This document shows positions 1-64,000 of a stretch of DNA of 64,000 nucleotides, one piece after another. Within the stretch, counting starts at the first letter, position 1. Every line of letters begins with the position of its first letter. The stretch is from positions 806,001 through 870,000 of the forward strand of contig NZ_OCMS01000002.1 in NCBI RefSeq assembly GCF_900215325.1, given 5' to 3'. A program made the position numbers and the translations under genes. The notes under the pieces are model-generated. The model was given only the letters and a program-made list of their open reading frames with translations. It was not told the origin of the DNA and did not search any database. The stretch comes from Fibrobacter sp. UWB16 (GTDB taxonomy: Bacteria; Fibrobacterota; Fibrobacteria; Fibrobacterales; Fibrobacteraceae).

Positions 1-2
1 TA

Positions 3-839
3 GAGATAAAGAAACAAGTTCCGGACCTTGAACTTGAAGTATTCGTCCATGGCGCTGTTTGCATGGCTATGTCTGGCCGCTGTATGCTTTCGAACTGGGT
101 GACGCACCGTGATGCAAACCAGGGCGCTTGTGATAACAGCTGCCGCATGCCGTATCGCTTGTATGCGAACTCCGGTCCACAGGTCGAGGACTATCGCGAA
201 CATGAAGGCTCTTTTGCGCTTCAGCGAACTGACCGTCCGGAACTTGATCCGATTGCCCTCGACGAAGATACGTGGGGCACCTACTTTATGAGTAGTCGTG
301 ACCTCTGCGCCTTGGATGTGATTCCAGAACTCGTGGCGGGCGGGCTTGATTCCTTCAAAATCGAAGGTCGTACGCGTTCTGTGTATTACTTGAGCCAGGT
401 CGTGCGTGCATACCGTATGGCCATTGACGCCGTTGCAGATGGAAAGCCCGTGCCCGAAGAAAGCCGTCGTGCGATTACCTTTGTCGATGGGCGAGGCTTT
501 ATGCCGGGATTCTTGCGCGGACCGTTGCCGCAGAATTACGAGGCGACTCACGTGGATGCCGCTGGTGGCTGCGTGGCGGCCCAGATCAAGGACTATGACA
601 ATGCTACGGGCGCATGCCTTGTGAATGTGAAAAATCCGTTCTCTATGGATGATTCCTTAGAGCTGATGACTCCCGATGGCATGCAGAAGTGCGAAGTCGA
701 GGAAATGCTGGATTTCCGCGGTGCAGCTGCGGATCGGTTGAATCCGGGAACTGAAGGACGCGTTTTTTTGGGAAAAAATACCTTGAATAGCGAAAAAATC
801 GCCAAATTTGGCTTTCTTGTGAAACGTGCAAATTCATAA
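3..839 (+). CDS. U32 family peptidase, TrhP/YegQ-like (5' truncated)
   Basis: The reading frame is open from the first bases of the window, so the gene begins upstream and only the C-terminal ~278 residues are visible. The stretch EVFVHGAVCMAMSGRC followed by a cysteine-rich segment (NQGACDNSCR) is the U32 signature, in which cysteines are thought to ligate an iron-sulfur cluster. Near the end, LELMTPDG belongs to the U32 C-terminal beta domain found in the YegQ/TrhP branch, which takes part in 5-hydroxyuridine formation at tRNA position 34. Other members (RlhA) act on 23S rRNA. The internal ATG at 63 lies inside the signature and is not the true start. The family is certain, the exact substrate is not. 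Confidence 0.88.
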   Translation, partial: EIKKQVPDLELEVFVHGAVCMAMSGRCMLSNWVTHRDANQGACDNSCRMPYRLYANSGPQVEDYREHEGSFALQRTDRPELDPIALDEDTWGTYFMSSRDLCALDVIPELVAGGLDSFKIEGRTRSVYYLSQVVRAYRMAIDAVADGKPVPEESRRAITFVDGRGFMPGFLRGPLPQNYEATHVDAAGGCVAAQIKDYDNATGACLVNVKNPFSMDDSLELMTPDGMQKCEVEEMLDFRGAAADRLNPGTEGRVFLGKNTLNSEKIAKFGFLVKRANS

Positions 840-866
840 TATACCATAAAAAAATAGATTTGGAAC

Positions 867-1328
867 ATGGCAGTCGATAAAGCGACAAAAGAACAGGATG
901 AACTTGAACTTTATCAGATTGATGATAAAGCGATTGTGCCATTCTTCCAGAAACATCTGGAAGAGTTGCGGCAGTTCATTCACGATCATCAGTGCAATGA
1001 TCATCTTTGCTTATTGGTATTGCTAAAGCAGTTTATTCGTACTTACCGCATGCCGTTCAACATGCAGCGCTATATGGAAGTCCAGAGAACTTTCATCCAG
1101 CGTTCTTTGCATGACAAAATCCAGGACCGCCAGCAGGCCGTGAGCCACTGGATTCAGGAATTTGCCGGTCGCCATCGTAACCGTATGATCCAGCTGCAGT
1201 GCCTTTACCTTGATAGAGTCAAGGATCGCCTGCTACCTGAAATCGAAAAGCTGCTCGAAAACCGGATCGACCACCTGCAAGAAAAACTCGACGAAAACAA
1301 GAATCAGAATCAAAACCAGAATCAATAA
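867..1328 (+). CDS. hypothetical protein, helical, Q/N-rich tail
   Basis: This 153-residue protein has no family I recognise. It begins 27 bases after the U32 gene and is probably co-transcribed with it. There is no signal peptide or membrane segment. The composition is strongly helical with many charged, Gln and His residues, and it ends in an NQNQNQNQ tail encoded by an aat/cag-type run that could vary by slippage. A rho-independent hairpin follows 24 bases after the stop. A cytoplasmic function linked to RNA modification could be guessed only from position. Confidence 0.6.
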   Translation: MAVDKATKEQDELELYQIDDKAIVPFFQKHLEELRQFIHDHQCNDHLCLLVLLKQFIRTYRMPFNMQRYMEVQRTFIQRSLHDKIQDRQQAVSHWIQEFAGRHRNRMIQLQCLYLDRVKDRLLPEIEKLLENRIDHLQEKLDENKNQNQNQNQ

Positions 1329-1352
1329 AGATTTGTTTGATTAAAAAATTAA

Positions 1353-1375
1353 GCCGCGCTTTTGAAAGGCGCGGC
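1353..1375. terminator. bidirectional rho-independent terminator
   Basis: GCCGCGC at 1353-1359 pairs with GCGCGGC at 1369-1375. On the minus strand the stem is followed by a T-rich tract (1342-1350), and on the plus strand by ATTTCGTTT. It sits between the convergent genes ending at 1328 (+) and 1421 (-). Confidence 0.75.
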
Positions 1376-1420
1376 ATTTCGTTTGATGAACTTCTGACCT
1401 TTGAAGGCTACTGGGGCTGC

Positions 1421-2488
1421 TTACGAGCAGCGGAGCACTTGGCCTGGGCGGATTTTTTCGGACTTGAGGTTGTTCAGGCGCTTGATGTGTTCGACAGATG
1501 TGCCATACTTGTGGGCAATCTTGCCAAGGCAATCGCCGCGGCGGACCTTGTAAAACTTGCTCTTGCCGATTTCCCTTTGGTAGGCGGCTTCGACTTCTTG
1601 AAGTTTATCTGTATCAAGCGTGACGGAAATATCTCTGAAAGTGCCTTCGGCAAAGTCGTAGACTGTTTCAGGATTGATGTACACGCCGTTGTAGCGCATT
1701 TCGAAGTGCAAGTGGGCGCCGAACGAGCGACCTGAGTTGCCTCCAACGCCAATCGTATCGCCGGCCTGGAGTTCATCGCCGACCTTGACCTTCCAGCGTT
1801 CAAGATGGGCGTAAAGCGTTGTAAGACCGTTGCCGTGGTCCAAGATCACGTAGCGGCCATAACCCTTGCGGCGGCCCTGGTTGCGGACTTTGACGACCTT
1901 GCCTGCAAAAGCGGCAACGATTGTGCGGTCTTCACCGTGGCAGAGACCGAGGTCTACACCGCGATGCATGCGGTGCTTGCGCGGACCGTAATGACCTGCA
2001 ATACGGCGGCTTTCCGTCGGGATGATGGACGTCGTCATGTCGAGGACAAATAGCTTAGCAGGTGCGCCTGTAGAGGCAGAGTCCGTTGTAGCCTTGATGT
2101 CGGCATCGGCTTCTGCGTATTCGCGGACGGCTTCTTCGGTGTCGAGGCTATCGCTATTGATGCCTTCTTCTGTTCCGAGATCCGCTGCTGCAGAATCGTT
2201 AATCAAGTCTTGCTTGGCGACTTTTTCGACTTTTTCGACCTTGGGCGCTGCCTTAGCCTTGCGAGACTTGGACTTTTTCTGAGTAAAATTGCTTTCGTTG
2301 ATGTAGAATTTTCCGACGGTAGGTGCTTCTGCTTCAGGGGCGAAGTCATTTATGCCGTCAATAGTCTGGTTCAATTCCGTGTTTTTGGAGTCAACCAAGC
2401 GAGGAACAATTTTTCCGGCCATGTCGTCGTCTTTTGCAAAAAGGGCGAGAGGCAGGACTCCTGCAATGAGTATAGTCTTAATCTTCAT
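1421..2488 (-). CDS. M23 (LytM) peptidase with C-terminal LysM
   Basis: A secreted cell-wall endopeptidase-like protein of 355 residues. Residues 1-19 form a signal peptide. A charged, Glu/Lys/Ala-rich spacer runs to about residue 150. The M23 domain covers ~160-275 with H175-x3-D179 (HRGVD), H228 and H259-x-H261 (HLHFE), the full Zn-binding and catalytic set expected of an active LytM fold. A LysM domain (~311-355, YKVRRGDCLGKIA) would hold the enzyme on peptidoglycan. The usual M23/LysM order in NlpD-like proteins is LysM first, so here it is reversed. It is monocistronic, convergent with the small gene upstream, and bounded by the terminator at 1353. A second M23 protein lies at 45797. Confidence 0.92.
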   Translation of the reverse strand: MKIKTILIAGVLPLALFAKDDDMAGKIVPRLVDSKNTELNQTIDGINDFAPEAEAPTVGKFYINESNFTQKKSKSRKAKAAPKVEKVEKVAKQDLINDSAAADLGTEEGINSDSLDTEEAVREYAEADADIKATTDSASTGAPAKLFVLDMTTSIIPTESRRIAGHYGPRKHRMHRGVDLGLCHGEDRTIVAAFAGKVVKVRNQGRRKGYGRYVILDHGNGLTTLYAHLERWKVKVGDELQAGDTIGVGGNSGRSFGAHLHFEMRYNGVYINPETVYDFAEGTFRDISVTLDTDKLQEVEAAYQREIGKSKFYKVRRGDCLGKIAHKYGTSVEHIKRLNNLKSEKIRPGQVLRCS

Positions 2489-2662
2489 ATAAAATACGCA
2501 ATCTATATATATGGGCTCAAAAATACTCTATTTTTGGAGTTTTGTCACTATGTTTAGAACAATTTTTCACGAGATATTAACAAGAAAACTTTGTGTAGTA
2601 TTCTTGTAAACTTATGGAAGCCCTAGAATGCGTAAATTTCTATAAAAATGGTCAAAAAGTCG

Positions 2663-3214
2663 TTATTGCACTTCGCATTTTTCTATGCCTTCGTTGATTT
2701 CTTCGAGTGTGCTTTTAACGGTTTCGTAATAGTCTTTTTCTTTGTGTTGGAGAGCCGCTATGTAAGCGTCGTCGATGCGGACTCCTTTATAAATGCTGTA
2801 GATGGAGGTGCTGTCCATTTCGCAAGGAGTCAGGCCTGTGGGGCATTCTGGAACACCATATACAGGCGCGTTCCCTAGATGACCTAAGAGATCCCTGTAA
2901 CAACTGTTATTGCCGTAATAGTCCGGATTATCCTTGTGCTGTTCATCGAGCTTTTCGAAGGCGATAGATGCTGCGTGAGCTTGGGCGTTGTAATGGTTAC
3001 TCCAGCCTTTTGTCATTTCGCAATATTGATATTCGGGAATGCATGTTCCTCTGAGCCCGGTTGTATCCGTTGTTGTTAATTTGGCGAGCTCTTTGTCAAT
3101 GTCGATAAATGCTGAAGGTTTTTCGGCTGACGTTCCTGAATCGCAGCTTGTCCAAAAGAACGAAGCCCCCGAAAGGAACAGTTTCCCCAGAATGTTATGA
3201 AATTTTTTAAGCAT
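2663..3214 (-). CDS. putative lipoprotein, unknown function
   Basis: A 183-residue protein with a basic N-terminus, a hydrophobic stretch and Cys24 in the sequence FFWTSC, which reads as a degenerate lipobox. The first part of the mature chain is Ser/Thr-rich (DSGTSAEKPS), as is common for surface lipoproteins. Seven further cysteines are spread through the rest (for example CIPEYQYCEM and CPTGLTPCEM), suggesting disulfides in the periplasm. The start has AGGA-like bases upstream on the minus strand. No family is recognised. The gene stands alone, with about 170 bases to the M23 gene and 270 to the MBOAT gene. Confidence 0.65.
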   Translation of the reverse strand: MLKKFHNILGKLFLSGASFFWTSCDSGTSAEKPSAFIDIDKELAKLTTTDTTGLRGTCIPEYQYCEMTKGWSNHYNAQAHAASIAFEKLDEQHKDNPDYYGNNSCYRDLLGHLGNAPVYGVPECPTGLTPCEMDSTSIYSIYKGVRIDDAYIAALQHKEKDYYETVKSTLEEINEGIEKCEVQ

Positions 3215-3379
3215 CGAATTTCCTCCACATCACTTACTATACAAAATAAATTAATGGGATGTAAAGAAATGTAAGAATTGACCTCAAAAGCGCAGTTTCT
3301 TGAGGGTTGTTCTGTATTTGTTTGGATAAATGTATTATATAGAACAATCTTATTGATGAGGCTTGTCTATAATAAAAAA

Positions 3380-3396
3380 GGCGTGCTTGGCACGCC
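3380..3396 (-). terminator. terminator of the O-acetylation operon
   Basis: GGCGTGC and GCACGCC form a 7-bp stem with loop TTG. Read on the minus strand it is followed by six T residues (3374-3379). It lies ~90 bases past the stop of the MBOAT gene. Confidence 0.75.
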
Positions 3397-3488
3397 CCTT
3401 TTGTCTTTGTACAAGTACCAAATGCTAGGCTCAGAAATAGACTTGCAAGCAAGTCTGCTTCATTCGCCTTACGCATTTGTCGTCTGAT

Positions 3489-5339
3489 TTAGAATTGGAA
3501 GTAAATGAACGGGCAGGAATCTGCGCTCATGAACTGGTAAATCACGAAGATGATGAACGCTGTTGCCGCCACCATTCCCGGAATCGGGAGCGATGCAAAC
3601 GTGATGCGGTAACGGGACTTCACGCGCTTCGGAATCCAGTGGATAAGCATACCAGCGATGAACACGAGGATGATATTGATGTGTTCCCATGCAATCGGGA
3701 GAATCGTGTCCCAGCGCCAGGCGGTACCCATCTGGTGCACCATGTTCTTTGCCGTGTTCCATGCGACTTCGTTTGCTTCTGCCGGGTCGAGGTTTGAACC
3801 TGCGCGGAAGAAGAGACGCGTGAACGTGATGAACACAAACGTGAGCGTCACATTCCATGCGGTTGTGAGCCACGGCAGTTGTTTTTGGCAGAACAAGTGG
3901 TAGATAATGGTCGAGTAGATGCCTACGAAGAGCACGCCGAACCATACAGCGGTAATCGCGCATATAGGAATCGTGTAGTGCTTGTAGAGGATCGCGCTCA
4001 GTGCAAAGAAACCAAGTGCAATCGATGCTCGGACGGTTGCGCTGCGCTTGACCCAGAGCTTGTTGAACACCTGACCAAAGCCGTTCAAGCCGCCCCAGAT
4101 GATGAAGTTCCAGCTTGCGCCATGCCACCAACCGCCGACTATCTGCGTTGCCATGGCGTTCATGTTTGTGGTAATCGTCTTGCGGGATTCCGGCTTGAAG
4201 TAAGCAAAAATCGCGATGTAGAGGAAGAACACGCCAAGAGCAATGCCGACCCACATGCTGCCAGAAAGGAGAATGGCCACAAGGCTCAAGAATCCCATCC
4301 AGAAGAACGTGCCGACGGTTGCGTTTCTGTTACCGCCAAGAGGGATGTACAAGTAATCGCGCCACCAGCTAGAAAGCGAAATGTGCCAACGGCGCCAGAA
4401 TTCGGTCGGGCTCTTTGCCTTGTACGGGCTGTTGAAGTTTTGCGGCAGGCGGAAACCCATGAGGAGGGCAACGCCGATCGCGATATCCGTGTAACCCGAG
4501 AAGTCGGCGTAAACCTGTAACGAATAAGCGAAAAGGGCAATCAGGTTTTCAAGGCCGGTAAAGAGGAGCGGCGTGTCGAAAACGCGGTCCACAAAGTTCG
4601 TGGCGAGGTAGTCACTCAAGATGATTTTCTTGGCGAGACCGTTCAAAATCCAGAACACGGCCATGCCGAAGGCGCGGCGGGGGAGGAAATACGGCTTGTA
4701 AAGTTGCGGCACAAACTTGTCTGCACGCACAATCGGACCAGCCACGAGCTGCGGGAAGAACGAAAGGTAAAAGCCGAAATTCAAAATGTTGTCTACAGCC
4801 TTAATCTTACCGCGGTAAATGTCGATGCAGTAACTCATTGCCTGGAACGTGAAGAACGAAATGCCCACCGGGAGGATAATTGTATCCACGAGCGAGTGCG
4901 TGTTGAACATCGCATTGCTTGCGGCGGCAAAGAAGTTGTACACGTGGAGCTCGATGCCGGTAAAGTCGTAAAGTGCGTCCAGGAAGAAGTAAGAGTATTT
5001 ATAATAGCAGAGCACCAGCAAGTCGATAATCACGACTATAATCATCAAAAGTTTCTTTTTCCACTTTTCTTCTGCTTTCTCAATCCACTTGCCGATGAAG
5101 AAGTTTGCTATCACGCAGAAGATGAGGATGCACACGTAGCTGCCGCTCGTCTTGTAGTAGAAGAACAAGCTCGTCGCAAACAGGAACGCGTTGCGGAGCA
5201 GAAGCTTGCTGTGGACTAACGAGAAGATGGCGAAGACGACCGCGAAGAAACCCCAGAAATAGAACTGGGTGAAGAGTAACGGGGAGTTCGGGTCAAACGC
5301 AAATGTGCGGGTCAGGTAGGGGATGATATAGTCAAGCAT
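3489..5339 (-). CDS. MBOAT O-acyltransferase (AlgI/DltB type)
   Basis: A 616-residue polytopic inner-membrane protein. Motifs diagnostic for the AlgI branch are SFFPQLVAGPIVR (~193-205), YADFSGYTDIAIG (~277-289), FWRRWHISLSSWWRDY (~314-329, His319) and GGWWHGASWNF with the catalytic His near 406. Such proteins pass acetyl groups across the membrane to periplasmic SGNH partners that modify polysaccharide. The gene is last in a minus-strand run after two SGNH proteins, starting 26 bases after the second one. This supports a polysaccharide or cell-wall O-acetylation role; the acceptor polymer is not indicated. Confidence 0.92.
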   Translation of the reverse strand: MLDYIIPYLTRTFAFDPNSPLLFTQFYFWGFFAVVFAIFSLVHSKLLLRNAFLFATSLFFYYKTSGSYVCILIFCVIANFFIGKWIEKAEEKWKKKLLMIIVVIIDLLVLCYYKYSYFFLDALYDFTGIELHVYNFFAAASNAMFNTHSLVDTIILPVGISFFTFQAMSYCIDIYRGKIKAVDNILNFGFYLSFFPQLVAGPIVRADKFVPQLYKPYFLPRRAFGMAVFWILNGLAKKIILSDYLATNFVDRVFDTPLLFTGLENLIALFAYSLQVYADFSGYTDIAIGVALLMGFRLPQNFNSPYKAKSPTEFWRRWHISLSSWWRDYLYIPLGGNRNATVGTFFWMGFLSLVAILLSGSMWVGIALGVFFLYIAIFAYFKPESRKTITTNMNAMATQIVGGWWHGASWNFIIWGGLNGFGQVFNKLWVKRSATVRASIALGFFALSAILYKHYTIPICAITAVWFGVLFVGIYSTIIYHLFCQKQLPWLTTAWNVTLTFVFITFTRLFFRAGSNLDPAEANEVAWNTAKNMVHQMGTAWRWDTILPIAWEHINIILVFIAGMLIHWIPKRVKSRYRITFASLPIPGMVAATAFIIFVIYQFMSADSCPFIYFQF

Positions 5340-5365
5340 GATTTTTGGGCTTGTAAATTAGAAAA

Positions 5366-7342
5366 TTATTTAGCGTCCTGTGCTTCGGGTTTCAGCGGAA
5401 CTTGAATTTTTGGTTGCGCGGGTTGTGCTGTTTGCTTTACGACTTCAGGCATCGGGACATCTTTATGGGCGGCAGCGGCAAGCTTTGGCATTTGCGGAGG
5501 GGCGACCGTTTTTTCGGCAGTTTGCTTGGCCGTCGATTCTGGTTTTGCCGGGGCGGCATCAGCCGATTTAGAAGGAAGCGGCGTTGCTACCTTTGCCTGG
5601 ATGGTTGCTGCAGTCTTTTCGACTGGAGTCTGTGGAGCCTTAGCCTGAATGGTTGGCGCTGCGCTAGAGGCTGTTTTGGCCGTAGGTGTCGCCTGAACCT
5701 TTGGAGCTACGCTTGATGCTGCCGGAATTGTTGCCGGTGTCTGAGGCTGTGCCGGTTTAGATTGGACAACGGCCGGCGATTCTGCAGGGAGGCTTGCGAT
5801 ATGGTCAAAGTAGGCCTGTATTAAAGCCTTGTAGAACATGTCGCCGAGCAACTGGTAGCCTGCGGTTTTGAAGTGGACTTTGTCTTTCTTGGCGAGGTCC
5901 GCCTTTTCCCACTTGGCCATGGAACCAAGACCACCCATGATGGAGAACTTGTCCCAGACGCCTGCCTTGTGCTTGTCGGCGAGCATAAAGAACGATTTAC
6001 GTGCAACTTCGCCGTTTGGGTGCTGCACGTACTTTCTTTTACGGACTTTGCGGTAAGAATCGTTATTGGTCTCGAAAATGAATGCGGTTTTCGGGCTTAC
6101 CTTGCGGATTCGCTGGATGAGCTTGTCGTAGTCTTCGCGGAAGATTTTGTCGTTAAAGACATCGACGTTAGCATCGTTAATGCCAATCGCAAAAATCACG
6201 AGGTCCGGCTTGTAATAAGACATTTCCTTTTCGAACAGCGGGCAAACTTCTTCAAAGTAGTTCGAAACCTTGGCGCCGTTAATGCCGACGTTCGTGTAGG
6301 TGATGCCGGGGGCGTTGTTCTCTGCCAAAATGCCTGTGAGCGTAAAGTGCGGGCGAGGCGGAACTGTATCTGCGGCGGCTGAATCTAGAGTAGCTTGCAA
6401 ATCTTCGTCGCGGTTCAGGCAGTTCGTGTCGAGGACGTCTTCGCAGTCGCCCTGGAACATCGAATCAGCTGCGGCCACTTGCGAGGCTTGCTGAGAGGAT
6501 GCTGGCGGAGGCGTTATTCCAAGCGAATCCATGCGCAAAGAATCTGCAACACGAGCGAGAGAGTCTGCGCGGGCGACGGAATCCTTGAAGAGCGAGTCCG
6601 TGATGAACGCGGCCACTTCGGCTTGCTTGGTCGTGTCTGCCCAGCGGAATGCAATCTGGATCGTGTCAATCGGGCGCGGGCTTGTGAAAACGTAGCTTTG
6701 GCTCGTGGAATCAAATGTTCCAAAGACATCCATCGAGTCTATGCGAAGCACCGGTTCAACGTCGTTGCTGTCGCTATAGCCGAAAACTCTAAAGCTTGTT
6801 TCGCCCCAAATCGGTTCGGTATTGTACTTGTCCAAAAGGAGCGTGATTTCGGCACGCGGGTCGCGAGTGCTGATGGCAATGCCGAGGAGACCGAGCGGTT
6901 TAGTGATTTCGTGCTGAACGTTCTTGTTCTTGTCCCAAATGCCCTTATAATAGCTAGCGTAGCTTGCGGGGGTGTTTGTCCTAGCTGCCGAATACGGGAA
7001 TACGAAACCGCGGCCAGCCGATGCACCCGGATATTCTTTTACCAGGTGTTCGCGGATGCGGCCCGAGATGACGTCAGCCTGCAAGTGCGAACCGCCAATG
7101 TGGAGGATGCGCACCTTGCCCCTGTTCTCGAAAACGAGCGTGTCAAGCTTCTTGAAGAACGGCTCGAAACTAGCGCTCCCTTGCGGGAACTGGATGGTGT
7201 TCAAAGACGTATCGATAAAATCGTATTTCGTAAAGTCAACGTCATAGTAGCCCGGGGTGATTTCCATGTCCTTTGCAGAAACCATGGAACCCATGCTAAC
7301 AATGCCAAGTATGGCAGCAATGACGGCAAGCTTTTTCTTCAC
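5366..7342 (-). CDS. secreted SGNH/GDSL hydrolase with Pro/Ala-rich tail
   Basis: A 658-residue protein with a clear signal peptide (cleavage near VSA-KD, ~23). Block I is HIGGSHLQAD, with Ser in place of the canonical GDS context, block II Gly lies in GINGAKVS, block III is AIGINDAN, and the C-terminal block V His is in KVHFKTAGY. These are the catalytic blocks of the SGNH fold used by AlgJ/AlgX/PatB-type acetyltransferases and esterases. Residues ~515-658 are low-complexity Pro/Ala/Lys/Gln sequence, possibly a wall-spanning arm. It lies 19 bases downstream of the first SGNH gene and 26 upstream of the MBOAT gene, so translation is probably coupled within one operon. Confidence 0.85.
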   Translation of the reverse strand: MKKKLAVIAAILGIVSMGSMVSAKDMEITPGYYDVDFTKYDFIDTSLNTIQFPQGSASFEPFFKKLDTLVFENRGKVRILHIGGSHLQADVISGRIREHLVKEYPGASAGRGFVFPYSAARTNTPASYASYYKGIWDKNKNVQHEITKPLGLLGIAISTRDPRAEITLLLDKYNTEPIWGETSFRVFGYSDSNDVEPVLRIDSMDVFGTFDSTSQSYVFTSPRPIDTIQIAFRWADTTKQAEVAAFITDSLFKDSVARADSLARVADSLRMDSLGITPPPASSQQASQVAAADSMFQGDCEDVLDTNCLNRDEDLQATLDSAAADTVPPRPHFTLTGILAENNAPGITYTNVGINGAKVSNYFEEVCPLFEKEMSYYKPDLVIFAIGINDANVDVFNDKIFREDYDKLIQRIRKVSPKTAFIFETNNDSYRKVRKRKYVQHPNGEVARKSFFMLADKHKAGVWDKFSIMGGLGSMAKWEKADLAKKDKVHFKTAGYQLLGDMFYKALIQAYFDHIASLPAESPAVVQSKPAQPQTPATIPAASSVAPKVQATPTAKTASSAAPTIQAKAPQTPVEKTAATIQAKVATPLPSKSADAAPAKPESTAKQTAEKTVAPPQMPKLAAAAHKDVPMPEVVKQTAQPAQPKIQVPLKPEAQDAK

Positions 7343-7361
7343 TTAACACCCCCTCCGGTAT

Positions 7362-8978
7362 TTAAGGATTTAGCTTTTCTTTGTTCAAATCAATTACTTT
7401 AGTCGTGTCGGCGTTTGCCTGTTTTTTGTCCGAGAACTTGCGAATGTCCTTAAGTTTCGAATCGTTCAGGTGATGCCTGTCGCGGAACTGGAAGTAATCG
7501 TAGTACATGTGGAGCGATGAGCAGAATAGATCGCCCATATAAGAGGCTCCGCGGCGCGTAAAATGCACGTGGTCTGTAAAGCCGAGCGGTGGGGACTTCT
7601 TGACCCACTTGATCATGGCGTTTTCGCCACCCATCACGCGGTGCATATCCCAGTAGGCAAGGCCGTTTTCAAGAGCCACTTCGCGCAACATCTTGATGGT
7701 GATGCCAAGTCCCGGGTATGTTTGCCATCTTCCGTTAATTTGTTTTGCCATATCGGCCGGACCGATGAACAAAATGTCTGCATCCGGATTGGCTTTCTTG
7801 ACGGATTGAATTTGTCTGGTAATGAGTTTCTTGCTCCAGTCAAGATTCTTGGGGGTCATGCTCGGAACCATGTTTCCGCCGTATTCCATGATGATGAGTT
7901 TTGCATTCATGGCCTTGTAGGATTCGGCAAGAAGTTGGCTATCGATCTTGTGGAATACCGTACCCGAGCTTCCGCGCATGGCAACGTTGTCCACAGCGAC
8001 ACCGTAAGAACCGTCTACAGAAATCGCATAGATTTCCGTGCGTCCGCTCAGGTAGAGTTTGATGTTCGAGGTCGTATCCGGGAGTTTCCACGTATAAACG
8101 TTCAGCTTCGTGAATTTTTCAACGGCAGGAGCGGCTGCGGTTTCCTTTTTGTTCTTGATTTTGAGTTTCGGCGAACCGTCGGCATTTGTTCCAACTTGTT
8201 CCGTCACTTCGTGTTCGTAGGTGAGGCGGAGCTTGAGGCTGCCCTTGTTGCTTGCGAGAACCTTAATCGTGGAGTAGCCGCCTACGTGCGGGAACATGTC
8301 CTTGCGGCCTTCGCGCTTCTTGACGCCGATAACGGCAGAACCGTTGAGCTCACCCACCTGGGCCAAAGGTCCATAGCGGTTGTGCGTGGCGTGTTCTTCC
8401 TTGGGGCCAAAGATGATGTAACGCTGCAAGTCGCCGTTGTTCCACTGCGATGTCGACTGAGACGGAATGTGCATCACGGCTGGGAGCATGCCCGGACCGT
8501 TACCTCCAAATTCAGTCTGCAAGTCTTCGCGGATCGTAGAGGAAATGCGGTCTTCTTCGAGCTGCGAGTCACCGTAATGGATGACGTGGACAACGCTCGA
8601 ATCCTTCTGCGCATTCTGGAGGCTTGTGAAGAAACGGTCAAACCACGTGAGGTCGTTGTTCGGCAAGTCGAAGCGAGTACGGCCTTCTCTAAAGAAGTCT
8701 TCGTAGTACTTGAGAGAATCCGAGTATGCTGCAAATTGCTTTGCCTTGGTCTCTTCCATCATCTGGCGGATGGCGTCTTCTGGGTCTACCTGTTCAACCT
8801 TGACCTTGTTCCCGGCGGAGTCCGTTGTTGTCTCGGCCTTCTCGAAAACTTGGGAAAGCTTCGGGTAGCGGAGCGTCGTATCGCCAACATGGATTCCGTC
8901 TTCAGGGTAGGCAAGCGCCATCAGCCCGAGAACGAGGTACAGAGAAATGATGCTGAGTAATACTTTTACTGGAGTCAT
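7362..8978 (-). CDS. SGNH hydrolase-type protein, membrane-anchored or secreted
   Basis: A 538-residue protein. Residues ~5-23 (VLLSIISLYLVLGLMALAY) form a signal anchor or signal peptide. Block I is HYGDSQLEED, the middle block is IMEYGGNM, and block V is FTDHVHFTRRG with the Asp-x2-His dyad, so the catalytic Ser, Asp and His are all present. It differs from the next SGNH protein outside these blocks and is not a simple duplicate. It is the first of the three O-acetylation genes and follows hisS after only 37 bases, which are occupied by a palindromic repeat. It could transfer or remove acetyl groups delivered by the MBOAT protein. Confidence 0.82.
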   Translation of the reverse strand: MTPVKVLLSIISLYLVLGLMALAYPEDGIHVGDTTLRYPKLSQVFEKAETTTDSAGNKVKVEQVDPEDAIRQMMEETKAKQFAAYSDSLKYYEDFFREGRTRFDLPNNDLTWFDRFFTSLQNAQKDSSVVHVIHYGDSQLEEDRISSTIREDLQTEFGGNGPGMLPAVMHIPSQSTSQWNNGDLQRYIIFGPKEEHATHNRYGPLAQVGELNGSAVIGVKKREGRKDMFPHVGGYSTIKVLASNKGSLKLRLTYEHEVTEQVGTNADGSPKLKIKNKKETAAAPAVEKFTKLNVYTWKLPDTTSNIKLYLSGRTEIYAISVDGSYGVAVDNVAMRGSSGTVFHKIDSQLLAESYKAMNAKLIIMEYGGNMVPSMTPKNLDWSKKLITRQIQSVKKANPDADILFIGPADMAKQINGRWQTYPGLGITIKMLREVALENGLAYWDMHRVMGGENAMIKWVKKSPPLGFTDHVHFTRRGASYMGDLFCSSLHMYYDYFQFRDRHHLNDSKLKDIRKFSDKKQANADTTKVIDLNKEKLNP

Positions 8979-8980
8979 GC

Positions 8981-9014
8981 AGAGATGTCATCCCCGGCTT
9001 GACCGGGGATCTCC
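8981..9014. repeat. dispersed palindromic repeat (GTCAT...CGGGNATCTCC family)
   Basis: TGTCATCCCCGG and CCGGGGATCTCC flank a 5-base spacer. The same ends recur at 11971, 15463, 33251 and (inverted) 33337. It fills the gap between hisS and the SGNH gene and may act as a weak terminator or a transcript-processing site. Confidence 0.7.
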
Positions 9015-9015
9015 T

Positions 9016-10320
9016 TTATGATTTTTTCGATTCGATGTTCTGTTTGCTGCGTTCGATGATTTCGGCGACATCGCCAACGTGCATGGTGCCGTCACGGAGG
9101 TCCTTGAATTCGAACTGACCTTCAGCCGCCTTGTCACCATCGACATAAACGACGATGCTTGCGCCCTGGTAGTTTGCCTGTTCCAACTGCTTGCCCATCT
9201 TCATGGTGGCGAGCGGGTGAGAGACAGAGTTTCCGTTTGCGCGGAACACCTGGGCTGTTTCGAAAATCTTCTTCATGTCGTTCGTGAAGCTTGCGATGTA
9301 GAAATCCACATGCTGCTTCGGGCTCGGCAAAAGTCCACGTTCGCGGAGGAGGTCGGCGAGCACGACGTCGCCCATGCCAAAGCCGACACCCGGGATGCGG
9401 TCGCCACCGAGCTTTTCGGTGAGGCTGTCGTAACGTCCACCGCCTGCGATGGCGCGCATGGATTTACCCTTGTCGAACACTTCGAACACAATGCCGGTGT
9501 AGTAGGCGAGGCCGCGCACGATCGAAAGGTCGAGGTTCACGCATTCGCTAAAGCCTGCGGCGGCAAGCGTTGCAAAGAGGTCTTCGATTTCCTTGAGGGC
9601 TGCGGTTGCGTTTTCGCTCTTCACGGCGGCGCGCACTTCTTCGATGGACTTGCAGCTCATGAAATCGTCAAGCTGCTTGATCTGTGCTTCAGAGAGGCCT
9701 GCTTCGGTAAGAGCCTTGGCAAAAGCTTCCGGACCGATTTTCAAGCGACGATCGAGAACCGGGTAAACGAGCGCCGGGTTCGGGGCACCAATTTCTTCGA
9801 GGTAGGTGGCGAGGAGCTTGCGGCTCGAAACGCCAATGGCAAAGTCGGAGTCCTTGAGGCCGAACTTGCGGAGCATCGTTGCGATGGAGGCGAGCAAGTC
9901 TGCTTCGGCGTAAATGCTTTCGGTGCCGATGATGTCCATGTTCAGCTGGAAGAATTCGCGGAGGCGACCCTTCTGAGCTTTTTCGTAACGGAACAGGCGC
10001 GGCATGGAGAACCACTTGAACGGCTTCTTGAGTTCGCGGGCCTTCTGGATCACGAGGCGGGCGAGCGTCGGCGTCATTTCGGGGCGGAGCGCAATTTCGC
10101 GGTCGCCCTTGTCCTTGAAGTTGTAGAGCTGGCTTACGATTTCTTCGCCGGACTTGCCGGTGTAAAGTTCCAGATGCTCAAACATCGGACCTTCGTATTC
10201 TTCGTAGGCGAAGCTTTCGGCGACTTTGCGCCAGGTGTCAAAAATATAGTTCTGGATGCGCTCGGCTTCCGGGTAAAAATCACGTGTGCCCTTGGGCAGT
10301 TGAGGAATTGCAATACTCAT
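9016..10320 (-). CDS. hisS: histidyl-tRNA synthetase
   Basis: A class II synthetase of 434 residues, close to the usual bacterial length. It shows the N-terminal PKGTRDF segment, motif 2 (ALRPEMTPTLARLV), the histidine-binding RGLAYYTGIVFE and AGGGRYDSL signatures, and motif 3 GVGFGMGDV. The C-terminal anticodon-binding domain (~340-434) is present. It charges tRNA-His in the cytoplasm. The ATG at 10320 is divergent from mdh, with 184 bases between the start codons. No T-box leader is visible. Downstream genes on the same strand may be partly co-transcribed through the palindromic repeat at 8981. Confidence 0.97.
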   Translation of the reverse strand: MSIAIPQLPKGTRDFYPEAERIQNYIFDTWRKVAESFAYEEYEGPMFEHLELYTGKSGEEIVSQLYNFKDKGDREIALRPEMTPTLARLVIQKARELKKPFKWFSMPRLFRYEKAQKGRLREFFQLNMDIIGTESIYAEADLLASIATMLRKFGLKDSDFAIGVSSRKLLATYLEEIGAPNPALVYPVLDRRLKIGPEAFAKALTEAGLSEAQIKQLDDFMSCKSIEEVRAAVKSENATAALKEIEDLFATLAAAGFSECVNLDLSIVRGLAYYTGIVFEVFDKGKSMRAIAGGGRYDSLTEKLGGDRIPGVGFGMGDVVLADLLRERGLLPSPKQHVDFYIASFTNDMKKIFETAQVFRANGNSVSHPLATMKMGKQLEQANYQGASIVVYVDGDKAAEGQFEFKDLRDGTMHVGDVAEIIERSKQNIESKKS

Positions 10321-10340
10321 AGTGCGAGCAAAGATAGAAA

Positions 10341-10370
10341 AGTAACTAGTCAGTAGTTACTAGTTACTAT
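10341..10370. repeat. AGTTACT/AGTAACT short repeat cluster
   Basis: Three near-copies of AGTAACTAGT or its complement lie within 30 bases. The same words recur at 27629-27745 between two unrelated genes. Confidence 0.55.
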
Positions 10371-10423
10371 AAAAATGACGGGTTACGATGTGGTTGTCTC
10401 CATCTCGTATGACAAAGAAATAA

Positions 10424-11446
<1,023 letters not shown>

Positions 11447-11447
11447 T

Positions 11448-11950
11448 AGACCGCTCGGCTCTTATGCAAGGCGGGGACTCCGTCTTCGCCTCGCTCTCAC
11501 GAACACGACCGGTTGATACCGGTCGCTTTTCGTTCACGGGTGACCGTTCGCGTCTAGAATCCATAGAAATATGTGAGCGTCGCTCACTCTCGTGAAAACG
11601 CCTGGCTAATGCCAGGCGTTTCTCGCTCGCACCTAATAAGACCGCTCGGCTCTATCGCAAAACAAGAATGTGATATCGCCTCGCTCTCGCCAACGCGACT
11701 CGTTAATACGAGTCGTTTATGGCTCACAGAGACCGCTCGGCTCTTATGCATGGCGGGGACTCCGTCTTCGCCTCGCTCTCCCCATTCGCGGACCATGTCC
11801 ACATAAGCACTAAAGTGCTAAGTGGAACAAAGGTCGCAATCGCGCTCGGTTAAATAAATCTAAACCGAGTGCAGCAGAAACAAAACTTGTTTGTTTCTAT
11901 TGTTGAGGTGCCGGTTTATGCGATGTAATCGCAATACCGAGCGCTTTTTG
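11448..11950 (+). repeat. tandem non-coding units with covarying hairpins
   Basis: About 500 bases without a credible gene. The 15-base word GACCGCTCGGCTCT(T/A) occurs at ~11449, 11640 and 11731, each followed ~25-35 bases later by CGCCTCGCTCTC. The hairpins lie at 11506-11525, 11599-11618 and 11696-11715, each an 8-bp stem with a T(G/A)AT loop, followed by a short T run and a GTTCAC/GCTCGC/GCTCAC word. The stem sequences differ but pairing is kept. The distal part (11810-11950) holds more inverted repeats: AGCACT/AGTGCT, CTCGGTT/AACCGAG, GAAACAAA/TTTGTTTC and TGCGAT/ATCGCA. The first hairpin with CTTTT probably terminates mdh. Confidence 0.75.
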
Positions 11951-11970
11951 CTCACAGAAAATCTAAGAAA

Positions 11971-12000
11971 TGTCATTCCCGCCTCTGAGCGGGAATCTCC
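11971..12000. repeat. dispersed palindromic repeat (GTCAT...CGGGNATCTCC family)
   Basis: TGTCATTCCCGC and GCGGGAATCTCC flank a short spacer. It is another copy of the element seen at 8981 and 33251. Confidence 0.7.
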
Positions 12001-12014
12001 TTCTTAACAAAACA

Positions 12015-12043
12015 GCCCTCGGGTGGAGAGAAAACCCGAGGGC
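12015..12043. terminator. rho-independent terminator, probably bidirectional
   Basis: GCCCTCGGGT (12015-12024) pairs with ACCCGAGGGC (12034-12043). It has a G(T)7A(T)4 tail on plus and a TGTTTTGTT tail on minus. It ends the minus-strand gene whose stop is at 12072. Confidence 0.8.
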
Positions 12044-12071
12044 GTTTTTTTATTTTGCTTTTGTGTGAATG

Positions 12072-13010
12072 TTATTTCAGCATGATTTCTTTTGCGAAAT
12101 TGACGTTCTTGCCGGTAACGCGAATCATGTAAGCCCCGGCATCGAGTGTGGCGAGGTTGAGCGAAGATGTTGTGATATCAATTGTACCTCTGAGAACAAC
12201 TTGACCTTGGCTATTGATGATTTCGGCTGTTGCTGCAGATTTGACTCCGGTAAAGCTGAGTGTGCGACCGGTAAGTGTAGCCTTGGCCGATGATGCGCTA
12301 CGAGTTGCATTGATGGCTTCACTGTCGTCAGAGCAATCTGTTAAGGGGCCGATTTTTTTGATGTTGAAATTATAGTCGCCATCGTTTGCTTGGATCTTGA
12401 ATTTGACGGCGACAAGACGCTTGGCGGCTTCTGTACCGGAAATTTTTACTGAACCCGTATACCAGCTGGGTTGCGCGAATTTAGACCAGGGAATGGCTTT
12501 GGTTGTAGGGACGTCTTTTGCTTTTGAAAGCTTGGCGACTGGGTTTGCGTATTCGATTTCTGAATCGAAGCTGCCGAGGCCGAGTTCTAGATCTGCTGAT
12601 ATATCGCATGTGTAAGTAATGCAGATGCCTTCCCATGCTGAAGCGTCGCCAGGTTCTGGGTCGCCTCCGCCAACGGCTTCTCCGACAACGTTGAAACCGA
12701 TACCGACAAAGGGGCTGTATTTTAACGTGGACTTAGACAGAGATGCTACGCCGCATACTCCTTTGCAGTGTGTGATTACCGCATCTAGAGATTCTCCGGT
12801 GTCGGTGCTTGTGTCTACAGGCCAATTTACTTTCGATTTACCTCCGTCTTCATTGTCGGCATAGCTGAACCAGTAACCTGAAGTTTCAGAACCATTATCA
12901 AGTCCTGTTTGGACTTGAGATATTCCGTCTTCGCCATTCCATGTTTGGAATGTTCCGGCGTATGCAACTGATGCTGCAAAGATTGCGGCTAGTGTGATTG
13001 TATTTTTCAT
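12072..13010 (-). CDS. secreted protein with type IX-like sorting domain, paralog 1
   Basis: A 312-residue protein with a signal peptide (MKNTITLAAIFAASVAYA). The central ~200 residues begin TFQTWNGEDG and have the aromatic/beta pattern of a carbohydrate-binding jelly roll (WEGICITYTCDI, IPWSKFAQPSW), resembling CBM11/CIA30-like folds, although the match is only by eye. Residues ~240-312 form a C-terminal sorting-type domain (AEIINSQGQVVLRG ... LDAGAYMIRVTGKN) as used by type IX secretion in the FCB group. AGGAGA lies 8 bases before the ATG. It is more diverged than the next two paralogs, which are close copies. Function is unknown; glycan adhesion at the surface is an inference. Confidence 0.75.
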   Translation of the reverse strand: MKNTITLAAIFAASVAYAGTFQTWNGEDGISQVQTGLDNGSETSGYWFSYADNEDGGKSKVNWPVDTSTDTGESLDAVITHCKGVCGVASLSKSTLKYSPFVGIGFNVVGEAVGGGDPEPGDASAWEGICITYTCDISADLELGLGSFDSEIEYANPVAKLSKAKDVPTTKAIPWSKFAQPSWYTGSVKISGTEAAKRLVAVKFKIQANDGDYNFNIKKIGPLTDCSDDSEAINATRSASSAKATLTGRTLSFTGVKSAATAEIINSQGQVVLRGTIDITTSSLNLATLDAGAYMIRVTGKNVNFAKEIMLK

Positions 13011-13130
13011 GGGGCTGTTCTCCTAATCCAAATGTTGAACTATAGATAAGATATACTTGTTTTGTATAAATGTTTTGAAAGCGAATTGAATAAAACGAAA
13101 AAGTATGAATTTGTTAATAATTGTATTTCT

Positions 13131-13174
13131 ATGATACGTATCATATGTATAACAAAGTATCTTTATGATACGTT
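13131..13174 (-). promoter_or_regulatory. shared upstream element, copy A
   Basis: Contains the palindrome ATGATACGTATCAT (13131-13144), and then CTTTATGATACGTTGTG further out (to ~13177). Read on the minus strand, CAACGTATCATAAAGAT and CATATGAT also occur upstream of paralog 3 (15371-15395). It lies ~120-165 bases before the start of paralog 1. Confidence 0.5.
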
Positions 13175-13221
13175 GTGTGCTATATGATGAAAATTAGTGA
13201 TTGACGATAAATTTTTTTATG

Positions 13222-13254
13222 AAAAAAAACGCCTGCAGAAAATGTCTGCAGACG
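13222..13254 (-). terminator. terminator for paralogs 2 and 3
   Basis: CGCCTGCAGA and TCTGCAGACG form a 10-bp stem with one G-T pair. Eight T residues (minus strand, 13222-13229) follow it. Confidence 0.8.
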
Positions 13255-13284
13255 CTGTTGAAATGAAAAAGTTTTTGTTTTAAA

Positions 13285-14271
13285 TTATTTCAAAATAATC
13301 TTCTTTGCAAAATTGATGCTTTTCCCGCTCACACGCACCATATAAATTCCGGCGTCGAGCGATGCGAGGTTAAGTGTTGCCGCGTTACTCGTGGCGTTGT
13401 TAATTACGCCTTTCATCACGACTTGCCCAAGAGTGTTCATCACTTCGACGGTTGCGGAGGCCTTGATCCCCGTGAATCCAAGCGTGCGCCCGTTCAAAAC
13501 GGCGCTGACTGCGGATGTTCCGCGGACAATCTGAATTCCTGCACTAGACATACCGCATTTTTCTGGGCATGTTCCGTCTTTCGGGCCGACCGCGCAGATG
13601 TTGAACTTGTATTTGCCGGGGGCTGCCTGAAGTTTAAAGTGTATGGCGGCGAGCTGTTTTGCTGCCGTCTCGCCGTCGATTTTAACGGCTCCATCGTACC
13701 ATGAAGGCTGTTTAAAGTCGGACCAGCTGACAACTACTTTGTTTCCGTCTTTTCCGTTGGGCGATAGAATGTCTGTAGCTTTTGCCGCGGGAAGTGTTAC
13801 TGCGGGATTTGCGTAATTGATCGTTGAATCGACAACAGGACCAAGGCCGAGTTCGAGTTGTAAGTCCGCATCGGAAGTGTAAGTTACGCAGAGTCCGCCC
13901 CAAGCGGATACATTGGCTGCGGCTGGGGTGACGTCGGTAAAAGATGTCTCACCAACGACATTGAAACCAAAACCGACATAAGGCAAATCTGTTTGAGAGC
14001 CGTTGTCGAGTTCTGCTATTGAACAAAATCCTTGACAAGTGGGGAGTATTACATCGGCGCAATAGATATATGGTGGGTCGATTCCATCGTCTGGGCATAT
14101 TGTTTTTGAACCAAGGTTGTCTTCGTAAGTGTACCAGCGGCCTTGGGTTTCTGTTTCGTTGCCAAGTCCGGTTTTGACTATGGGATCTTCATCTGCTCCG
14201 TTCCATGTGGTGAACTGCCCTGCGAAAGTTGCCGTTGCGGCACAAAGTGTAGCCAATGTAATATTTTTCAT
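13285..14271 (-). CDS. secreted protein with type IX-like sorting domain, paralog 2
   Basis: 328 residues, the same layout as paralog 1: signal peptide, FTTWNGADEDPIVKTG start of the mature chain, beta-rich domain with WGGLCVTYTSDADLQ and VVSWSDFKQPSWYDG, a Cys-rich loop (GPKDGTCPEKCG), and a C-terminal sorting domain ending MVRVSGKSINFAKKIILK. GGAGAGG precedes the ATG. It begins 15 bases after the stop of paralog 3, so the two are co-transcribed. DNA of the last ~100 codons is almost identical to paralog 3, pointing to recent duplication or gene conversion. Disulfides are likely in the CPDD...YCAD...CQGFC segment. Confidence 0.75.
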   Translation of the reverse strand: MKNITLATLCAATATFAGQFTTWNGADEDPIVKTGLGNETETQGRWYTYEDNLGSKTICPDDGIDPPYIYCADVILPTCQGFCSIAELDNGSQTDLPYVGFGFNVVGETSFTDVTPAAANVSAWGGLCVTYTSDADLQLELGLGPVVDSTINYANPAVTLPAAKATDILSPNGKDGNKVVVSWSDFKQPSWYDGAVKIDGETAAKQLAAIHFKLQAAPGKYKFNICAVGPKDGTCPEKCGMSSAGIQIVRGTSAVSAVLNGRTLGFTGIKASATVEVMNTLGQVVMKGVINNATSNAATLNLASLDAGIYMVRVSGKSINFAKKIILK

Positions 14272-14286
14272 CGTGACCTCTCCAAA

Positions 14287-15267
14287 TTATCTTAGCACAA
14301 TCTTCTTTGCAAAATTTACGTTTTTCCCGCTCACACGCACCATATAAATTCCGGCGTCGAGCGATGCGAGGTTAAGTGTTGCCGCGTTATCCGAAGCGTT
14401 GTTAATGGCGTTCTTCATCACGACTTGCCCAAGAGTGTTCATCACTTCGACGGTTGCGGAGGCCTTGATCCCCGTGAATCCGAGCGTGCGGCCGTTCAAA
14501 ATAGCTTTGACTGCGGATGTTCCGCGGGCAATTTGAATCCTAGTGCTAGACGTTCCGCATTTCTCTGGGCAGGTTCCGTCTTTCGGACCGACCGCGCAGA
14601 TATTGAAGTCGTAGTTACCGGGGTCTGCTTGAAGCTTGAAGTGAATGGCGACGAGTTGCTTGACTGCGGTTTCGCCATCAATTTTTACGGCTCCGTCATA
14701 CCAGGAAGGTTGTTTAAAGTCAGACCAACTGACGACTACTTTGTTGCCGTTAGTTCCGTTGGGCGATAGAATGTCTGCGGATTTTGCTGCAGGGAGTGTT
14801 ACTGCTGGATTGGCGTAGGAAATGGTTGAATCAACGATGTCCCCAAGGCCGAGTTCAAGTTGTAAATCAACATCTGAAGTGTAAGTAACACAAAGTCCGC
14901 CCCAGGAGGATGCGTCGCCTGCGGCTGGAGTATTGTTGGTAGTAGACGTTTCGCCAACAATGTTGAAGCCGACGCCTATAAAAGCTTTTGTAGCCGAAGT
15001 TCCTTGGTGGAGGCGTGCAGTTCCGCAAAATCCTTTACATATGTCAAGCGTTGCATCCGTGCAAGTGATAAAGGGTGGATCTATAGCGTCTGTTACGCAT
15101 GAAAAAGAAGCATAGTCTTCGTAGGTGTACCAGTAACCGTTTGTTTCTGTTTCGTTCCCAAGTCCGGTTTGAACTTGTGGATTTCCGTCAGCTCCGTTCC
15201 AGGTTTCGAATGGGCCAGCATAAATCGCTGACGCGGCGCAAAGTGCGGCCAACAAAAATTTTTTCAT
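14287..15267 (-). CDS. secreted protein with type IX-like sorting domain, paralog 3
   Basis: 326 residues, first gene of a two-gene unit with paralog 2. Signal peptide MKKFLLAALCAASAIYA, mature start GPFETWNGADGNP, central beta domain with WGGLCVTYTSDVDLQ and VVSWSDFKQPSW, a Cys-rich loop and a sorting domain ending MVRVSGKNVNFAKKIVLR. AGGAGAG precedes the ATG. The N-terminal half differs from paralog 2 at many positions while the C-terminal half is nearly the same, so the two parts have evolved at different rates. A shared element lies ~120 bases upstream. Surface display by type IX secretion is inferred from the tail. Confidence 0.75.
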   Translation of the reverse strand: MKKFLLAALCAASAIYAGPFETWNGADGNPQVQTGLGNETETNGYWYTYEDYASFSCVTDAIDPPFITCTDATLDICKGFCGTARLHQGTSATKAFIGVGFNIVGETSTTNNTPAAGDASSWGGLCVTYTSDVDLQLELGLGDIVDSTISYANPAVTLPAAKSADILSPNGTNGNKVVVSWSDFKQPSWYDGAVKIDGETAVKQLVAIHFKLQADPGNYDFNICAVGPKDGTCPEKCGTSSTRIQIARGTSAVKAILNGRTLGFTGIKASATVEVMNTLGQVVMKNAINNASDNAATLNLASLDAGIYMVRVSGKNVNFAKKIVLR

Positions 15268-15370
15268 AATCCACTCTCCTAATCAAATATGCCCAACATA
15301 AAATATATGTACTTTTTCGCCTGTTTCCTATGAAAATTTTTCAAATAAATGAAATTTTTTGTCGGTTGAA

Positions 15371-15395
15371 TCATATGCAATCTTAATGATACGTT
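15371..15395 (-). promoter_or_regulatory. shared upstream element, copy B
   Basis: TCATATGCAATCTTAATGATACGTT matches, in order and orientation, the words TCATATG ... ATCTTTATGATACGTT at 13141-13175. It lies 104-128 bases upstream of the start of paralog 3. Confidence 0.5.
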
Positions 15396-15462
15396 TTGTC
15401 TATTGCTGGTCAGTTATTCGACAATATTTCTTGGTCGTTGGTCGATGGTCGTTAGACAAGGA

Positions 15463-15525
15463 GTGTCATTCCCGATCCTGTCCTCGCGCCTGTCCTCGCT
15501 TGACGGGGATGATTGGGAATCTCCT
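15463..15525. repeat. dispersed palindromic repeat, expanded copy
   Basis: GTGTCATTCCCGATC at the left and GATTGGGAATCTCC at the right are the repeat ends seen at 8981. The middle holds two direct copies of CTGTCCTCG. The rest of 15268-15763 holds no gene. It has a GGTCGTTGGTCGATGGTCG triplication at ~15432-15451, a second imperfect repeat around 15540-15595, and an A+T-rich stretch before the GH43 gene. Confidence 0.6.
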
Positions 15526-15763
15526 TTTTATCATAAACGAGAAGGTTGTGCCTGATTCTTTCGGCTATGTTCAGGACTAGCTTTGTCTGGCATGACCATT
15601 TTGTCCGCGCTTAATTTAAACTGTAGACTTTTAATTCGTGAAAGTATGGACTGTTTGTGGATTGTCTTCTAAATAATACTTGATGTCATAAATAAATATG
15701 TGGACTTTTTATAATTTTTGATATATATTTAAGAAGGTTGTTGGTGTGGATACGGAGATGTTT

Positions 15764-17452
15764 ATGAGGACTAGGGGTTCTGGATTTTTTACGACGTTGG
15801 AATGGGCCTTTTTTGGCCTCTTTTGCCTATTTGGCGCTTTTGGTGCGCAATCGGCTTTGGCCGCAAATCCGTTGACGACGGACTTTTATTCTGCGGATGC
15901 CGCAGCCCTCGTGCATAACGACTCGCTCTTTATTTTTGCGGGGCATGACGAGCAGGGGCCGCAGGGCAATAACAATAAAGCTTTCATCATGAACGACTGG
16001 CACGTGCTCGTGACCGACGATATGGAACATTATCACGATTACGGGGCGGTTTTGAGCGTCAAGACGTTCAAATGGGCGAATGCGAGCGCTTTTGCGGGCC
16101 ACTGCGAATACCGAAATGGCAAGTTTTACTGGTACGTGGCCGTCCATCACGGGACCATCAAGGAAAATGGAAGCGAAGGTTTTGCTATTGGCGTTGCCGT
16201 CGCGGATCATCCGTCTGGACCGTGGAAAGACGCCATCGGGCAGGCGCTTATCACCGACAATACGCCGAATGGCGTGAAATTGAACATCGACCCTGCGATT
16301 TTTTACGATGGCGACGATATCTGGATGTATTGGGGCTCGTGGAGTGCTGGCCGCCGTGTAAAGCTCAAGGAAAATATGATTGAGCTTGCGAGTACACCCG
16401 AAGATATCAAAATCAAGGATTTTTTTGAAGCTCCGTGGATGCATTATTTCCGTGGCAATTATTACTTCAGTTATGCTTCGGGTTACCCCTCGACGACGAA
16501 TTATTCCATGGCGCCGAGCCTGAACGGACTATGGACGCAAAAAGGCGTCATCAACGACAAAATGGAAAATTCCGAGACGAACCATCAGGCGATTTTCAAG
16601 TATCTCGGGCACTGGTATTTCATGTATCACGGTGCGAATTCTCCGGGCGGCTGGACGTATCGCCGTTCCGTGAATATCGACTATCTCTATTACGACCGCG
16701 ATGGCTTAATCCAGAAAATCAAGCATACGGATGGCGTGGATCCAGTCAACAATGCGCTTATCGAAGAGGGTGGTTACCGCTTGACGGTTTCGCATAGCAA
16801 TTTGGCTCTCGAAGATTACGATGGTGTCGTGGTGCAACAAGCTGCGGACGAAAAGAACGAGGCTCAACTTTGGGTGCTTGCGAATGGCGATTCGGCGCGT
16901 TATTACACGCTTAAAAATTTTGCAACGGGCCGATACTATTGCCCGCCCAAGACGTTGTTGGATACGGTGAAAACTTCTGAAACATCTTGTGAAATCCGCA
17001 TTGAAAATGCATCGGCAAAGAAGGGGTACTTCTTGTTCGCGGATTACGATGGCGATTACCTTGGCGATGTGCTGAACATTTCAAAGGAAGTCGGGATGCC
17101 GGTCATCACGTGGGTGCGCACAGGAACGGATAATCAAAAAGTGCAATTTGCAAAAGCGGAATTGCCGAAAGTTGAACCGCCGACAGATTCCGGCATTGGT
17201 GGGACAACGGGGATTGCGCATGGCTTGCGCGGTTCTATGGATGCGTTGAATGCGCCGTCTTTGCAACAAGTTCGCTACGATGCTAGCGCTCGCGTGATTC
17301 GTTTGGGCGCTGATGCGTCTTGGGCTTTGCTAGATGTAAATGGTGTTGTTGTGCGTCGTGGTTATGGTCGTGAAATCCAAGTGCGTTCCGTTTGCTCGGG
17401 GATGTACTTTGTTCGCGCAGCCCGTACTACAGCAAAGGTTTTGGTAAGATGA
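15764..17452 (+). CDS. GH43 arabinofuranosidase/xylosidase-like, ricin-type domain, sorting tail
   Basis: A secreted enzyme of 562 residues. The GH43 five-bladed propeller spans ~36-330 and resembles arabinoxylan arabinofuranohydrolases: base Asp45 in FYSADAAAL, pKa-modulating Asp176 in NIDPAIF and acid Glu222 in FEAPWMHY. Residues ~340-465 (YRLTVSHSNLALEDYDG ... AQLWVL) look like a ricin-type beta-trefoil sugar-binding domain. The tail (~500-562, ALLDVNGVVVRRGYGREI ... GMYFVRAA) is a C-terminal sorting domain. The start may also be GTG 15746 (AAGAAGG upstream), but ATG 15764 has GGAG at 15754-15757 and gives a normal signal peptide. It is first of three adjacent GH43 genes for arabinan or arabinoxylan side chains. 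Confidence 0.85.
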   Translation: MRTRGSGFFTTLEWAFFGLFCLFGAFGAQSALAANPLTTDFYSADAAALVHNDSLFIFAGHDEQGPQGNNNKAFIMNDWHVLVTDDMEHYHDYGAVLSVKTFKWANASAFAGHCEYRNGKFYWYVAVHHGTIKENGSEGFAIGVAVADHPSGPWKDAIGQALITDNTPNGVKLNIDPAIFYDGDDIWMYWGSWSAGRRVKLKENMIELASTPEDIKIKDFFEAPWMHYFRGNYYFSYASGYPSTTNYSMAPSLNGLWTQKGVINDKMENSETNHQAIFKYLGHWYFMYHGANSPGGWTYRRSVNIDYLYYDRDGLIQKIKHTDGVDPVNNALIEEGGYRLTVSHSNLALEDYDGVVVQQAADEKNEAQLWVLANGDSARYYTLKNFATGRYYCPPKTLLDTVKTSETSCEIRIENASAKKGYFLFADYDGDYLGDVLNISKEVGMPVITWVRTGTDNQKVQFAKAELPKVEPPTDSGIGGTTGIAHGLRGSMDALNAPSLQQVRYDASARVIRLGADASWALLDVNGVVVRRGYGREIQVRSVCSGMYFVRAARTTAKVLVR

Positions 17453-17465
17453 TTGCTTGCTTCTC

Positions 17466-17499
17466 CGTCATCCTGACGCCGAAGGCGGAAGGATCCAGT
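17466..17499. repeat. dispersed repeat (GTCATCCTGA...GAAGGATCC family)
   Basis: GTCATCCTGACGCC and GGCGGAAGGATCC are inverted arms. Related copies lie at 43236, 49476, 50079 and 63628. It sits between two GH43 genes. Confidence 0.65.
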
Positions 17500-17534
17500 A
17501 AAGTTTTATTAGATTGATTTTAAGGAGTATGGAA

Positions 17535-19625
17535 ATGAAGGTTTTGAATTTTGCAAATCTTGTGAGCGGCGCGAAACTTGCGACTCTCGCGACAATTGGC
17601 GCCTTTGGCGTCTCCGCTGTGTCGGCTGCCGATTGGTACGCCAAGGACAACTTGCAGCCGGGTCATGACCCGAGCATGGTGCGCTTCGAGGACGGTTACG
17701 CCCTCATGAGTACGAACAATAATTTGCAACTGTGGACTTCCGAAGATGCCTACACGTGGCAAAACCACAAGTCAACGGTGAGTAAAATCCCGCAGTGGGC
17801 TTACACGTATGCGCCGACAACTGAAGGTATCTGGGCGCCTGACATTTATTACATGAACGGCGAATATCGTGTGTATTACTGCGTCTCCGTTTTCGGCAAG
17901 CGCACGTCTGCGATTGGCTATCAGTCCACAAAGTCCATTATGCCGGGCACGTCAGGCTACGGCTGGACGGACCATGGTCACGTTTTCCATACGGTGGCAT
18001 CGGACAAGTACAATGCCATTGACGCAGACGTTGTTCGCGATATGCAGGGCAATTACTGGATGGCTTTCGGCTCGTTCGGACTTGGAATCCAGTTGATTAA
18101 GTTGGACGCAAAGACCGGTTTGCAGGCAAACGATGACAAGACTGTCTATAACATTGCGCGTCGAACAAGCAAGGCGAGTGGCGGTGCCGAAGAAGGCCCG
18201 AGCCTCATTGAACACGGGGGCAAATACTTCTTGTTTACGGCTTGGGATATCTGCTGCCAGCAGGGCAACGATATTGAAAAGACGACTTACAAAACTGCTT
18301 ATGGTCGTGCTGATAAAGTAACCGGTCCGTACAAAGATCGTGCAGGCTACGATATGGCGAATGGCGGTGGCACAATCCTTATGGAACGCTATGGTCGATA
18401 CGTCGGCCCGGGCGGCGGCGAAGCTTTCCAAGACTTGAACCGCGTGCGTTTTGTGCATCACTATTACGATTTGAATGGCGATAAGTACAATCACATTCAC
18501 ATCCGCGATGTTGTCTTCACGGACGATAACTGGGCTGAAATGGGACAGCCCTTCCTCGGACGTTATTTGAGCGCCGAAGTCGAACATGGCGCTTTGACAC
18601 GTGCGGTTTCGGGCGACCTTGCGATTACCCGCAGCAATACCGCTTCGAACGGCGAATATCTTGCTTACATCAACACGGCGGGCTCTAAGATTCGTTTGCC
18701 GATGAACATCATGCAAGCGGGCGAGTACTTGTTGCGATACCGCTATGCTAACGGTGGTGAAGGCGATGCTACGCACAAAGTCACCGTCAATGGCAAGTCG
18801 CAAACCGTAACGCTTCCGCCGACAGGTTCTTGGGGCACATTCCCGGAAAAGTCTATTGTGATGATTCCGGCAACGCTCAAGCGCGGCGGCAACTTTATCG
18901 AAATTGAACCGCAGCCGAACGGATTCTTCTCGGAACTGGACCGCATCGACTTCTTGCGCGTGATTCGCGACACGATTCCGGCGAACGGCTTTGACAACGG
19001 CATCCGCGTGCGCCTTACGGACAAGGATGAATTTGCTATCAAGGACGGCGGCTATGCGATCTTCGAAAATGTCGTGACGGATTCCATCAAGAGTGACGAA
19101 GTTTCTATCCAAGTGAAAAATGCAACCGCAGGCAAGCTCGCCATTCGTGATGGTGCAAAGAACGGAATCGTCCTTGCCGAATGTGACCTTTCAATGGCTA
19201 AGGCAGCCGCAAATGGCTGGTCTGAGGCAAACTGCGGAACGCTCAAAAGCAAAACGGGCATCAAGGACTTTTATTTGACCGCTTCGGGCGTCTCTGGCGA
19301 AGCAATTGTCGGAAACATTCTCTTCAAGAGTGCCCCCTTGCCGGAATCAAGTTCTAGCAGTGCTGTTGCGGAATCTAGCTCCAGCGAAATTGCCTCGAGT
19401 TCGTCGAATGGCCATACAACGGCACTCCCGATTGTCCGTCCGTCATTGAACTATTCGATTGCCAAAATTCCTAACGGCTACCGCGTACACTTTGATAATG
19501 CCGGCGCTCATCAGGCTTACCTCTTGAATCCGATGGGACAAATTGTCTCCCACCAAAAAACTAATGGTACTGACATTGAATTTAATAACCTTCCCAAAGG
19601 CAGATTCATTGTCAAGGTGAAATAA
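17535..19625 (+). CDS. GH43 endo-arabinanase-like, CBM6-like modules, Ser linker
   Basis: A secreted 696-residue enzyme. The GH43 propeller (~30-345) carries Asp45 in GHDPSMV, WAPDIYY, Asp163 in NAIDADVV and Glu220 in EEGPSLI, the pattern of endo-1,5-alpha-L-arabinanases. The usual GPGH calcium motif reads GPGGGEAF. A CBM6/35-like sandwich follows (~355-475, YLAYINTAGSKIRLP ... ELDRIDFL), then a second beta module (~480-600), a poly-Ser linker with SSSSS and SSSS runs (~605-630), and a C-terminal sorting-type domain (AYLLNPMGQIVS ... GRFIVKVK). ATG 17535 is chosen because AAGGAG at 17522-17527 lies 7 bases away. It is the middle of three GH43 genes. Confidence 0.87.
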   Translation: MKVLNFANLVSGAKLATLATIGAFGVSAVSAADWYAKDNLQPGHDPSMVRFEDGYALMSTNNNLQLWTSEDAYTWQNHKSTVSKIPQWAYTYAPTTEGIWAPDIYYMNGEYRVYYCVSVFGKRTSAIGYQSTKSIMPGTSGYGWTDHGHVFHTVASDKYNAIDADVVRDMQGNYWMAFGSFGLGIQLIKLDAKTGLQANDDKTVYNIARRTSKASGGAEEGPSLIEHGGKYFLFTAWDICCQQGNDIEKTTYKTAYGRADKVTGPYKDRAGYDMANGGGTILMERYGRYVGPGGGEAFQDLNRVRFVHHYYDLNGDKYNHIHIRDVVFTDDNWAEMGQPFLGRYLSAEVEHGALTRAVSGDLAITRSNTASNGEYLAYINTAGSKIRLPMNIMQAGEYLLRYRYANGGEGDATHKVTVNGKSQTVTLPPTGSWGTFPEKSIVMIPATLKRGGNFIEIEPQPNGFFSELDRIDFLRVIRDTIPANGFDNGIRVRLTDKDEFAIKDGGYAIFENVVTDSIKSDEVSIQVKNATAGKLAIRDGAKNGIVLAECDLSMAKAAANGWSEANCGTLKSKTGIKDFYLTASGVSGEAIVGNILFKSAPLPESSSSSAVAESSSSEIASSSSNGHTTALPIVRPSLNYSIAKIPNGYRVHFDNAGAHQAYLLNPMGQIVSHQKTNGTDIEFNNLPKGRFIVKVK

Positions 19626-19633
19626 GCTTATCG

Positions 19634-19668
19634 CGCTATCCTAGATTTTCTGGGATGGCGTTTTTTTT
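19634..19668 (+). terminator. rho-independent terminator after second GH43
   Basis: A 12-bp stem from CGCTATCCTAGA to TCTGGGATGGCG (three G-T pairs, loop TTT) is followed by eight T residues. It separates the second and third GH43 transcripts. Confidence 0.85.
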
Positions 19669-19745
19669 GCAAATAAATTGTACCGAAAAATCCTTTCGGA
19701 ATTTAAATTAAATAGTGTATGCTGGTGTGTGGTTAAAGGAGTCGT

Positions 19746-21740
19746 ATGATTCGTTGTTCTAGAATTTGCACCGTTGCATTTGTTCTCGCAGGCCTCTCGA
19801 TTGAGACTGCTTTTGCTGCCGATTGGTACGCCAAGGAAACCCGTTGGGCGGGCCATGATCCAGACATTATCCGCTACGAGGACGGCTATGCGCTCGCGAC
19901 GACGGACAACCACATGCTCATGCAGTTTTCCGAAGACGCGCTGAACTGGAAAAATGGCGACCCCGCCATGCCTGAATTTTCGAAGTGGCTTTATAAATAC
20001 GCTCCGAACATGATTGACATCTGGGCGCCGGATATTCATTATATCGGCGGGGAATACCGCATGTACTATTGCGGTTCCGAAATGGGCATCCGCTCGTCGG
20101 GCATGGGCTTCATGTCGAGTAAGGAAATCGACCCGACAAAGCCAGGCTACGGCTGGACGGACCAGGGCGAGGTGATTCACACGGTCAAGAGTGATTCGTA
20201 CAACGCGATTGACGCGGCGGTGCTGAAGGACAACGATGGCAAGGTCTGGATGGCTTTTGGCTCTTGGGGCACGGGCATCCATATTCTCGAACTGGACGAA
20301 AAAACGGGCAAGGTGAAAGACGGCGCGAAAATGCAGAATATCGCAAACCGCGGTGGCGCAGGCGTCGAAGGTGCTAGCCTCATTGAACACAATGGCAAGT
20401 ATTTTCTTTTTACCGCTTGGGACAACTGCTGCAAAAAGGGCGCGGACCTCGAAAACAATTCTTACAAAACAACGGTCGGGCGCTCCAACCGCATTAACGG
20501 CGGTTATGTAGACCGCTCGGGCAAGGCTCTCCTGGATGGCGGTGGCACGATTCTTCTGAGCCGTTACGGACGCTATTACGGGCCTGCGGGCGGTGAAGCT
20601 TTTGAGGACGTGAACCGCCAACGCTTTGTGAATCACTATTACGATAAGAATGATGGCGGCAACTCCTACATACAAGTGCGCGATATCGTGTGGACCGACG
20701 ACAATTGGCCGGAACTTGGTCAACCGTTTATGGGGCGTTACCTGAGTGCCGAAGCGGAACACGGCATCTTGACGCATGTCGATATTTCGAGCAGCTCCAA
20801 GGCTTCGAACGGAGAATTTTGCGCTTACATCAATTACGATGACAGCAAGATTCGCTTGCCGATGATTATCCCGCAGGCGGGCGATTACCTTATCCGTTAC
20901 CGTTACGATAACAACTGGACCGAAGATGGCGCAAACGGCAGCTCGCATTTTGTGGACATCAATGGCAAGACGCAAGAAGTGCTGTTGCCATTGACGGGCG
21001 CTTGGAGTGAGTTTCCCGAAAAGTCAGTCGTGTACATTCCGACAAAGCTTAAACGCGGATCAAACTTCATTGAAATCACGAAGGGTAAGCATTACGCTGA
21101 ACTTGACCGCCTCGATTTTTTGCGCATTATTCGCGATACAATCCCGGCAAATGGCTTTGACAACGGCATCCGCGTGCGTCTTACGGACAAGGATGAATTT
21201 GCAATTAAGGACGGCGGCTACGCGATTTTCGAGAACGTGGTTACCGACTCCATCGTTGGTGTAGGCGTCAGCGTTCAGGTGAAAAATAGCGCTGGCGGTA
21301 CTCTCTCGCTCCGCACCGAAAGCAAAAAAGGCGATGTGATTTCTAAATGCGAATTGCCCTCCGCGGGCGATTCCAAGTGGGCTGACGTGCAATGTTCGAA
21401 TTTGCCGAAGCTCAAAGGCGTACAGGACTTTTACCTTACGGCGGAAGGTCTCGGTGGCGAAACTCTCGTCGGGAACATCAAATTTGGCGAAGTGGATACG
21501 AGCTCAGTCGCAATACACGACGAATCTCGCGTGTCACATGCGGCATACACCAGACCAAACATCACGTTTGACCGTGTTGCCCAAATAGTTCGACTCTCGA
21601 CTGACGGTTTTTGGGCTTTGTTTGACGTGAATGGCGTTGTTGTCAAGAGTGGCTATGGCCGGGAAATCCGCTTGAATGCTATGCCTCATGGCGCTTATTT
21701 AGTACGCTCCAATGGTCATATGCTTCGTGTTCAACGATAG
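19746..21740 (+). CDS. GH43 endo-arabinanase-like, CBM6-like modules
   Basis: 664 residues, paralog of the preceding gene. Signal peptide 1-24, GH43 (~25-325) with Asp38 in GHDPDII, WAPDIHY, Asp156 in NAIDAAVL and Glu208 in VEGASLI (the usual Pro after EG is Ala). The calcium-loop GPGH is GPAGGEAF. CBM6-like domain ~335-460 and a second beta module ~460-590. There is no poly-Ser linker; instead a short spacer leads to a sorting tail (ALFDVNGVVVKSGYGREI) like that of the first GH43 rather than the second. AAAGGAG lies 4 bases before the ATG. A block of about 41 residues (~463-503) is identical to the preceding enzyme. Confidence 0.87.
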   Translation: MIRCSRICTVAFVLAGLSIETAFAADWYAKETRWAGHDPDIIRYEDGYALATTDNHMLMQFSEDALNWKNGDPAMPEFSKWLYKYAPNMIDIWAPDIHYIGGEYRMYYCGSEMGIRSSGMGFMSSKEIDPTKPGYGWTDQGEVIHTVKSDSYNAIDAAVLKDNDGKVWMAFGSWGTGIHILELDEKTGKVKDGAKMQNIANRGGAGVEGASLIEHNGKYFLFTAWDNCCKKGADLENNSYKTTVGRSNRINGGYVDRSGKALLDGGGTILLSRYGRYYGPAGGEAFEDVNRQRFVNHYYDKNDGGNSYIQVRDIVWTDDNWPELGQPFMGRYLSAEAEHGILTHVDISSSSKASNGEFCAYINYDDSKIRLPMIIPQAGDYLIRYRYDNNWTEDGANGSSHFVDINGKTQEVLLPLTGAWSEFPEKSVVYIPTKLKRGSNFIEITKGKHYAELDRLDFLRIIRDTIPANGFDNGIRVRLTDKDEFAIKDGGYAIFENVVTDSIVGVGVSVQVKNSAGGTLSLRTESKKGDVISKCELPSAGDSKWADVQCSNLPKLKGVQDFYLTAEGLGGETLVGNIKFGEVDTSSVAIHDESRVSHAAYTRPNITFDRVAQIVRLSTDGFWALFDVNGVVVKSGYGREIRLNAMPHGAYLVRSNGHMLRVQR

Positions 21741-21760
21741 TTAATGCACTAATGAAAAAA

Positions 21761-21792
21761 ATCTACGCAGCTAACAGCTACGTAGATTTTTG
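21761..21792 (+). terminator. terminator after third GH43
   Basis: ATCTACGCAGCT pairs with AGCTACGTAGAT (one mismatch, loop AAC). A TTTTTG run follows, and an A run precedes the stem, so it could also work on the minus strand. Confidence 0.75.
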
Positions 21793-21897
21793 TTGTTTGG
21801 GGGATATATCCCTAATATAGTTATTCAATGTCTTTTAAATATTGGTTTTTGCTTAACCAAATGACATGACTGTATCAGGTGTGTTTGTTTTGCGTTG

Positions 21898-22587
21898 TTA
21901 TTCGTATCTCAAAAAATATTTATCCATCGGGAAAAAATCAACAAGAAACGGCCCTTGATAAACAGTGTAAAATTCAGTTCCGATATCCATTGCTAAATAA
22001 GTGTGTTTGCTGACCGTTATGCTCGATTTGCTACTGAATATAAGGTCGTAATGCATCCCTGATTTCGTTGTCCAGGTATCTTTGTCAATAAGGAATTCTT
22101 TTTTGAGTATTGGCTTTTTTGTAAACCTTGCTGGAAGTTCGATAACTTCTGAAATTGAAACACCAATGGCGAGTATTAGCAGAAGAATGAATTCAGTAAT
22201 AAATTTTTTTGAAGATGGTCCTTCGTTGTTTTTGCTTGATGGCCATACTTTAAAGAAGTGGAAAATAATGCCAATTGCAAAGCTTAAAGAGAAGGCTAAT
22301 GAAATTTTAAGCAATGTTCTGTATAGTTCACGTTCCGCAAGTTTGTTCAGAAAAGCATCATCGATGATACAGCCGAGATTAAACGAGTGAGTCCTTGCTC
22401 TTAGAAGAAAAAATGAAGCAATGAAGCATACATCTAATATAGATAAAATAATTAGCTTTTTCTTTCGTGGCGAAAGCTTTTTTGTAGAAATCGTCTGCTT
22501 GACATTGGAGGATGGGAGAGGTTGATTCTCCATCATTTGGTTCTCCATTATCATGAGTTTTCTGCGTCTTTTAGCGGCTCTGGACAT
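21898..22587 (-). CDS. hypothetical membrane protein
   Basis: 229 residues when started at ATG 22587; an upstream TTG at 22602 is possible but overlaps the CotH terminator. A very basic N-terminus (SRAAKRRRK) precedes three hydrophobic segments (LIILSILDVCFIASFFLL, a longer one ending in AIGIIFHFF, and FILLLILAIGVSIS). A ~100-residue C-terminal region follows, probably outside the membrane. No family is recognised. The gene is visibly more A+T-rich than its neighbours, with frequent TTT/AAA/ATT codons, which suggests separate ancestry or weak expression. It is convergent with the third GH43 gene. Confidence 0.55.
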   Translation of the reverse strand: MSRAAKRRRKLMIMENQMMENQPLPSSNVKQTISTKKLSPRKKKLIILSILDVCFIASFFLLRARTHSFNLGCIIDDAFLNKLAERELYRTLLKISLAFSLSFAIGIIFHFFKVWPSSKNNEGPSSKKFITEFILLLILAIGVSISEVIELPARFTKKPILKKEFLIDKDTWTTKSGMHYDLIFSSKSSITVSKHTYLAMDIGTEFYTVYQGPFLVDFFPMDKYFLRYE

Positions 22588-22600
22588 AATTCCAATATAC

Positions 22601-22626
22601 AAAAATCCCCGCGTTATCCGCGGGGA
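22601..22626 (-). terminator. terminator of the CotH gene
   Basis: TCCCCGCG (22606-22613) pairs with CGCGGGGA (22619-22626). TTTTT follows on the minus strand. Confidence 0.85.
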
Positions 22627-22649
22627 AAGGAGACTAGAATAAAGAGTGT

Positions 22650-24950
22650 TTATCTGAACTGAGCCGAAATGTTCAAACCTTCGCTTGGTGTAACCTTGTG
22701 CGGATTTTCAGTTGATCCGTCAGACCATCCCGTGAATACCGCTCCGGCACCTGCTACTGCTGTCAATTGCAGTTCATTATTTGTGAAGAATTTGCATTGA
22801 TAATTGTTGCTCGGGAGTTTCATGCCGTCTACAAGCACGGAGCCGTTGCCACTTACTCCGATTTTGACCGTTACTTCACTTTCAAGGTCAAAGCGTTCGA
22901 CCATTTCTTGCTTGATTTTTTCTCCGCGATTCTTAGCGTAGGCGATAAGCGTGTTGCCTGTCGGGTCCCACTTGAAGTTTGCCTGATTACGCGGCCAGCG
23001 CTGTTCGTCACGTTGCTGTTCCGAAGACGGAATCGTTGCCATCATGGACTGCACTGTGCTCTGTACCTTTTCGTATGTCAAGTAGCTGTTCAGGAGAATG
23101 CAAGCGTTGTTGATGAAGAGGCGCTTGAAATCTGGATTTTCGAGGAGCTTCTTGAGCATTCCGCCCGGAGCCCTGCTATCGACTGATGTGCCAAAACCGC
23201 CACCAAAGCCTCCGCCGAAGCCGCCCCACATGCCGCCATTTCCGCCTTGTTTGCTTGTCTGTTTTGCACCAAGAACCCAGTCGAACATGTTTTGATTTTC
23301 TTCGTCAAAACCGCTGATGCCCGGTGTAAAGCCAAAACCGTGGTCGGTGTCGAATGCGACAAACTTGAACGGATATCCGTTGCCACCCCAGGCGCGCACG
23401 TTGTTGTTTGGCCAGTCGCCGTTGTGGTAGTACATTTCGGCGAACATGTATTGGGCAAAACTGTTGACGTTGAGTTTGCTCTTAATCTGTTCATACTGTG
23501 CGTTGTTTTCGCCAGCAAAGTTTGCGCTAGAAATAGTATTTGTGAGCTGCTTGTAGTCTTCTGTCGAGGCTCCGTTTGTTCCGCTAGCTTCGTAGCCAGA
23601 ACCGGTAATCTTGATCATGTTGATCGACTTGGAATCGATGCCGTAGTTTGTCTCGACAAAGTGTCTGTTCAAGCGTTCGCGCATATCGTGAATGCCGAAG
23701 TATTCGCCATTGTAGAATACGACAACCTGGCGGCTGCGCTGATAATCCACATCGGTGCCTTCCATGAGGGCTGTCATCATGGCATCGCCAACATAGTCCG
23801 TCCAAAAACGGTTACCGTTGTTGCGCAAATTGAAACTCTTGAATTTCTTGGCATCAGGGCGAGTTTTAAACAAAGAATATTTGATGGTCTTGTCGCCGTA
23901 AGTATCGTTGTCCATCTTGATGGCGACACTCTTCTTGGGCTTGTAGCGGCTGTAATTACCGATAATCGAAATGCCTGCATCAATTTCCCAAGTCTTTTCT
24001 GTAGTGGAACTTCCTTTTTCAAAATATTCCACATGGACGGGGAGTTCATCGTCTCTCCAGAAGTTTGCTGCCTTGCAGGGTTCTGCGCATTTCGGGTTGT
24101 TGTTGTCGGTAACGTTTGCGTTGCCGACACCCCACATGCCGCCGATTCCGCCACCAATACCTCCATTTGTGAGGTTGCCTGTGGCATAGAGACCGTCGGT
24201 AGAGTCAAACATGTCGTGATGATTGACTGTGAGGGCAACGACCGGCATCGAGACACTTTCGTTAATAAAGTATGTTTGCGTTGTCGTATCTGCTGCGACT
24301 CCGTTTACAAATTCAGAACAACGTACAACCGAGTTTTCGGTAATCGGAGTGGCTACAGTAATTTGTTCGGAAGTCACCGTCGGGAAGGATCCGTCAAATG
24401 TGCAACGGATTTCGCCACCCTTTTGCGGTGTAAGCGGTTCAATGGTTAAACTTTTGTAGAAGCCAGCCTTGGGGAGGAACGTTACCTTGGGCTTGTGATT
24501 GTCATCGTATTCTTGAAGTCCGCTAGACGACGAAGCCGCAATTGCAGCGGAGCTGGAAATTGCTATGGCATTTGAGCTAGAGGATAAAGGAGTCGGTAGT
24601 TGAGCCGGGGAAGAGCTACTTGACTGTGCGACTGCAGAACTAGAATTCTGGGCAGGCGAGGATGAACTTTCAGGAACGTCCGCGCTAGAGTCAGAACTTG
24701 ATGTAGCAGAAGTTGGAGTTTCCTGAGAGTTCTTTTGTGAACTTGAAACGCCTTCGAGCTTGGTAGATGAAGATGATTTTCCCGTTGATGGCGGAATGTT
24801 AATATGGTCTGGATCGTCTTGGTCTATTGACGAAGATGATTCTTCACTGATTTCTGGTGCAACACTATCAAATGCGGTTGCGTTTTCATCTGCGCATCCG
24901 TAAAAATACATGCTCGCAAAAGCAAGTGGCCAAACCAATCGTTTTTTCAT
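22650..24950 (-). CDS. CotH-family lipoprotein with Ser linker, HEX_C and repeat domains
   Basis: 766 residues. A lipoprotein signal ends at Cys19 (YFYGC). Residues ~35-150 are a serine-rich linker with many SSSS runs. A chitobiase/hexosaminidase C-terminal-like domain (~155-230, GGEIRCTFDGSFPT) precedes the CotH domain (~230-690) with YKPKKSVAIKM, FNLRNNGNRFW, YNGEYFGIHDMRE and the DTDHGFG acidic motif. CotH proteins are atypical kinases. Two glycine-rich insertions interrupt the domain (GGIGGGIGGMWG near 268 and GGFGGGFGGGFG near 580). The C-terminus (~695-766, FTGWSDGSTENP) is a bacterial wall-associated repeat. It is monocistronic with its own terminator. A role in surface matrix or cellulose adhesion is inference. 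Confidence 0.85.
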   Translation of the reverse strand: MKKRLVWPLAFASMYFYGCADENATAFDSVAPEISEESSSSIDQDDPDHINIPPSTGKSSSSTKLEGVSSSQKNSQETPTSATSSSDSSADVPESSSSPAQNSSSAVAQSSSSSPAQLPTPLSSSSNAIAISSSAAIAASSSSGLQEYDDNHKPKVTFLPKAGFYKSLTIEPLTPQKGGEIRCTFDGSFPTVTSEQITVATPITENSVVRCSEFVNGVAADTTTQTYFINESVSMPVVALTVNHHDMFDSTDGLYATGNLTNGGIGGGIGGMWGVGNANVTDNNNPKCAEPCKAANFWRDDELPVHVEYFEKGSSTTEKTWEIDAGISIIGNYSRYKPKKSVAIKMDNDTYGDKTIKYSLFKTRPDAKKFKSFNLRNNGNRFWTDYVGDAMMTALMEGTDVDYQRSRQVVVFYNGEYFGIHDMRERLNRHFVETNYGIDSKSINMIKITGSGYEASGTNGASTEDYKQLTNTISSANFAGENNAQYEQIKSKLNVNSFAQYMFAEMYYHNGDWPNNNVRAWGGNGYPFKFVAFDTDHGFGFTPGISGFDEENQNMFDWVLGAKQTSKQGGNGGMWGGFGGGFGGGFGTSVDSRAPGGMLKKLLENPDFKRLFINNACILLNSYLTYEKVQSTVQSMMATIPSSEQQRDEQRWPRNQANFKWDPTGNTLIAYAKNRGEKIKQEMVERFDLESEVTVKIGVSGNGSVLVDGMKLPSNNYQCKFFTNNELQLTAVAGAGAVFTGWSDGSTENPHKVTPSEGLNISAQFR

Positions 24951-25154
24951 TATATCTCATCCCTTGAAAAAACTAAACCCACACGTTTCTATATTGGAAT
25001 ATATAGCGGTTTTCTATTCAGTAGACCGTTTTTATCATTTTTTTTTATTTACTGTTGTAAACGTTGAGAAGTTTTTTAGGGAAATGGGGTAAAATGGCAC
25101 AAAAAAAAGGAGTTTGTGACTGATTTTGTGCTGTTATTTTTCTGTCATTTTTTT

Positions 25155-26084
25155 TTAGCAGAAAAAATCTTTCCAGATTTGATTGCCGAGTTCGTTTAGT
25201 CGAATCTGGACTTTTTCAATTTGTTCGTGAAGCCCCTGGTCGATGATTTCTTCGATGGTGGTGAACGCGATGTCGGAACGCAGCTTGCCCAAGAGGCGGA
25301 TGGATTCCGCCTTGCTTTTGACTGGGTAGGCGATGTTCTTGAGACACTGCTCCGCTTTTTCCAAGCAGTAGCGCAAGGAACGCGGAAAGTCTTCGGAGAG
25401 CAAAAGAAATTCCGCGACGTTGTGCGGCGTCACATTCGAATTGCGGCGGTGGAACATCTCGTACGCACCGACGCTCTTGAGAACGGCGTTCCACTGCACG
25501 GTATCAAGCGCCATGCCCACCATGCTCACATCCGGAAGCAAGATGTAATACTTGACGTCCAGAATACGCGAAGTCTGGTCGGCGCGTTCGAGCAATGTGC
25601 CGAGATGCGTGAAGTTCCAGGCGACATCGTGGTTCATCGTGCCTTGAATGATGCCTGCCGTGAGCTGGCTGAATTCCTTGACGCTGTTGTAAAAGGCGTG
25701 TGGACCTGCCAACGCTTCCTTCGGCATTTCGGGGTCGTTCAGTTTCAAGTAAAACTGGTTGATGGCAATCCACAGTTCCGAAGAAATCCTTTCGCGGACG
25801 CAGCGAGCATTTTCACGGGCGGCCCCGACGCACGAAATGATGCTGTTCGGATTTTCCTTATCGAACGTCAAGAACATGAGCGCGTTTTCAATGGAAACGT
25901 GCGCGTATTTTTTGAAAAAGTCATCGGCGTTGCCAGCAATCTGAATCACCGGTTCCCAAGGGCGTTCTTCGCCGGGCAAGTCCAGTTGCAGCTGGAGGTT
26001 CACATCGATGCTTCGCGCGACGTTTTCGGCGCGTTCGATATAGCGGGCGAGCCAATAAATGGAATTTGCGACTCTGCTTAACAT
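25155..26084 (-). CDS. alpha-E domain protein (DUF403)
   Basis: 309 residues, all-helical. The N-terminus MLSRVANSIYWLARYIERAEN is the hallmark of the alpha-E family. Alpha-E proteins accompany circularly permuted ATP-grasp enzymes and transglutaminase-like proteins in a conserved locus proposed to make or modify peptides. The molecular function is not established. GGAAG precedes the ATG. The gene lies 24 bases after the ATP-grasp gene and is last in the operon. A second alpha-E domain is fused to the ATP-grasp protein at 28652. Confidence 0.9.
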   Translation of the reverse strand: MLSRVANSIYWLARYIERAENVARSIDVNLQLQLDLPGEERPWEPVIQIAGNADDFFKKYAHVSIENALMFLTFDKENPNSIISCVGAARENARCVRERISSELWIAINQFYLKLNDPEMPKEALAGPHAFYNSVKEFSQLTAGIIQGTMNHDVAWNFTHLGTLLERADQTSRILDVKYYILLPDVSMVGMALDTVQWNAVLKSVGAYEMFHRRNSNVTPHNVAEFLLLSEDFPRSLRYCLEKAEQCLKNIAYPVKSKAESIRLLGKLRSDIAFTTIEEIIDQGLHEQIEKVQIRLNELGNQIWKDFFC

Positions 26085-26108
26085 ATTACACTTCCTACTT
26101 CTAAATTC

Positions 26109-27602
26109 CTATTGTTGTTGCTGTTGTTGTTCCATCCAAAGTTTGGCTTGTCCGAGTTCCGGAGCCTTTTCGTTTTCGGCAATGACCCAAGTGTCCTTGC
26201 ATCCGCCGCCCTGCGAGCTATTCACCACGATAGAACCCTTGCGGAGTGCTACGCGAGTGAGGCCACCGGGGAGAATGTAAGTCTCTCGCCCTTGCACAAT
26301 GTAGGGGCGCAAATCCACATGGCGACCTTCGAAACCGCCATCGACAATGCAAGGCACGCGGCTGAGCGAAATCATGGGCTGCGCAATGTAGTTACGCGGG
26401 TTCGCGATAATCTTGCTCTTGAACGCCTCACATTCCTCCTTTGTCGATTTTGGACCGACGAGCATGCCGTAGCCACCGGATTCGCTGGCGGCCTTGACGA
26501 CCATGTTTTCGATGTGGTCTAACACATGCTGCATGTGCTTTGGGTTTTCGCAAACGAATGTCGGCACATTCGGGATGATCGCCTCTTCGCCGAGATAGTA
26601 CTTGATAATCTGCGGCACATAGGTGTAAATCGCCTTGTCGTCGGCAACACCGCAACCGGGCGCATTCGCAAGCGCTACGTTACCAGCCTTGTAAGCTTCA
26701 ATCAGTCCGGGCACGCCGAGGCAAGAATCCGGGCGGAAAACCTTCGGATCCAAGAATTCATCATCGACACGGCGGTAAATCACGTGAACCTGCTTGAGGC
26801 CGCGTGTCGTGCGTGCATAAACCTTCTTGTCTTGCACCACGAGGTCGTCGCCAGTCACAAGGTCCACGCCCATCTGCTGTGCCAAAAAAGAATGTTCGTA
26901 ATACGCCGAATTGTAGATGCCGGGAGTCAGCACCACCACCTTGGGTGATGCTGTTGAATCAGCCAAGTATTCCAATGCGTGGCGCAGGCGGGTGCAGTAT
27001 TCGTCTACGGGGCGAATGGAACAGTTGGAGAATACCTGCGGGAAGGTTCTCTTGAGAATCTGGCGGTTCTGCAACACGTACGAGACGCCACTCGGGCAAC
27101 GCATGTTGTCTTCAAGCACGTAGAACGTGCCGTCGGTATCGCGTACAAGGTCTGTGCCGGTAATGTGAGCCCAGATTCCTTTGGGCGGCACAAAGCCTTC
27201 CATCTGCGGACGGTAAGCGGTGCAGGTGTTGATGAGGCTTTCGGGAACAACCTTATCACGCAAAATCTTACGATCGTTGTAGATGTCCGTCAAAAAGCAG
27301 TTTAGCGCTTCTGTACGCTGTTTGAGGCCTGCTTCGAGGTGCTTCCAGTCGGCAGCGCTTACAATACGCGGGATGACGTCAAAGGGGATGATTTTGTCCT
27401 TGCCGTCCTTGTTGCCGTAAACCGCGAATGTAATTCCGTTATCGTAAAACGCAGATTCCGCAATGATCTGGCGGCGTTGCAGTTCTCCTTCGGGAAGCTC
27501 GTTGATTTTCGTAAACAACGGCTCTGCTGCCGGGCGGGGCGTCCCGTCGGGTAAGCAAAGCTCATCGTAAAAGCCTTCGGTGTCGTAATTTCCAAATCGC
27601 AT
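26109..27602 (-). CDS. circularly permuted ATP-grasp protein
   Basis: 497 residues, the stand-alone enzyme-like member of the system. The N-terminus (MRFGNYDTEGFYDELC) and QRTEALNCFLTDIYNDR are typical. The nucleotide-binding and catalytic segments appear intact: VVKAASESGGYGM, HVDLRPYIV, ILPGGLTRVA and NSSQGGGCKDTWV. Members are predicted ATP-dependent carboxylate-amine ligases. The chain ends in six or more glutamines (QQQQQQ) encoded by caa/cag codons. AAGGAA is 7 bases before the ATG. It is separated from the transglutaminase gene by 169 bases full of short AGTTACT repeats, so the operon could have an internal promoter. Confidence 0.9.
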   Translation of the reverse strand: MRFGNYDTEGFYDELCLPDGTPRPAAEPLFTKINELPEGELQRRQIIAESAFYDNGITFAVYGNKDGKDKIIPFDVIPRIVSAADWKHLEAGLKQRTEALNCFLTDIYNDRKILRDKVVPESLINTCTAYRPQMEGFVPPKGIWAHITGTDLVRDTDGTFYVLEDNMRCPSGVSYVLQNRQILKRTFPQVFSNCSIRPVDEYCTRLRHALEYLADSTASPKVVVLTPGIYNSAYYEHSFLAQQMGVDLVTGDDLVVQDKKVYARTTRGLKQVHVIYRRVDDEFLDPKVFRPDSCLGVPGLIEAYKAGNVALANAPGCGVADDKAIYTYVPQIIKYYLGEEAIIPNVPTFVCENPKHMQHVLDHIENMVVKAASESGGYGMLVGPKSTKEECEAFKSKIIANPRNYIAQPMISLSRVPCIVDGGFEGRHVDLRPYIVQGRETYILPGGLTRVALRKGSIVVNSSQGGGCKDTWVIAENEKAPELGQAKLWMEQQQQQQ

Positions 27603-27628
27603 GTTTTGTTTCCTTATGCTTTTAAGTG

Positions 27629-27745
27629 TTAGTTACTTCGCCCTTCGGGCTAGTTACTAGTTAGTAGTTAAGAGTTACTAGAGATTGTAATATGAACATT
27701 TCTAGTAACTTAAAACTTCAAACTGCGACGAAGTCGCCCTAGTAA
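27629..27745. repeat. AGTTACT/AGTAACT short repeat cluster
   Basis: At least seven copies of (T)AGTTACT or its complement AGTAACT occur between the transglutaminase and ATP-grasp genes. They are mixed with two short palindromes, CGCCCTTCGGGC and CGACGAAGTCG. The same words occur at 10341. Confidence 0.6.
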
Positions 27746-27771
27746 CTCAAAACTCAGAACTTATAACTCCA

Positions 27772-28650
27772 TCATTCCTTCACATCCACGTTCACCGACA
27801 CTTTCAAGGTGTGGTCGCCACCGCCGGTAATGACGCCCTTCAGCGGGCTCACGTCGCCAAAATCGCGCCCCCAGGCAAGTACAATGTGCTCGTCACCACC
27901 GAGCACGTTATTCGTCGGGTCCAATTCCACCCAACCGTGGTCAGGAACGAAAGTGCTCACCCAAGCGTGCGTCGCATCGGCTCCGACAAGTTTCGGCTGG
28001 CCTTCGCAAGAATGGGTGCGAAGGTACCCGCTCACGTAACGGCAGGGCAAATGCAGTGAACGCAAGCAGCCTATCATCAAGTGCGCAAAGTCCTGGCAGA
28101 CTCCTTTTCGCCCGCGCAAGATTTCTTGCGGCTGTGCCCCAATTCTCGTGGCTCCTGGCGTGTATTTGCAATCCGTGTAGATTCGCGTCATGAGCTCGTA
28201 GGCGGCATCAAAAATGGGGCGGCCCTGCTCAAAGCTTTCGAGCGCGTAATTGCGGACCGATTCGTCAAACTTGGCGAAAGGGGAGGCGTAGGCGTACATC
28301 GCGGCGTCTAGCGTCTCGTCGCTTGTCGGGCGTTCCAAAAGCTTTGTGACCTCTTCCCATTTCATCGTTTCACCTTGTTTAGGCGGTTCTTCTCCCTGAA
28401 CATCTACAATGCCAGTCGTCTTGAATCTAAAGTGCGTGTGCTCCTGCTCGATGCTGAATGCCAACACCCTATTCCCGAAAATGTCGATGCGTTCCTGTCG
28501 AATTGTTGGGTTCGGTTCCACTTCGATGCTGTGGCTGAGCCAGTTTTGTCGACTGACTGTTCGCGGGAGCATGTGGGCAAGGTGGTTGCTGTAAAGAACG
28601 GGGAGGCGGTAGTCGTAGACGGTCTCGTGGTCAACTTGATAAATGGGCAT
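27772..28650 (-). CDS. transglutaminase-like cysteine protein
   Basis: 292 residues from ATG 28650. GGAGG lies 6-10 bases upstream, whereas the longer frame from 28707 has no good site. The N-terminal half is the beta domain of bacterial transglutaminase-like proteins (QVDHETVYDYRLPV, HLAHMLPR). The papain-like core shows the catalytic Cys in GVCQDFAHLM, His in ATHAWV and Asp in ELDPTNN. It may cut or ligate amide bonds in the product of the ATP-grasp enzymes. The stop codon of the upstream fusion gene is one base from this ATG, so the two are translationally coupled. Confidence 0.9.
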   Translation of the reverse strand: MPIYQVDHETVYDYRLPVLYSNHLAHMLPRTVSRQNWLSHSIEVEPNPTIRQERIDIFGNRVLAFSIEQEHTHFRFKTTGIVDVQGEEPPKQGETMKWEEVTKLLERPTSDETLDAAMYAYASPFAKFDESVRNYALESFEQGRPIFDAAYELMTRIYTDCKYTPGATRIGAQPQEILRGRKGVCQDFAHLMIGCLRSLHLPCRYVSGYLRTHSCEGQPKLVGADATHAWVSTFVPDHGWVELDPTNNVLGGDEHIVLAWGRDFGDVSPLKGVITGGGDHTLKVSVNVDVKE

Positions 28651-28651
28651 C

Positions 28652-31054
28652 TTAAACCTCCGATACGTCTGTGGTTGTCGCGTGGAAAACTCCTGCGCGT
28701 GGCGCATGGCTTAAGTAGAGCCTGTTTACGATTTCAGCAATCCGTTCAATAGAATTTATCTGTGTTTCTACAAGTTTTATGAGGTTCTCCCTTTTGTTAT
28801 CTACAGTTTCTGCAAGCTGTTCGATGTTTGCGAGGCGGAGTTCTGCGAGTACGCGCATCAGTTCACGGTCGAGCGGCGAAAATGTCGCTTCGCTCTGGTC
28901 GTTGCCGGGCAAGTGCTTTGCGGCTTTCCGCAATTTTGCCACCTGGTAGGCGACGCTTCGCGGGTTGGATTCGTCCGACAAAAGCAAGTCGATGACGGGG
29001 ACAACTTGCAAACGGCCTCCATAGCGGCGGTGGTATGTCATGAGTCCGTCGCCGATTTCAAGAACTGCTTGTAACAAGCGCAAGTTTGTCATTTCGTCGG
29101 TGGGGGCGGTGTACAGCAGACTTTTGACAAGTTGCAAGGTGCGGATGGCGCACTCGATTTCACGACCGAGTTCCAAAAAGCGCCATTCGTGGCCTCGCGT
29201 CATGGAATCTGCCGCTAGCCCGGCCACTGCAGCGCTGTCCGACAGAACCTCCTTTAGGTAGGGCAACAGCGCTGCCGCACCTGTGCCTGCCGGCACTTCT
29301 GCAATGCCAAATCCGTTCAAGTAAAGCCATAAATCCTCCGAAATGCGGTCTCGCAACTGCATGCCGAGTTCTCGAATTTCCGTCAGCACGCATTGCATGC
29401 CGTTCTTGTTGTCCTTGCGCAAAATGAAGTAACGGAGTGCGTTTTCAGGATCTTGCGCGAGCCTCGACTGCGATTCGTCTGTAAGCCCTGCCTTCAGTAT
29501 CCACGGCAACTCCGGCATGTCCATCCAGGATTCATCCGAAAGCCTTACCGCGATACCTCTTGCGATACGCGCCATCATGTTCGAAGCCGACAATGCTCGC
29601 CCCAGCCGGAACAAGTTCTCGGCCGCACGGCTAGGCAGGTCGCCTCCAGCTCTCGACGGCGTAATTGCCTGACTTGCTGGAGCGAGCAAAGAAAAGTTCG
29701 CCACAGGATTTTCCGAAAGCACCCAAATGTCTTTTTCTCCAAGTCCATTGTCCAAAATCCCGAGGCCGCCCGGCATCACCGAAGTTTCGTTCGTTGTATT
29801 GACTGCAAAGAATCGCATTAGCGAGACTGCAGGAGTGAACTCTCCTCGGTAAGCGTAAACGGTTGAAACCTCCATGGATCTTTCTGCCACCCATTGCTCG
29901 GGCGCATTCTCGACCGTTTGCAACAAGGCGAGCTGTGCCGTCGTCGTCATGGTTGCATAAGTCTTGGGTTCTGCCTCCTTGAAACTTCCTTCGTCGCGGA
30001 ATGCCTTTTTGAAAATCCATTTTTCAGGTTCTGCCAAAACGCGTTCCGCATCGGCAGCATTCCCGAGCCAAAGTGTTTCCACATCGCGCAACAGCAGCTC
30101 TTCGCCTAAAAGTTCGTGGCAAATTTCTGGCAAAAACGGTTTGAACACGGGCGTCTCCAAAACGCCAGTCCCGAGAAAGTTTGCAATAGCCACATTCCCG
30201 GCGCGGACGGAACTGATTAAGCCAACAGCTCCTTCGCCACTGTCAATTCGCAGTTCCAGCGGGTCGCACATGCCGTCTTCCACTCGGCGAAATATGGTCC
30301 CAATCTTCTTGAGCCCCATAAGCGTCTTCATGTACACCTGCATGTTGCGAATCGCGAGGTCATCGTTTTCGACAAGCGGGATCCCGAGGTAACGGGCAAT
30401 TACTGCGTCTTCTGCTCGCCGCGGATTGTCCGGACTCGATGCCAAAAGTACCACCTTGCTGGTTTCACCTTCACCTCCTATGTTCTTGTGCATGGCGTCT
30501 AGGCCATCCATCAGCTTCTTGAAAAATCCTGCCAATCGTTCCGTTTGCATGCTGCGGAAAAGTTCCGGGAATGCACGGCTTACGCCAATGCGGTTCTCCA
30601 GCGCACGCCCCAAGCCGTCGGGTACTTGCAAATGGTCCGACACCGCCACAAACGTTCCGTCTTTGAGCCTTGCTACATCGGTCGATGTTAAGTTCACAAA
30701 GACATTGCCAACCGGGTGCACTTTCCATACAACCTGCAAAAAATCTGGGTTCGCGAACAACAGCGCAGCGGGCAATTTCCCTTTTTTCCAAAGACTTTGT
30801 TCGCCATAAATGTCCTTTGCCAATGCATTGAAAAGCTTTGCCCTTTGCGCAACACCCGCTTCCAGCGTTTTCCATTCTTCAGCCGTAATCACGAGAGGGA
30901 TGGGGTCTGTACCCTTGTGGTTGCCTCCCATGCTCGACGAAAGATCGTTCTCGTCAAGAACGTTATGCAAACGCCTGCAGCGGTGCTCGAATTCCACTTT
31001 CGACAATGCCGAAATGGATTTGATAAAAGTATCTTCTGTCTCTACACATTCCAT
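28652..31054 (-). CDS. fused ATP-grasp / alpha-E protein
   Basis: 800 residues. The N-terminal ~470 residues are a circularly permuted ATP-grasp domain (EWKTLEAGVAQRAKLFNAL, VMPGGLGIL). Compared with the stand-alone enzyme it keeps the VMPGGL motif and an Arg in SLMRFFAV but lacks the HVDLRP and SGGYGM segments (FRDEGSF instead), so its catalytic competence is uncertain. Residues ~480-800 are an alpha-E domain (FRLGRALSASNMMARIA, DESNPRSVAYQVAKLRK). It is the first gene of the minus-strand operon. A near-consensus sigma-54 site lies directly upstream, but so close that the transcript would be almost leaderless. Confidence 0.88.
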   Translation of the reverse strand: MECVETEDTFIKSISALSKVEFEHRCRRLHNVLDENDLSSSMGGNHKGTDPIPLVITAEEWKTLEAGVAQRAKLFNALAKDIYGEQSLWKKGKLPAALLFANPDFLQVVWKVHPVGNVFVNLTSTDVARLKDGTFVAVSDHLQVPDGLGRALENRIGVSRAFPELFRSMQTERLAGFFKKLMDGLDAMHKNIGGEGETSKVVLLASSPDNPRRAEDAVIARYLGIPLVENDDLAIRNMQVYMKTLMGLKKIGTIFRRVEDGMCDPLELRIDSGEGAVGLISSVRAGNVAIANFLGTGVLETPVFKPFLPEICHELLGEELLLRDVETLWLGNAADAERVLAEPEKWIFKKAFRDEGSFKEAEPKTYATMTTTAQLALLQTVENAPEQWVAERSMEVSTVYAYRGEFTPAVSLMRFFAVNTTNETSVMPGGLGILDNGLGEKDIWVLSENPVANFSLLAPASQAITPSRAGGDLPSRAAENLFRLGRALSASNMMARIARGIAVRLSDESWMDMPELPWILKAGLTDESQSRLAQDPENALRYFILRKDNKNGMQCVLTEIRELGMQLRDRISEDLWLYLNGFGIAEVPAGTGAAALLPYLKEVLSDSAAVAGLAADSMTRGHEWRFLELGREIECAIRTLQLVKSLLYTAPTDEMTNLRLLQAVLEIGDGLMTYHRRYGGRLQVVPVIDLLLSDESNPRSVAYQVAKLRKAAKHLPGNDQSEATFSPLDRELMRVLAELRLANIEQLAETVDNKRENLIKLVETQINSIERIAEIVNRLYLSHAPRAGVFHATTTDVSEV

Positions 31055-31065
31055 GCTCGTTTAAT

Positions 31066-31081
31066 CGCAAAAAATGTGCCA
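31066..31081 (-). promoter_or_regulatory. near-consensus sigma-54 site facing the ATP-grasp operon
   Basis: On the minus strand, TGGCACATTTTTTGCG matches TGGCAC-R-N4-TTGC with the last base off consensus. The predicted start of transcription is only ~2 bases before ATG 31054, so it may be chance, or translation may start further in. Confidence 0.3.
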
Positions 31082-31289
31082 AGGCCAATATGGCTTAAAA
31101 TCGCGTGTTTTTATAATATATTCATTACGTTTCTTGTAACTATTACGGAAATTGTTGTGTAAAAGTACGTTCCATTATTTGTACAACCTGTAGCTTTGGA
31201 ATCGGCAAAACTCCCAAAATGCCTTAAAAAATGCTCTCCAGAGCCCTGTTTCTTTCAAAATTTGGCTTTTTTACGGCGAAATCACTTTT

Positions 31290-31305
31290 TGGCACGGTTT
31301 TTGCA
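31290..31305 (+). promoter_or_regulatory. sigma-54 (-24/-12) promoter
   Basis: TGGCACGGTTTTTGCA is a full match to the RpoN consensus TGGCAC-R-N4-TTGCW. The predicted transcription start is ~31315, a leader of about 17 bases that contains GGAGA (31316-31320) before ATG 31332. Enhancer-binding-protein sites were not identified; an imperfect inverted repeat GTTGTGTAA ... TTGTACAAC lies at 31153-31187. Confidence 0.75.
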
Positions 31306-31331
31306 AACCTTTCGCGGAGACATTTAAAATT

Positions 31332-32972
31332 ATGAACACTGCTGAAGTTTTGATCAAGTCCTTAGAAAGTGAAGGCGTCAAGTACATTTTTGGAATCCCT
31401 GGTGAAGAAACTCTCGAACTGATGGAAGCGATTAAAAAGTCGTCCATCAAGTTCATTACGGTACGTCACGAACAGGGCGCGGCCTTCATGGCTGATGTCT
31501 ATGGGCGTTTGACGGGGAAGGCGGGCGTCTGCCTTTCGACCCTTGGCCCTGGCGCTACAAACCTTGTTACGGGCGTTGCCGATGCAAACTCCGATGGCGC
31601 TCCGCTGATTGCGATTACGGGTCAGGTGGGTACAGAGCGTATGCATTTGACGAGCCATCAATATTTGGACTTGGTGAACATGTTTACGCCGATTACCAAG
31701 CGCAGTAAGCAGGTCGTTCGCCCGGATACGGTGAATGAAATTGTCCGTATTGCGTTCAAGTATGCCGAAATGGAAAAGCCCGGTGCATGCCACATCGACT
31801 TGCCGTGCAACATTGCCGCTATGGAAGTCGAAGGCGAGGTCGCTCAAACTCCGCTGAAGCACCATCGCGAAAACACGGTGTATGCAAGCACCGATGCGAT
31901 TCTCGCGGCGGGCGGGGTCTTTGCAAATGCTAAGCGCCCGGTGGTTCTTGTAGGCCATTCCGCTGTGCGTAACCACGCTTCCGAGGCTTTGCGTGCATTT
32001 GTGTCCTCGTCCAAGATTCCGGTCGTTTGCACCATGATGGCAAAGGGTGTAATCCCGACTTGCGAAAAGTATTTTATGGGCTGCATCGGACTACCGCAAA
32101 GGGATTATCCGAACATCGTCATGGAACAGGCAGACCTCGTGATTGCTGTTGGCTATGACGTCGTGGAATATGCGCCTGCCAAGTGGAACCCGAATGGTGA
32201 CAAGATGATTATTCACATCGACGAAACGCCGAACCATGTGAACAAATTCTATCAGCCCGACGAAGAAATCATTGGTGACATCTCCGCATCTCTCGATGCG
32301 CTTTGTAGCGTTTGTCCGAACTCCTGGGAACCGGAATGGGCGATGCAAATCCGTGCGATGATGGTGGCTGAGCATTCGCGTTACGATCACGACACGAGCT
32401 TCCCGCCGACACCGCAGAAGGTGCTTCATGACATCCGTCTCGTTCTAGATGAAGATGACATTCTGATTTCGGACGTGGGTGCGCACAAGATGTGGATTGC
32501 TCGCCAGTACAATTGCGACCATCCGAACACCTGCATTATTTCTAACGGCTTTGCAACCATGGGTATTGCGGTACCTGGTGCGATTGCGGCAAAGCTTCTG
32601 AACCCCAAGAAAAAGGTCTTGGCGGTCACAGGTGACGGCGGCTTCATGATGAACAGCCAGGAACTCGAAACGGCTTACCGCGAACACATCCCGTTCGTGA
32701 CGTTGATCTTTACCGATGGCGGCTATGGTCTCATCAAGTGGAAACAAGAAGAACGTTACGGCGACAGCTATGCGGTCGAATTCACGAACCCGGATTACGT
32801 CAAGTACGCCGAATCCTTGCACCTGAAGGGCTACCGCATTGAGCGCACCGAAGACTTGCCGAGCACCTTGCGCGAAGCCTTCCGCCAGGACGTGCCGAGC
32901 ATCATCGAGTGCCCGGTGGATTACTCCGCGAACATGGAACTTTCGCAATACCTCAAGAACTTGAAAATATAG
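31332..32972 (+). CDS. acetolactate synthase-like TPP enzyme
   Basis: 546 residues with the three-domain layout of ThDP-dependent acetolactate synthases. The cofactor-activating Glu47 lies in RHEQGAAFMADVYGR, a large-subunit-type loop in LGPGATNLVTG, and the ThDP/Mg motif is TGDGGFMMNSQE (~434) ending with DGGYGLIKW. The enzyme would condense two pyruvates to acetolactate for branched-chain amino acid or acetoin formation. No regulatory (ACT) subunit gene adjoins it. A sigma-54 promoter and a 9-base spacing to a small downstream ORF set it apart from a housekeeping ilvBN operon. Another ThDP lyase with a different 2-oxo acid substrate is possible. Confidence 0.82.
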   Translation: MNTAEVLIKSLESEGVKYIFGIPGEETLELMEAIKKSSIKFITVRHEQGAAFMADVYGRLTGKAGVCLSTLGPGATNLVTGVADANSDGAPLIAITGQVGTERMHLTSHQYLDLVNMFTPITKRSKQVVRPDTVNEIVRIAFKYAEMEKPGACHIDLPCNIAAMEVEGEVAQTPLKHHRENTVYASTDAILAAGGVFANAKRPVVLVGHSAVRNHASEALRAFVSSSKIPVVCTMMAKGVIPTCEKYFMGCIGLPQRDYPNIVMEQADLVIAVGYDVVEYAPAKWNPNGDKMIIHIDETPNHVNKFYQPDEEIIGDISASLDALCSVCPNSWEPEWAMQIRAMMVAEHSRYDHDTSFPPTPQKVLHDIRLVLDEDDILISDVGAHKMWIARQYNCDHPNTCIISNGFATMGIAVPGAIAAKLLNPKKKVLAVTGDGGFMMNSQELETAYREHIPFVTLIFTDGGYGLIKWKQEERYGDSYAVEFTNPDYVKYAESLHLKGYRIERTEDLPSTLREAFRQDVPSIIECPVDYSANMELSQYLKNLKI

Positions 32973-32981
32973 GAGAACGAC

Positions 32982-33155
32982 ATGGGATACATCAATAGCC
33001 TATTTACAGGGCAAACGGATTCATTCGGTGTAGCCGTATCCGAATCCTCACATTTTCTTTCCATTGACAGCATCTCGGGGCATCCTGCCGTTTATCGCCA
33101 TCTGAAACCCTGCGGCAATGTCGATGAACATAAACAGCAGAAAAAGAACTTATAA
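32982..33155 (+). CDS. small ORF, 57 aa, translationally placed after acetolactate synthase
   Basis: ATG 32982 is preceded by AGGAGA (32971-32976), and the frame runs 57 codons to TAA at 33153-33155. It starts 9 bases after the acetolactate synthase stop, and a rho-independent hairpin follows 31 bases after its own stop, so the transcript is bounded as a two-gene unit. The product has no membrane segment. It contains a central HPAVYRHLKPCGN segment with one Cys and a basic Gln/Lys-rich end (HKQQKKNL). It does not look like an ACT regulatory subunit. Coding status rests on the ribosome site and position only. Confidence 0.5.
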   Translation: MGYINSLFTGQTDSFGVAVSESSHFLSIDSISGHPAVYRHLKPCGNVDEHKQQKKNL

Positions 33156-33186
33156 AAAAAGACTCCTCCTCCATCCAACAATCAAA

Positions 33187-33219
33187 GAACCGCCGGTAGC
33201 AATACCGACGGTTCTTTTC
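33187..33219 (+). terminator. terminator of the acetolactate synthase unit
   Basis: GAACCG-C-CGGTA and TACCG-A-CGGTTC form an 11-bp stem with one internal mismatch and loop GCAA. TTTTCT follows. Confidence 0.75.
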
Positions 33220-33250
33220 TGAATCTTGAGTGCCGCGATTCTCGCGAACG

Positions 33251-33280
33251 TGTCATTCCCGCCACCGAGCGGGAATCTCC
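33251..33280. repeat. dispersed palindromic repeat (GTCAT...CGGGNATCTCC family)
   Basis: TGTCATTCCCGCC and GCGGGAATCTCC flank a short spacer. It is nearly identical to the copy at 11971. Confidence 0.7.
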
Positions 33281-33289
33281 ATTCATACA

Positions 33290-33317
33290 AAAATGGCGGG
33301 TCGAAACCCGCCATTTT
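33290..33317. terminator. strong bidirectional hairpin between small ORF and aspS
   Basis: AAAATGGCGGGT pairs over 12 bases with ACCCGCCATTTT, loop CGAA. A- and T-rich flanks on the two sides let it terminate both aspS (minus) and readthrough from the plus strand. Confidence 0.75.
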
Positions 33318-33336
33318 CAAAAGCTTTAGTGAAAGG

Positions 33337-33361
33337 GAGATGCCCGATTAAATCGGGCATG
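33337..33361. repeat. dispersed palindromic repeat, inverted copy
   Basis: GGAGATGCCCGATT and AATCGGGCATGAC are the complement of the GTCAT...CGGGNATCTCC element, lying just past the aspS stop. Confidence 0.65.
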
Positions 33362-33369
33362 ACAACCTT

Positions 33370-35163
33370 TTACTTTTTCTCGTTACCCTTGGGCATCTGC
33401 ACGGAGATGTGGATGTCCTGCAGCTGCTGGAGGTCCACTTCGCTCGGGCACTGGTCCATCGGGCTAGAGGCACTCGTGTTCTTCGGGAATGCGATGTAGT
33501 CACGGATAGATTCTTCACCTTCCATAGTAGCAACAACGCGGTCGAGACCGAAGGCCAAACCACCGTGCGGAGGAGCACCGTACTTGAAAGCATCGACGAA
33601 GAAGCCGAACTTGGTCTTCACCTGTTCTTCGGAGAGGCCGAGCAAGCGGAACACCTTTTCCTGAACTTCCGGGTTGTGAATACGGATAGAACCACCGCCG
33701 ATTTCCACACCGTTAAGAACAAGGTCATAAGCTTCGGCGTTGCAATCCTTGAGGTTGCCACTGAGCATCATGTCCAAATGTTCCGGAAGCGGGTTCGTGA
33801 ACGGATGGTGCATAGCCATGTAGCGGCCTTCCGTGTCGCTGTATTCGAACATCGGGAATTCGGTAATCCACACAAATTCACGCTTCTTCGGATCGCGGAG
33901 ACCCTTGATACGGGCGACTTCCAAGCGGAGCTGACCCATAGCCGTAGCAGCAATCTTTTCCGGACCGGCGATGAAGAACATCATGTCGCCGCACTTAGCG
34001 CCAACAGCATCGCGGAGTTCGTTAAGTTGTTCGGTCGTGAAGAACTTGCCGACCTGAGTTTCAACTTCGTCATTTTCCTTGACGCGCATCCACACGAGGC
34101 CCTTGGAACCGTACTTGCCCACGTAGGCGGTGAGTTCGTCGATCTGCTTACGAGTAAAGTCAACGCAACCCTTAGCTGCGATACCGCGGATCTTGCCACC
34201 AGCGGCAACGCAGTTCTTGAACACGCCAAAGTTGGACTTTGCACCGATTTCAGACACATCGTGGATTTCGAGGTCGAAGCGGAGGTCCGGCTTGTCGGAA
34301 CCGTACTTGAGCATAGCTTCAGCCCACTTCATACGGCGGATGTGGCGCGGCGGTTCGAAGTTCCAAACCTTGCCCAAAACTTCAGTCACGAACTTGTCGA
34401 ACATTTCCATCACTTCGTCCTGGTTGACGAAGGACATTTCAACGTCGATCTGCGTGAATTCCGGCTGACGGTCGGCGCGGAGGTCTTCGTCGCGGAAGCA
34501 CTTGGCGATCTGGAAGTAGCGGTCCATGCCAGCAATCATCAAGAGCTGCTTGTACTGCTGCGGAGACTGCGGGAGGGCGTAGAACTTGCCCGGGTTCACG
34601 CGGGACGGCACGAGGTAGTCACGTGCGCCTTCCGGAGTGGACTTGCAAAGGCACGGAGTTTCAATGTTTTCAAAACCGTTAGCGTAGAAGAAATCGTACA
34701 CGGCCTTGAGGAAGCGGCTCTTGAGGAGGAGCTTCTTCTGGATCCACGGACGGCGGAGGTCCAAATAGCGGTACTGCAAGCGGAGGTCGTCGTTTTCCTT
34801 GCATTCTTCGTTCGGGTCGTTAATGGCGAGCGGAGAAGTGAGAGCGGCGTTCAAAATTTCGAGCTTGTCAGCCTTGACTTCGATTTCACCCGTGGCGAGC
34901 TTTTCGTTCGTGTTGCCTTCTTCGCGGGCATAAACCTTACCAGTCACGTAAATAACGTATTCGTTACGGAGCTGTTCGGCAGTCTTCAAAACATCGGCAT
35001 TGTAATCCGGATTGAAAACGATCTGGGTCTTGCCATACTTGTCGCGGAGGTCAACGAAAATCACACCACCATGGTCGCGGCGGCGATCCACCCAACCGGC
35101 GAGTGTTACGATCTGGCCAACATCTTCCTTGCGAAGCTGGCCGCAGTTATGTGTACGTTTCAT
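33370..35163 (-). CDS. aspS: aspartyl-tRNA synthetase
   Basis: 597 residues from ATG 35163, with AAGGA ~8 bases upstream; the frame stays open a further 81 codons but that extension is not conserved-looking. An N-terminal OB fold (GWVDRRRDHGGVIFVDLRD) binds the anticodon. Class II motif 2 (CFRDEDLRADRQPEFTQID), a bacterial GAD insertion and motif 3 (GLAFGLDRVVATMEG) follow. His31 in the OB fold is the residue found in non-discriminating AspRS, which also charges tRNA-Asn, whereas E. coli has Leu at the matching place. If so, Asn-tRNA would need GatCAB. The gene is divergent from the V-ATPase operon. Confidence 0.96.
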   Translation of the reverse strand: MKRTHNCGQLRKEDVGQIVTLAGWVDRRRDHGGVIFVDLRDKYGKTQIVFNPDYNADVLKTAEQLRNEYVIYVTGKVYAREEGNTNEKLATGEIEVKADKLEILNAALTSPLAINDPNEECKENDDLRLQYRYLDLRRPWIQKKLLLKSRFLKAVYDFFYANGFENIETPCLCKSTPEGARDYLVPSRVNPGKFYALPQSPQQYKQLLMIAGMDRYFQIAKCFRDEDLRADRQPEFTQIDVEMSFVNQDEVMEMFDKFVTEVLGKVWNFEPPRHIRRMKWAEAMLKYGSDKPDLRFDLEIHDVSEIGAKSNFGVFKNCVAAGGKIRGIAAKGCVDFTRKQIDELTAYVGKYGSKGLVWMRVKENDEVETQVGKFFTTEQLNELRDAVGAKCGDMMFFIAGPEKIAATAMGQLRLEVARIKGLRDPKKREFVWITEFPMFEYSDTEGRYMAMHHPFTNPLPEHLDMMLSGNLKDCNAEAYDLVLNGVEIGGGSIRIHNPEVQEKVFRLLGLSEEQVKTKFGFFVDAFKYGAPPHGGLAFGLDRVVATMEGEESIRDYIAFPKNTSASSPMDQCPSEVDLQQLQDIHISVQMPKGNEKK

Positions 35164-35392
35164 GGTTGTATCCTTGAAGATAATTTTTCGCGGTGAAATA
35201 TAGAAAAACTTCCTAGTTGTTAATTGCTTGTTTTTGAAAAAGTCTTTTTGAATAGATTCATCATTTCTTTCCAAATCTGTAAAGCGCTTTCCATTTTCTG
35301 TCGAGGTTTTCCACCTTTTGTCGCTCCTTTTGGTCTTTTTATCCTCCAATTGTGCAAGTAAACAATATTTTCGCAATTTTTTGTCGATTTTC

Positions 35393-35422
35393 TTGTCTTT
35401 TTCCAAATTTTCCTAGTATATT
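35393..35422 (+). promoter_or_regulatory. candidate promoter of the V-ATPase operon
   Basis: TTGTCT (35393-35398) and TATATT (35417-35422) are spaced by 18 bases in the 321-base aspS/ATPase intergenic region. The start would be near 35430, giving a ~55-base leader. The rest of that region is A+T-rich with no further feature. Confidence 0.45.
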
Positions 35423-35484
35423 CTTTTCTGTGTTTAATAAAAATGCCCTTGAAAGGGGTGTTTTGGTTCAATTTGGAGATTTAA

Positions 35485-36087
35485 ATGGCAGAAGATTTGC
35501 AAGCCCTTATGGAACGCATCCAGAAGGATGCTGTCGAAAAGGCAGAACTCGCAGCAGCAGATATTATTTCTAAGGCAAAGGACAAGGCGGCCGAAATTGT
35601 CAGGGCTGCCGAAGACGAAGCCAAAGCAAAACTCGAAAACGCCGATAAGGAAGCACAAGCATTTACAGAACGCAGCGAACGCACGTTGGAACAGTCCGCT
35701 CGCGATTTGCTCCTCTCGGTGGGCAAGAACCTCGAAAAGATGATTCTTGATCTTCTCAGCCTCCAGATTGACAAGTCTCTCGATGAATCGACCGTGAAGA
35801 ACATGCTCCTCACGGTTGCAAAGAGCTACACCTCCGACATCGAAATTAACTTCTCCGAAGCCGATGCCAAGGCTCTCACGAGCTTTGTGATGGGCGAGTT
35901 TGCAAAGCAGCTCAAGGCTGGCGTCAAGGTCGAAAGCGACAAGGGCGTCAAGTTTGGCTTCCGCGTGAAGCTCGATGGCGGCAAGGTCAGCCACGAATTT
36001 ACAGAACAGGCAATGGCGGAATCTCTTTCTGCCTTGCTCAGACCGCAACTTGCAAAGATTGTAAACAAGGCCGCCCAGGGCAAATAA
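35485..36087 (+). CDS. atpE: V/A-type ATPase subunit E
   Basis: 200 residues. The N-terminal ~100 residues are a long Ala/Lys/Glu-rich helix (KAELAAADIISKAKDKAAE) forming the peripheral stalk coiled coil, and the C-terminal half is the globular head that binds A/B. The stalk joins the catalytic head to the membrane subunit I. GGAG at 35475-35478 lies 6 bases before the ATG. It is the first gene of an eight-gene operon in which no gap exceeds ~40 bases. Subunit E identity rests on coiled-coil character, size and operon position. Confidence 0.85.
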   Translation: MAEDLQALMERIQKDAVEKAELAAADIISKAKDKAAEIVRAAEDEAKAKLENADKEAQAFTERSERTLEQSARDLLLSVGKNLEKMILDLLSLQIDKSLDESTVKNMLLTVAKSYTSDIEINFSEADAKALTSFVMGEFAKQLKAGVKVESDKGVKFGFRVKLDGGKVSHEFTEQAMAESLSALLRPQLAKIVNKAAQGK

Positions 36088-36096
36088 GGCGGTCCA

Positions 36097-36633
36097 ATGA
36101 GCAGTCCAGCATATTTGATGGCATCGCTTCCGATGCTAGAACTGGGCGACGTTCCGCCCCTTAGCATGGCCGAGTTCCGTGGCCGTTGCGAAGGTGTGCT
36201 GGATGCCCCAGAACTCGAAGCGCTCGACGCCCTTTTAGCGGGCGAGGAGAGCGATGATGAATTTGTTAGGGAATACCAGTCCCGCGAAACCCAGATGAGA
36301 AATGTTTCAGGTAGGCTCCGCGCCCAGGCGTGGGGCCCTGAAGTGCGTTTTGCGGAACGTTCATTCTCTGGTTATGACGTCACCTTTGCGAAGATGATCC
36401 AGGACGCGTTCATGAAGTCAAATCCGCTTGAAAAGGAACAGGATATCGACCGCGCCCGTTTTTGGCTTGTGGATAGCCTTGCCGGTGTAGGCGAGGGGAC
36501 CATCAAGCACGTCTACGCCTATGCGATTAAGCTTAGAATCTGCGAGCGTTGGGCTCGTTTGAACGATATCGCAGGCGACAAGGCCGTCATCAATATTATT
36601 AATGAAAACGATCCTGCATACAGGCAGGAATGA
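36097..36633 (+). CDS. DUF2764-like V-ATPase operon protein
   Basis: 178 residues, located between subunits E and A exactly where bacterial V-ATPase operons of Bacteroidota, spirochaetes and chlamydiae carry a DUF2764 gene. Features include an N-terminal YLMASLPMLELGDVPPLS segment and a C-terminal helical segment AYAIKLRICERWARLN. This operon lacks subunit C, and the helical C-terminus invites the idea that this protein caps the rotor or joins it to the ring; that is inference. It is shorter than I expect for the family. AAGGCGG lies 4 bases upstream. Its TGA overlaps an ATG (36630) that could be an alternative start of subunit A. Confidence 0.7.
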   Translation: MSSPAYLMASLPMLELGDVPPLSMAEFRGRCEGVLDAPELEALDALLAGEESDDEFVREYQSRETQMRNVSGRLRAQAWGPEVRFAERSFSGYDVTFAKMIQDAFMKSNPLEKEQDIDRARFWLVDSLAGVGEGTIKHVYAYAIKLRICERWARLNDIAGDKAVINIINENDPAYRQE

Positions 36634-36650
36634 GTGGAGGTCCATTTTCA

Positions 36651-38408
36651 ATGGCTAGTATCGGAAAAATAACCGGCGTGAACGGAAACCTGATTCGTGT
36701 CAAGTTTGAAAGCGCCGTTTCCCAGAACGAAGTGGCTTATGCAAAGCTCATTTCGAAGAACGAAGCAGGTAAGACAGAAATCATCCCCCTTAAGAGCGAA
36801 GTGATTCGTATCCGTGGTGATTACGCTGAACTCCAGGTGTTCGAAGATACGACTGGCCTCAAGGCTGGCGACGAAGTCGAATTTACGGGTGAACTTCTTT
36901 CTGTTGAACTTGGTCCGGGTCTCCTTACTCAAGTTTTTGATGGTCTTCAGAACCCGCTGCCGAAACTCGCTGATGAATGCGGCTTCTTCCTCCAGCGCGG
37001 TAAGTACTTGAAGGCTCTCCCGCGTGACAAGAAGTGGGCTTTTACTCCGGTCGCTAAGGCTGGCGATGTTGTTGTCGCTGGTGATACGCTCGGTACGGTT
37101 CCGGAAGGTGTTTTCTCGCACCGCATCATGGTGCCGTTCAAGCTCCTCGGCAAGTGGACTGTGGATTACATTACGACTGCCGGTGACCGCGTTGTCGAAG
37201 ATGTTGTCGCAAAGCTCAAGAACGACAAGGGCGAATCTGTTGACGTGACGATGGTGCAGACCTGGCCGGTCAAGATGCCGATCAAGGCATTTGAAGAACG
37301 CCTCCGCCCGTCCAAGCCGCTTACCATGCAGCAGCGCATTATCGATACGTTCTTCCCTGTGATGCAGGGTGGTACGTTCTGTACGCCGGGCCCCTTCGGT
37401 GCCGGTAAGACCGTGCTCCAGCAGCTCATGAGCCGTTATGCCGATGTGGACATCGTGATTTTGGCTGCTTGCGGTGAACGTGCTGGTGAAGTGGTGGAAA
37501 CCCTTCGCGAATTCCCGGAATTGATTGACCCGCGTACGGGCAAGTCCTTGATGGAACGTACGCTTATCATTTGTAACACGTCTTCGATGCCGGTGGCTGC
37601 TCGTGAAGCTTCCGTTTATACCGGCGTGACGCTCGCTGAATACTACCGTCAGATGGGCCTCAACGTGCTCCTCCTCGCTGACTCCACTTCCCGTTGGGCT
37701 CAGGCTCTCCGTGAAATGAGTGGACGTTTGGAAGAAATTCCGGGCGAAGAAGCATTCCCGGCTTACCTCGAATCTGTGATCGCATCTTTCTACGAACGCG
37801 GTGGCGTTGTCCGCCTCAAGGACGGTTCTACCGGTTCCGTGACGATTTGCGGTTCCGTGTCTCCGGCTGGTGGTAACTTCGAAGAACCGGTGACCCAGGC
37901 AACCCTCAAGGTGGTGGGTGCATTCCTTGGCCTTTCCCGTGAACGTTCTGACCAGCGCCGTTTCCCGGCAATCCACCCGTTGGATTCCTGGTCCAAGTAC
38001 GAAGGCATTATCGATTCCAAGAAGGTCGCTCAGGCCCGTTCTATCCTCGCTAATGGCGTGGACGTGAACAACATGATGAAGGTTGTGGGCGAAGAAGGTA
38101 CTTCGATCGAAGACTTCATTGTTTATCTGAAATCTGAATATCTTGATGCCGTTTATCTGCAGCAGGACGCCTATAACGAAATCGACGCCGCTTGCTCTGC
38201 AGAACGACAGAAGTACGTGTTCGACAAGATTTACACCATCCTCATGACGCCGATGACGTTTACCGAAAAGGATGTCGCCCGTACGTTCTTCCTCAAGCTC
38301 ACGCAGGCTACCAAGGACTGGAACCGCGTGGCGTTTGACTCTCAGGAATTCAAGGATCTCGAATCCAGTATTTTTGCTTCCGTAAAGGAGGTTTCTGCTA
38401 ATGCATAA
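36651..38408 (+). CDS. atpA: V/A-type ATPase catalytic subunit A
   Basis: 585 residues. The Walker A motif is [12 protein letters not shown], with a typical V-type non-homologous insertion preceding it. [33 protein letters not shown] is the Walker B/arginine region, starting near residue 325. The subunit hydrolyses or makes ATP at the A/B interface. ATG 36651 ([12 protein letters not shown]) is preferred because the conserved beta-barrel starts there and GGAGG lies at 36636-36640; ATG 36630 would add seven residues and overlap the previous stop. Its 3' end overlaps the subunit B start by 8 bases, implying coupled translation. Confidence 0.96.
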
Positions 38409-39702
38409 TGTTGCTTACCATCGTATTGAACGCATTGCCGGTTCTGTGATTACTTTGAGAGCCGAAGGCGTTGCAAACCAGGAACTGGCTCAGGTAACGA
38501 GCTCTTTCGGTACTTCTCTTGCCCGTGTGATCCGCATTGACGGTGACCTCGTGGACTTGCAGGTCTTTGCAGGTGCTCGTGGTATTTCTACGGACTCCGA
38601 AGTGCGATTCCTCGGTGAACCGATGAAGGTCCCGTACAGCGATGCTTTGCTTGGCCGCGTGTTTAACGGTGCCGGCAAGCCGCGTGACAACGGCCCGGAA
38701 GTCGATGGCGAACGCATCACGATTGGCGGTCCCTCTGTGAACCCTGCTAAGCGTATCATCCCGAAGACGATGGTGCGTACGGGTATCCCGATGATTGACG
38801 TGTTCAACACGCTCGTCGTTTCGCAGAAGCTCCCGATTTTCTCGATTGCAGGTGAACCCTACAACGAACTTTTGGCACGTATCGCCTTGCAGGCTGAAGT
38901 CGACGTGATTATCCTCGGCGGCATGGGCCTCAAGCACGATGACTACCTCTATCTCAAGGATTACCTCGAAAAGAACGGTGCTCTTTCCCGTACGGTGATG
39001 TTCATGCATACCGCATCTGACCCGATTGTGGAATGCTTGCTCGTTCCGGATGCATCTTTGGCTGTTGCTGAAAAGTTTGCAACCGAAGGCAAGAACGTGC
39101 TCGTGCTCCTCACGGACATGACGAACTTTGCCGACGCCATGAAGGAAATTGCTATTACGATGGAACAGATTCCGTCTAACCGTGGTTATCCTGGCGACCT
39201 TTACTCTCAGCTTGCAAGCCGCTACGAAAAGGCTGTGGACTTTAGCGATGCTGGTTCTATCACGATTTTGGCTGTGACCACCATGCCGGGCGACGACGTG
39301 ACGCACCCGGTTCCGGACAACACGGGTTACATTACCGAAGGTCAGTTCTACTTGCGCAAGGGCCGTATCGAACCGTTCGGTTCTTTGAGCCGCTTGAAGC
39401 AGCAGGTGAACGGCAAGACCCGTAGCGACCACCGTACCATCATGAACACCATGATTCAGCTGTACGCAAGCTACAAGGAAACCTTGGAAAAGCAATCCAT
39501 GGGCTTCAACATGAGCAACTGGGACCAGAAGCTGTTGAAGTACGGCGTACGCTTCGAAAAGGAAATGATGGACCTTTCTGTGAACATCCCTCTTGAAAAG
39601 GCTTTGGATCTCGGATGGGAAATCCTCGCCGATTGCTTCACTCCTGAAGAAACCGGTATCCCCACCAAGATGATCAATCAGTACTGGCCGAAGAAGTGGT
39701 AA
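38401..39702 (+). CDS. atpB: V/A-type ATPase subunit B
   Basis: 433 residues, the non-catalytic nucleotide-binding homologue of subunit A. It has no Walker A ([15 protein letters not shown] instead), keeps [14 protein letters not shown] and [18 protein letters not shown], and shows the B-type C-terminus. AAGGAGG lies inside the end of the A gene, and the start codon overlaps the A stop region by 8 bases, which should keep A and B at equal amounts. It forms the A3B3 hexamer with subunit A. Confidence 0.96.
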
Positions 39703-39703
39703 T

Positions 39704-40336
39704 ATGGCTAAGGTCAAGTTAACTAAAAACGCCCTCAAGGCGGAACGTGACGCACTGAAGCGCTTCCAGCGCTATCTGCCGACGTTGCTTCTGAAAAAGC
39801 AGCAGTTGCAGATGGAAATGCGTACGCTCCAGGAGAAGGTGATGGCGAAACGCGAAGAAGAGGATAAGCTCCGCAAGAGTATGGCTTCGTGGATTTCGCT
39901 TTTTGCCGATCCCATTGAGTGGAAAAAATATCTCTCGGTGAAGAGTGTCGAACAGGGCGAGGGTAACATTGCCGGCGTGAAGATTCCGACGTTTAGCGGC
40001 GTGGAATTCAACGTGAACATTCCGGACTTCTTTACGACTCCGGTGTGGCTCGACGATGGTATCCGCAGCTTGCAAGGTTTGATTTCCTTGCGCCTGGAAC
40101 GCCGCGTGCTCGAAAAGCAGTACGAACTCCTTTCGAAGGAACTGCGTACCACGAGCCAGCGTGTGAACCTGTTCGAAAAGGTGAAAATTCCCGAGTCTAA
40201 GGATAACATTCGCAAAATCAATATCTTCTTGGGTGACCAGCAGACAAGCGGTGTGGCCCGTAGTAAGCTTGCAAAGGGCAAGGCTACGGCTAAGGCGCTT
40301 GCACTTGACGCCCAGAGTAAGGAGGTTGCCGCATGA
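39704..40336 (+). CDS. atpD: V/A-type ATPase subunit D
   Basis: 210 residues. The central-stalk subunit D is a long antiparallel coiled coil that turns inside A3B3. Here both ends are helical (LKRFQRYLPTLLLKKQQLQM and RVNLFEKVKIPESKDNIRKI), with a mid-region giving the hairpin tip. It begins one base after the B stop and ends in ATGA shared with subunit I. The tail is Ala/Lys-rich. Confidence 0.92.
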   Translation: MAKVKLTKNALKAERDALKRFQRYLPTLLLKKQQLQMEMRTLQEKVMAKREEEDKLRKSMASWISLFADPIEWKKYLSVKSVEQGEGNIAGVKIPTFSGVEFNVNIPDFFTTPVWLDDGIRSLQGLISLRLERRVLEKQYELLSKELRTTSQRVNLFEKVKIPESKDNIRKINIFLGDQQTSGVARSKLAKGKATAKALALDAQSKEVAA

Positions 40337-42264
40337 TTACTCCTATGAAGAAGGTGACCATTCTTACGCTTGCAAGCCATAAGGAAGAAACCCTTAAGGC
40401 TCTGCGCGAAATGGAAATTATCCATTTGACTCCGCTCCAGAATGCCGTTGGTGCATCTGTGAACGGTGCAAAGGGTGCTGTGGCCCGCGTGCAGAAGGCT
40501 ATGGAAGTCGTTCCGGATAAGCTCCGCAAGGGGGTTACGCCTGCAGCGAAAGGTGCAAGCGGTGTAACGCTCGTCGAAGAAATCCAGACGCTCATTTCGG
40601 ATAAGAAAAATGCCGAAATCCAGTTGGAGCAAGCCAAGGAAGAACTTGAAAAGCTCCACGCTTTTGGAAATCTCGATCCGCGAACGGTCAAGGAACTCGC
40701 CGCAAAGGGCATCTTTGTCCGTCTTTATCTCGTCGACCTTTCCAAGGAACCTTTTGAAGTCGATGGCGATAACGCTTACAAGCATGTCTTTGGCAAGGAT
40801 GAAAATGGCACGTACATTGCCGTGTTCACGAAGGGCGATGCTCCTGCATCTGTGAAGGGTGCGTTTACGGAACTCGCCATGCCTCTCAAGTCGCTCGAAG
40901 AATATCGAATGATCGAAGAGGAATCGAACACGACGATTTCTGCTGTGGACGAACGCTTTGCACAGCTTGCCTCCGTGAAGGACGATCTTGAAGACCGCCT
41001 TTTGGAAGTGACGGACCGTTACAATCTCGTGGAAGCTTCTGCAAGCATGCTCCAGAACAAGGGTTTGGCAGCTCTCCAGGGATTCTGCCCGGAACCGCGC
41101 GTTGCTGAAATCAGTGCGGCTGCGAAGGCAAACGGCTGGGGCATCCGCGTTGAAGATCCAACGGACGAAGATAACATCCCGACGCTTCTCGGCTACAACA
41201 AGCTTTCACGCCCGATGCAGTGCCTCTATGACATTATTGGCATCTCGCCGGGCTACAACGAAGTTGACGTGAGCTCTGTGTTCCTCTGCTTCTTTAGCCT
41301 TTTCTTTGCGATGATTGTGGGCGATATGGCTTATGGCCTGTTGTTCCTCGGTCTTGCGATGTTTGCTCGCTCGAAAATGCCGAAGGCAAGTAGTGCCGGA
41401 TTCCACTTTGTGTATTTGATGAGCTGGGCGACTATCATCTGGGGCGCCATCAATGCAAACTTCCTCGGCCTTACGCCGGAACTTGCAGGGTGGAGCTACT
41501 ACCTCGATATCGCTAACTACAACTTTATCCCGGAAGGCGTGCGCAACGTGCTCTACTGGATTCGCAGCTCTGCTCCGACGGATCCGACGCGCTTCGAAGC
41601 GTACAAGCAGTTCTGCGAGACGTTTACGTTCTTGCCCGCTAGCTTTGTGCCGAAGGCTGCTGGAGCATCCCAGATGCAGCATATCCAGCTGTTTTGCTTC
41701 TGCATTGCTGTTGTGCATTTGAGCATTGCTCATGCGTGGAATGTCGTTGTGCGCCTCAAGCGCAAGTCTTCGACGTTCATGGCGCAGGTGGGCTGGCTCA
41801 TGGGCGCTTGGGTCATGTTCTTCCTTGCATGCAACATGGTGCTTGGAATCGACATGCCGAAGTTCGTCATCCCGATGTTTATCGTGGAAGTCGTGCTTCT
41901 CGTGCTCTTTACGGTGCCGCCTAGCCGCCTCAAACAGGACTTCATCAGCATCCCGATGCTCGTGCTCGACATCGTGAACAGCTTCACCGACGTTATCAGC
42001 TATATCCGTCTCTTTGCAGTGGGTATGTCTGGTGCCGCCATCGCCGAAGCGTTCAATGGAATGCTCTCGCCGCTGTTTGGCTCTGCCGTGGGTGTTGCCG
42101 GTGCTGCTCTAGTTCTTTTGGGCGTTCATGGCCTGAACATTGCACTTGCCGTGATGGGCGTTGCAGTGCATGCCGTACGTCTTAACACACTCGAATTTTC
42201 AAATGGACTTGGTCTTGAATGGAGCGGATTTGCATTCAGCCCCTTCGCCAAGCAAAAAAATTAA
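40333..42264 (+). CDS. atpI: V/A-type ATPase membrane subunit I (a)
   Basis: 643 residues. The N-terminal ~300 residues are soluble and coiled-coil-rich (stalk-binding), and the C-terminal half has about seven to eight membrane segments starting at VSSVFLCFFSLFFAMIVGDM. The essential translocation Arg lies in DVISYIRLFAVGMSGAAIA. The subunit carries the ion half-channels facing the K ring. The 4-base ATGA overlap with subunit D indicates coupled translation. Confidence 0.95.
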   Translation: MITPMKKVTILTLASHKEETLKALREMEIIHLTPLQNAVGASVNGAKGAVARVQKAMEVVPDKLRKGVTPAAKGASGVTLVEEIQTLISDKKNAEIQLEQAKEELEKLHAFGNLDPRTVKELAAKGIFVRLYLVDLSKEPFEVDGDNAYKHVFGKDENGTYIAVFTKGDAPASVKGAFTELAMPLKSLEEYRMIEEESNTTISAVDERFAQLASVKDDLEDRLLEVTDRYNLVEASASMLQNKGLAALQGFCPEPRVAEISAAAKANGWGIRVEDPTDEDNIPTLLGYNKLSRPMQCLYDIIGISPGYNEVDVSSVFLCFFSLFFAMIVGDMAYGLLFLGLAMFARSKMPKASSAGFHFVYLMSWATIIWGAINANFLGLTPELAGWSYYLDIANYNFIPEGVRNVLYWIRSSAPTDPTRFEAYKQFCETFTFLPASFVPKAAGASQMQHIQLFCFCIAVVHLSIAHAWNVVVRLKRKSSTFMAQVGWLMGAWVMFFLACNMVLGIDMPKFVIPMFIVEVVLLVLFTVPPSRLKQDFISIPMLVLDIVNSFTDVISYIRLFAVGMSGAAIAEAFNGMLSPLFGSAVGVAGAALVLLGVHGLNIALAVMGVAVHAVRLNTLEFSNGLGLEWSGFAFSPFAKQKN

Positions 42265-42303
42265 ACCAAGGGTTAAATCCCGCTACTTAATGAGGATAAT
42301 ATA

Positions 42304-42759
42304 ATGGAACCGAATACAATGGTGACTCTCGCTAAAATGGGTGCTGCAGCTGCGCTTGGCATTGCGGCTATGGGCTCTGCCCTTGGTTGCGGAACGGCCG
42401 GTATGTCTGCTATCACGATGTGGAAGAAGGCTTACGCTCAGGGTAAGTCTGCTCTCTTCACGCTTCTCGTGTTCGTCGGTGCTCCGATTTCCCAGACGAT
42501 TTACGGCATGTTGCTCATGAACTTCATCTTGAGCAAGGCTGCTGAACAGGGCTTTACGAACTGGGGCGGCTGCCTCGGTGCTGGTATCTTCGGTGGCCTC
42601 GGCATGATGGCTTCTGCTTGGTACCAGGGCAAGTCTGCTGCAGTGGCTTGCGATGCTCTCGGTGAAACCGGCAAGGGCATGGTGAACTACTTGATGGTTC
42701 TCGGTATCGTCGAAACCGTCGCTTTGTTCGTGCTCGTGTTCTCCATGATGGTGCTTTAA
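42304..42759 (+). CDS. atpK: V-ATPase proteolipid K, copy 1
   Basis: 151 residues, four membrane helices in two hairpins. Aligned by eye to E. hirae NtpK, the ion-site side chains Thr64, Gln65, Gln110 and Glu139 correspond here to Ser63, Gln64 (PISQTIYG), Gln108 (AWYQGKS) and Glu137 (GIVETVALF). All oxygen ligands are thus kept, as expected for a Na+-capable ring. Only the second hairpin carries the carboxylate. GAGGATAA precedes the ATG, and the gene lies 39 bases after subunit I. Confidence 0.93.
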   Translation: MEPNTMVTLAKMGAAAALGIAAMGSALGCGTAGMSAITMWKKAYAQGKSALFTLLVFVGAPISQTIYGMLLMNFILSKAAEQGFTNWGGCLGAGIFGGLGMMASAWYQGKSAAVACDALGETGKGMVNYLMVLGIVETVALFVLVFSMMVL

Positions 42760-42777
42760 TCGAAAGAGGTTGCACTT

Positions 42778-43233
42778 ATGGATCAATCACAACTTTTAAC
42801 GCTCGCAAAGCTCGGTGCGGTGGCGGCTCTTGGCCTTGCCGCGGTGGGCTCTGCGCTGGGCTGCGGGACTGCCGGCATGGCGGCCATCGGTGCCTGGAAA
42901 AAGGCGTATCTCAAGGGTAAGAACGCGCTCTTTACGCTGCTCATCTTCGTGGGTGCGCCGATTGCGCAGACGATTTACGGCATGCTCCTGATGATGTTCA
43001 TTTTGAACAAGTCGCAGGCAAATCCTGGCAACTGGGCTGCTTACCTTGGCGTAGGCATCTTCGGTGGCATCGGCATGATGGCTAGCGCCTGGTACGTGGG
43101 TAAGTCCGCTGCTGACGCTTGCAACGCCCTCGGCGAAACAGGCAAGGGCCTCGTGAACTACCTCATGGTGCTCGGCGTGGGCGAAACGGTCGCGCTGTTC
43201 GTCATGGTGTTCTCCATGATGCTGGTGTCGTAG
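42778..43233 (+). CDS. atpK: V-ATPase proteolipid K, copy 2 (altered ion site)
   Basis: 151 residues, clearly homologous to copy 1 along the whole length and 18 bases downstream. The carboxylate Glu136 (GVGETVALF) and Gln64 remain, but Ser63 is Ala (PIAQTIYG) and the Gln108 position is Val107 (AWYVGKS). Two of four side-chain ligands known from the Na+ ring of E. hirae are therefore missing. It may form a mixed K ring, a separate ring used in other conditions, or an H+-type subunit. AAAGAGG precedes the ATG. It is the last gene of the operon. Confidence 0.93.
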   Translation: MDQSQLLTLAKLGAVAALGLAAVGSALGCGTAGMAAIGAWKKAYLKGKNALFTLLIFVGAPIAQTIYGMLLMMFILNKSQANPGNWAAYLGVGIFGGIGMMASAWYVGKSAADACNALGETGKGLVNYLMVLGVGETVALFVMVFSMMLVS

Positions 43234-43235
43234 CC

Positions 43236-43354
43236 GTGTCATCCTGAGCGTGGTTTGCTTCGACAAGGCTCAGCACAGGCTTAAGCTCACCAACCTTATT
43301 AAGGTCCCTGAGCAAGCGAAGCGCGTCGAAGGGCGGAGTCGAAGGATCTTTGAA
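43236..43354. repeat. dispersed repeat (GTCATCCTGA...GAAGGATC family), composite
   Basis: TGTCATCCTGAGCG at the left and GTCGAAGGATCTTTG at the right are the family ends. The centre holds internal inverted words such as GCTTCGAC/GTCGAAG and GCTCAG/CTGAGC. It follows the ATPase operon stop. Confidence 0.6.
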
Positions 43355-43362
43355 TACAAAAG

Positions 43363-43388
43363 AAGACTGCTTAACGGCAGTCTTTTTT
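43363..43388 (+). terminator. terminator of the V-ATPase operon
   Basis: AAGACTGC (43363-43370) pairs with GCAGTCTT (43377-43384), and a T run follows. Confidence 0.85.
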
Positions 43389-43405
43389 GTGTTTGAAATA
43401 AACTA

Positions 43406-43435
43406 AAAAATGACGGATTTTCATCCGTCATTTTT
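43406..43435. terminator. terminator of metK, bidirectional form
   Basis: AAAAATGACGGAT and ATCCGTCATTTTT form a 13-bp stem with loop TTTC. The built-in A/T ends let it work in both directions between the convergent ATPase operon and metK. Confidence 0.8.
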
Positions 43436-43472
43436 GCTAAATGCTTTATGTCGCAAGTTTGGAGAGGCTTGA

Positions 43473-44666
43473 TTATACCGCTTCAGCAGCCTTCTTCAAA
43501 GCTTCGGCCTTGTCGGTCTTTTCCCACGTGAAGCGGGCGCCGGTACGGCCAAAGTGACCGAGGGCGGCGGTAGCGACGTAACCCGGCTTGCGGAGGTCGA
43601 GCATCTTTTCGATGCCGGCCGGAGAGAGGTCGAAGTTCTGTGCGACAATAGCTTCGATCTTGCGGTCGTCGATCTTGCCAGTGCCAAACGTGTTCACGAG
43701 CACGGAAACCGGCTTGGAGTAGCCGATAGCGTAGGCGAGCTGCACTTCGCAACGGTAGGCGAGGCCTGCTGCGACAATGTTCTTAGCGACATAGCGTGCT
43801 GCGTATGCAGCGCTGCGGTCGACCTTGGACGGGTCCTTGCCGCTGAATGCGCCACCACCATGACGGCCCATGCCGCCGTAGGTGTCGACGATGATCTTAC
43901 GACCAGTAAGGCCGCAGTCGCCGTGCGGGCCACCAACAACGAACTTGCCAGTCGGGTTCACGAGGTAACGGGTCTTCTTGTCCAAGAGCTTGGCCGGAAT
44001 GACCTTCTTGATGAGCTTTTCGATGATTTCCTTTTCAATCACGGAATGCTTGAGTTCCTTGCCGTTCACCTTTTCGTCGTGCTGGGTGGAGATGACGACG
44101 GTATCAACGCGGACCGGCTTGTCATTTTCGTCGTATTCGACGGTGACCTGGGACTTGGCATCCGGACGGAGCCACTTGATCTTGCCCTTTTCACGGAGGT
44201 TCTGGATTTCTTCCATGAGCTTGTGGGCGAGGCTGATCGGGAGCGGCATGAGTTCCTTGGTTTCCTTGACGGCGTAACCAAACATCATGCCCTGGTCGCC
44301 AGCACCCTGCTTGTCGTCTTCCTTGCCTTCGGCAGCCTTGGCATCAACGCCCTGGGCGATATCCGGAGACTGCTTGTCCATAGCAACGAGCACTGCGCAG
44401 CCCTTATAATCGAACTGGAGGTCCGGGTTCACGTAGCCGATGTTCTTGATGGTGTTGCGTGCAATTTCCTGGAAATCAACAACAGCCTTGGTTGTAATTT
44501 CACCAGAGATAACGACGAGACCGGTGTTCACGAGCGTTTCGCAAGCGACGCGGCTTTTCGGGTCCTGGGCGAGGCAGGCGTCAAGAATGGAGTCGGAAAT
44601 CTGGTCGGCAACCTTATCCGGGTGGCCTTTAGAAACGGATTCAGAGGTAAAAAGATAATGTGCCAT
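43473..44666 (-). CDS. metK: S-adenosylmethionine synthetase
   Basis: 397 residues from ATG 44666 (TAGGAGC ~7 bases upstream); longer in-frame starts are not conserved. [20 protein letters not shown] is the N-terminal signature. The ATP motif reads [12 protein letters not shown], and [19 protein letters not shown] is the phosphate-binding P-loop. It makes SAM from methionine and ATP, with triphosphate cleavage, in the cytoplasm. It is monocistronic. An inverted repeat lies in the leader (44695-44722), but no known SAM riboswitch class is recognisable. Confidence 0.97.
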
Positions 44667-44694
44667 TGGGGCTCCTATAATTTTTATTTTCTTT

Positions 44695-44722
44695 CTATGC
44701 GTAAATTTAGTTAAATGCATAG
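44695..44722 (-). promoter_or_regulatory. inverted repeat in the metK leader
   Basis: CTATGC/GCATAG with inner ATTT/AAAT arms forms an imperfect hairpin about 30 bases before the metK ATG. It could be a small regulatory structure or chance. No riboswitch core motif accompanies it. Confidence 0.3.
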
Positions 44723-44894
44723 ATTGTGGCAACGAGAAAATGCTCCGGATGGCTTTTTTATGACCAAAAACGCACTTTTGTGTTGTAAATAAAAATTATG
44801 TATCTATATTTTCTATAGCTAATTATAGAGAGTTGGATGGTGGAGAGCTAATTCTGGCGTGGTGCTGGGATGTTTTGTTCAACAAGGAGAATGT

Positions 44895-45659
44895 ATGGAT
44901 CTGCCTTTTATGACTGCATGGCTTGATGACCTGCTCGACCCAAAATCCTTTAATGACTTTTGTGTGAATGGCCTTTGCGTTGAAGCGAACGACAAGGTGA
45001 CCAAAATCGTGACTGGCGTGAGCTTGCGCGACCAGTTGATTGATGCCGCCATCGCCGAAAAAGCGGACTGCATCATCGTTCATCATCCGAATGGTTTTTG
45101 GAAGGGCGAGTCCCAGCTCCCGGTTGGCAAGTTCGCAGAACGCCTCCGTAAGCTTATGAACAACGGAATTTCCGTGTTCGGTTTCCATTTGCCGCTCGAT
45201 GGCCATCGTGAAATTGGCAATAACGCCGTCATTGCAAAGCTGCTTGGCTTGAACCCGATTCATGAGTTTGTGCATGTCGGTATGCGTGCTATTGGCGTGA
45301 TTGCCGAATGGAATACGCCTGCAACAAGGGAAGAATTTGTGGATTGCCTGGATACGGCTTTTGTCCATGGCGTGCAGAACAAGTTCTTCTATGGTCCCGA
45401 AGAAATCAAGCGCGTTGCCATTTGCAGTGGTAGTTGCAGTGTGTCTGACATCAAGGAAGCTATGGAAATGAACTGCGATGCTTACGTTACGGGTAGCATC
45501 AAGGAAGAAGTTCCCATATTCTGTCAGGAAAACGGGGTGAACCTTGTATCGTGCGGGCACCACAGAACCGAAATCTTTGGGGTGAGTGCGCTTGCGACTA
45601 AAATTCAGGCAGAACTCAGCATTCCGTCGAAATTTATCGATTTTGACAACCCAATTTAG
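44895..45659 (+). CDS. Nif3-like dinuclear metal protein
   Basis: 254 residues from ATG 44895 (AAGGAG at 44884-44889); upstream in-frame codons are not conserved-looking. Metal-binding motifs of the NIF3/YbgI family are visible: IIVHHPNGFWKG near 67, HLPLDGH near 100, and HHRTEIFGV near the C-terminus. The family has been annotated as GTP cyclohydrolase 1 type 2, but the cellular role is unclear. It is a single gene divergent from metK, with no clear terminator downstream. Confidence 0.88.
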   Translation: MDLPFMTAWLDDLLDPKSFNDFCVNGLCVEANDKVTKIVTGVSLRDQLIDAAIAEKADCIIVHHPNGFWKGESQLPVGKFAERLRKLMNNGISVFGFHLPLDGHREIGNNAVIAKLLGLNPIHEFVHVGMRAIGVIAEWNTPATREEFVDCLDTAFVHGVQNKFFYGPEEIKRVAICSGSCSVSDIKEAMEMNCDAYVTGSIKEEVPIFCQENGVNLVSCGHHRTEIFGVSALATKIQAELSIPSKFIDFDNPI

Positions 45660-45796
45660 GATGATGTGCTTTCAAGCGTGTTAAATGGCGTGTGGCTTGT
45701 TACAAAAACCATGCAAATTTCTATATATGGTTTGTAATAAAAAAATAGGGATAAAACCTTTGAATTTTTCGTGCCATTTATTTACATTATCCACTG

Positions 45797-46717
45797 ATGA
45801 ATTTTGTTAAGGCATCCATACACTTTCAGAAGTCATCACGGGCTCTAACCGTGAAGGTGCCTTCTTTTATTCTCCGCGGTTCGCTTTTTGTGCGAGTCGC
45901 CGTTGTTATTGGTTTTATTCTTTTCCTTGTTCAGGTGCTCTCTACGTCCGTCTATGATGGCGTGTTGAGGCATGCATTCTCTAGCCGTCAGAAGCTGAAC
46001 AAGGAGCTTTCGCAAATCCAGAGCACTGTGGATTATATTTCCAGCACGTCTAAGGATTTCTTTAAGGCTGAAAAAATGCTCCACGCTAAGCTCGGACTCC
46101 CGTTACCGGACGAAGCTTCTCGCAAGCTCTCTACGGGTGGCCATATCGAGCCGAATGTACAGCTTTTGCGCAAGACCTCCCCGGTGTTCGAACGTACCGC
46201 CAAGATGCACGAAGATGTTTGGCGCATTTTTGGACAAATCCAGAACAACGAAGAATCTTTTAATTCTCTGACTAAGTATATCGATCAGAGCCGTTCTGTT
46301 TTACGCTACATTCCGTCGATTTCTCCGACAAATGGTCGTTATGCTTCTGCTTTTGGTCCGCGTATCCATCCTGTGACGGGTGAAGTCGGCAAGATGCATC
46401 AGGGCATCGATATCTCTAACGACCGTTGGACTCCGATTTATGCGCCGGCGGATGGCGTTGTTGAAATTTCCCAGTTGAGTTCCTCTTTTGGGAATTTTGT
46501 AGTCCTGAATCACGGCAATGGCCTCAAGACCCGTTATGGGCACATGCAGATGTCGGCCGTGACTCCGGGCGAGTTCGTACATCGTTACCAAATTCTTGGC
46601 TATATGGGTAATACTGGTCGTTCCGTTGGCCCGCACCTCCACTATGAGGTCTGGAAAAACGGCGTCCCAGTGAACCCTCTTCCTTATATTCTCCCTAACG
46701 ACTATGAAGTCGACTAA
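45797..46717 (+). CDS. membrane-anchored M23 peptidase
   Basis: 306 residues. One N-terminal membrane segment (~31-50) is followed by a coiled-coil-like periplasmic region (~60-175) and an M23 domain (~185-297). FGPRIHPVTGEVGKMHQGID gives His201 and Asp205, with His249 in RYGHM and His280/His282 in PHLHYE, a complete catalytic set. The arrangement resembles MepM/bactofilin-linked LytM peptidases that cut peptidoglycan cross-links. It is followed after 49 bases by the lamin-tail-like gene, possibly in one transcript. Confidence 0.9.
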   Translation: MNFVKASIHFQKSSRALTVKVPSFILRGSLFVRVAVVIGFILFLVQVLSTSVYDGVLRHAFSSRQKLNKELSQIQSTVDYISSTSKDFFKAEKMLHAKLGLPLPDEASRKLSTGGHIEPNVQLLRKTSPVFERTAKMHEDVWRIFGQIQNNEESFNSLTKYIDQSRSVLRYIPSISPTNGRYASAFGPRIHPVTGEVGKMHQGIDISNDRWTPIYAPADGVVEISQLSSSFGNFVVLNHGNGLKTRYGHMQMSAVTPGEFVHRYQILGYMGNTGRSVGPHLHYEVWKNGVPVNPLPYILPNDYEVD

Positions 46718-46766
46718 TCCTCGCTAGCGTTATTACGCATGGTGGGTGCGCCCAGGGGAGGGTGCA

Positions 46767-48005
46767 ATGAATAATTATGGTGTTGTGCCGGCGGTGAGCT
46801 TGGCGCTTTTTTCGTGGGCATTATCATGCCCGGTGTTTACTGAATTCTATTCGGACCCGAAAGATGTTTCGGACCAGGAGGGCGAGTACGTCGAAATTCG
46901 CATGGACGATTTTCGAGCAGAATCGCTTTATGTGCAATTTGAATCCAAGGCGGTGATGGCTTTTGCATGGCCGGAGGCGGAACGCTTTGTGCTTGTGCAT
47001 GACACGGCAAAGTGTACGGCTGAGGCTTTACAGGGTGCGTCGCAAGATCTGTCGCAAGAACTGCCGCGGGCGAGTGTCGCATGTGGTTCGCTTGGGAAAA
47101 TCTCGCTCCCGAATTCACGAGAGTCTGTGTGGAAGGTCTGGGCGGGAACATGCAATGATTCTGTGACTGTTCCACGTCCTAAGCCGGGGAAGGTTATTCA
47201 ACGTGTAGGGCTGACGGACAAATGGGAGTTCGTTGACGCGTCTAAGGCGGTGTCGGTGCAGGAGAGTGCTGATTCACTTTTGAAGAATTTGTTGACTGCA
47301 GGAACCTCCCTGTTGCGGGTGACGGAAGTGCATCATTGTCCTGAAGAGCCTATGCCGGAATGGGTGGAACTCTACAATTCGAGTGAATATCCGCTCCCGC
47401 TAGAATCTTTCCGCTTTTGTGATCGCGGAGGCGCTTTGGGAATGTCGGGCGATTCGATTCGGCCGTACCAAGCGGTGCTTGTGAGCAAGGATACATCGTC
47501 TCTGCGGACTGCACTCAACATTCCCGATATTCGAATGATTCAGGTGTCGCTTGGCTTTTTGAATAACACAGAAGGTATGCTCCGGCTTTGCTATCGGGAT
47601 AGCGTGATTGATAGCGTTTATTGGAAAAAGGGAACGGTATCGTGCCCGTCTGGATTTAATCCGCTCTCGATGCGGCGTGAGTTTACGCCCGGGTATTTGT
47701 CTAAAAATGCGCGGAACGTGTCATTGGTTGGGGATGCGGCAAAAGCGCCTGTTGTGTACAAACTATCTTCTCGTGTAGTTTCAAAAAAAGGTTCTCCGCT
47801 TCGAGTGCTTGTGGAATCAGAATACAATGTTACGCTTTCGCTTTTGGATTCTGCGGGGCGTCGTGTGTGGAAATCCGTGGTCTCTGCATTGTCTAATGAG
47901 TGGGTGAAGGTCCCGGTGCAGGAATATCTTGGAATTGGCGCCGCTTATGTTTCGTTGTCTGTGGGGGAGTATGAGGATGTGGTCGGTATTCTTGTTCGCC
48001 CGTAG
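46767..48005 (+). CDS. secreted lamin-tail-like domain protein
   Basis: 412 residues from ATG 46767, where GGGGAGGG lies 5 bases upstream; a GTG at 46746 is less likely. A short signal peptide (to ~SWALS) precedes VFTEFYSDPKDVSDQEGEYVEI, a pattern typical of the start of a lamin-tail domain. A second related segment at ~190-310 begins LLRVTEVHHCPEEPMPEWVELYNSS. The C-terminal ~80 residues (LSLLDSAGRRVWKSVV ... GIGAAYVSLSVG) look like a beta-sandwich sorting or adhesion tail. Location is inferred to be outside the cell. The next gene overlaps its end by 29 bases. Confidence 0.7.
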   Translation: MNNYGVVPAVSLALFSWALSCPVFTEFYSDPKDVSDQEGEYVEIRMDDFRAESLYVQFESKAVMAFAWPEAERFVLVHDTAKCTAEALQGASQDLSQELPRASVACGSLGKISLPNSRESVWKVWAGTCNDSVTVPRPKPGKVIQRVGLTDKWEFVDASKAVSVQESADSLLKNLLTAGTSLLRVTEVHHCPEEPMPEWVELYNSSEYPLPLESFRFCDRGGALGMSGDSIRPYQAVLVSKDTSSLRTALNIPDIRMIQVSLGFLNNTEGMLRLCYRDSVIDSVYWKKGTVSCPSGFNPLSMRREFTPGYLSKNARNVSLVGDAAKAPVVYKLSSRVVSKKGSPLRVLVESEYNVTLSLLDSAGRRVWKSVVSALSNEWVKVPVQEYLGIGAAYVSLSVGEYEDVVGILVRP

Positions 48006-48777
48006 GTTTGCTTGTGCGTACATGTACGCTTGGCTTTGTATGGGCTTTATTTTACTTTGTTGCTTGTTGATGGCGCCGGGGCGAGCCTTGGCTGCGGAGG
48101 GGCGTGCTTCGTTTGCGTCTTTGCTCGCGGGAGGGCTTTCTCCTGTTGGTCTTGGCGGCTACAATTCGACTCCTGCACGGTATGCAATCCCATCGTATGG
48201 AGTCTCTTATTATTGGCTAGACGATGTTGTAGAGTCATCTTGGAATTTGTCTCTTGAATTTGGGAGCGATGCATATCGCGTGAGTGCTTTTGTCGATTAC
48301 GAGACGATGGATTCGCTGTATCGCAATTTGTATTCAGAAATATCTTATGCAAAAACGTGGCCGCATTTTGCGCTTGGGATGAGCTATGGGCTTGGTCTAG
48401 AGTGGATTCCTGGCGATGCGCTTTGGGCACGACACCGATTCAAGTGGGCGGGGACCTTTAATTGGCGACAAGTCTATCTGGCGGGGATGCTCGGTGGCTT
48501 TACAGACGAGGGCATTTTACCTGCTGTAGGCGTTCATTGGATCTCGGATGAAGCAGTTTCTGCCTTTGCGGAATACGATTTCGACTACTTGTATGCTGGG
48601 GCGAGTTTTCGCTGGAAATTTGTGGAGCTCAGCTCGTCTTACCGATTCCCGGACTTTGCCGTGGCTCTACAGATTTCATTCCGTGGCGCTCATTGCGGGG
48701 CCTCATATGCTCGAGGATTTAAGCACAATTCGATAGGCTGGAATAGCGTTCAAGTTACACGATGGCTAAAAAAATGA
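47977..48777 (+). CDS. putative outer-membrane beta-barrel protein
   Basis: 266 residues from ATG 47977, with GGGGAG ~8 bases upstream and the start inside the preceding gene, so translation is likely coupled. The first ~42 residues are hydrophobic with a signal-peptidase-like end (GRALAAEG). The mature chain is rich in alternating aromatic/polar strands (VSYYWLDDVVESSWNLSLEFG, ending ALQISF and YARGF), as in barrels with ~12 strands. I recognise no family. Pairing with the lamin-tail-like secreted protein suggests a surface partner. Confidence 0.6.
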   Translation: MWSVFLFARRFACAYMYAWLCMGFILLCCLLMAPGRALAAEGRASFASLLAGGLSPVGLGGYNSTPARYAIPSYGVSYYWLDDVVESSWNLSLEFGSDAYRVSAFVDYETMDSLYRNLYSEISYAKTWPHFALGMSYGLGLEWIPGDALWARHRFKWAGTFNWRQVYLAGMLGGFTDEGILPAVGVHWISDEAVSAFAEYDFDYLYAGASFRWKFVELSSSYRFPDFAVALQISFRGAHCGASYARGFKHNSIGWNSVQVTRWLKK

Positions 48778-48802
48778 TGGAGGAAAAAGCTAAATTTGGA
48801 GC

Positions 48803-49465
48803 ATGAAAAAATTCCTTCTTCTCCTGATTGCTTTATCTGTATTTTCCATGGCTGAACCGGCCGAAAAAGGCGAGTCTACGGATGCTCAGGTCTTGTCCGA
48901 AGAAGGAACGTTGCGAGATTCTACGATTACGGTGTATATTCATCCGTTGAACTTTATGGTGCCGTATTCGCACTTTTGGGGCGGCATTAACGTTCCGAAC
49001 GGCATTACGGAATATCCGCAGTTTTACCTGACGCTGGAATGGAAGCTGATGGAGAAGATCTCTTTGATCTCGACTCCGCATTATGTGCGTGTGGACCGTA
49101 CTGAAGATGACAATGATGGCTACACGATTTACGATATCGGTTTGCAGGAAAGTTTTCGTCTGTATGGCGTTGGCGGCAAGCGCTGGCGCTATTTCCAGGC
49201 GGGAATGATTGTGGATCATTTAAGTATCGATACGGGACTGCATGGGGACTTTAACGGCTGGCTTTGGGGCTTTATGCTCAATGGCGGCGTTAAGAAGGTC
49301 CTGAACGGCGGGGAAGGTTTCTTTGGACGTTTCGCCGTGTTCCTCGATGCCGGATTCGGTTATACATGGACTAGTAAATTTGATGCGGATCGCAAGGGAG
49401 CCTTCTTTAAGATGGATAAGGGCCTTGTCATCGATATCAACGCCGCTATCGGATTCCAGATATAA
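48803..49465 (+). CDS. putative outer-membrane beta-barrel protein, small
   Basis: 220 residues with signal peptide MKKFLLLLIALSVFSMA and an acidic linker. Amphipathic strands follow (ITVYIHPLNFMVPYSHFWGG, then QFYLTLEWKL and FDAGFGY-like repeats) and the chain ends in NAAIGFQI, with the terminal hydrophobic residue usual for barrel proteins. It starts 25 bases after the previous gene with GGAGG-like bases upstream. There are no enzyme motifs. An 8-10 stranded barrel is the best structural guess. Confidence 0.6.
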   Translation: MKKFLLLLIALSVFSMAEPAEKGESTDAQVLSEEGTLRDSTITVYIHPLNFMVPYSHFWGGINVPNGITEYPQFYLTLEWKLMEKISLISTPHYVRVDRTEDDNDGYTIYDIGLQESFRLYGVGGKRWRYFQAGMIVDHLSIDTGLHGDFNGWLWGFMLNGGVKKVLNGGEGFFGRFAVFLDAGFGYTWTSKFDADRKGAFFKMDKGLVIDINAAIGFQI

Positions 49466-49475
49466 TTGAAATGTA

Positions 49476-49555
49476 ACTGGATCCTTCGTGGCTTCGCCAC
49501 TCAGGATGACGGCGAAGGCGTTCGCTAGGATGACGGCGAAGGCGTGTGCTCAACA
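49476..49555. repeat. dispersed repeat (GGATCCTTC...AGGATGAC family), expanded
   Basis: CTGGATCCTTCGTGGC and GCCACTCAGGATGAC form the core palindrome, followed by two direct copies of AGGATGACGGCGAAGGCG. It lies between the barrel gene and the tRNA cluster. Confidence 0.65.
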
Positions 49556-49561
49556 AACGAA

Positions 49562-49587
49562 AAGTCCTCTCTTTCGAGAGGACTTTA
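49562..49587 (-). terminator. terminator of the tRNA-Val/tRNA-Asp unit
   Basis: AAAGTCCTCTC and GAGAGGACTTT form an 11-bp stem 5 bases past the mature tRNA-Asp end, followed on the minus strand by TTCGTTTG. Confidence 0.75.
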
Positions 49588-49591
49588 TCGC

Positions 49592-49667
49592 GGGATAGAC
49601 GAGGCTTGAACTCGCAACCTCCGGCGTGACAGGCCGGTGCTCTAACCAAAATTGAGCTACCACCCCA
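49592..49667 (-). tRNA. tRNA-Asp (GUC), copy 1
   Basis: A 76-base cloverleaf. The acceptor stem GGGGTGG/CTATCCC has two G-T pairs, the D arm is GCTC/GAGC, the anticodon arm CCGGC-CTGTCAC-GCCGG reads GTC, and the T arm is GCGAG-TTCAAGC-CTCGT. The discriminator is G, as expected for tRNA-Asp. CCA is not encoded. It is identical to the copy at 50277. Confidence 0.95.
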
Positions 49668-49691
49668 AAATCGTATCCGATTCTTCGGTAG

Positions 49692-49766
49692 TGGACGATA
49701 ACGGATTCGAACCGCTGACATTCTGCTTGTAAGGCAGACGCTCTGAACCAGCTGAGCTAATCGTCC
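49692..49766 (-). tRNA. tRNA-Val (UAC)
   Basis: A 75-base cloverleaf with acceptor GGACGAT/ATCGTCC, anticodon arm TCTGC-CTTACAA-GCAGA reading TAC, T loop TTCGAAT and discriminator A. CCA is not encoded. It lies 24 bases before tRNA-Asp copy 1 and 6 bases after the stop of the small membrane protein gene. Confidence 0.95.
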
Positions 49767-49772
49767 AAATAA

Positions 49773-49964
49773 TTACTTGTCTTTATCTTTACCGTTGAAG
49801 AGAATTCCGAGAGGAATAATCACAACGTAAGCTATCGTCAAGATAATTGGTGCAACAGAAAGGCTTACCGGATTATCTGTAGGACCTGTGCCCAAGCAAA
49901 TAAAGCCAATAATGAGTAGTAAAATGCCAATACCGATAAGAATAAGATTCTTTTTGTTCAACAT
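49773..49964 (-). CDS. small membrane protein, DUF3098-like
   Basis: 63 residues with two hydrophobic helices (LILIGIGILLLIIGFICLG and APIILTIAYVVIIPLGILF) joined by GTGPTDNPVSLS and flanked by Lys residues. The arrangement resembles DUF3098, a small FCB-group family of unknown function. GAGGTTG-like bases lie upstream of the ATG. The stop is six bases before the 5' end of tRNA-Val, so the mRNA and the tRNAs are most likely one transcript cut by RNase P. Confidence 0.7.
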   Translation of the reverse strand: MLNKKNLILIGIGILLLIIGFICLGTGPTDNPVSLSVAPIILTIAYVVIIPLGILFNGKDKDK

Positions 49965-50078
49965 TTTCTACAACCTCGAGTTACGAGCCAAATATACAAA
50001 TATTAAAAGTCTTGTCAACCGGAAATGTTTTTTTTGCGAAAAAAAAGTGAAATTTTTATGTGAGTGAGGAGAATGTTA

Positions 50079-50160
50079 CTGAATCCTTCCGCCTACGGCG
50101 TCAGGATGACGCTGGGGCGTAGCCACTCTGGATGACTGTAAGAAGGGGCGCTCTAGATGA
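50079..50160. repeat. dispersed repeat (GGATCCTTC...AGGATGAC family)
   Basis: CTGAATCCTTCCGCCTACGG and CGTCAGGATGACG form the core, with degenerate further copies (CTCTGGATGAC) to ~50160. The stretch 50160-50244 also holds a decayed hairpin, ACCTCCCTTTCGAGAGG, like the tRNA terminator at 49562. Confidence 0.6.
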
Positions 50161-50244
50161 TGTTGAGAGGTGGCTTCATAAAACGAAAAGACCTCCCTTT
50201 CGAGAGGAACAGGTTTTGTTTGTTTCGCTATCGCAAAACAAACG

Positions 50245-50273
50245 AAAAGCGCTTCTCAAAGAGAAGCGCTTTT
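50245..50273 (-). terminator. terminator of tRNA-Asp copy 2
   Basis: AAAAGCGCTTCTC and GAGAAGCGCTTTT form a 13-bp stem 4 bases past the tRNA 3' end, followed by TTTTCG on the minus strand through the stem end. Confidence 0.8.
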
Positions 50274-50276
50274 TCG

Positions 50277-50352
50277 CGGGATAGACGAGGCTTGAACTCG
50301 CAACCTCCGGCGTGACAGGCCGGTGCTCTAACCAAAATTGAGCTACCACCCC
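50277..50352 (-). tRNA. tRNA-Asp (GUC), copy 2
   Basis: The same 76 bases as the copy at 49592, with intact stems and G discriminator. It stands alone between pgpH and its own terminator, 685 bases from copy 1. Confidence 0.95.
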
Positions 50353-50443
50353 AGTGGTTTGATTCAGTCTTTCAACCGAACGAACCAAATATAAAAAGAA
50401 TTAATCCTTGTGTCAAGGGATTGTTGCGTTTTTTTTGAAAAAA

Positions 50444-52720
50444 CTATCTCTGACCTGGGTATTTGACGCGGGTATGGTATGTTCCATCGAGACTGTGGAG
50501 GAACGCTTCTTCGAGCTTGGAAAGTTCCTTTACAGACAAATTGCTTTCGTTGAACTGACCGTCCATGAACTTGTCAAGAATCGTCTTGTGGATCATGGAT
50601 TCGAGAGCTTCAGAGGAAGTGTCTGCCATGGAGCGGCTTGTCGCTTCGATGACGTCGGCGAGCATGAGGATTGCTGTTTCCATGCTCTGCGGGCGCGGAC
50701 CCTTGTAGCGGAAATCTTCTTCCTTGACTTCTTTGCCAGTTTCCTTGGCAAGTTCTGTAGCCTTGTGGTGGAAGAACTGGATAAGCGTTGTGCCGTGGTG
50801 TTCCTGGATGCCTGTAGCAACGAGTTCAGGAATCTTGTATTCCTTGGCAAGCAGCATGCCCTGCGAAACGTGACCGGTCAAAATCTTGACGGACTGGTAC
50901 GGATCGAGGTTGTTATGCGGGTTTACGCCTTGCTTCTGGTTTTCGGTGAAGTATTCGGGACGCATCGTCTTGCCGAGGTCGTGGTAAAGAGCCATCACGC
51001 GGACGAGGAGCGAATTTGCGCCAATGCTTTCGGCCACGCTTTCGGCGAGGTTTGAAACCTGGATGCTGTGGTGGAACGTGCCCGGTGCAAGTTCAGAAAT
51101 GCGCTTGAGGGCCGGGCGGTTGAAGTCCGACATTTCCATGAGCGTAAGCACGGTCGTAATGCTGAAGACTTTCTCGACGACGTGGATCAAGAGCACGGAG
51201 GCGACTGCGGTAAAGATGATGATGTTTGCACTTGCGGCGATGAGAGTCTGGTAGAATGTCGCGAAGTGGAAACGGTTGCGGAGGAGCAACATGATGCTGA
51301 TTGAAGCTGCCGCTGCAACGACACCTGCAATCATGCTCCAGGCAAACTGCACACGGTAGCGCATACGGAAGAGCGGGGTAATTACAGCGATATTCACAAG
51401 CAGGCTTGTGAGAGTTGCTGCAAGGTCGTAGCCGTTCAAAATGCCGTAGAAACCTGCGGAGAATGTTGCAAAAGCAAGGCCCATTCGAGCGTCATAAAGC
51501 ACGACTGCAATCACGGGTGTAAACGTAATCGGGTAGAGCCACATGAAGTCGATGGCATCGGGGAGGATGCTTTCGGGGCGGCTAAGTGTTCCTGAAAGGT
51601 TATGGATGATCCAGAACGCGAGGAGCTGGAGCACGGTGAGGAACACGAGACTCCACAACTGGCGGGGTGTCTTGAACATGGTGCGTGTCGGCGTATAGAG
51701 CCAGAACATGATGAGGAGCGTGATGATGATGACAAAGACGAGCACGTTACCGTACGGGGCCGTGAGCATCTTTGAGTTCTCTTCGTTCTGCTGGGCTTGC
51801 TGAAGTGCGTCAATTTTTTCAAGAATTTCCTTGGTGATCGGAGCGCCTTGCGTCACGATTTCCATGCCACGCGGGACCATGCCCTTGATAAGCGTAACCT
51901 TGTTGCTTGCGTCGAGCTTGCGGGCTTCGGTTTCTTTTTCGAGATAGAAAACGTTTGGGCTTGTGAAGACGTAAAGCGCTTCGTAGAAGGCGCTCTGTAA
52001 ACCTTGTTCGGCGGAGAAAGAATTTTGCAGTTGGCCAAAGGCTTCTTCGATGCGGCGCTGCATGGGCTGGATTTCGCTGATTTCAAGTGTGCTTTCTTCG
52101 TTGTCCTTGATGAGCGAAATGTTCGGCTTGTTGTAGATGAGGTTCTTGATCTGCTTGATGTTGTAGCTGTTGCAGAACAGGCTGACTTCAGTTTCCGTCT
52201 TGGCGAGGAGCGTGTTCGAAACACCTTTCTGCATCATCTGGTAGAACACGGACATCAAGGAATCACGGGCGATGGAATTCGTGCTGAGCGGCTTGATGGC
52301 GGTAATGGAAAGCCTCTGCTTCAACTGGTCGTAGATGCTCGACGCTTCCTTGATTTTTTCTTGCATGGAGGCGCTTCCGTCATCCTTGCTGCTGCTGATG
52401 ACGGCCTGCATCTTGCCGTACTGTTCGAGCTTTTTGAGGTACTGTTCCAGTTCACGCAGCTGGCGCGTGGTTTCGTCGGCGTTGAATTCAAAAATGGCGT
52501 TAATCTTGTCGGCGGCTCGAGCTTTTTCGTTCTGGATTTCCTGTTCGGTCTTCGGAACTTCGAACTTGAACGGGGCGACAATCGTCCTTGTACTGAGCTG
52601 GCCTAAGTGCGGGCGCTCGGCGCGGAGGGCAATATTCTTGTCCGGGAATAAGAGAATGGCAATGAGGATTAAGATAACCCAGCCAATAAATAAATGAATC
52701 TTTTTCTCTTTCTTGTTCAT
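50444..52720 (-). CDS. pgpH: 7TM-HD phosphohydrolase, c-di-AMP phosphodiesterase PgpH-like
   Basis: 758 residues. An N-terminal membrane helix (~10-25) is followed by a periplasmic 7TMR-HDED domain (~30-315), about seven membrane helices (~325-510) and a cytoplasmic HD domain (~530-720). That domain carries [22 protein letters not shown] and [16 protein letters not shown], the metal-binding His/Asp set. Family members hydrolyse cyclic di-AMP. The gene starts 11 bases after phoH. ybeY, which often follows phoH-pgpH, is not here; a tRNA gene follows instead. Confidence 0.92.
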
Positions 52721-52731
52721 TTAATACTCTT

Positions 52732-53694
52732 CTATTTTTTTTGCTCGTTCTGTTCGTAAGCTAGCAAAATGTCTTTGACTAGATGATGACGAAGAACGTC
52801 GGTAGCGCTAAATTCGACTTCAGCGATCCCCCGAATCCCCTGGAGAATTTTCATCGCATGTTCGAGACCGGACGTTTGCCCTTTGGCGAGGTCAATTTGG
52901 CTTGTGTCGCCTGTGATAATGGCCTTGCTATGGGGACCGAGTCGGGTGAGGAACATTTTCATCTGGGCGATAGTCGTGTTTTGGGCTTCGTCCAAAATGA
53001 TGAAGGCGCGTTTGAGTGTGCGACCGCGCATATAGGCGAGGGGTGCCACTTCGATGGCGCCCGTTTCTTCGTAACGCTTGAGCTTCTCAGCTGGCAAAAG
53101 CTCGGAGAGGCTGTCGTGAATGGGTCGAAGGTAGGGTGCAATCTTTTCTTTGAGGTCGCCGGGCAGGTAACCGAGCGATTCGCCGGCTTCGACGGCGGGG
53201 CGCACGAGGCAGATGCGTTCGGCTTCGCCGCGTTCAAGGCTTGCAACGGCAAGTGTTACGGCAAGGAAAGTCTTGCCTGTGCCTGCGGGGCCCTTTGCAA
53301 AAATGATGTCGTTTTTTTCGACTGCCTTGACCAGTTCCGCCTGAGCGGGCGTCTTTGCAGAGACGCTGATACCGAACCTGTTCCTAAAGACGGGGCTATC
53401 GGGGATGAGCTCGGTGTAGCTCGTTTCCGATGCTTCCTTAGGGCCGAGCATGCGGTCGAGTTGGGTGGCATCTAAAATTTCGCCGTTGCGTGCGGCGATT
53501 TTAAGCTGGTCGAGAACAGCCAGCAGGCCTGACAAGTCGGCTCCTTCCTGGGGAACTAGGTCTAGACCCGGAAGACGGGTGCGTATTTCAACGCAAAAAC
53601 GGCTCTCCAGTAATCGGAAAACCGTTTCACGTTCGCCTGAAATAACGCGTTTCAGGTTGTCAGACAGTGAGTAATGCCTTATACTACTCTTCAT
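52732..53694 (-). CDS. phoH: PhoH-like ATPase
   Basis: 320 residues from ATG 53694; a longer start at 53724 would add ten residues. Neither start has a strong ribosome site, so coupling to the overlapping upstream lipoprotein gene is probable. The Walker A region is FAKGPAGTGKTFLAV and Walker B lies in AFIILDEAQNTT. CLVRPAVEAGESLGYLPGD is the PhoH signature. PhoH proteins are cytoplasmic ATPases or helicases related to RNA metabolism. Middle gene of a three-gene unit. Confidence 0.92.
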   Translation of the reverse strand: MKSSIRHYSLSDNLKRVISGERETVFRLLESRFCVEIRTRLPGLDLVPQEGADLSGLLAVLDQLKIAARNGEILDATQLDRMLGPKEASETSYTELIPDSPVFRNRFGISVSAKTPAQAELVKAVEKNDIIFAKGPAGTGKTFLAVTLAVASLERGEAERICLVRPAVEAGESLGYLPGDLKEKIAPYLRPIHDSLSELLPAEKLKRYEETGAIEVAPLAYMRGRTLKRAFIILDEAQNTTIAQMKMFLTRLGPHSKAIITGDTSQIDLAKGQTSGLEHAMKILQGIRGIAEVEFSATDVLRHHLVKDILLAYEQNEQKK

Positions 53695-54040
53695 CTGTAG
53701 AAGGTTGCTGAACCGGGAGACCAAGCTTGGTCCTTGCGTCGAAGATTTCCTTGCGGAGCTTGTGGTTGTCTTCGTTAGCGGCGGCCGCTTCGTCCTGAGT
53801 CTTCTTCAGAGTCTTTTCGTTGATGACTTCCTTAGGCGGTTCCTTCTTTGCCGGAGTAGCCGGCTTGGCGGATTCAGCCTGGTTTTCGTTGTAACCTGTG
53901 TAAGAAGAGGATTCAGAGGTAGATTCGTTGCTTCCCGTGTAGCCTGTATCGCTGCTGCTAGAGTTAGAAGAACCTGCGCAAGCTGTGAAAAGTGCTACAG
54001 AAACAGAGGCGAGAACTAATTTCCATTTTTTAAGAGACAT
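53684..54040 (-). CDS. small lipoprotein with Ser-rich region
   Basis: 118 residues. The signal peptide ends in the lipobox FTAC (Cys21). The mature chain begins GSSNSSSSDTGYTGSNESTS, has a second TGY motif, a Lys/Pro/Glu-rich spacer and a short C-terminal helix (EDNHKLRKEIFDARTKLG). No enzyme domain is present. It may tether to the outer membrane and contact another protein through the helix. First gene before phoH, with an 11-base overlap. Confidence 0.72.
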   Translation of the reverse strand: MSLKKWKLVLASVSVALFTACAGSSNSSSSDTGYTGSNESTSESSSYTGYNENQAESAKPATPAKKEPPKEVINEKTLKKTQDEAAAANEDNHKLRKEIFDARTKLGLPVQQPSTDEE

Positions 54041-54074
54041 TATTAAGCTCCATTCTAGTCTTTGATGGCTAAAA

Positions 54075-54104
54075 TATATATAGTTGTGGCAGAAAAAATG
54101 TTAA
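54075..54104 (-). promoter_or_regulatory. candidate promoter for the lipoprotein-phoH-pgpH unit
   Basis: Minus-strand TTAACA (54099-54104) and TATATA (54075-54082 region) are separated by 16-18 bases. The predicted leader is ~28 bases. Confidence 0.35.
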
Positions 54105-54122
54105 AAAAGGTAAAAATTGACT

Positions 54123-55499
54123 ATGCAAGCACGTAAAAATGACGTCCAGACCTATTCTCAGGTCTTTTTATCGTCCAAAAATTACGATTCCAAGAAAATT
54201 TATGCGAAAAGACGCAAGTCTTTGATGGAAAAGCTTGACTCTTTTTGCGTTTTTGCAGGTATGATCGTTGAACCGGGGGGCGAGGAAGCCTTTGTTCAAA
54301 CTTGGACCCGCTTTGTGCAGGACCCTGCGTTTCTGTATTTGACTGGCGTGAACCAGGCGGGCTGCTATCTGGTGCTGGATCCGCGTGCCATGCGTTCGAC
54401 GCTCTTTGTCCCGCGCAAGGACCCGTTCAAGGAATTCTGGAACGGCAAGCGCCTTGGTTTTGTGGATGGCGAAAATGTTGTCGCCCGTTTGACGGGCGTC
54501 GAGGAAGTTCGACCGATTGACGAACTATGGGATTTTGTCGAGTCGCTTGCGAAGAAATATGCGAATGGCAAAAATGCGGTAGACCACGCTTATGCTTTCT
54601 ATTACGAGAAGTTCAAGGGCGATCACAACGAAAAGCTCAAGAACGATCTGAAGAAGGTGCTCCGCCCTTATAAGTTGAACGTCAAGAGCTGTGCTGACAT
54701 GCATTTTGAAGACCGCCTGGTGCTGGAACCGGAGCGCATCGATGATGCCCGCGTGGCGCAGCAGATTACGGATGAAGCGTTCCGCGCACTGTTGCCCGAG
54801 ATGAAGAACATGAAGACCGAGCGTGATGTGGCTTTGTTCCTCAATTACGAGATGCAGCGCCGTGGCGATGGCGACCTTGCGTTTCCGACGATTATTGCGG
54901 GTGGCAAGAATGCTTGTTGCTTGCATTACGTGAAGAACGACGAGCCTTTGCGCGATGGCGAACTTGTTCTCTTTGACTTTGGTGTGCGGTTCGGGACGCT
55001 CCACAGCGACATCTCGCGCACCATTCCTGTAAATGGCAAGTTTGACCCACTTCAAAAAATGTTGTACGAAATTGTGCTTGAGTCTGCGAAGGTGTACCAG
55101 CGCGTGGTACGTCCGGGAGTTGCTCTCAAGGAAATTGGCATGATTTGCTGGGAGTTCATTATGATGGAACTCGACCGCCGCCTTGTAAAGGGGGCGAAGG
55201 GGAGTTTTAAGCTTCTGTACGATAAGAGGCCGCATGGGGTGAGCCACTTTATCGGGGAACATATCCACGAAGGCGACCCGGGTTCCCGTTCTTTGGATGT
55301 GGTGTTAAAACCGGGAATGTTAATTTCTTGTGAGCCAGGACTTTACGGCGATTTTACGGCGACAATTGACGGCAAGCGCTACCGCGAAAGTATCGGCATC
55401 CGCATCGAAGATGATTTAATTATTACAAAAAGCGGTTTTGAAAATATTTCGGAGCATATTCCGCGTACAGTTGAGGAGATTGAGGCGCTCATGAAGTGA
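54123..55499 (+). CDS. pepP: Xaa-Pro aminopeptidase (M24B)
   Basis: 458 residues from ATG 54123 (AAAGG upstream). The creatinase-like N-terminal domain (~30-170) is followed by the pita-bread fold. The five metal ligands are visible: Asp in LFDFGVRFG, Asp in LHSDISRTI, His in GVSHFIGEHIHEGD, Glu in SCEPGLYG and Glu in GIRIEDDLI. It removes N-terminal residues ahead of proline in the cytoplasm. The length matches PepP. It is divergent from the lipoprotein-phoH unit and followed 50 bases later by the acyltransferase fusion. Confidence 0.93.
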   Translation: MQARKNDVQTYSQVFLSSKNYDSKKIYAKRRKSLMEKLDSFCVFAGMIVEPGGEEAFVQTWTRFVQDPAFLYLTGVNQAGCYLVLDPRAMRSTLFVPRKDPFKEFWNGKRLGFVDGENVVARLTGVEEVRPIDELWDFVESLAKKYANGKNAVDHAYAFYYEKFKGDHNEKLKNDLKKVLRPYKLNVKSCADMHFEDRLVLEPERIDDARVAQQITDEAFRALLPEMKNMKTERDVALFLNYEMQRRGDGDLAFPTIIAGGKNACCLHYVKNDEPLRDGELVLFDFGVRFGTLHSDISRTIPVNGKFDPLQKMLYEIVLESAKVYQRVVRPGVALKEIGMICWEFIMMELDRRLVKGAKGSFKLLYDKRPHGVSHFIGEHIHEGDPGSRSLDVVLKPGMLISCEPGLYGDFTATIDGKRYRESIGIRIEDDLIITKSGFENISEHIPRTVEEIEALMK

Positions 55500-55549
55500 T
55501 TTTTCTATCTTTGAGCAAAAGGACATTTTGCAAAAAAAGGGTTTTGTAA

Positions 55550-58500
55550 ATGTGGAAAGTTAAAGGTTCTATAAGATTCTTCTTATCTATCCTTGCAACA
55601 ACTTTTGTTCAGGCGGGTGTGTTTATTTACGCCCAGAAAATTCTGTCGGGATCGTTCTTTGCCAAAGACGGTATCATCTGGCAGAACTTCATGCTCCAAA
55701 TCTTCTTCCTCGCGCCATACGTGTTGATGGTGTTCTTTGCGGGGTTCTTCACCAATAAGTTCTCAAAGAACAAGGTGATGGCTTGGTCGTCACTCATGAT
55801 GACGCTATTTGTGATAGCGCAGTCTGTGCTTGTGACGATCGATTACCCGCGAGTCGCATTCTGGCTCTCCATTGGGCTGAGCTGCGGTTTTGCCATCCAC
55901 AGTGCGGCGAAGTACGCCATTATCAAGGAAATGTTCGGCGTTAGGAATTTGAGCTACGCGAACGCATTTCTCCAGATATTCAGTATTAGCGGTATCATCG
56001 CGGCATCCTGGCTTGCGATTGTCGGCGTGAACCTGATTAACCTCGATCAGCTCGTTTCTTACGAAGCCGTGCGTCGCATTACGGAAAAGTCCGTCGTGAT
56101 TCCGTGGATTTTGACCGCGGTGAGCGTGCTTGGTACGGTCGCAAACTTCATGATTCCGCGCGTGAAGTTCGAAGACTTGAATGTGAGCATTGATAAGGTC
56201 AAGCGCCACTTGAGTCTCGGTTTCCGCGTGCCGACGCTCCGTGCGTCCATCATCGCCCTTTCGATGTTCTGGGCTTTGGCTCAGGTGTTCGTGTTGACCT
56301 ACCAGGACGTGTCCGGTTCTTCGACCGTGAACATGATGCAGGACTACATGTCGTTTGCGATTGTGGGTCTCATGGTCGGAACGATTGTGGCTGCGCACTT
56401 CTCCAAAGACTTTATTGAATCTGGTTTTGTGCCGCTTGGCATGTTTGGTGCCTCGATCTGCATGTTCCTCGTGCCGTTCCTTGTACATCCGGTTGCACTT
56501 GTGCTTCTTTACTCCTTGACCGGTTTCTTTGGCGGTCTCATCTTGGTGCCGGTGAATGCGCTTTTGCAGTATAACACGCGTCCGAACAACTCCGGTTCCG
56601 TGATTGCTCTTGCGAACTTGATCCAGGCTGTGGTGCTTGTGGCGTTCCTGTTCGTGTTCACGATGATGGTCCGCAACACCGATGTCCGTCCGCAGAATTA
56701 CTTCATTGGCCTTGCCGTGATTTCTGTGGGTGTGTTCGTCTGGTCGATTTCCAACTTGCCGCAGGCGATGCTGCGTACGCTTTTACGTTTTGTGTTCAGC
56801 CGTTATAGAATCCGCGTGTTGAACGTGCAGAACATCCCGAACGAAGGCCCGATTCTCTTGGTCGGTAACCACCACAGCTTTATTGACTGGGCTATGGTGC
56901 AGATGGCATCTCCGCGTCCGCTTTGCATTGCAAGCAACAAGGACCATTTCGACAAGTGGTACTTGCGCGCCGTGCTCAAGCGCTTGGGCATGATCCGCAT
57001 CGATAATCGCAATCCCAAGGTTGCGATGGATAAGATTCATGCCGCCCTCCTCGCAGGTAAGGCTGTCGTGATTTTCCCGTCGGGCGAAGTTTCCAAGTCT
57101 CCGCACGTGGAACCGTTTACGATTGACTATTCCTCTGCAGTCGATGGCACGAAGGCTCAGGTAATTCCGTTCTACATCCAGGGCTTGTGGGGCTCTAACT
57201 ATAGCTATAGCTCCTCGAACATGTTCGGTGCTTCGGCTGAACGTTCTGTGACGGTTGCTTTTGGTGAAGCTCTCCCTGCCAATACACCGCCTAATGAAAT
57301 CCGTGCCATTATCCGCCGCATCTCGATTGACGCTTGGAACTACGCTGTTTCGTTTGTGCATCCGATTGCAGATAGCTGGATCCGCACTTACAAGAAGTAT
57401 GTGAAGAACGGCCCTGCTATTTATAGCCCGGATGGTGCTCACTTCTCGGGTTACAAGCTGATGGGTGCTGTGATGGCGTTCCGCGGCTACCTCAAGAAGA
57501 CGCTTGGCAAGAACGAACAGAACGTGGGTATTATGCTCCCGCCGAGCCCTGCTGGCGTGATTGTGAACCTCGCTCTTTGGGTGATTGGCAAGACGAATGT
57601 GAACTTGAACTACACGTCTTCTGTCGAAAACGTGAAGTTCTGCTGCGATCGCGCTGAATGCTCGACTGTGATTACGAGCCGCCAGTTTGTGCAAAAGCTG
57701 AAAGGCCGTGGTAACGATTACTCGCAGATTGCTTCGGACAAGGTGCGCTTGCTCTATGCCGAAGATATCATGAAGGAAATCCCGAAGGCAAAGATTGCTG
57801 CTTTCCTTGTGCTTTGCATCCTCATGCCGAGCTGGCTTATTCGCCTTGTGTTTGTGAAACATCGCAACATGGACGACAATGCTGTGATTGTGTTTAGCTC
57901 TGGCTCTGAAGGTACGCCGAAGGGTGTGGAACTTACGCAGCGCAACTTGATGGGCAACATCCAGCAGCTTGCTTGCATTTTGAATGTGAGCCGTGGCGAC
58001 GTGATGCTCTCGGAACTCCCGCTGTTCCATAGCTTTGGTCTTACGGTGACGACGCTCTTGAACCTCACGGAAGGCTGCCCGATTGTAGCTGTGGCTGACC
58101 CGACCGACGTGAAGACGATGTCTCGCGTTTGTGCGGAATTCCAGGTGACGTTCTTGGTGGCAACACCGACGTTCCTCCGTGCCTTTACGGTAAGCCGCTA
58201 TGTGCACCCGTTGATGTTTAAGTCTGTGCGTATTATTATCGCTGGTGCCGAGGCTCTCCGTCCGGAACTTGCAACGGCATTCCGCCTCAAGTTCGGTAAG
58301 GAAATTTACGAAGGTTACGGCTGTACGGAAACGGCTCCGGTGGCATCGGTCAATACCGAAAATACGTTGTTCGATGACTATACCACGTTGCAGGTGAACA
58401 ACAAGCCGGGTACGGTGGGTCCTGCGCTCCCGGGTACGCAGTTCTTGATTGTCGACCCTGAAACAAACGAACCGCTCCCGACTGGTGAAGCGGGCATGAT

Positions 58501-58975
58501 TCTCATTGGCGGTTGCCAGGTGATGAAGGGCTACCTCAAGGACGAAGATCGCACGAAGAGTGTGATTGTCCAGAAGGATGGCATTCGCTATTACCGCACG
58601 GGTGACAAGGGCTATCTCGATGAAGATGGTTTCCTCACGATTGTGGACCGTTACAGCCGCTTTGCTAAGCTCGGCGGTGAAATGATTAGCCTTGGCGCTG
58701 TCGAAAAGAAGATTCAGGATACGCCTGTGTTGCAGGGCTGCGATTACGTTGTTACGGCAATCCCAGATGCCACGAAGGGCGAAAAGATCGTTCTTTTGTA
58801 CCAGGGCGAAAAGGATCCGAAGGACGTGCTCTCGGAATTGCGTGCAAGCGGCATGCCGCCTCTCATGCTCCCGTCCGCTGCGTTTAACGTTGACGTGATG
58901 CCGAAGCTTGGTTCTGGCAAGGCTGACTTTGTGACCGCAAAGAAGATGGCAAAGGAACTGGTGGAGAAAAAGTAA
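55550..58975 (+). CDS. aas: LplT-PlsC-acyl-ACP synthetase fusion (Aas-type)
   Basis: 1141 residues in three parts. Residues ~10-405 form a twelve-helix MFS-type transporter like LplT. Residues ~420-610 form a PlsC acyltransferase with the H-x4-D motif in GNHHSFIDWA and FPSGE in place of FPEG. Residues ~640-1141 are an AMP-forming acyl-ACP synthetase with FSSGSEGTPKGVELT, YEGYGCTETAP and YRTGDKGYLDEDG. Together these flip lysophospholipid inward, activate a fatty acid and re-acylate it. Such triple fusions are known in many Gram-negative bacteria. The next gene begins directly after its stop codon. Confidence 0.93.
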   Translation: MWKVKGSIRFFLSILATTFVQAGVFIYAQKILSGSFFAKDGIIWQNFMLQIFFLAPYVLMVFFAGFFTNKFSKNKVMAWSSLMMTLFVIAQSVLVTIDYPRVAFWLSIGLSCGFAIHSAAKYAIIKEMFGVRNLSYANAFLQIFSISGIIAASWLAIVGVNLINLDQLVSYEAVRRITEKSVVIPWILTAVSVLGTVANFMIPRVKFEDLNVSIDKVKRHLSLGFRVPTLRASIIALSMFWALAQVFVLTYQDVSGSSTVNMMQDYMSFAIVGLMVGTIVAAHFSKDFIESGFVPLGMFGASICMFLVPFLVHPVALVLLYSLTGFFGGLILVPVNALLQYNTRPNNSGSVIALANLIQAVVLVAFLFVFTMMVRNTDVRPQNYFIGLAVISVGVFVWSISNLPQAMLRTLLRFVFSRYRIRVLNVQNIPNEGPILLVGNHHSFIDWAMVQMASPRPLCIASNKDHFDKWYLRAVLKRLGMIRIDNRNPKVAMDKIHAALLAGKAVVIFPSGEVSKSPHVEPFTIDYSSAVDGTKAQVIPFYIQGLWGSNYSYSSSNMFGASAERSVTVAFGEALPANTPPNEIRAIIRRISIDAWNYAVSFVHPIADSWIRTYKKYVKNGPAIYSPDGAHFSGYKLMGAVMAFRGYLKKTLGKNEQNVGIMLPPSPAGVIVNLALWVIGKTNVNLNYTSSVENVKFCCDRAECSTVITSRQFVQKLKGRGNDYSQIASDKVRLLYAEDIMKEIPKAKIAAFLVLCILMPSWLIRLVFVKHRNMDDNAVIVFSSGSEGTPKGVELTQRNLMGNIQQLACILNVSRGDVMLSELPLFHSFGLTVTTLLNLTEGCPIVAVADPTDVKTMSRVCAEFQVTFLVATPTFLRAFTVSRYVHPLMFKSVRIIIAGAEALRPELATAFRLKFGKEIYEGYGCTETAPVASVNTENTLFDDYTTLQVNNKPGTVGPALPGTQFLIVDPETNEPLPTGEAGMILIGGCQVMKGYLKDEDRTKSVIVQKDGIRYYRTGDKGYLDEDGFLTIVDRYSRFAKLGGEMISLGAVEKKIQDTPVLQGCDYVVTAIPDATKGEKIVLLYQGEKDPKDVLSELRASGMPPLMLPSAAFNVDVMPKLGSGKADFVTAKKMAKELVEKK

Positions 58976-59893
58976 ATGAAGAGTCTTACATCTGTACGTA
59001 CTGCGCGTTTGGTTGCATCGCTGATTGCAATCCTTGGAATGTTCTGTTTTGCAGTCGAACGCGCGCTTACGAAGGTTTGCCTTATGGCAAAAGATGGCGT
59101 GCAGATGGGGCTTAACCGTTATTCCAATTCGTTCACAGGGCGTTTTGCGGCTGAGAATTTTTCGGATGACAAAAAGCTTTTGGATGTTTTACGTCAGGCA
59201 AAGGACTTGTTGCCGGTGGCAGATGAAGCCTTGCTTGTTCTTTTCATCTTGAGCATTGTTCTTTTTATCGTTGCTGCGTTTGGGCTTGCTTTTCCGAAGC
59301 AGTTTTGCCACATGCTCGTTGCAACGAAGCTCCTCAAGTGGCAAGACGGAATTGTGTTGCAGGACATGAAGCTTTCGGGAACTCCGTCAGAAGGACCTCG
59401 CATTTCTGACAAACTTAAGGAACTTTGCGGAAAAATTGCGGCTGCGGCGAAAAAAGTTCAACTGAAGTACTGGGTTTTTATCGGTTGTTCGCTTGCGTTT
59501 GTGCTTGTGCTCGTCTTTGGCGTGCGCGGTTGCTCAACGCCGAGCGTTTTCGGTGGATCGCAGGCGGTGTCCGAAGATTTGACCGGGCAGACTTTGTACT
59601 ATATCCAGGCGCAAAAGTCTTTCTTTGCAAAGACAAACAAGGTGGGTGGGCCGAAATCGCTCCAGATGCCGGATTCTTTAGTGTCTGATTACTTTACGTA
59701 TCGCGTGACGGGCGGAAAGTTTACGGCAACGCTGAACAAGAAAGTCAAGGATTGCCCTGCTGGTAGCCGCTGGTCGGTAAGTGCCTCAACTAAGGGTATT
59801 TTCACCTTGGACTTGGTGCTTTATCGCTCCGCTCCCAAAGACACCAATTGCGTGTTTATTTCGCCTGATTTCAAAAATCTCGGAAGAAAGTAA
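58976..59893 (+). CDS. membrane protein with pilin-like C-terminal domain
   Basis: 305 residues. One N-terminal helix (~12-30), a second (~82-105, LLVLFILSIVLFIVAAFGL) and a third (~165-187, WVFIGCSLAFVLVLVFGV). The C-terminal ~110 residues (LYYIQAQKSFFAKTNKVGGP ... FTATLNKKVKDCPAGSRW) recall the extracellular head of type IV pilins, with two distant Cys that could pair. No prepilin peptidase motif is seen. The ATG follows the aas stop with no gap, so it is translated together with aas; a link to envelope lipid homeostasis is only positional. Confidence 0.65.
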   Translation: MKSLTSVRTARLVASLIAILGMFCFAVERALTKVCLMAKDGVQMGLNRYSNSFTGRFAAENFSDDKKLLDVLRQAKDLLPVADEALLVLFILSIVLFIVAAFGLAFPKQFCHMLVATKLLKWQDGIVLQDMKLSGTPSEGPRISDKLKELCGKIAAAAKKVQLKYWVFIGCSLAFVLVLVFGVRGCSTPSVFGGSQAVSEDLTGQTLYYIQAQKSFFAKTNKVGGPKSLQMPDSLVSDYFTYRVTGGKFTATLNKKVKDCPAGSRWSVSASTKGIFTLDLVLYRSAPKDTNCVFISPDFKNLGRK

Positions 59894-59994
59894 TCTCATA
59901 TGGGTTGTCCCTAGACAACAATTTGCTAGTTGGTTCTTGCGCTTGAGGGGGCGAGAATATATATTAGTAATACCTAGAATGTTCTAAGGTGTTG

Positions 59995-62328
59995 ATGGGT
60001 GGTGGTATGAAATTTACGCAGATAGTCTGTGCTATGGCCGTTGCGTCGTTTGCCGACGTGACTTGGGTCCCGCAGTGTGAAGATAATGGCTTTACGCTGA
60101 TTCGTTCTTCGGAACATTTTGAAGTTTGCAAAAAGCCAAAGACCGATGATGGTGCGGCGAATAATGTTTCAATCTCGACTTCTGATGCCGAGGGTGTGCT
60201 CCAGTCGCTAGAAAAGGTGTATTCGTTCTACATCGATTCGCTCGGCTGGATGTTGCCGTTCCCGAAAAGTTCGGACAGGAAACTCAAAAGCAATATTTAT
60301 GTGTTTGAAACATTGCCGTCCTTGTACGGTGGTCAGGATTATGTGAAGGCTTTGAATGGCGAGTATGGGCCTGGCATGTGGATTGGAGTCGGGGCGCTCA
60401 AGGATTATTGGGGAACATCGCACGAGTTCGCGCATGGTTTGCAAGGCGTGGCTGGTTGGCTCGGGAACAATAGCCACTCGGGGTGGATGGCGGAATCGCA
60501 TGCGAACTGGATGGCGCATCAGTACAATCCGAATGATGCTCATTGCTCTGAATATCTGATTAACTTTCCGTACTTGTATTATGGCTCCACGCGAGACCGC
60601 TATTGCAATTGGCAGTTCCTGGAACATTTGAAAGAAGAATTTGGTGGCGGCAATAAAGGCGCGCACGAGGTCAATCGCATCTGGATGGAATCGATTCGTG
60701 ATGGCGAAGACGGGCGCATGGAACAGACTCCGTTTAGTGCGATGATGATGGTTTACGGTTGGTCGCTCGAAGAACTGAATAATCAGTTCGGCAAGTTTGC
60801 GATGAAGAATGCAACGCTTGAATACGCTCCGGCAAAAAAGAGTTTGTACAAAAAATCCTATGGCGATTATGAATTTAAGACGCGTCGTGACGCAAGCTGG
60901 GGCGACAACTACCGCAGACATTCTCGCGTGACCATGCTGAACAAGATGAAATGCGAAAGTTCCGAGAATTCGGATGGGAATGTCGCGGCCGAGAATTGCG
61001 CGGACCGTTACATTTCGCCGAGTTACTGGGCTCCGCAGCGCTGGGGCTATAACTTGGTGCGCATTTATCCGGATTCGGCGGGGAAGGTGACGGTCAAGTT
61101 CCGTGGAATTGTGCAGGAAAAGCCGACGGTCAATGGCTATACTTGCTTTGGCGATAATACGGACTATTACAAGGGTAAAACTTATAAATGGTGCAATTAT
61201 GCACCTGATAAATTGCCGGATCCTGCGTCGGGTTGGACGGTTGGCTTGGTTGCGGAAGGTGCTGATGGCACGCCGCGTTACAGCGAAATGAAACATGGTA
61301 CAGGATTCAATCTTGAAATCGAAACGAAGGCGAATGATAAGGCTTTGTGGCTTGCGGTAACGGCGACTCCGACCGAAATGCAGACGATTCTTTGGGACCA
61401 GTTCTATTACAGCATTTATCGCTATCCGTACATGATTGAAGTTGTGAACGGCGCGCCTGAAGGTTATACGAAAGATTTCTGGAAGCCTGCTGGATTTAAT
61501 GGAACGACTGTTTCTGGATATGCGCAACATAGTAATGGCGGTGGTTGGGTCAGCAACAAGGCGAAGGTCGCTGCTACGGCTTATGTGGGGCCTGATGCGG
61601 TTGTGAATGGCGGTACTGTTTCGGGGAATGCCCGCATTGAAGATTTTGCCGTCGTGAATGGCGGAACCATTAGCGGGAACGCCGTGGTGCGCGGACGCGC
61701 TCTTGTGACTGCAGGCTCGATTGGCGATGACGCTATGCTTGAAGAAGACGCTTGGCTTGTGAGCGGGACGATTAGCGGTAAAGCTAAAGTCGGTGCGCTT
61801 TCGATTATCGTGAATAGTACTGTGACTGATAACGCTCAAGTTTACGGCGTAATGTGGGCGGTTTCTGGCAAAAAGCTGAGCGGAACGGCGCAGTTGCGCG
61901 GAGACCTTGAAAACAATTTTGACAAGGAAATTACGAAAGGCGTATTCTACGGCATGGTCAATACCGACATGCTGAATAATGCGAACTTTGGCGCAAATCT
62001 CACGACGCCACCAACGGATGCTACAGCAAACATTGAAAATGCCAAATGGTACGCCGTTGCGGATGATTCCACGCAGACAGATCCGGGGCATACAACGGGT
62101 ATTGCTTCTAAGGTGCTGGCGCTACAGTTGAGTGATGTAAATGAAAACTTTGATGTGTTTGATTTGAATGGAAAACATCTCGGTTTTGCGAAAGTAACAC
62201 CCTCTGAATGGAATGCGCTTGGCAACAAATCTTTACAAAAAACGCTTCGTGCATCAGGATTCAACGCTGGAATGTATATTGTTCGTGCAAAACGTTCGCA
62301 TCGTATGATTCGTGTAAATGTGCGTTAA
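59995..62328 (+). CDS. DUF6055-like zincin with beta-helix repeats and sorting tail
   Basis: 777 residues from ATG 59995 (AAGGTG ~4 bases upstream; ATG 60007 is an alternative). The signal peptide ends near ASFA. A catalytic-like domain (~20-510) carries HEFAH (143-147) and a downstream Glu (~167, GWMAESHANW) spaced as in gluzincins. Residues ~520-640 are imperfect hexapeptide-type repeats (AVVNGGTVSGNARIEDFAVV) predicting a left-handed beta-helix. A sorting tail (FDVFDLNGKHLGF ... GMYIVRAK) ends the chain. The substrate is unknown; a surface metalloprotease or wall-polymer enzyme is plausible. Confidence 0.78.
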   Translation: MGGGMKFTQIVCAMAVASFADVTWVPQCEDNGFTLIRSSEHFEVCKKPKTDDGAANNVSISTSDAEGVLQSLEKVYSFYIDSLGWMLPFPKSSDRKLKSNIYVFETLPSLYGGQDYVKALNGEYGPGMWIGVGALKDYWGTSHEFAHGLQGVAGWLGNNSHSGWMAESHANWMAHQYNPNDAHCSEYLINFPYLYYGSTRDRYCNWQFLEHLKEEFGGGNKGAHEVNRIWMESIRDGEDGRMEQTPFSAMMMVYGWSLEELNNQFGKFAMKNATLEYAPAKKSLYKKSYGDYEFKTRRDASWGDNYRRHSRVTMLNKMKCESSENSDGNVAAENCADRYISPSYWAPQRWGYNLVRIYPDSAGKVTVKFRGIVQEKPTVNGYTCFGDNTDYYKGKTYKWCNYAPDKLPDPASGWTVGLVAEGADGTPRYSEMKHGTGFNLEIETKANDKALWLAVTATPTEMQTILWDQFYYSIYRYPYMIEVVNGAPEGYTKDFWKPAGFNGTTVSGYAQHSNGGGWVSNKAKVAATAYVGPDAVVNGGTVSGNARIEDFAVVNGGTISGNAVVRGRALVTAGSIGDDAMLEEDAWLVSGTISGKAKVGALSIIVNSTVTDNAQVYGVMWAVSGKKLSGTAQLRGDLENNFDKEITKGVFYGMVNTDMLNNANFGANLTTPPTDATANIENAKWYAVADDSTQTDPGHTTGIASKVLALQLSDVNENFDVFDLNGKHLGFAKVTPSEWNALGNKSLQKTLRASGFNAGMYIVRAKRSHRMIRVNVR

Positions 62329-62396
62329 ATGCTTGATATTGCATAGATTGAGTAAACACATTAAACCCTTGCAGTTTTGCAATAAAATAAAAATAG

Positions 62397-62423
62397 GAAA
62401 CCTCGAAACGGGGTTTCTTTTTT
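62397..62423 (+). terminator. terminator after the zincin gene
   Basis: GAAACCTC (62397-62404) pairs with GGGGTTTC (62410-62417) with loop GAAAC, followed by TTTTTTG. Confidence 0.8.
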
Positions 62424-62489
62424 GTTATAATTAAAGATAAGGGTTGTATAACTTGTCACGTTAGTGACAGCTTTTTGTTTGGAGGACAA

Positions 62490-63566
62490 ATGCTAAAAAA
62501 AATCCTTAAGTCCGTTGTTGTTACAAGTGCCGTACTCGGTGCGGCAAGTTTTGCACAGGATCCGAACTTGCATATTTATCTTGCTTACGGGCAGTCGAAC
62601 ATGTCCGGGCAGGCTTCGATTACAGATTCGGACCGTCAAACGAATCCGCGTTTCTTGGTGTTACGTGCAGGGAATCATTCCAACCAGAAAGTTGGTGAAT
62701 TTTATCCGGCGGCACCTCCCATGGGTCATAGCGGTTCCAAGGTCGGCATTGTTGACTTCTTTGGTCGCAAAATGATCAAGGAACTCCCGGACAGCATCAC
62801 GGTGGCGGTCGCGAATGTGGCAATTGGCGGGCAGAGCATTGATCTATTCGATAAGGACCGTAATGCAGCTTATGTGCAGAATGCCAAGAACAAAAACGAT
62901 ACATGGTGGATTCAGTATCTGAATGAATACGGTGGCGATGTGCACAAGCGCATTGTCGAAATGGGTAAAATTGCAAAGCAAAAGGGCGTCATCAAGGGTT
63001 TCCTTTTCCATCAGGGTGAAGCGGATTACCAGATGAAGGACTGGCCCGAACGCGTCAAGAAGGTTTATGACCAGTTCATTGAAGAACTGGAGCTGGATCC
63101 GGAAAAGACTCCGATTCTCATTGGAGAACTTGCTCCGACTGGCGATTTGGGCTGGCGCAATGAAGCGGTAAAACAAGCGGCTGACTTAATTCCGAATGGT
63201 CATCTGATTTCGGCTCAGGGTTGCCCTGCAATTAAGGAACCCAGCTATACGTTGCATTTCTCTCGCGAAGGCTACCAGACGTTTGGTGAACGCTATGCGG
63301 AAAAAATGCTTGAAATTCTTAAATCGCAGGAACCAGCTCCGGATTCCTCTAAAGCTGATTCCTCGAAGGTCGTGCCTTCTGATTCGACAGGGAGTGATTC
63401 TACATCATCGGATAGTACAAACGCTATTCACAGTTCGGCTGTTGCACGTGCTGTGGAATCGCATTTGCCGAGGCTGTTCTATGATGTTCGCGAACATAGT
63501 TTGTTTGTGTGTTTCAAGAAAAATGGAGTAGAACATCGCTACCGCTTGACCGGGCGGAAAAAATAG
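62490..63566 (+). CDS. acetyl esterase, CE6/SASA-type SGNH enzyme
   Basis: 358 residues from ATG 62490, with GGAGG at 62481-62485. Signal peptide 1-22 (AASFA-QD). Block I is YGQSNMSG with catalytic Ser36, then NVAIGGQSID, the HQGEAD block (~173-178), and a C-terminal LHFSREGYQ with the catalytic His. This is the carbohydrate esterase 6 / sialate O-acetylesterase pattern, which removes acetyl groups from xylan. A Ser/Asp-rich linker (~280-310) leads to a short terminal domain (LFYDVREHSLFVCFKKNG). It is flanked by terminators on both sides, so it is monocistronic. Confidence 0.85.
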   Translation: MLKKILKSVVVTSAVLGAASFAQDPNLHIYLAYGQSNMSGQASITDSDRQTNPRFLVLRAGNHSNQKVGEFYPAAPPMGHSGSKVGIVDFFGRKMIKELPDSITVAVANVAIGGQSIDLFDKDRNAAYVQNAKNKNDTWWIQYLNEYGGDVHKRIVEMGKIAKQKGVIKGFLFHQGEADYQMKDWPERVKKVYDQFIEELELDPEKTPILIGELAPTGDLGWRNEAVKQAADLIPNGHLISAQGCPAIKEPSYTLHFSREGYQTFGERYAEKMLEILKSQEPAPDSSKADSSKVVPSDSTGSDSTSSDSTNAIHSSAVARAVESHLPRLFYDVREHSLFVCFKKNGVEHRYRLTGRKK

Positions 63567-63587
63567 AATTGACGTGATTGTAAAATG

Positions 63588-63617
63588 AAAAACGTCCAGC
63601 GAGTGCTGGGCGTTTTT
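63588..63617. terminator. bidirectional terminator after the esterase
   Basis: AAAAACGTCCAGC and GCTGGGCGTTTTT pair over 13 bases (one G-T), loop GAGT. It lies between convergent genes. Confidence 0.85.
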
Positions 63618-63627
63618 GCTTAGAATC

Positions 63628-63678
63628 CTGGATCCTTCGCGGAGTTTACCCCGGACTTGTTCCGGGGCTCAGGATGAC
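63628..63678. repeat. composite dispersed repeat
   Basis: GGATCCTTCGCGG and CTCAGGATGAC are the ends of the GGATCCTTC family. The inside is CCCCGGACTTGTTCCGGGG, a palindrome like the centre of the GTCAT...CGGGNATCTCC family, so one element is nested in the other. Confidence 0.6.
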
Positions 63679-63687
63679 AATTGCGGA

Positions 63688-64000
63688 TTAGCCTTCGACC
63701 TTCGGAAGCTGGGCGAGGCTCTTGGCGATGTCTTCATCCGTCGGGATGTAGTCGCTCATTTCGCCGTCGTTGAACTTCTGGTAAGCAACCATGTCGAAGT
63801 AACCCGTGCCGGTAAGACCGAACACGATGTTCTTTGCCTGACCGGATTCCTTGCACTTGAGAGCTTCGTCGATTGTTGCGCGAATGGCGTGGCTGGATTC
63901 CGGAGCCGGGAGGATACCTTCGGTCTGGGCGAAGAGCTTTGCGGCTTCGAAGACCTTAGTTTGTTCGACAGACGTTGCACGCATGAGACCCTGATCGTAA
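63688..64000 (-). CDS. TrpB2-like tryptophan synthase beta chain (N-terminus outside window)
   Basis: Only the last ~103 residues are in the window; the frame is open to the right edge, so the Met codon at 63984 is internal. FAQTEGILPAPESSHAI, then a stretch rich in EA/CKE, and FGLTGTGYFDMVAYQKF are characteristic of the C-terminus of TrpB2-type PLP-dependent tryptophan synthase beta chains, where the glycine-rich stretch contacts the cofactor phosphate. The tail after it (SDYIPTDEDIAKSLAQLP) is likewise TrpB2-like. Confidence 0.85.
   Translation of the reverse strand, partial: YDQGLMRATSVEQTKVFEAAKLFAQTEGILPAPESSHAIRATIDEALKCKESGQAKNIVFGLTGTGYFDMVAYQKFNDGEMSDYIPTDEDIAKSLAQLPKVEG

Follow-up and report, generated by a model that had tools for sequence, protein, structure and literature searches.

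A double-hairpin unit of the Fibrobacteraceae, frequently placed at gene stop codons, as a probable interspersed palindromic repeat

Directly behind the malate dehydrogenase gene (mdh) of Fibrobacter sp. UWB16, we identified four tandem copies of a repeat unit of about 94 nt (positions 11448-11955 of the window, the whole 64,000-nt stretch of DNA analyzed here), the last of which bears two extra insertions. The unit has the layout GACC, a first hairpin (hp1), CUCUC, a second hairpin (hp2) with the loop UURAUA, and GCUCAC; hp2, with hp1 standing 5′ of it, combines an outer stem, an inner stem and a loop that in DNA form reads TTRATA. We favor, with moderate confidence, the reading that these units are Fibrobacteraceae-specific interspersed palindromic repeats that turn over as DNA and are carried in 3′ UTRs. 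The family is apparently undescribed so far as open-access main texts go: no account of it turned up in those searched, among them the genome paper of the genus and a survey of structured RNAs. Likewise, Rfam 15 returned nothing at gathering score for positions 11400-12070, the best matches by E-value falling far below the family cut-offs. The features of the locus are as follows (bit scores are from the covariance model described below):

10505 to 11446, plus strand: mdh, coding for malate dehydrogenase and ending in a stop codon directly next to unit 1
11448 to 11540, plus strand: unit 1 (99.5 bits), starting at the mdh stop codon and made up of GACCGCTCGGCTCT, hp1 GGCGGGGAC/GTCTTCGCC, CTCGCTCTC, the hp2 inner stem (11506-11525) and GTTCAC
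11541 to 11633, plus strand: unit 2 (78.8 bits), with the diverged boxes GACCGTTCGCGTCT and GCTCACTCTC and the hp2 inner stem at 11599-11618
11639 to 11730, plus strand: unit 3 (98.5 bits), with hp1 ATCGCA/TGTGAT, the hp2 inner stem at 11696-11715 and GCTCACAG
11730 to 11955, plus strand: unit 4, with hp1 as in unit 1 and hp2 broken up by two insertions, reading GCAA (11836-11839).GCGCTCGGT (11842-11850) ... ACCGAGCGC (11936-11944).TTGC
11781 to 11835, plus strand: family (a), a dispersed hairpin repeat (GGACCATGTCCACATAAGCACTAAAGTGCTAAGTGG) that interrupts unit 4 immediately 5′ of hp2
11854 to 11932, plus strand: family (b), an hp2 loop domain with an ATAAATC ... GGTTTAT arm and a GCGATGTAATCGC hairpin
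12009 to 12049, plus strand: canonical intrinsic terminator, predicted from its sequence, for the mdh transcript, 3′ of all units

A sequence-only reading of this DNA had described hairpins at 11506-11525 (CGACCGGT/ACCGGTCG, loop TGAT), 11599-11618 (CGCCTGGC/GCCAGGCG, loop TAAT) and 11696-11715 (CGACTCGT/ACGAGTCG, loop TAAT), and all three are present exactly as claimed, with a short T-rich stretch and then GTTCAC, GCTCGC and GCTCAC, respectively, on their 3′ sides. They correspond to hp2 of units 1-3, each of which has an outer stem too. The three tandem units recognized in that reading are all real, but the fourth (11730-11955) had been overlooked. Similarly, the word GACCGCTCGGCTCT does occur three times (11449, 11640 and 11731), but not in front of all three hairpins as had been stated: it stands ahead of hairpins 1 and 3 and of the fourth unit, whereas the word before hairpin 2 is the diverged GACCGTTCGCGTCT at 11543. 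The feet of hp1 in unit 2 are altered on both sides (GC..GGC with GCC..GC becoming GT..GCG with CGC..AC), and this type of unit is also found behind mdh in several other species. Units 1-3 fold with z-scores of -3.8, -5.1 and -5.4 relative to shuffled sequences, and the region of unit 4, whose hp2 loop is enlarged by an insert of ~90 nt, with a further element ahead of this hairpin, likewise folds well below its shuffles. Overall, hp1 ranges from interrupted stems (GC.TC.GGC/GCC.TC.GC) to perfect ones (TAATCGGCT/AGCCGATTA, GCATGC/GCATGC, GGCGGC/GCCGCC), while the inner stems of hp2 assume many sequences, CGCCTCGT..ACGAGGCG being the commonest, with a TRAT tetraloop in most.

A covariance model built from 12 units of this genome, aligned with MAFFT, yields 22 matches in the 3.56-Mb complete genome itself and is positive in 60 of 61 Fibrobacter genomes, with 3-68 matches per positive genome. 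A search of related Fibrobacter genomes, as the earlier reading had called for, recovers a real family with preserved pairing. Across a sample of the phylum, 85 of 168 genomes are positive, distributed over 3 of 41 genera that all belong to a single family (Fibrobacter and two sister genera). When public genomes were scanned for the hp2 consensus, the matches listed came from Fibrobacter/Fibrobacterales only. Viral contigs scanned with the same consensus gave no match, and a phage or virus origin was accordingly dropped.

The units occur in tandem arrays of one to five, which show a clear proclivity for stop codons: for 67 of 115 arrays, the start falls between -8 and +4 nt relative to the stop codon of a gene in sense orientation, genes being taken as reading frames of 100 codons or more. 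The stop codons concerned are TAA in 54 cases, TAG in nine and TGA in four. Among the matches listed in the public-genome scan, a sense stop lies within -25 to +10 in 48 of 78 arrays, and in 40 within 3 nt. Antisense stops close to the far end of the arrays form no sharp peak. In the UWB16 genome, the genes with units at their stop codons code for malate dehydrogenase, PurC, elongation factor P, SMC, EF-G and serine hydroxymethyltransferase. About 40% of the arrays are located away from any detected gene stop; stop-like triplets are seen in 33 of the 48 non-gene arrays, a count that we give no weight, as it is inflated by any T before GACC, which itself gives TGA. Other arrays come after terminators, for example, behind tmRNA (named by eye). 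Three loci show further peculiarities. At L067 (G000:C1:319796), the upstream reading frame seems to run into the unit and end there with a TAA (GACCTAATCGG). At L104 (G000:C1:530500-535500), a ~140-nt ilvD-like 3′ end (named by eye) is present three times at ~532440-533120, with an antisense unit at each junction. At L105 (G000:C5:45500-50500), an rplT-like 3′ end (named by eye) is duplicated around two antisense units at ~47770-48020.

Comparison between relatives points to turnover. Of the species inspected at mdh, about half carry one to four units and half carry none; genome G004 has no units there although its mdh fragment is 98% identical, and G010 (filled) and G030 (empty) form a clean pair. 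At purC, the states across relatives are no unit, a half unit, a unit plus a half, and a unit with family (b) plus a half, whereas at glyA one hp1 is combined with differing hp2 stems among close relatives. Units also vary among relatives at the efp, SMC, fusA and tmRNA loci. Several points count against the repeat reading. The type of mdh unit 2 and the fusA type are each retained at one locus in several species. With respect to a general target-site duplication, there is no clear excess of matches between flanks (63 of 1000 permutations of the pairs score as high), and duplication-like flanks are limited to single loci, namely mdh (ACGTAA), glyA (ACAAGTAA) and efp (TAA). The Y1 transposase (PF01797) is absent from the UWB16 genome, though present in 20 of 61 genomes of the genus, and RAYT was hence rejected as the mover. 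Reverse transcriptase (PF00078) is absent from the UWB16 genome and from 29 of 41 genomes; its absence from the former likewise led us to set aside a retro-transposed element.

The units are themselves hosts to other structured elements. Family (a) has many copies in the genus. Family (b) by inspection forms a three-way junction; 19 of the 19 distinct copies found sit in an hp2 loop, where they split TTAATA. Its arms ATAAACC/GGTTTAT, together with GCGAT/ATCGC, GCAAT/ATTGC and GCGAC/GTCGC, covary by inspection. In some relatives (L162, L180 and L184), a third structured insert of ~100 nt, family (c), follows GCAA within the 5′ arm of hp2. One may also conceive of the unit as a mobile or domesticated double-hairpin RNA/DNA element whose position is linked to the termination of translation, so that it enters or is retained right at stop codons of all three kinds, and whose hp2 loop is in turn a specialized target for the entry of another structured element, but we regard this as unlikely.

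The pairing is strongly preserved. Among the 12 units of the UWB16 genome, covariation amounts to 0.436, as compared to 0.164 ± 0.023 in shuffles, with double changes in 13 of 19 pairs. For 115 distinct units drawn from many genomes it reaches 0.549 as compared to 0.151 ± 0.007, with 95.1% of the cells paired and 421 double-changed cells versus 112 in shuffles; this larger alignment was fitted to the covariance model and hence favors structure, but the slid controls, all of which collapse, and a plain MAFFT alignment concur. Arm sequence changes almost completely while pairing stays. Nearly all of the ~3,100 stem cells are Watson-Crick: 24 are G-U (about 1%) and 15 A-C, a ratio that is not decisive as a test of strand (p = 0.20). 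C-G to G-C swaps, which cannot go via G-U, are frequent. Non-Watson-Crick pairs are also rarer in hp2 than in terminators of the same DNA (G-U in 8/377 versus 54/985, p = 0.008, unique stems), a comparison biased by the preference of the model search for well-paired units. As the stems are almost purely Watson-Crick, covariation by itself is no proof of selection on RNA; combined with the C-G/G-C swaps and the replacement of whole stems, this leaves room for block replacement or a DNA-level palindrome. It suggests that much of the covariation stems from whole-hairpin exchange or palindrome maintenance at the DNA level, not from stepwise RNA selection. Thus, the conserved pairing noted in the sequence-only reading holds, but the conclusion of RNA selection that it drew from the covariation is weakened. 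At the same time, fusA orthologues display a compensatory change from GGGGC/GCCCC to GGGTC/GACCC, implying that in-place compensation occurs as well. More generally, covariation can be strong and G-U intermediates few without any selection on RNA.

A canonical terminator mostly follows at mdh loci with or without units, which places the units inside the presumed 3′ UTR. The units are probably transcribed as part of the mRNA. We posit that they would have spread and turned over as DNA repeats, dispersed through some mobilizing activity, and that units within an array might be gained or lost by recombination between the repeated boxes. Their persistence at stop codons could mean that they are tolerated there, a structured 3′ UTR being harmless or perhaps stabilizing the mRNA. 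REPs of E. coli can stabilize mRNA. On this view, the feature conserved for recognition or structure would be the hairpins, and contacts would likely be made through the loop and the short unpaired boxes. Against this, the exact anchoring to stop codons and the conserved unpaired boxes go beyond what a tolerated site would obviously need, and a cis-acting RNA function could account for them.

Such a function is the main rival to the repeat reading: a cis-acting 3′-UTR RNA element, in which, once translation has terminated, the two hairpins with their unpaired boxes would recruit a protein or hold off exonucleases, thereby controlling the stability of the mRNA or the formation of its 3′ end, is possible, if on the unlikely side. 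The sense orientation right at stop codons, the position of the units between stop and terminator at mdh, the strong conservation of the pairing, of the UURAUA loop and of the GACC/CUCUC/UCAC boxes, and the orthologous compensatory change at fusA would all fit such an element. It is harder to reconcile with close relatives without units at the same genes (G004), a copy number of 3-68, the roughly 40% of arrays that lack a detected gene stop at their start and the rarity of G-U, which is not clearly above A-C (24 versus 15). The earlier reading had also offered an array of intrinsic terminators, which does not hold up well and which we consider very unlikely. While hp2 is G+C-rich with a Y-T-T tail, and that of fusA resembles a true terminator (TTCTTTTTG), with one relative retaining just that hairpin, the usual tail (CTTATGGC, TTTGTTGC) consists of a few bases that fold back onto the 5′ arm; a free U-tract directly after the hairpin is missing in most units, the fusA type being the exception. 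Moreover, mdh loci with units mostly have the canonical terminator further downstream, like those without, and some units come after an existing terminator (tmRNA). Of the options raised in that reading, the mobile palindromic element fares best.

A folded single-strand DNA recombination site, comparable to integron attC sites or IS200/IS605 ends, would account for the two-hairpin layout, variable stems, conserved short unpaired boxes, tandem arrays and variable loop domain, as well as for the almost pure Watson-Crick pairing. Nevertheless, it is highly improbable: the UWB16 genome has no Y1 transposase, there is no space for cassette ORFs between units, and the outer stem varies (GCCA/TGGC and GCGA/TCGC occur) where an attC core motif would be expected to stay constant. 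We give hardly any credence to trans-acting small RNAs released from 3′ UTRs; the units are indeed multi-copy, RNA-like structures at 3′ ends, but their variable parts, which would have to provide the targeting, are tied up in stems, we see no variable single-stranded stretch that resembles a seed, and the presence of units differs by locus.

Returning to the repeat reading, the closest parallels are the REP, BIME and REPIN elements of enterobacteria and Pseudomonas, which are likewise short extragenic palindromes in many copies, 3′ of genes and with other elements inserted. With 22 matches in its own genome and up to 68 elsewhere, the Fibrobacter repeat equally has many extragenic copies. Passages in the REP literature describe other mobile elements as targeting REPs (PMC1525189) and REP classes as defined by a GTAG- or CGTC-type tag at the hairpin foot (PMC3733652). 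In contrast, the feet of hp1 and hp2 in the aligned units are GACC, CTCTC and TCAC, with no GTAG or CGTC tag, and the UWB16 genome is without a Y1/RAYT transposase. The Fibrobacter unit further differs in comprising two different hairpins in one direction, in its start at the stop codon and in its almost free arm sequence. Hence, it is best read as REP/BOX-like in kind, copy number and location, but not as a REP by membership, for which tag and transposase fail. BOX, ERIC and Correia-type repeats are modular, interspersed elements of about 50-150 bp that can fold as RNA. The Fibrobacter repeat shares their shortness, modularity, interspersion and foldability but shows neither terminal inverted repeats nor a constant target duplication, and its pairing is conserved more than its arm sequence. 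The MITE hallmarks of terminal inverted repeats plus constant target duplication are likewise not seen, TAA or longer repeats flanking the units at some loci only. Integron attC sites have variable palindromic arms around short conserved boxes, a variable loop domain and a tandem arrangement. The Fibrobacter units resemble them in all these respects but have no cassettes and, by inspection, different box sequences. With intrinsic terminators they share the T-rich 3′ side of hp2, but the tail is short and paired, and at mdh a canonical terminator lies downstream.

The family occurs in 60 of 61 sampled genomes of a major cellulose-degrading rumen genus and is linked to the 3′ ends of core genes. 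As one and the same gene may occur with or without units, with swapped hairpins or with the loop domain, it offers a natural experiment that would probe both the spread of palindromic repeats and the effect of 3′-UTR hairpins on mRNA.

Further elements neighbor the array in the window. At 11971-12000, ATGTCATTCCCGCCTCTGAGCGGGAATCTCC resembles a CGTC-type REP palindrome, and similar copies are found behind mdh in other Fibrobacter species. On the minus strand, 12072-15267 holds three tandem paralogous genes (312-328 aa) sharing a C-terminal domain that resembles a type IX secretion sorting signal. Finally, an AT-rich direct repeat (AACTAGTCAGTAGTTACTAGTTACTAT) is located at 10340-10370, and similar TAACTAGTAACTATTAACTAG runs are found near tmRNA in relatives.
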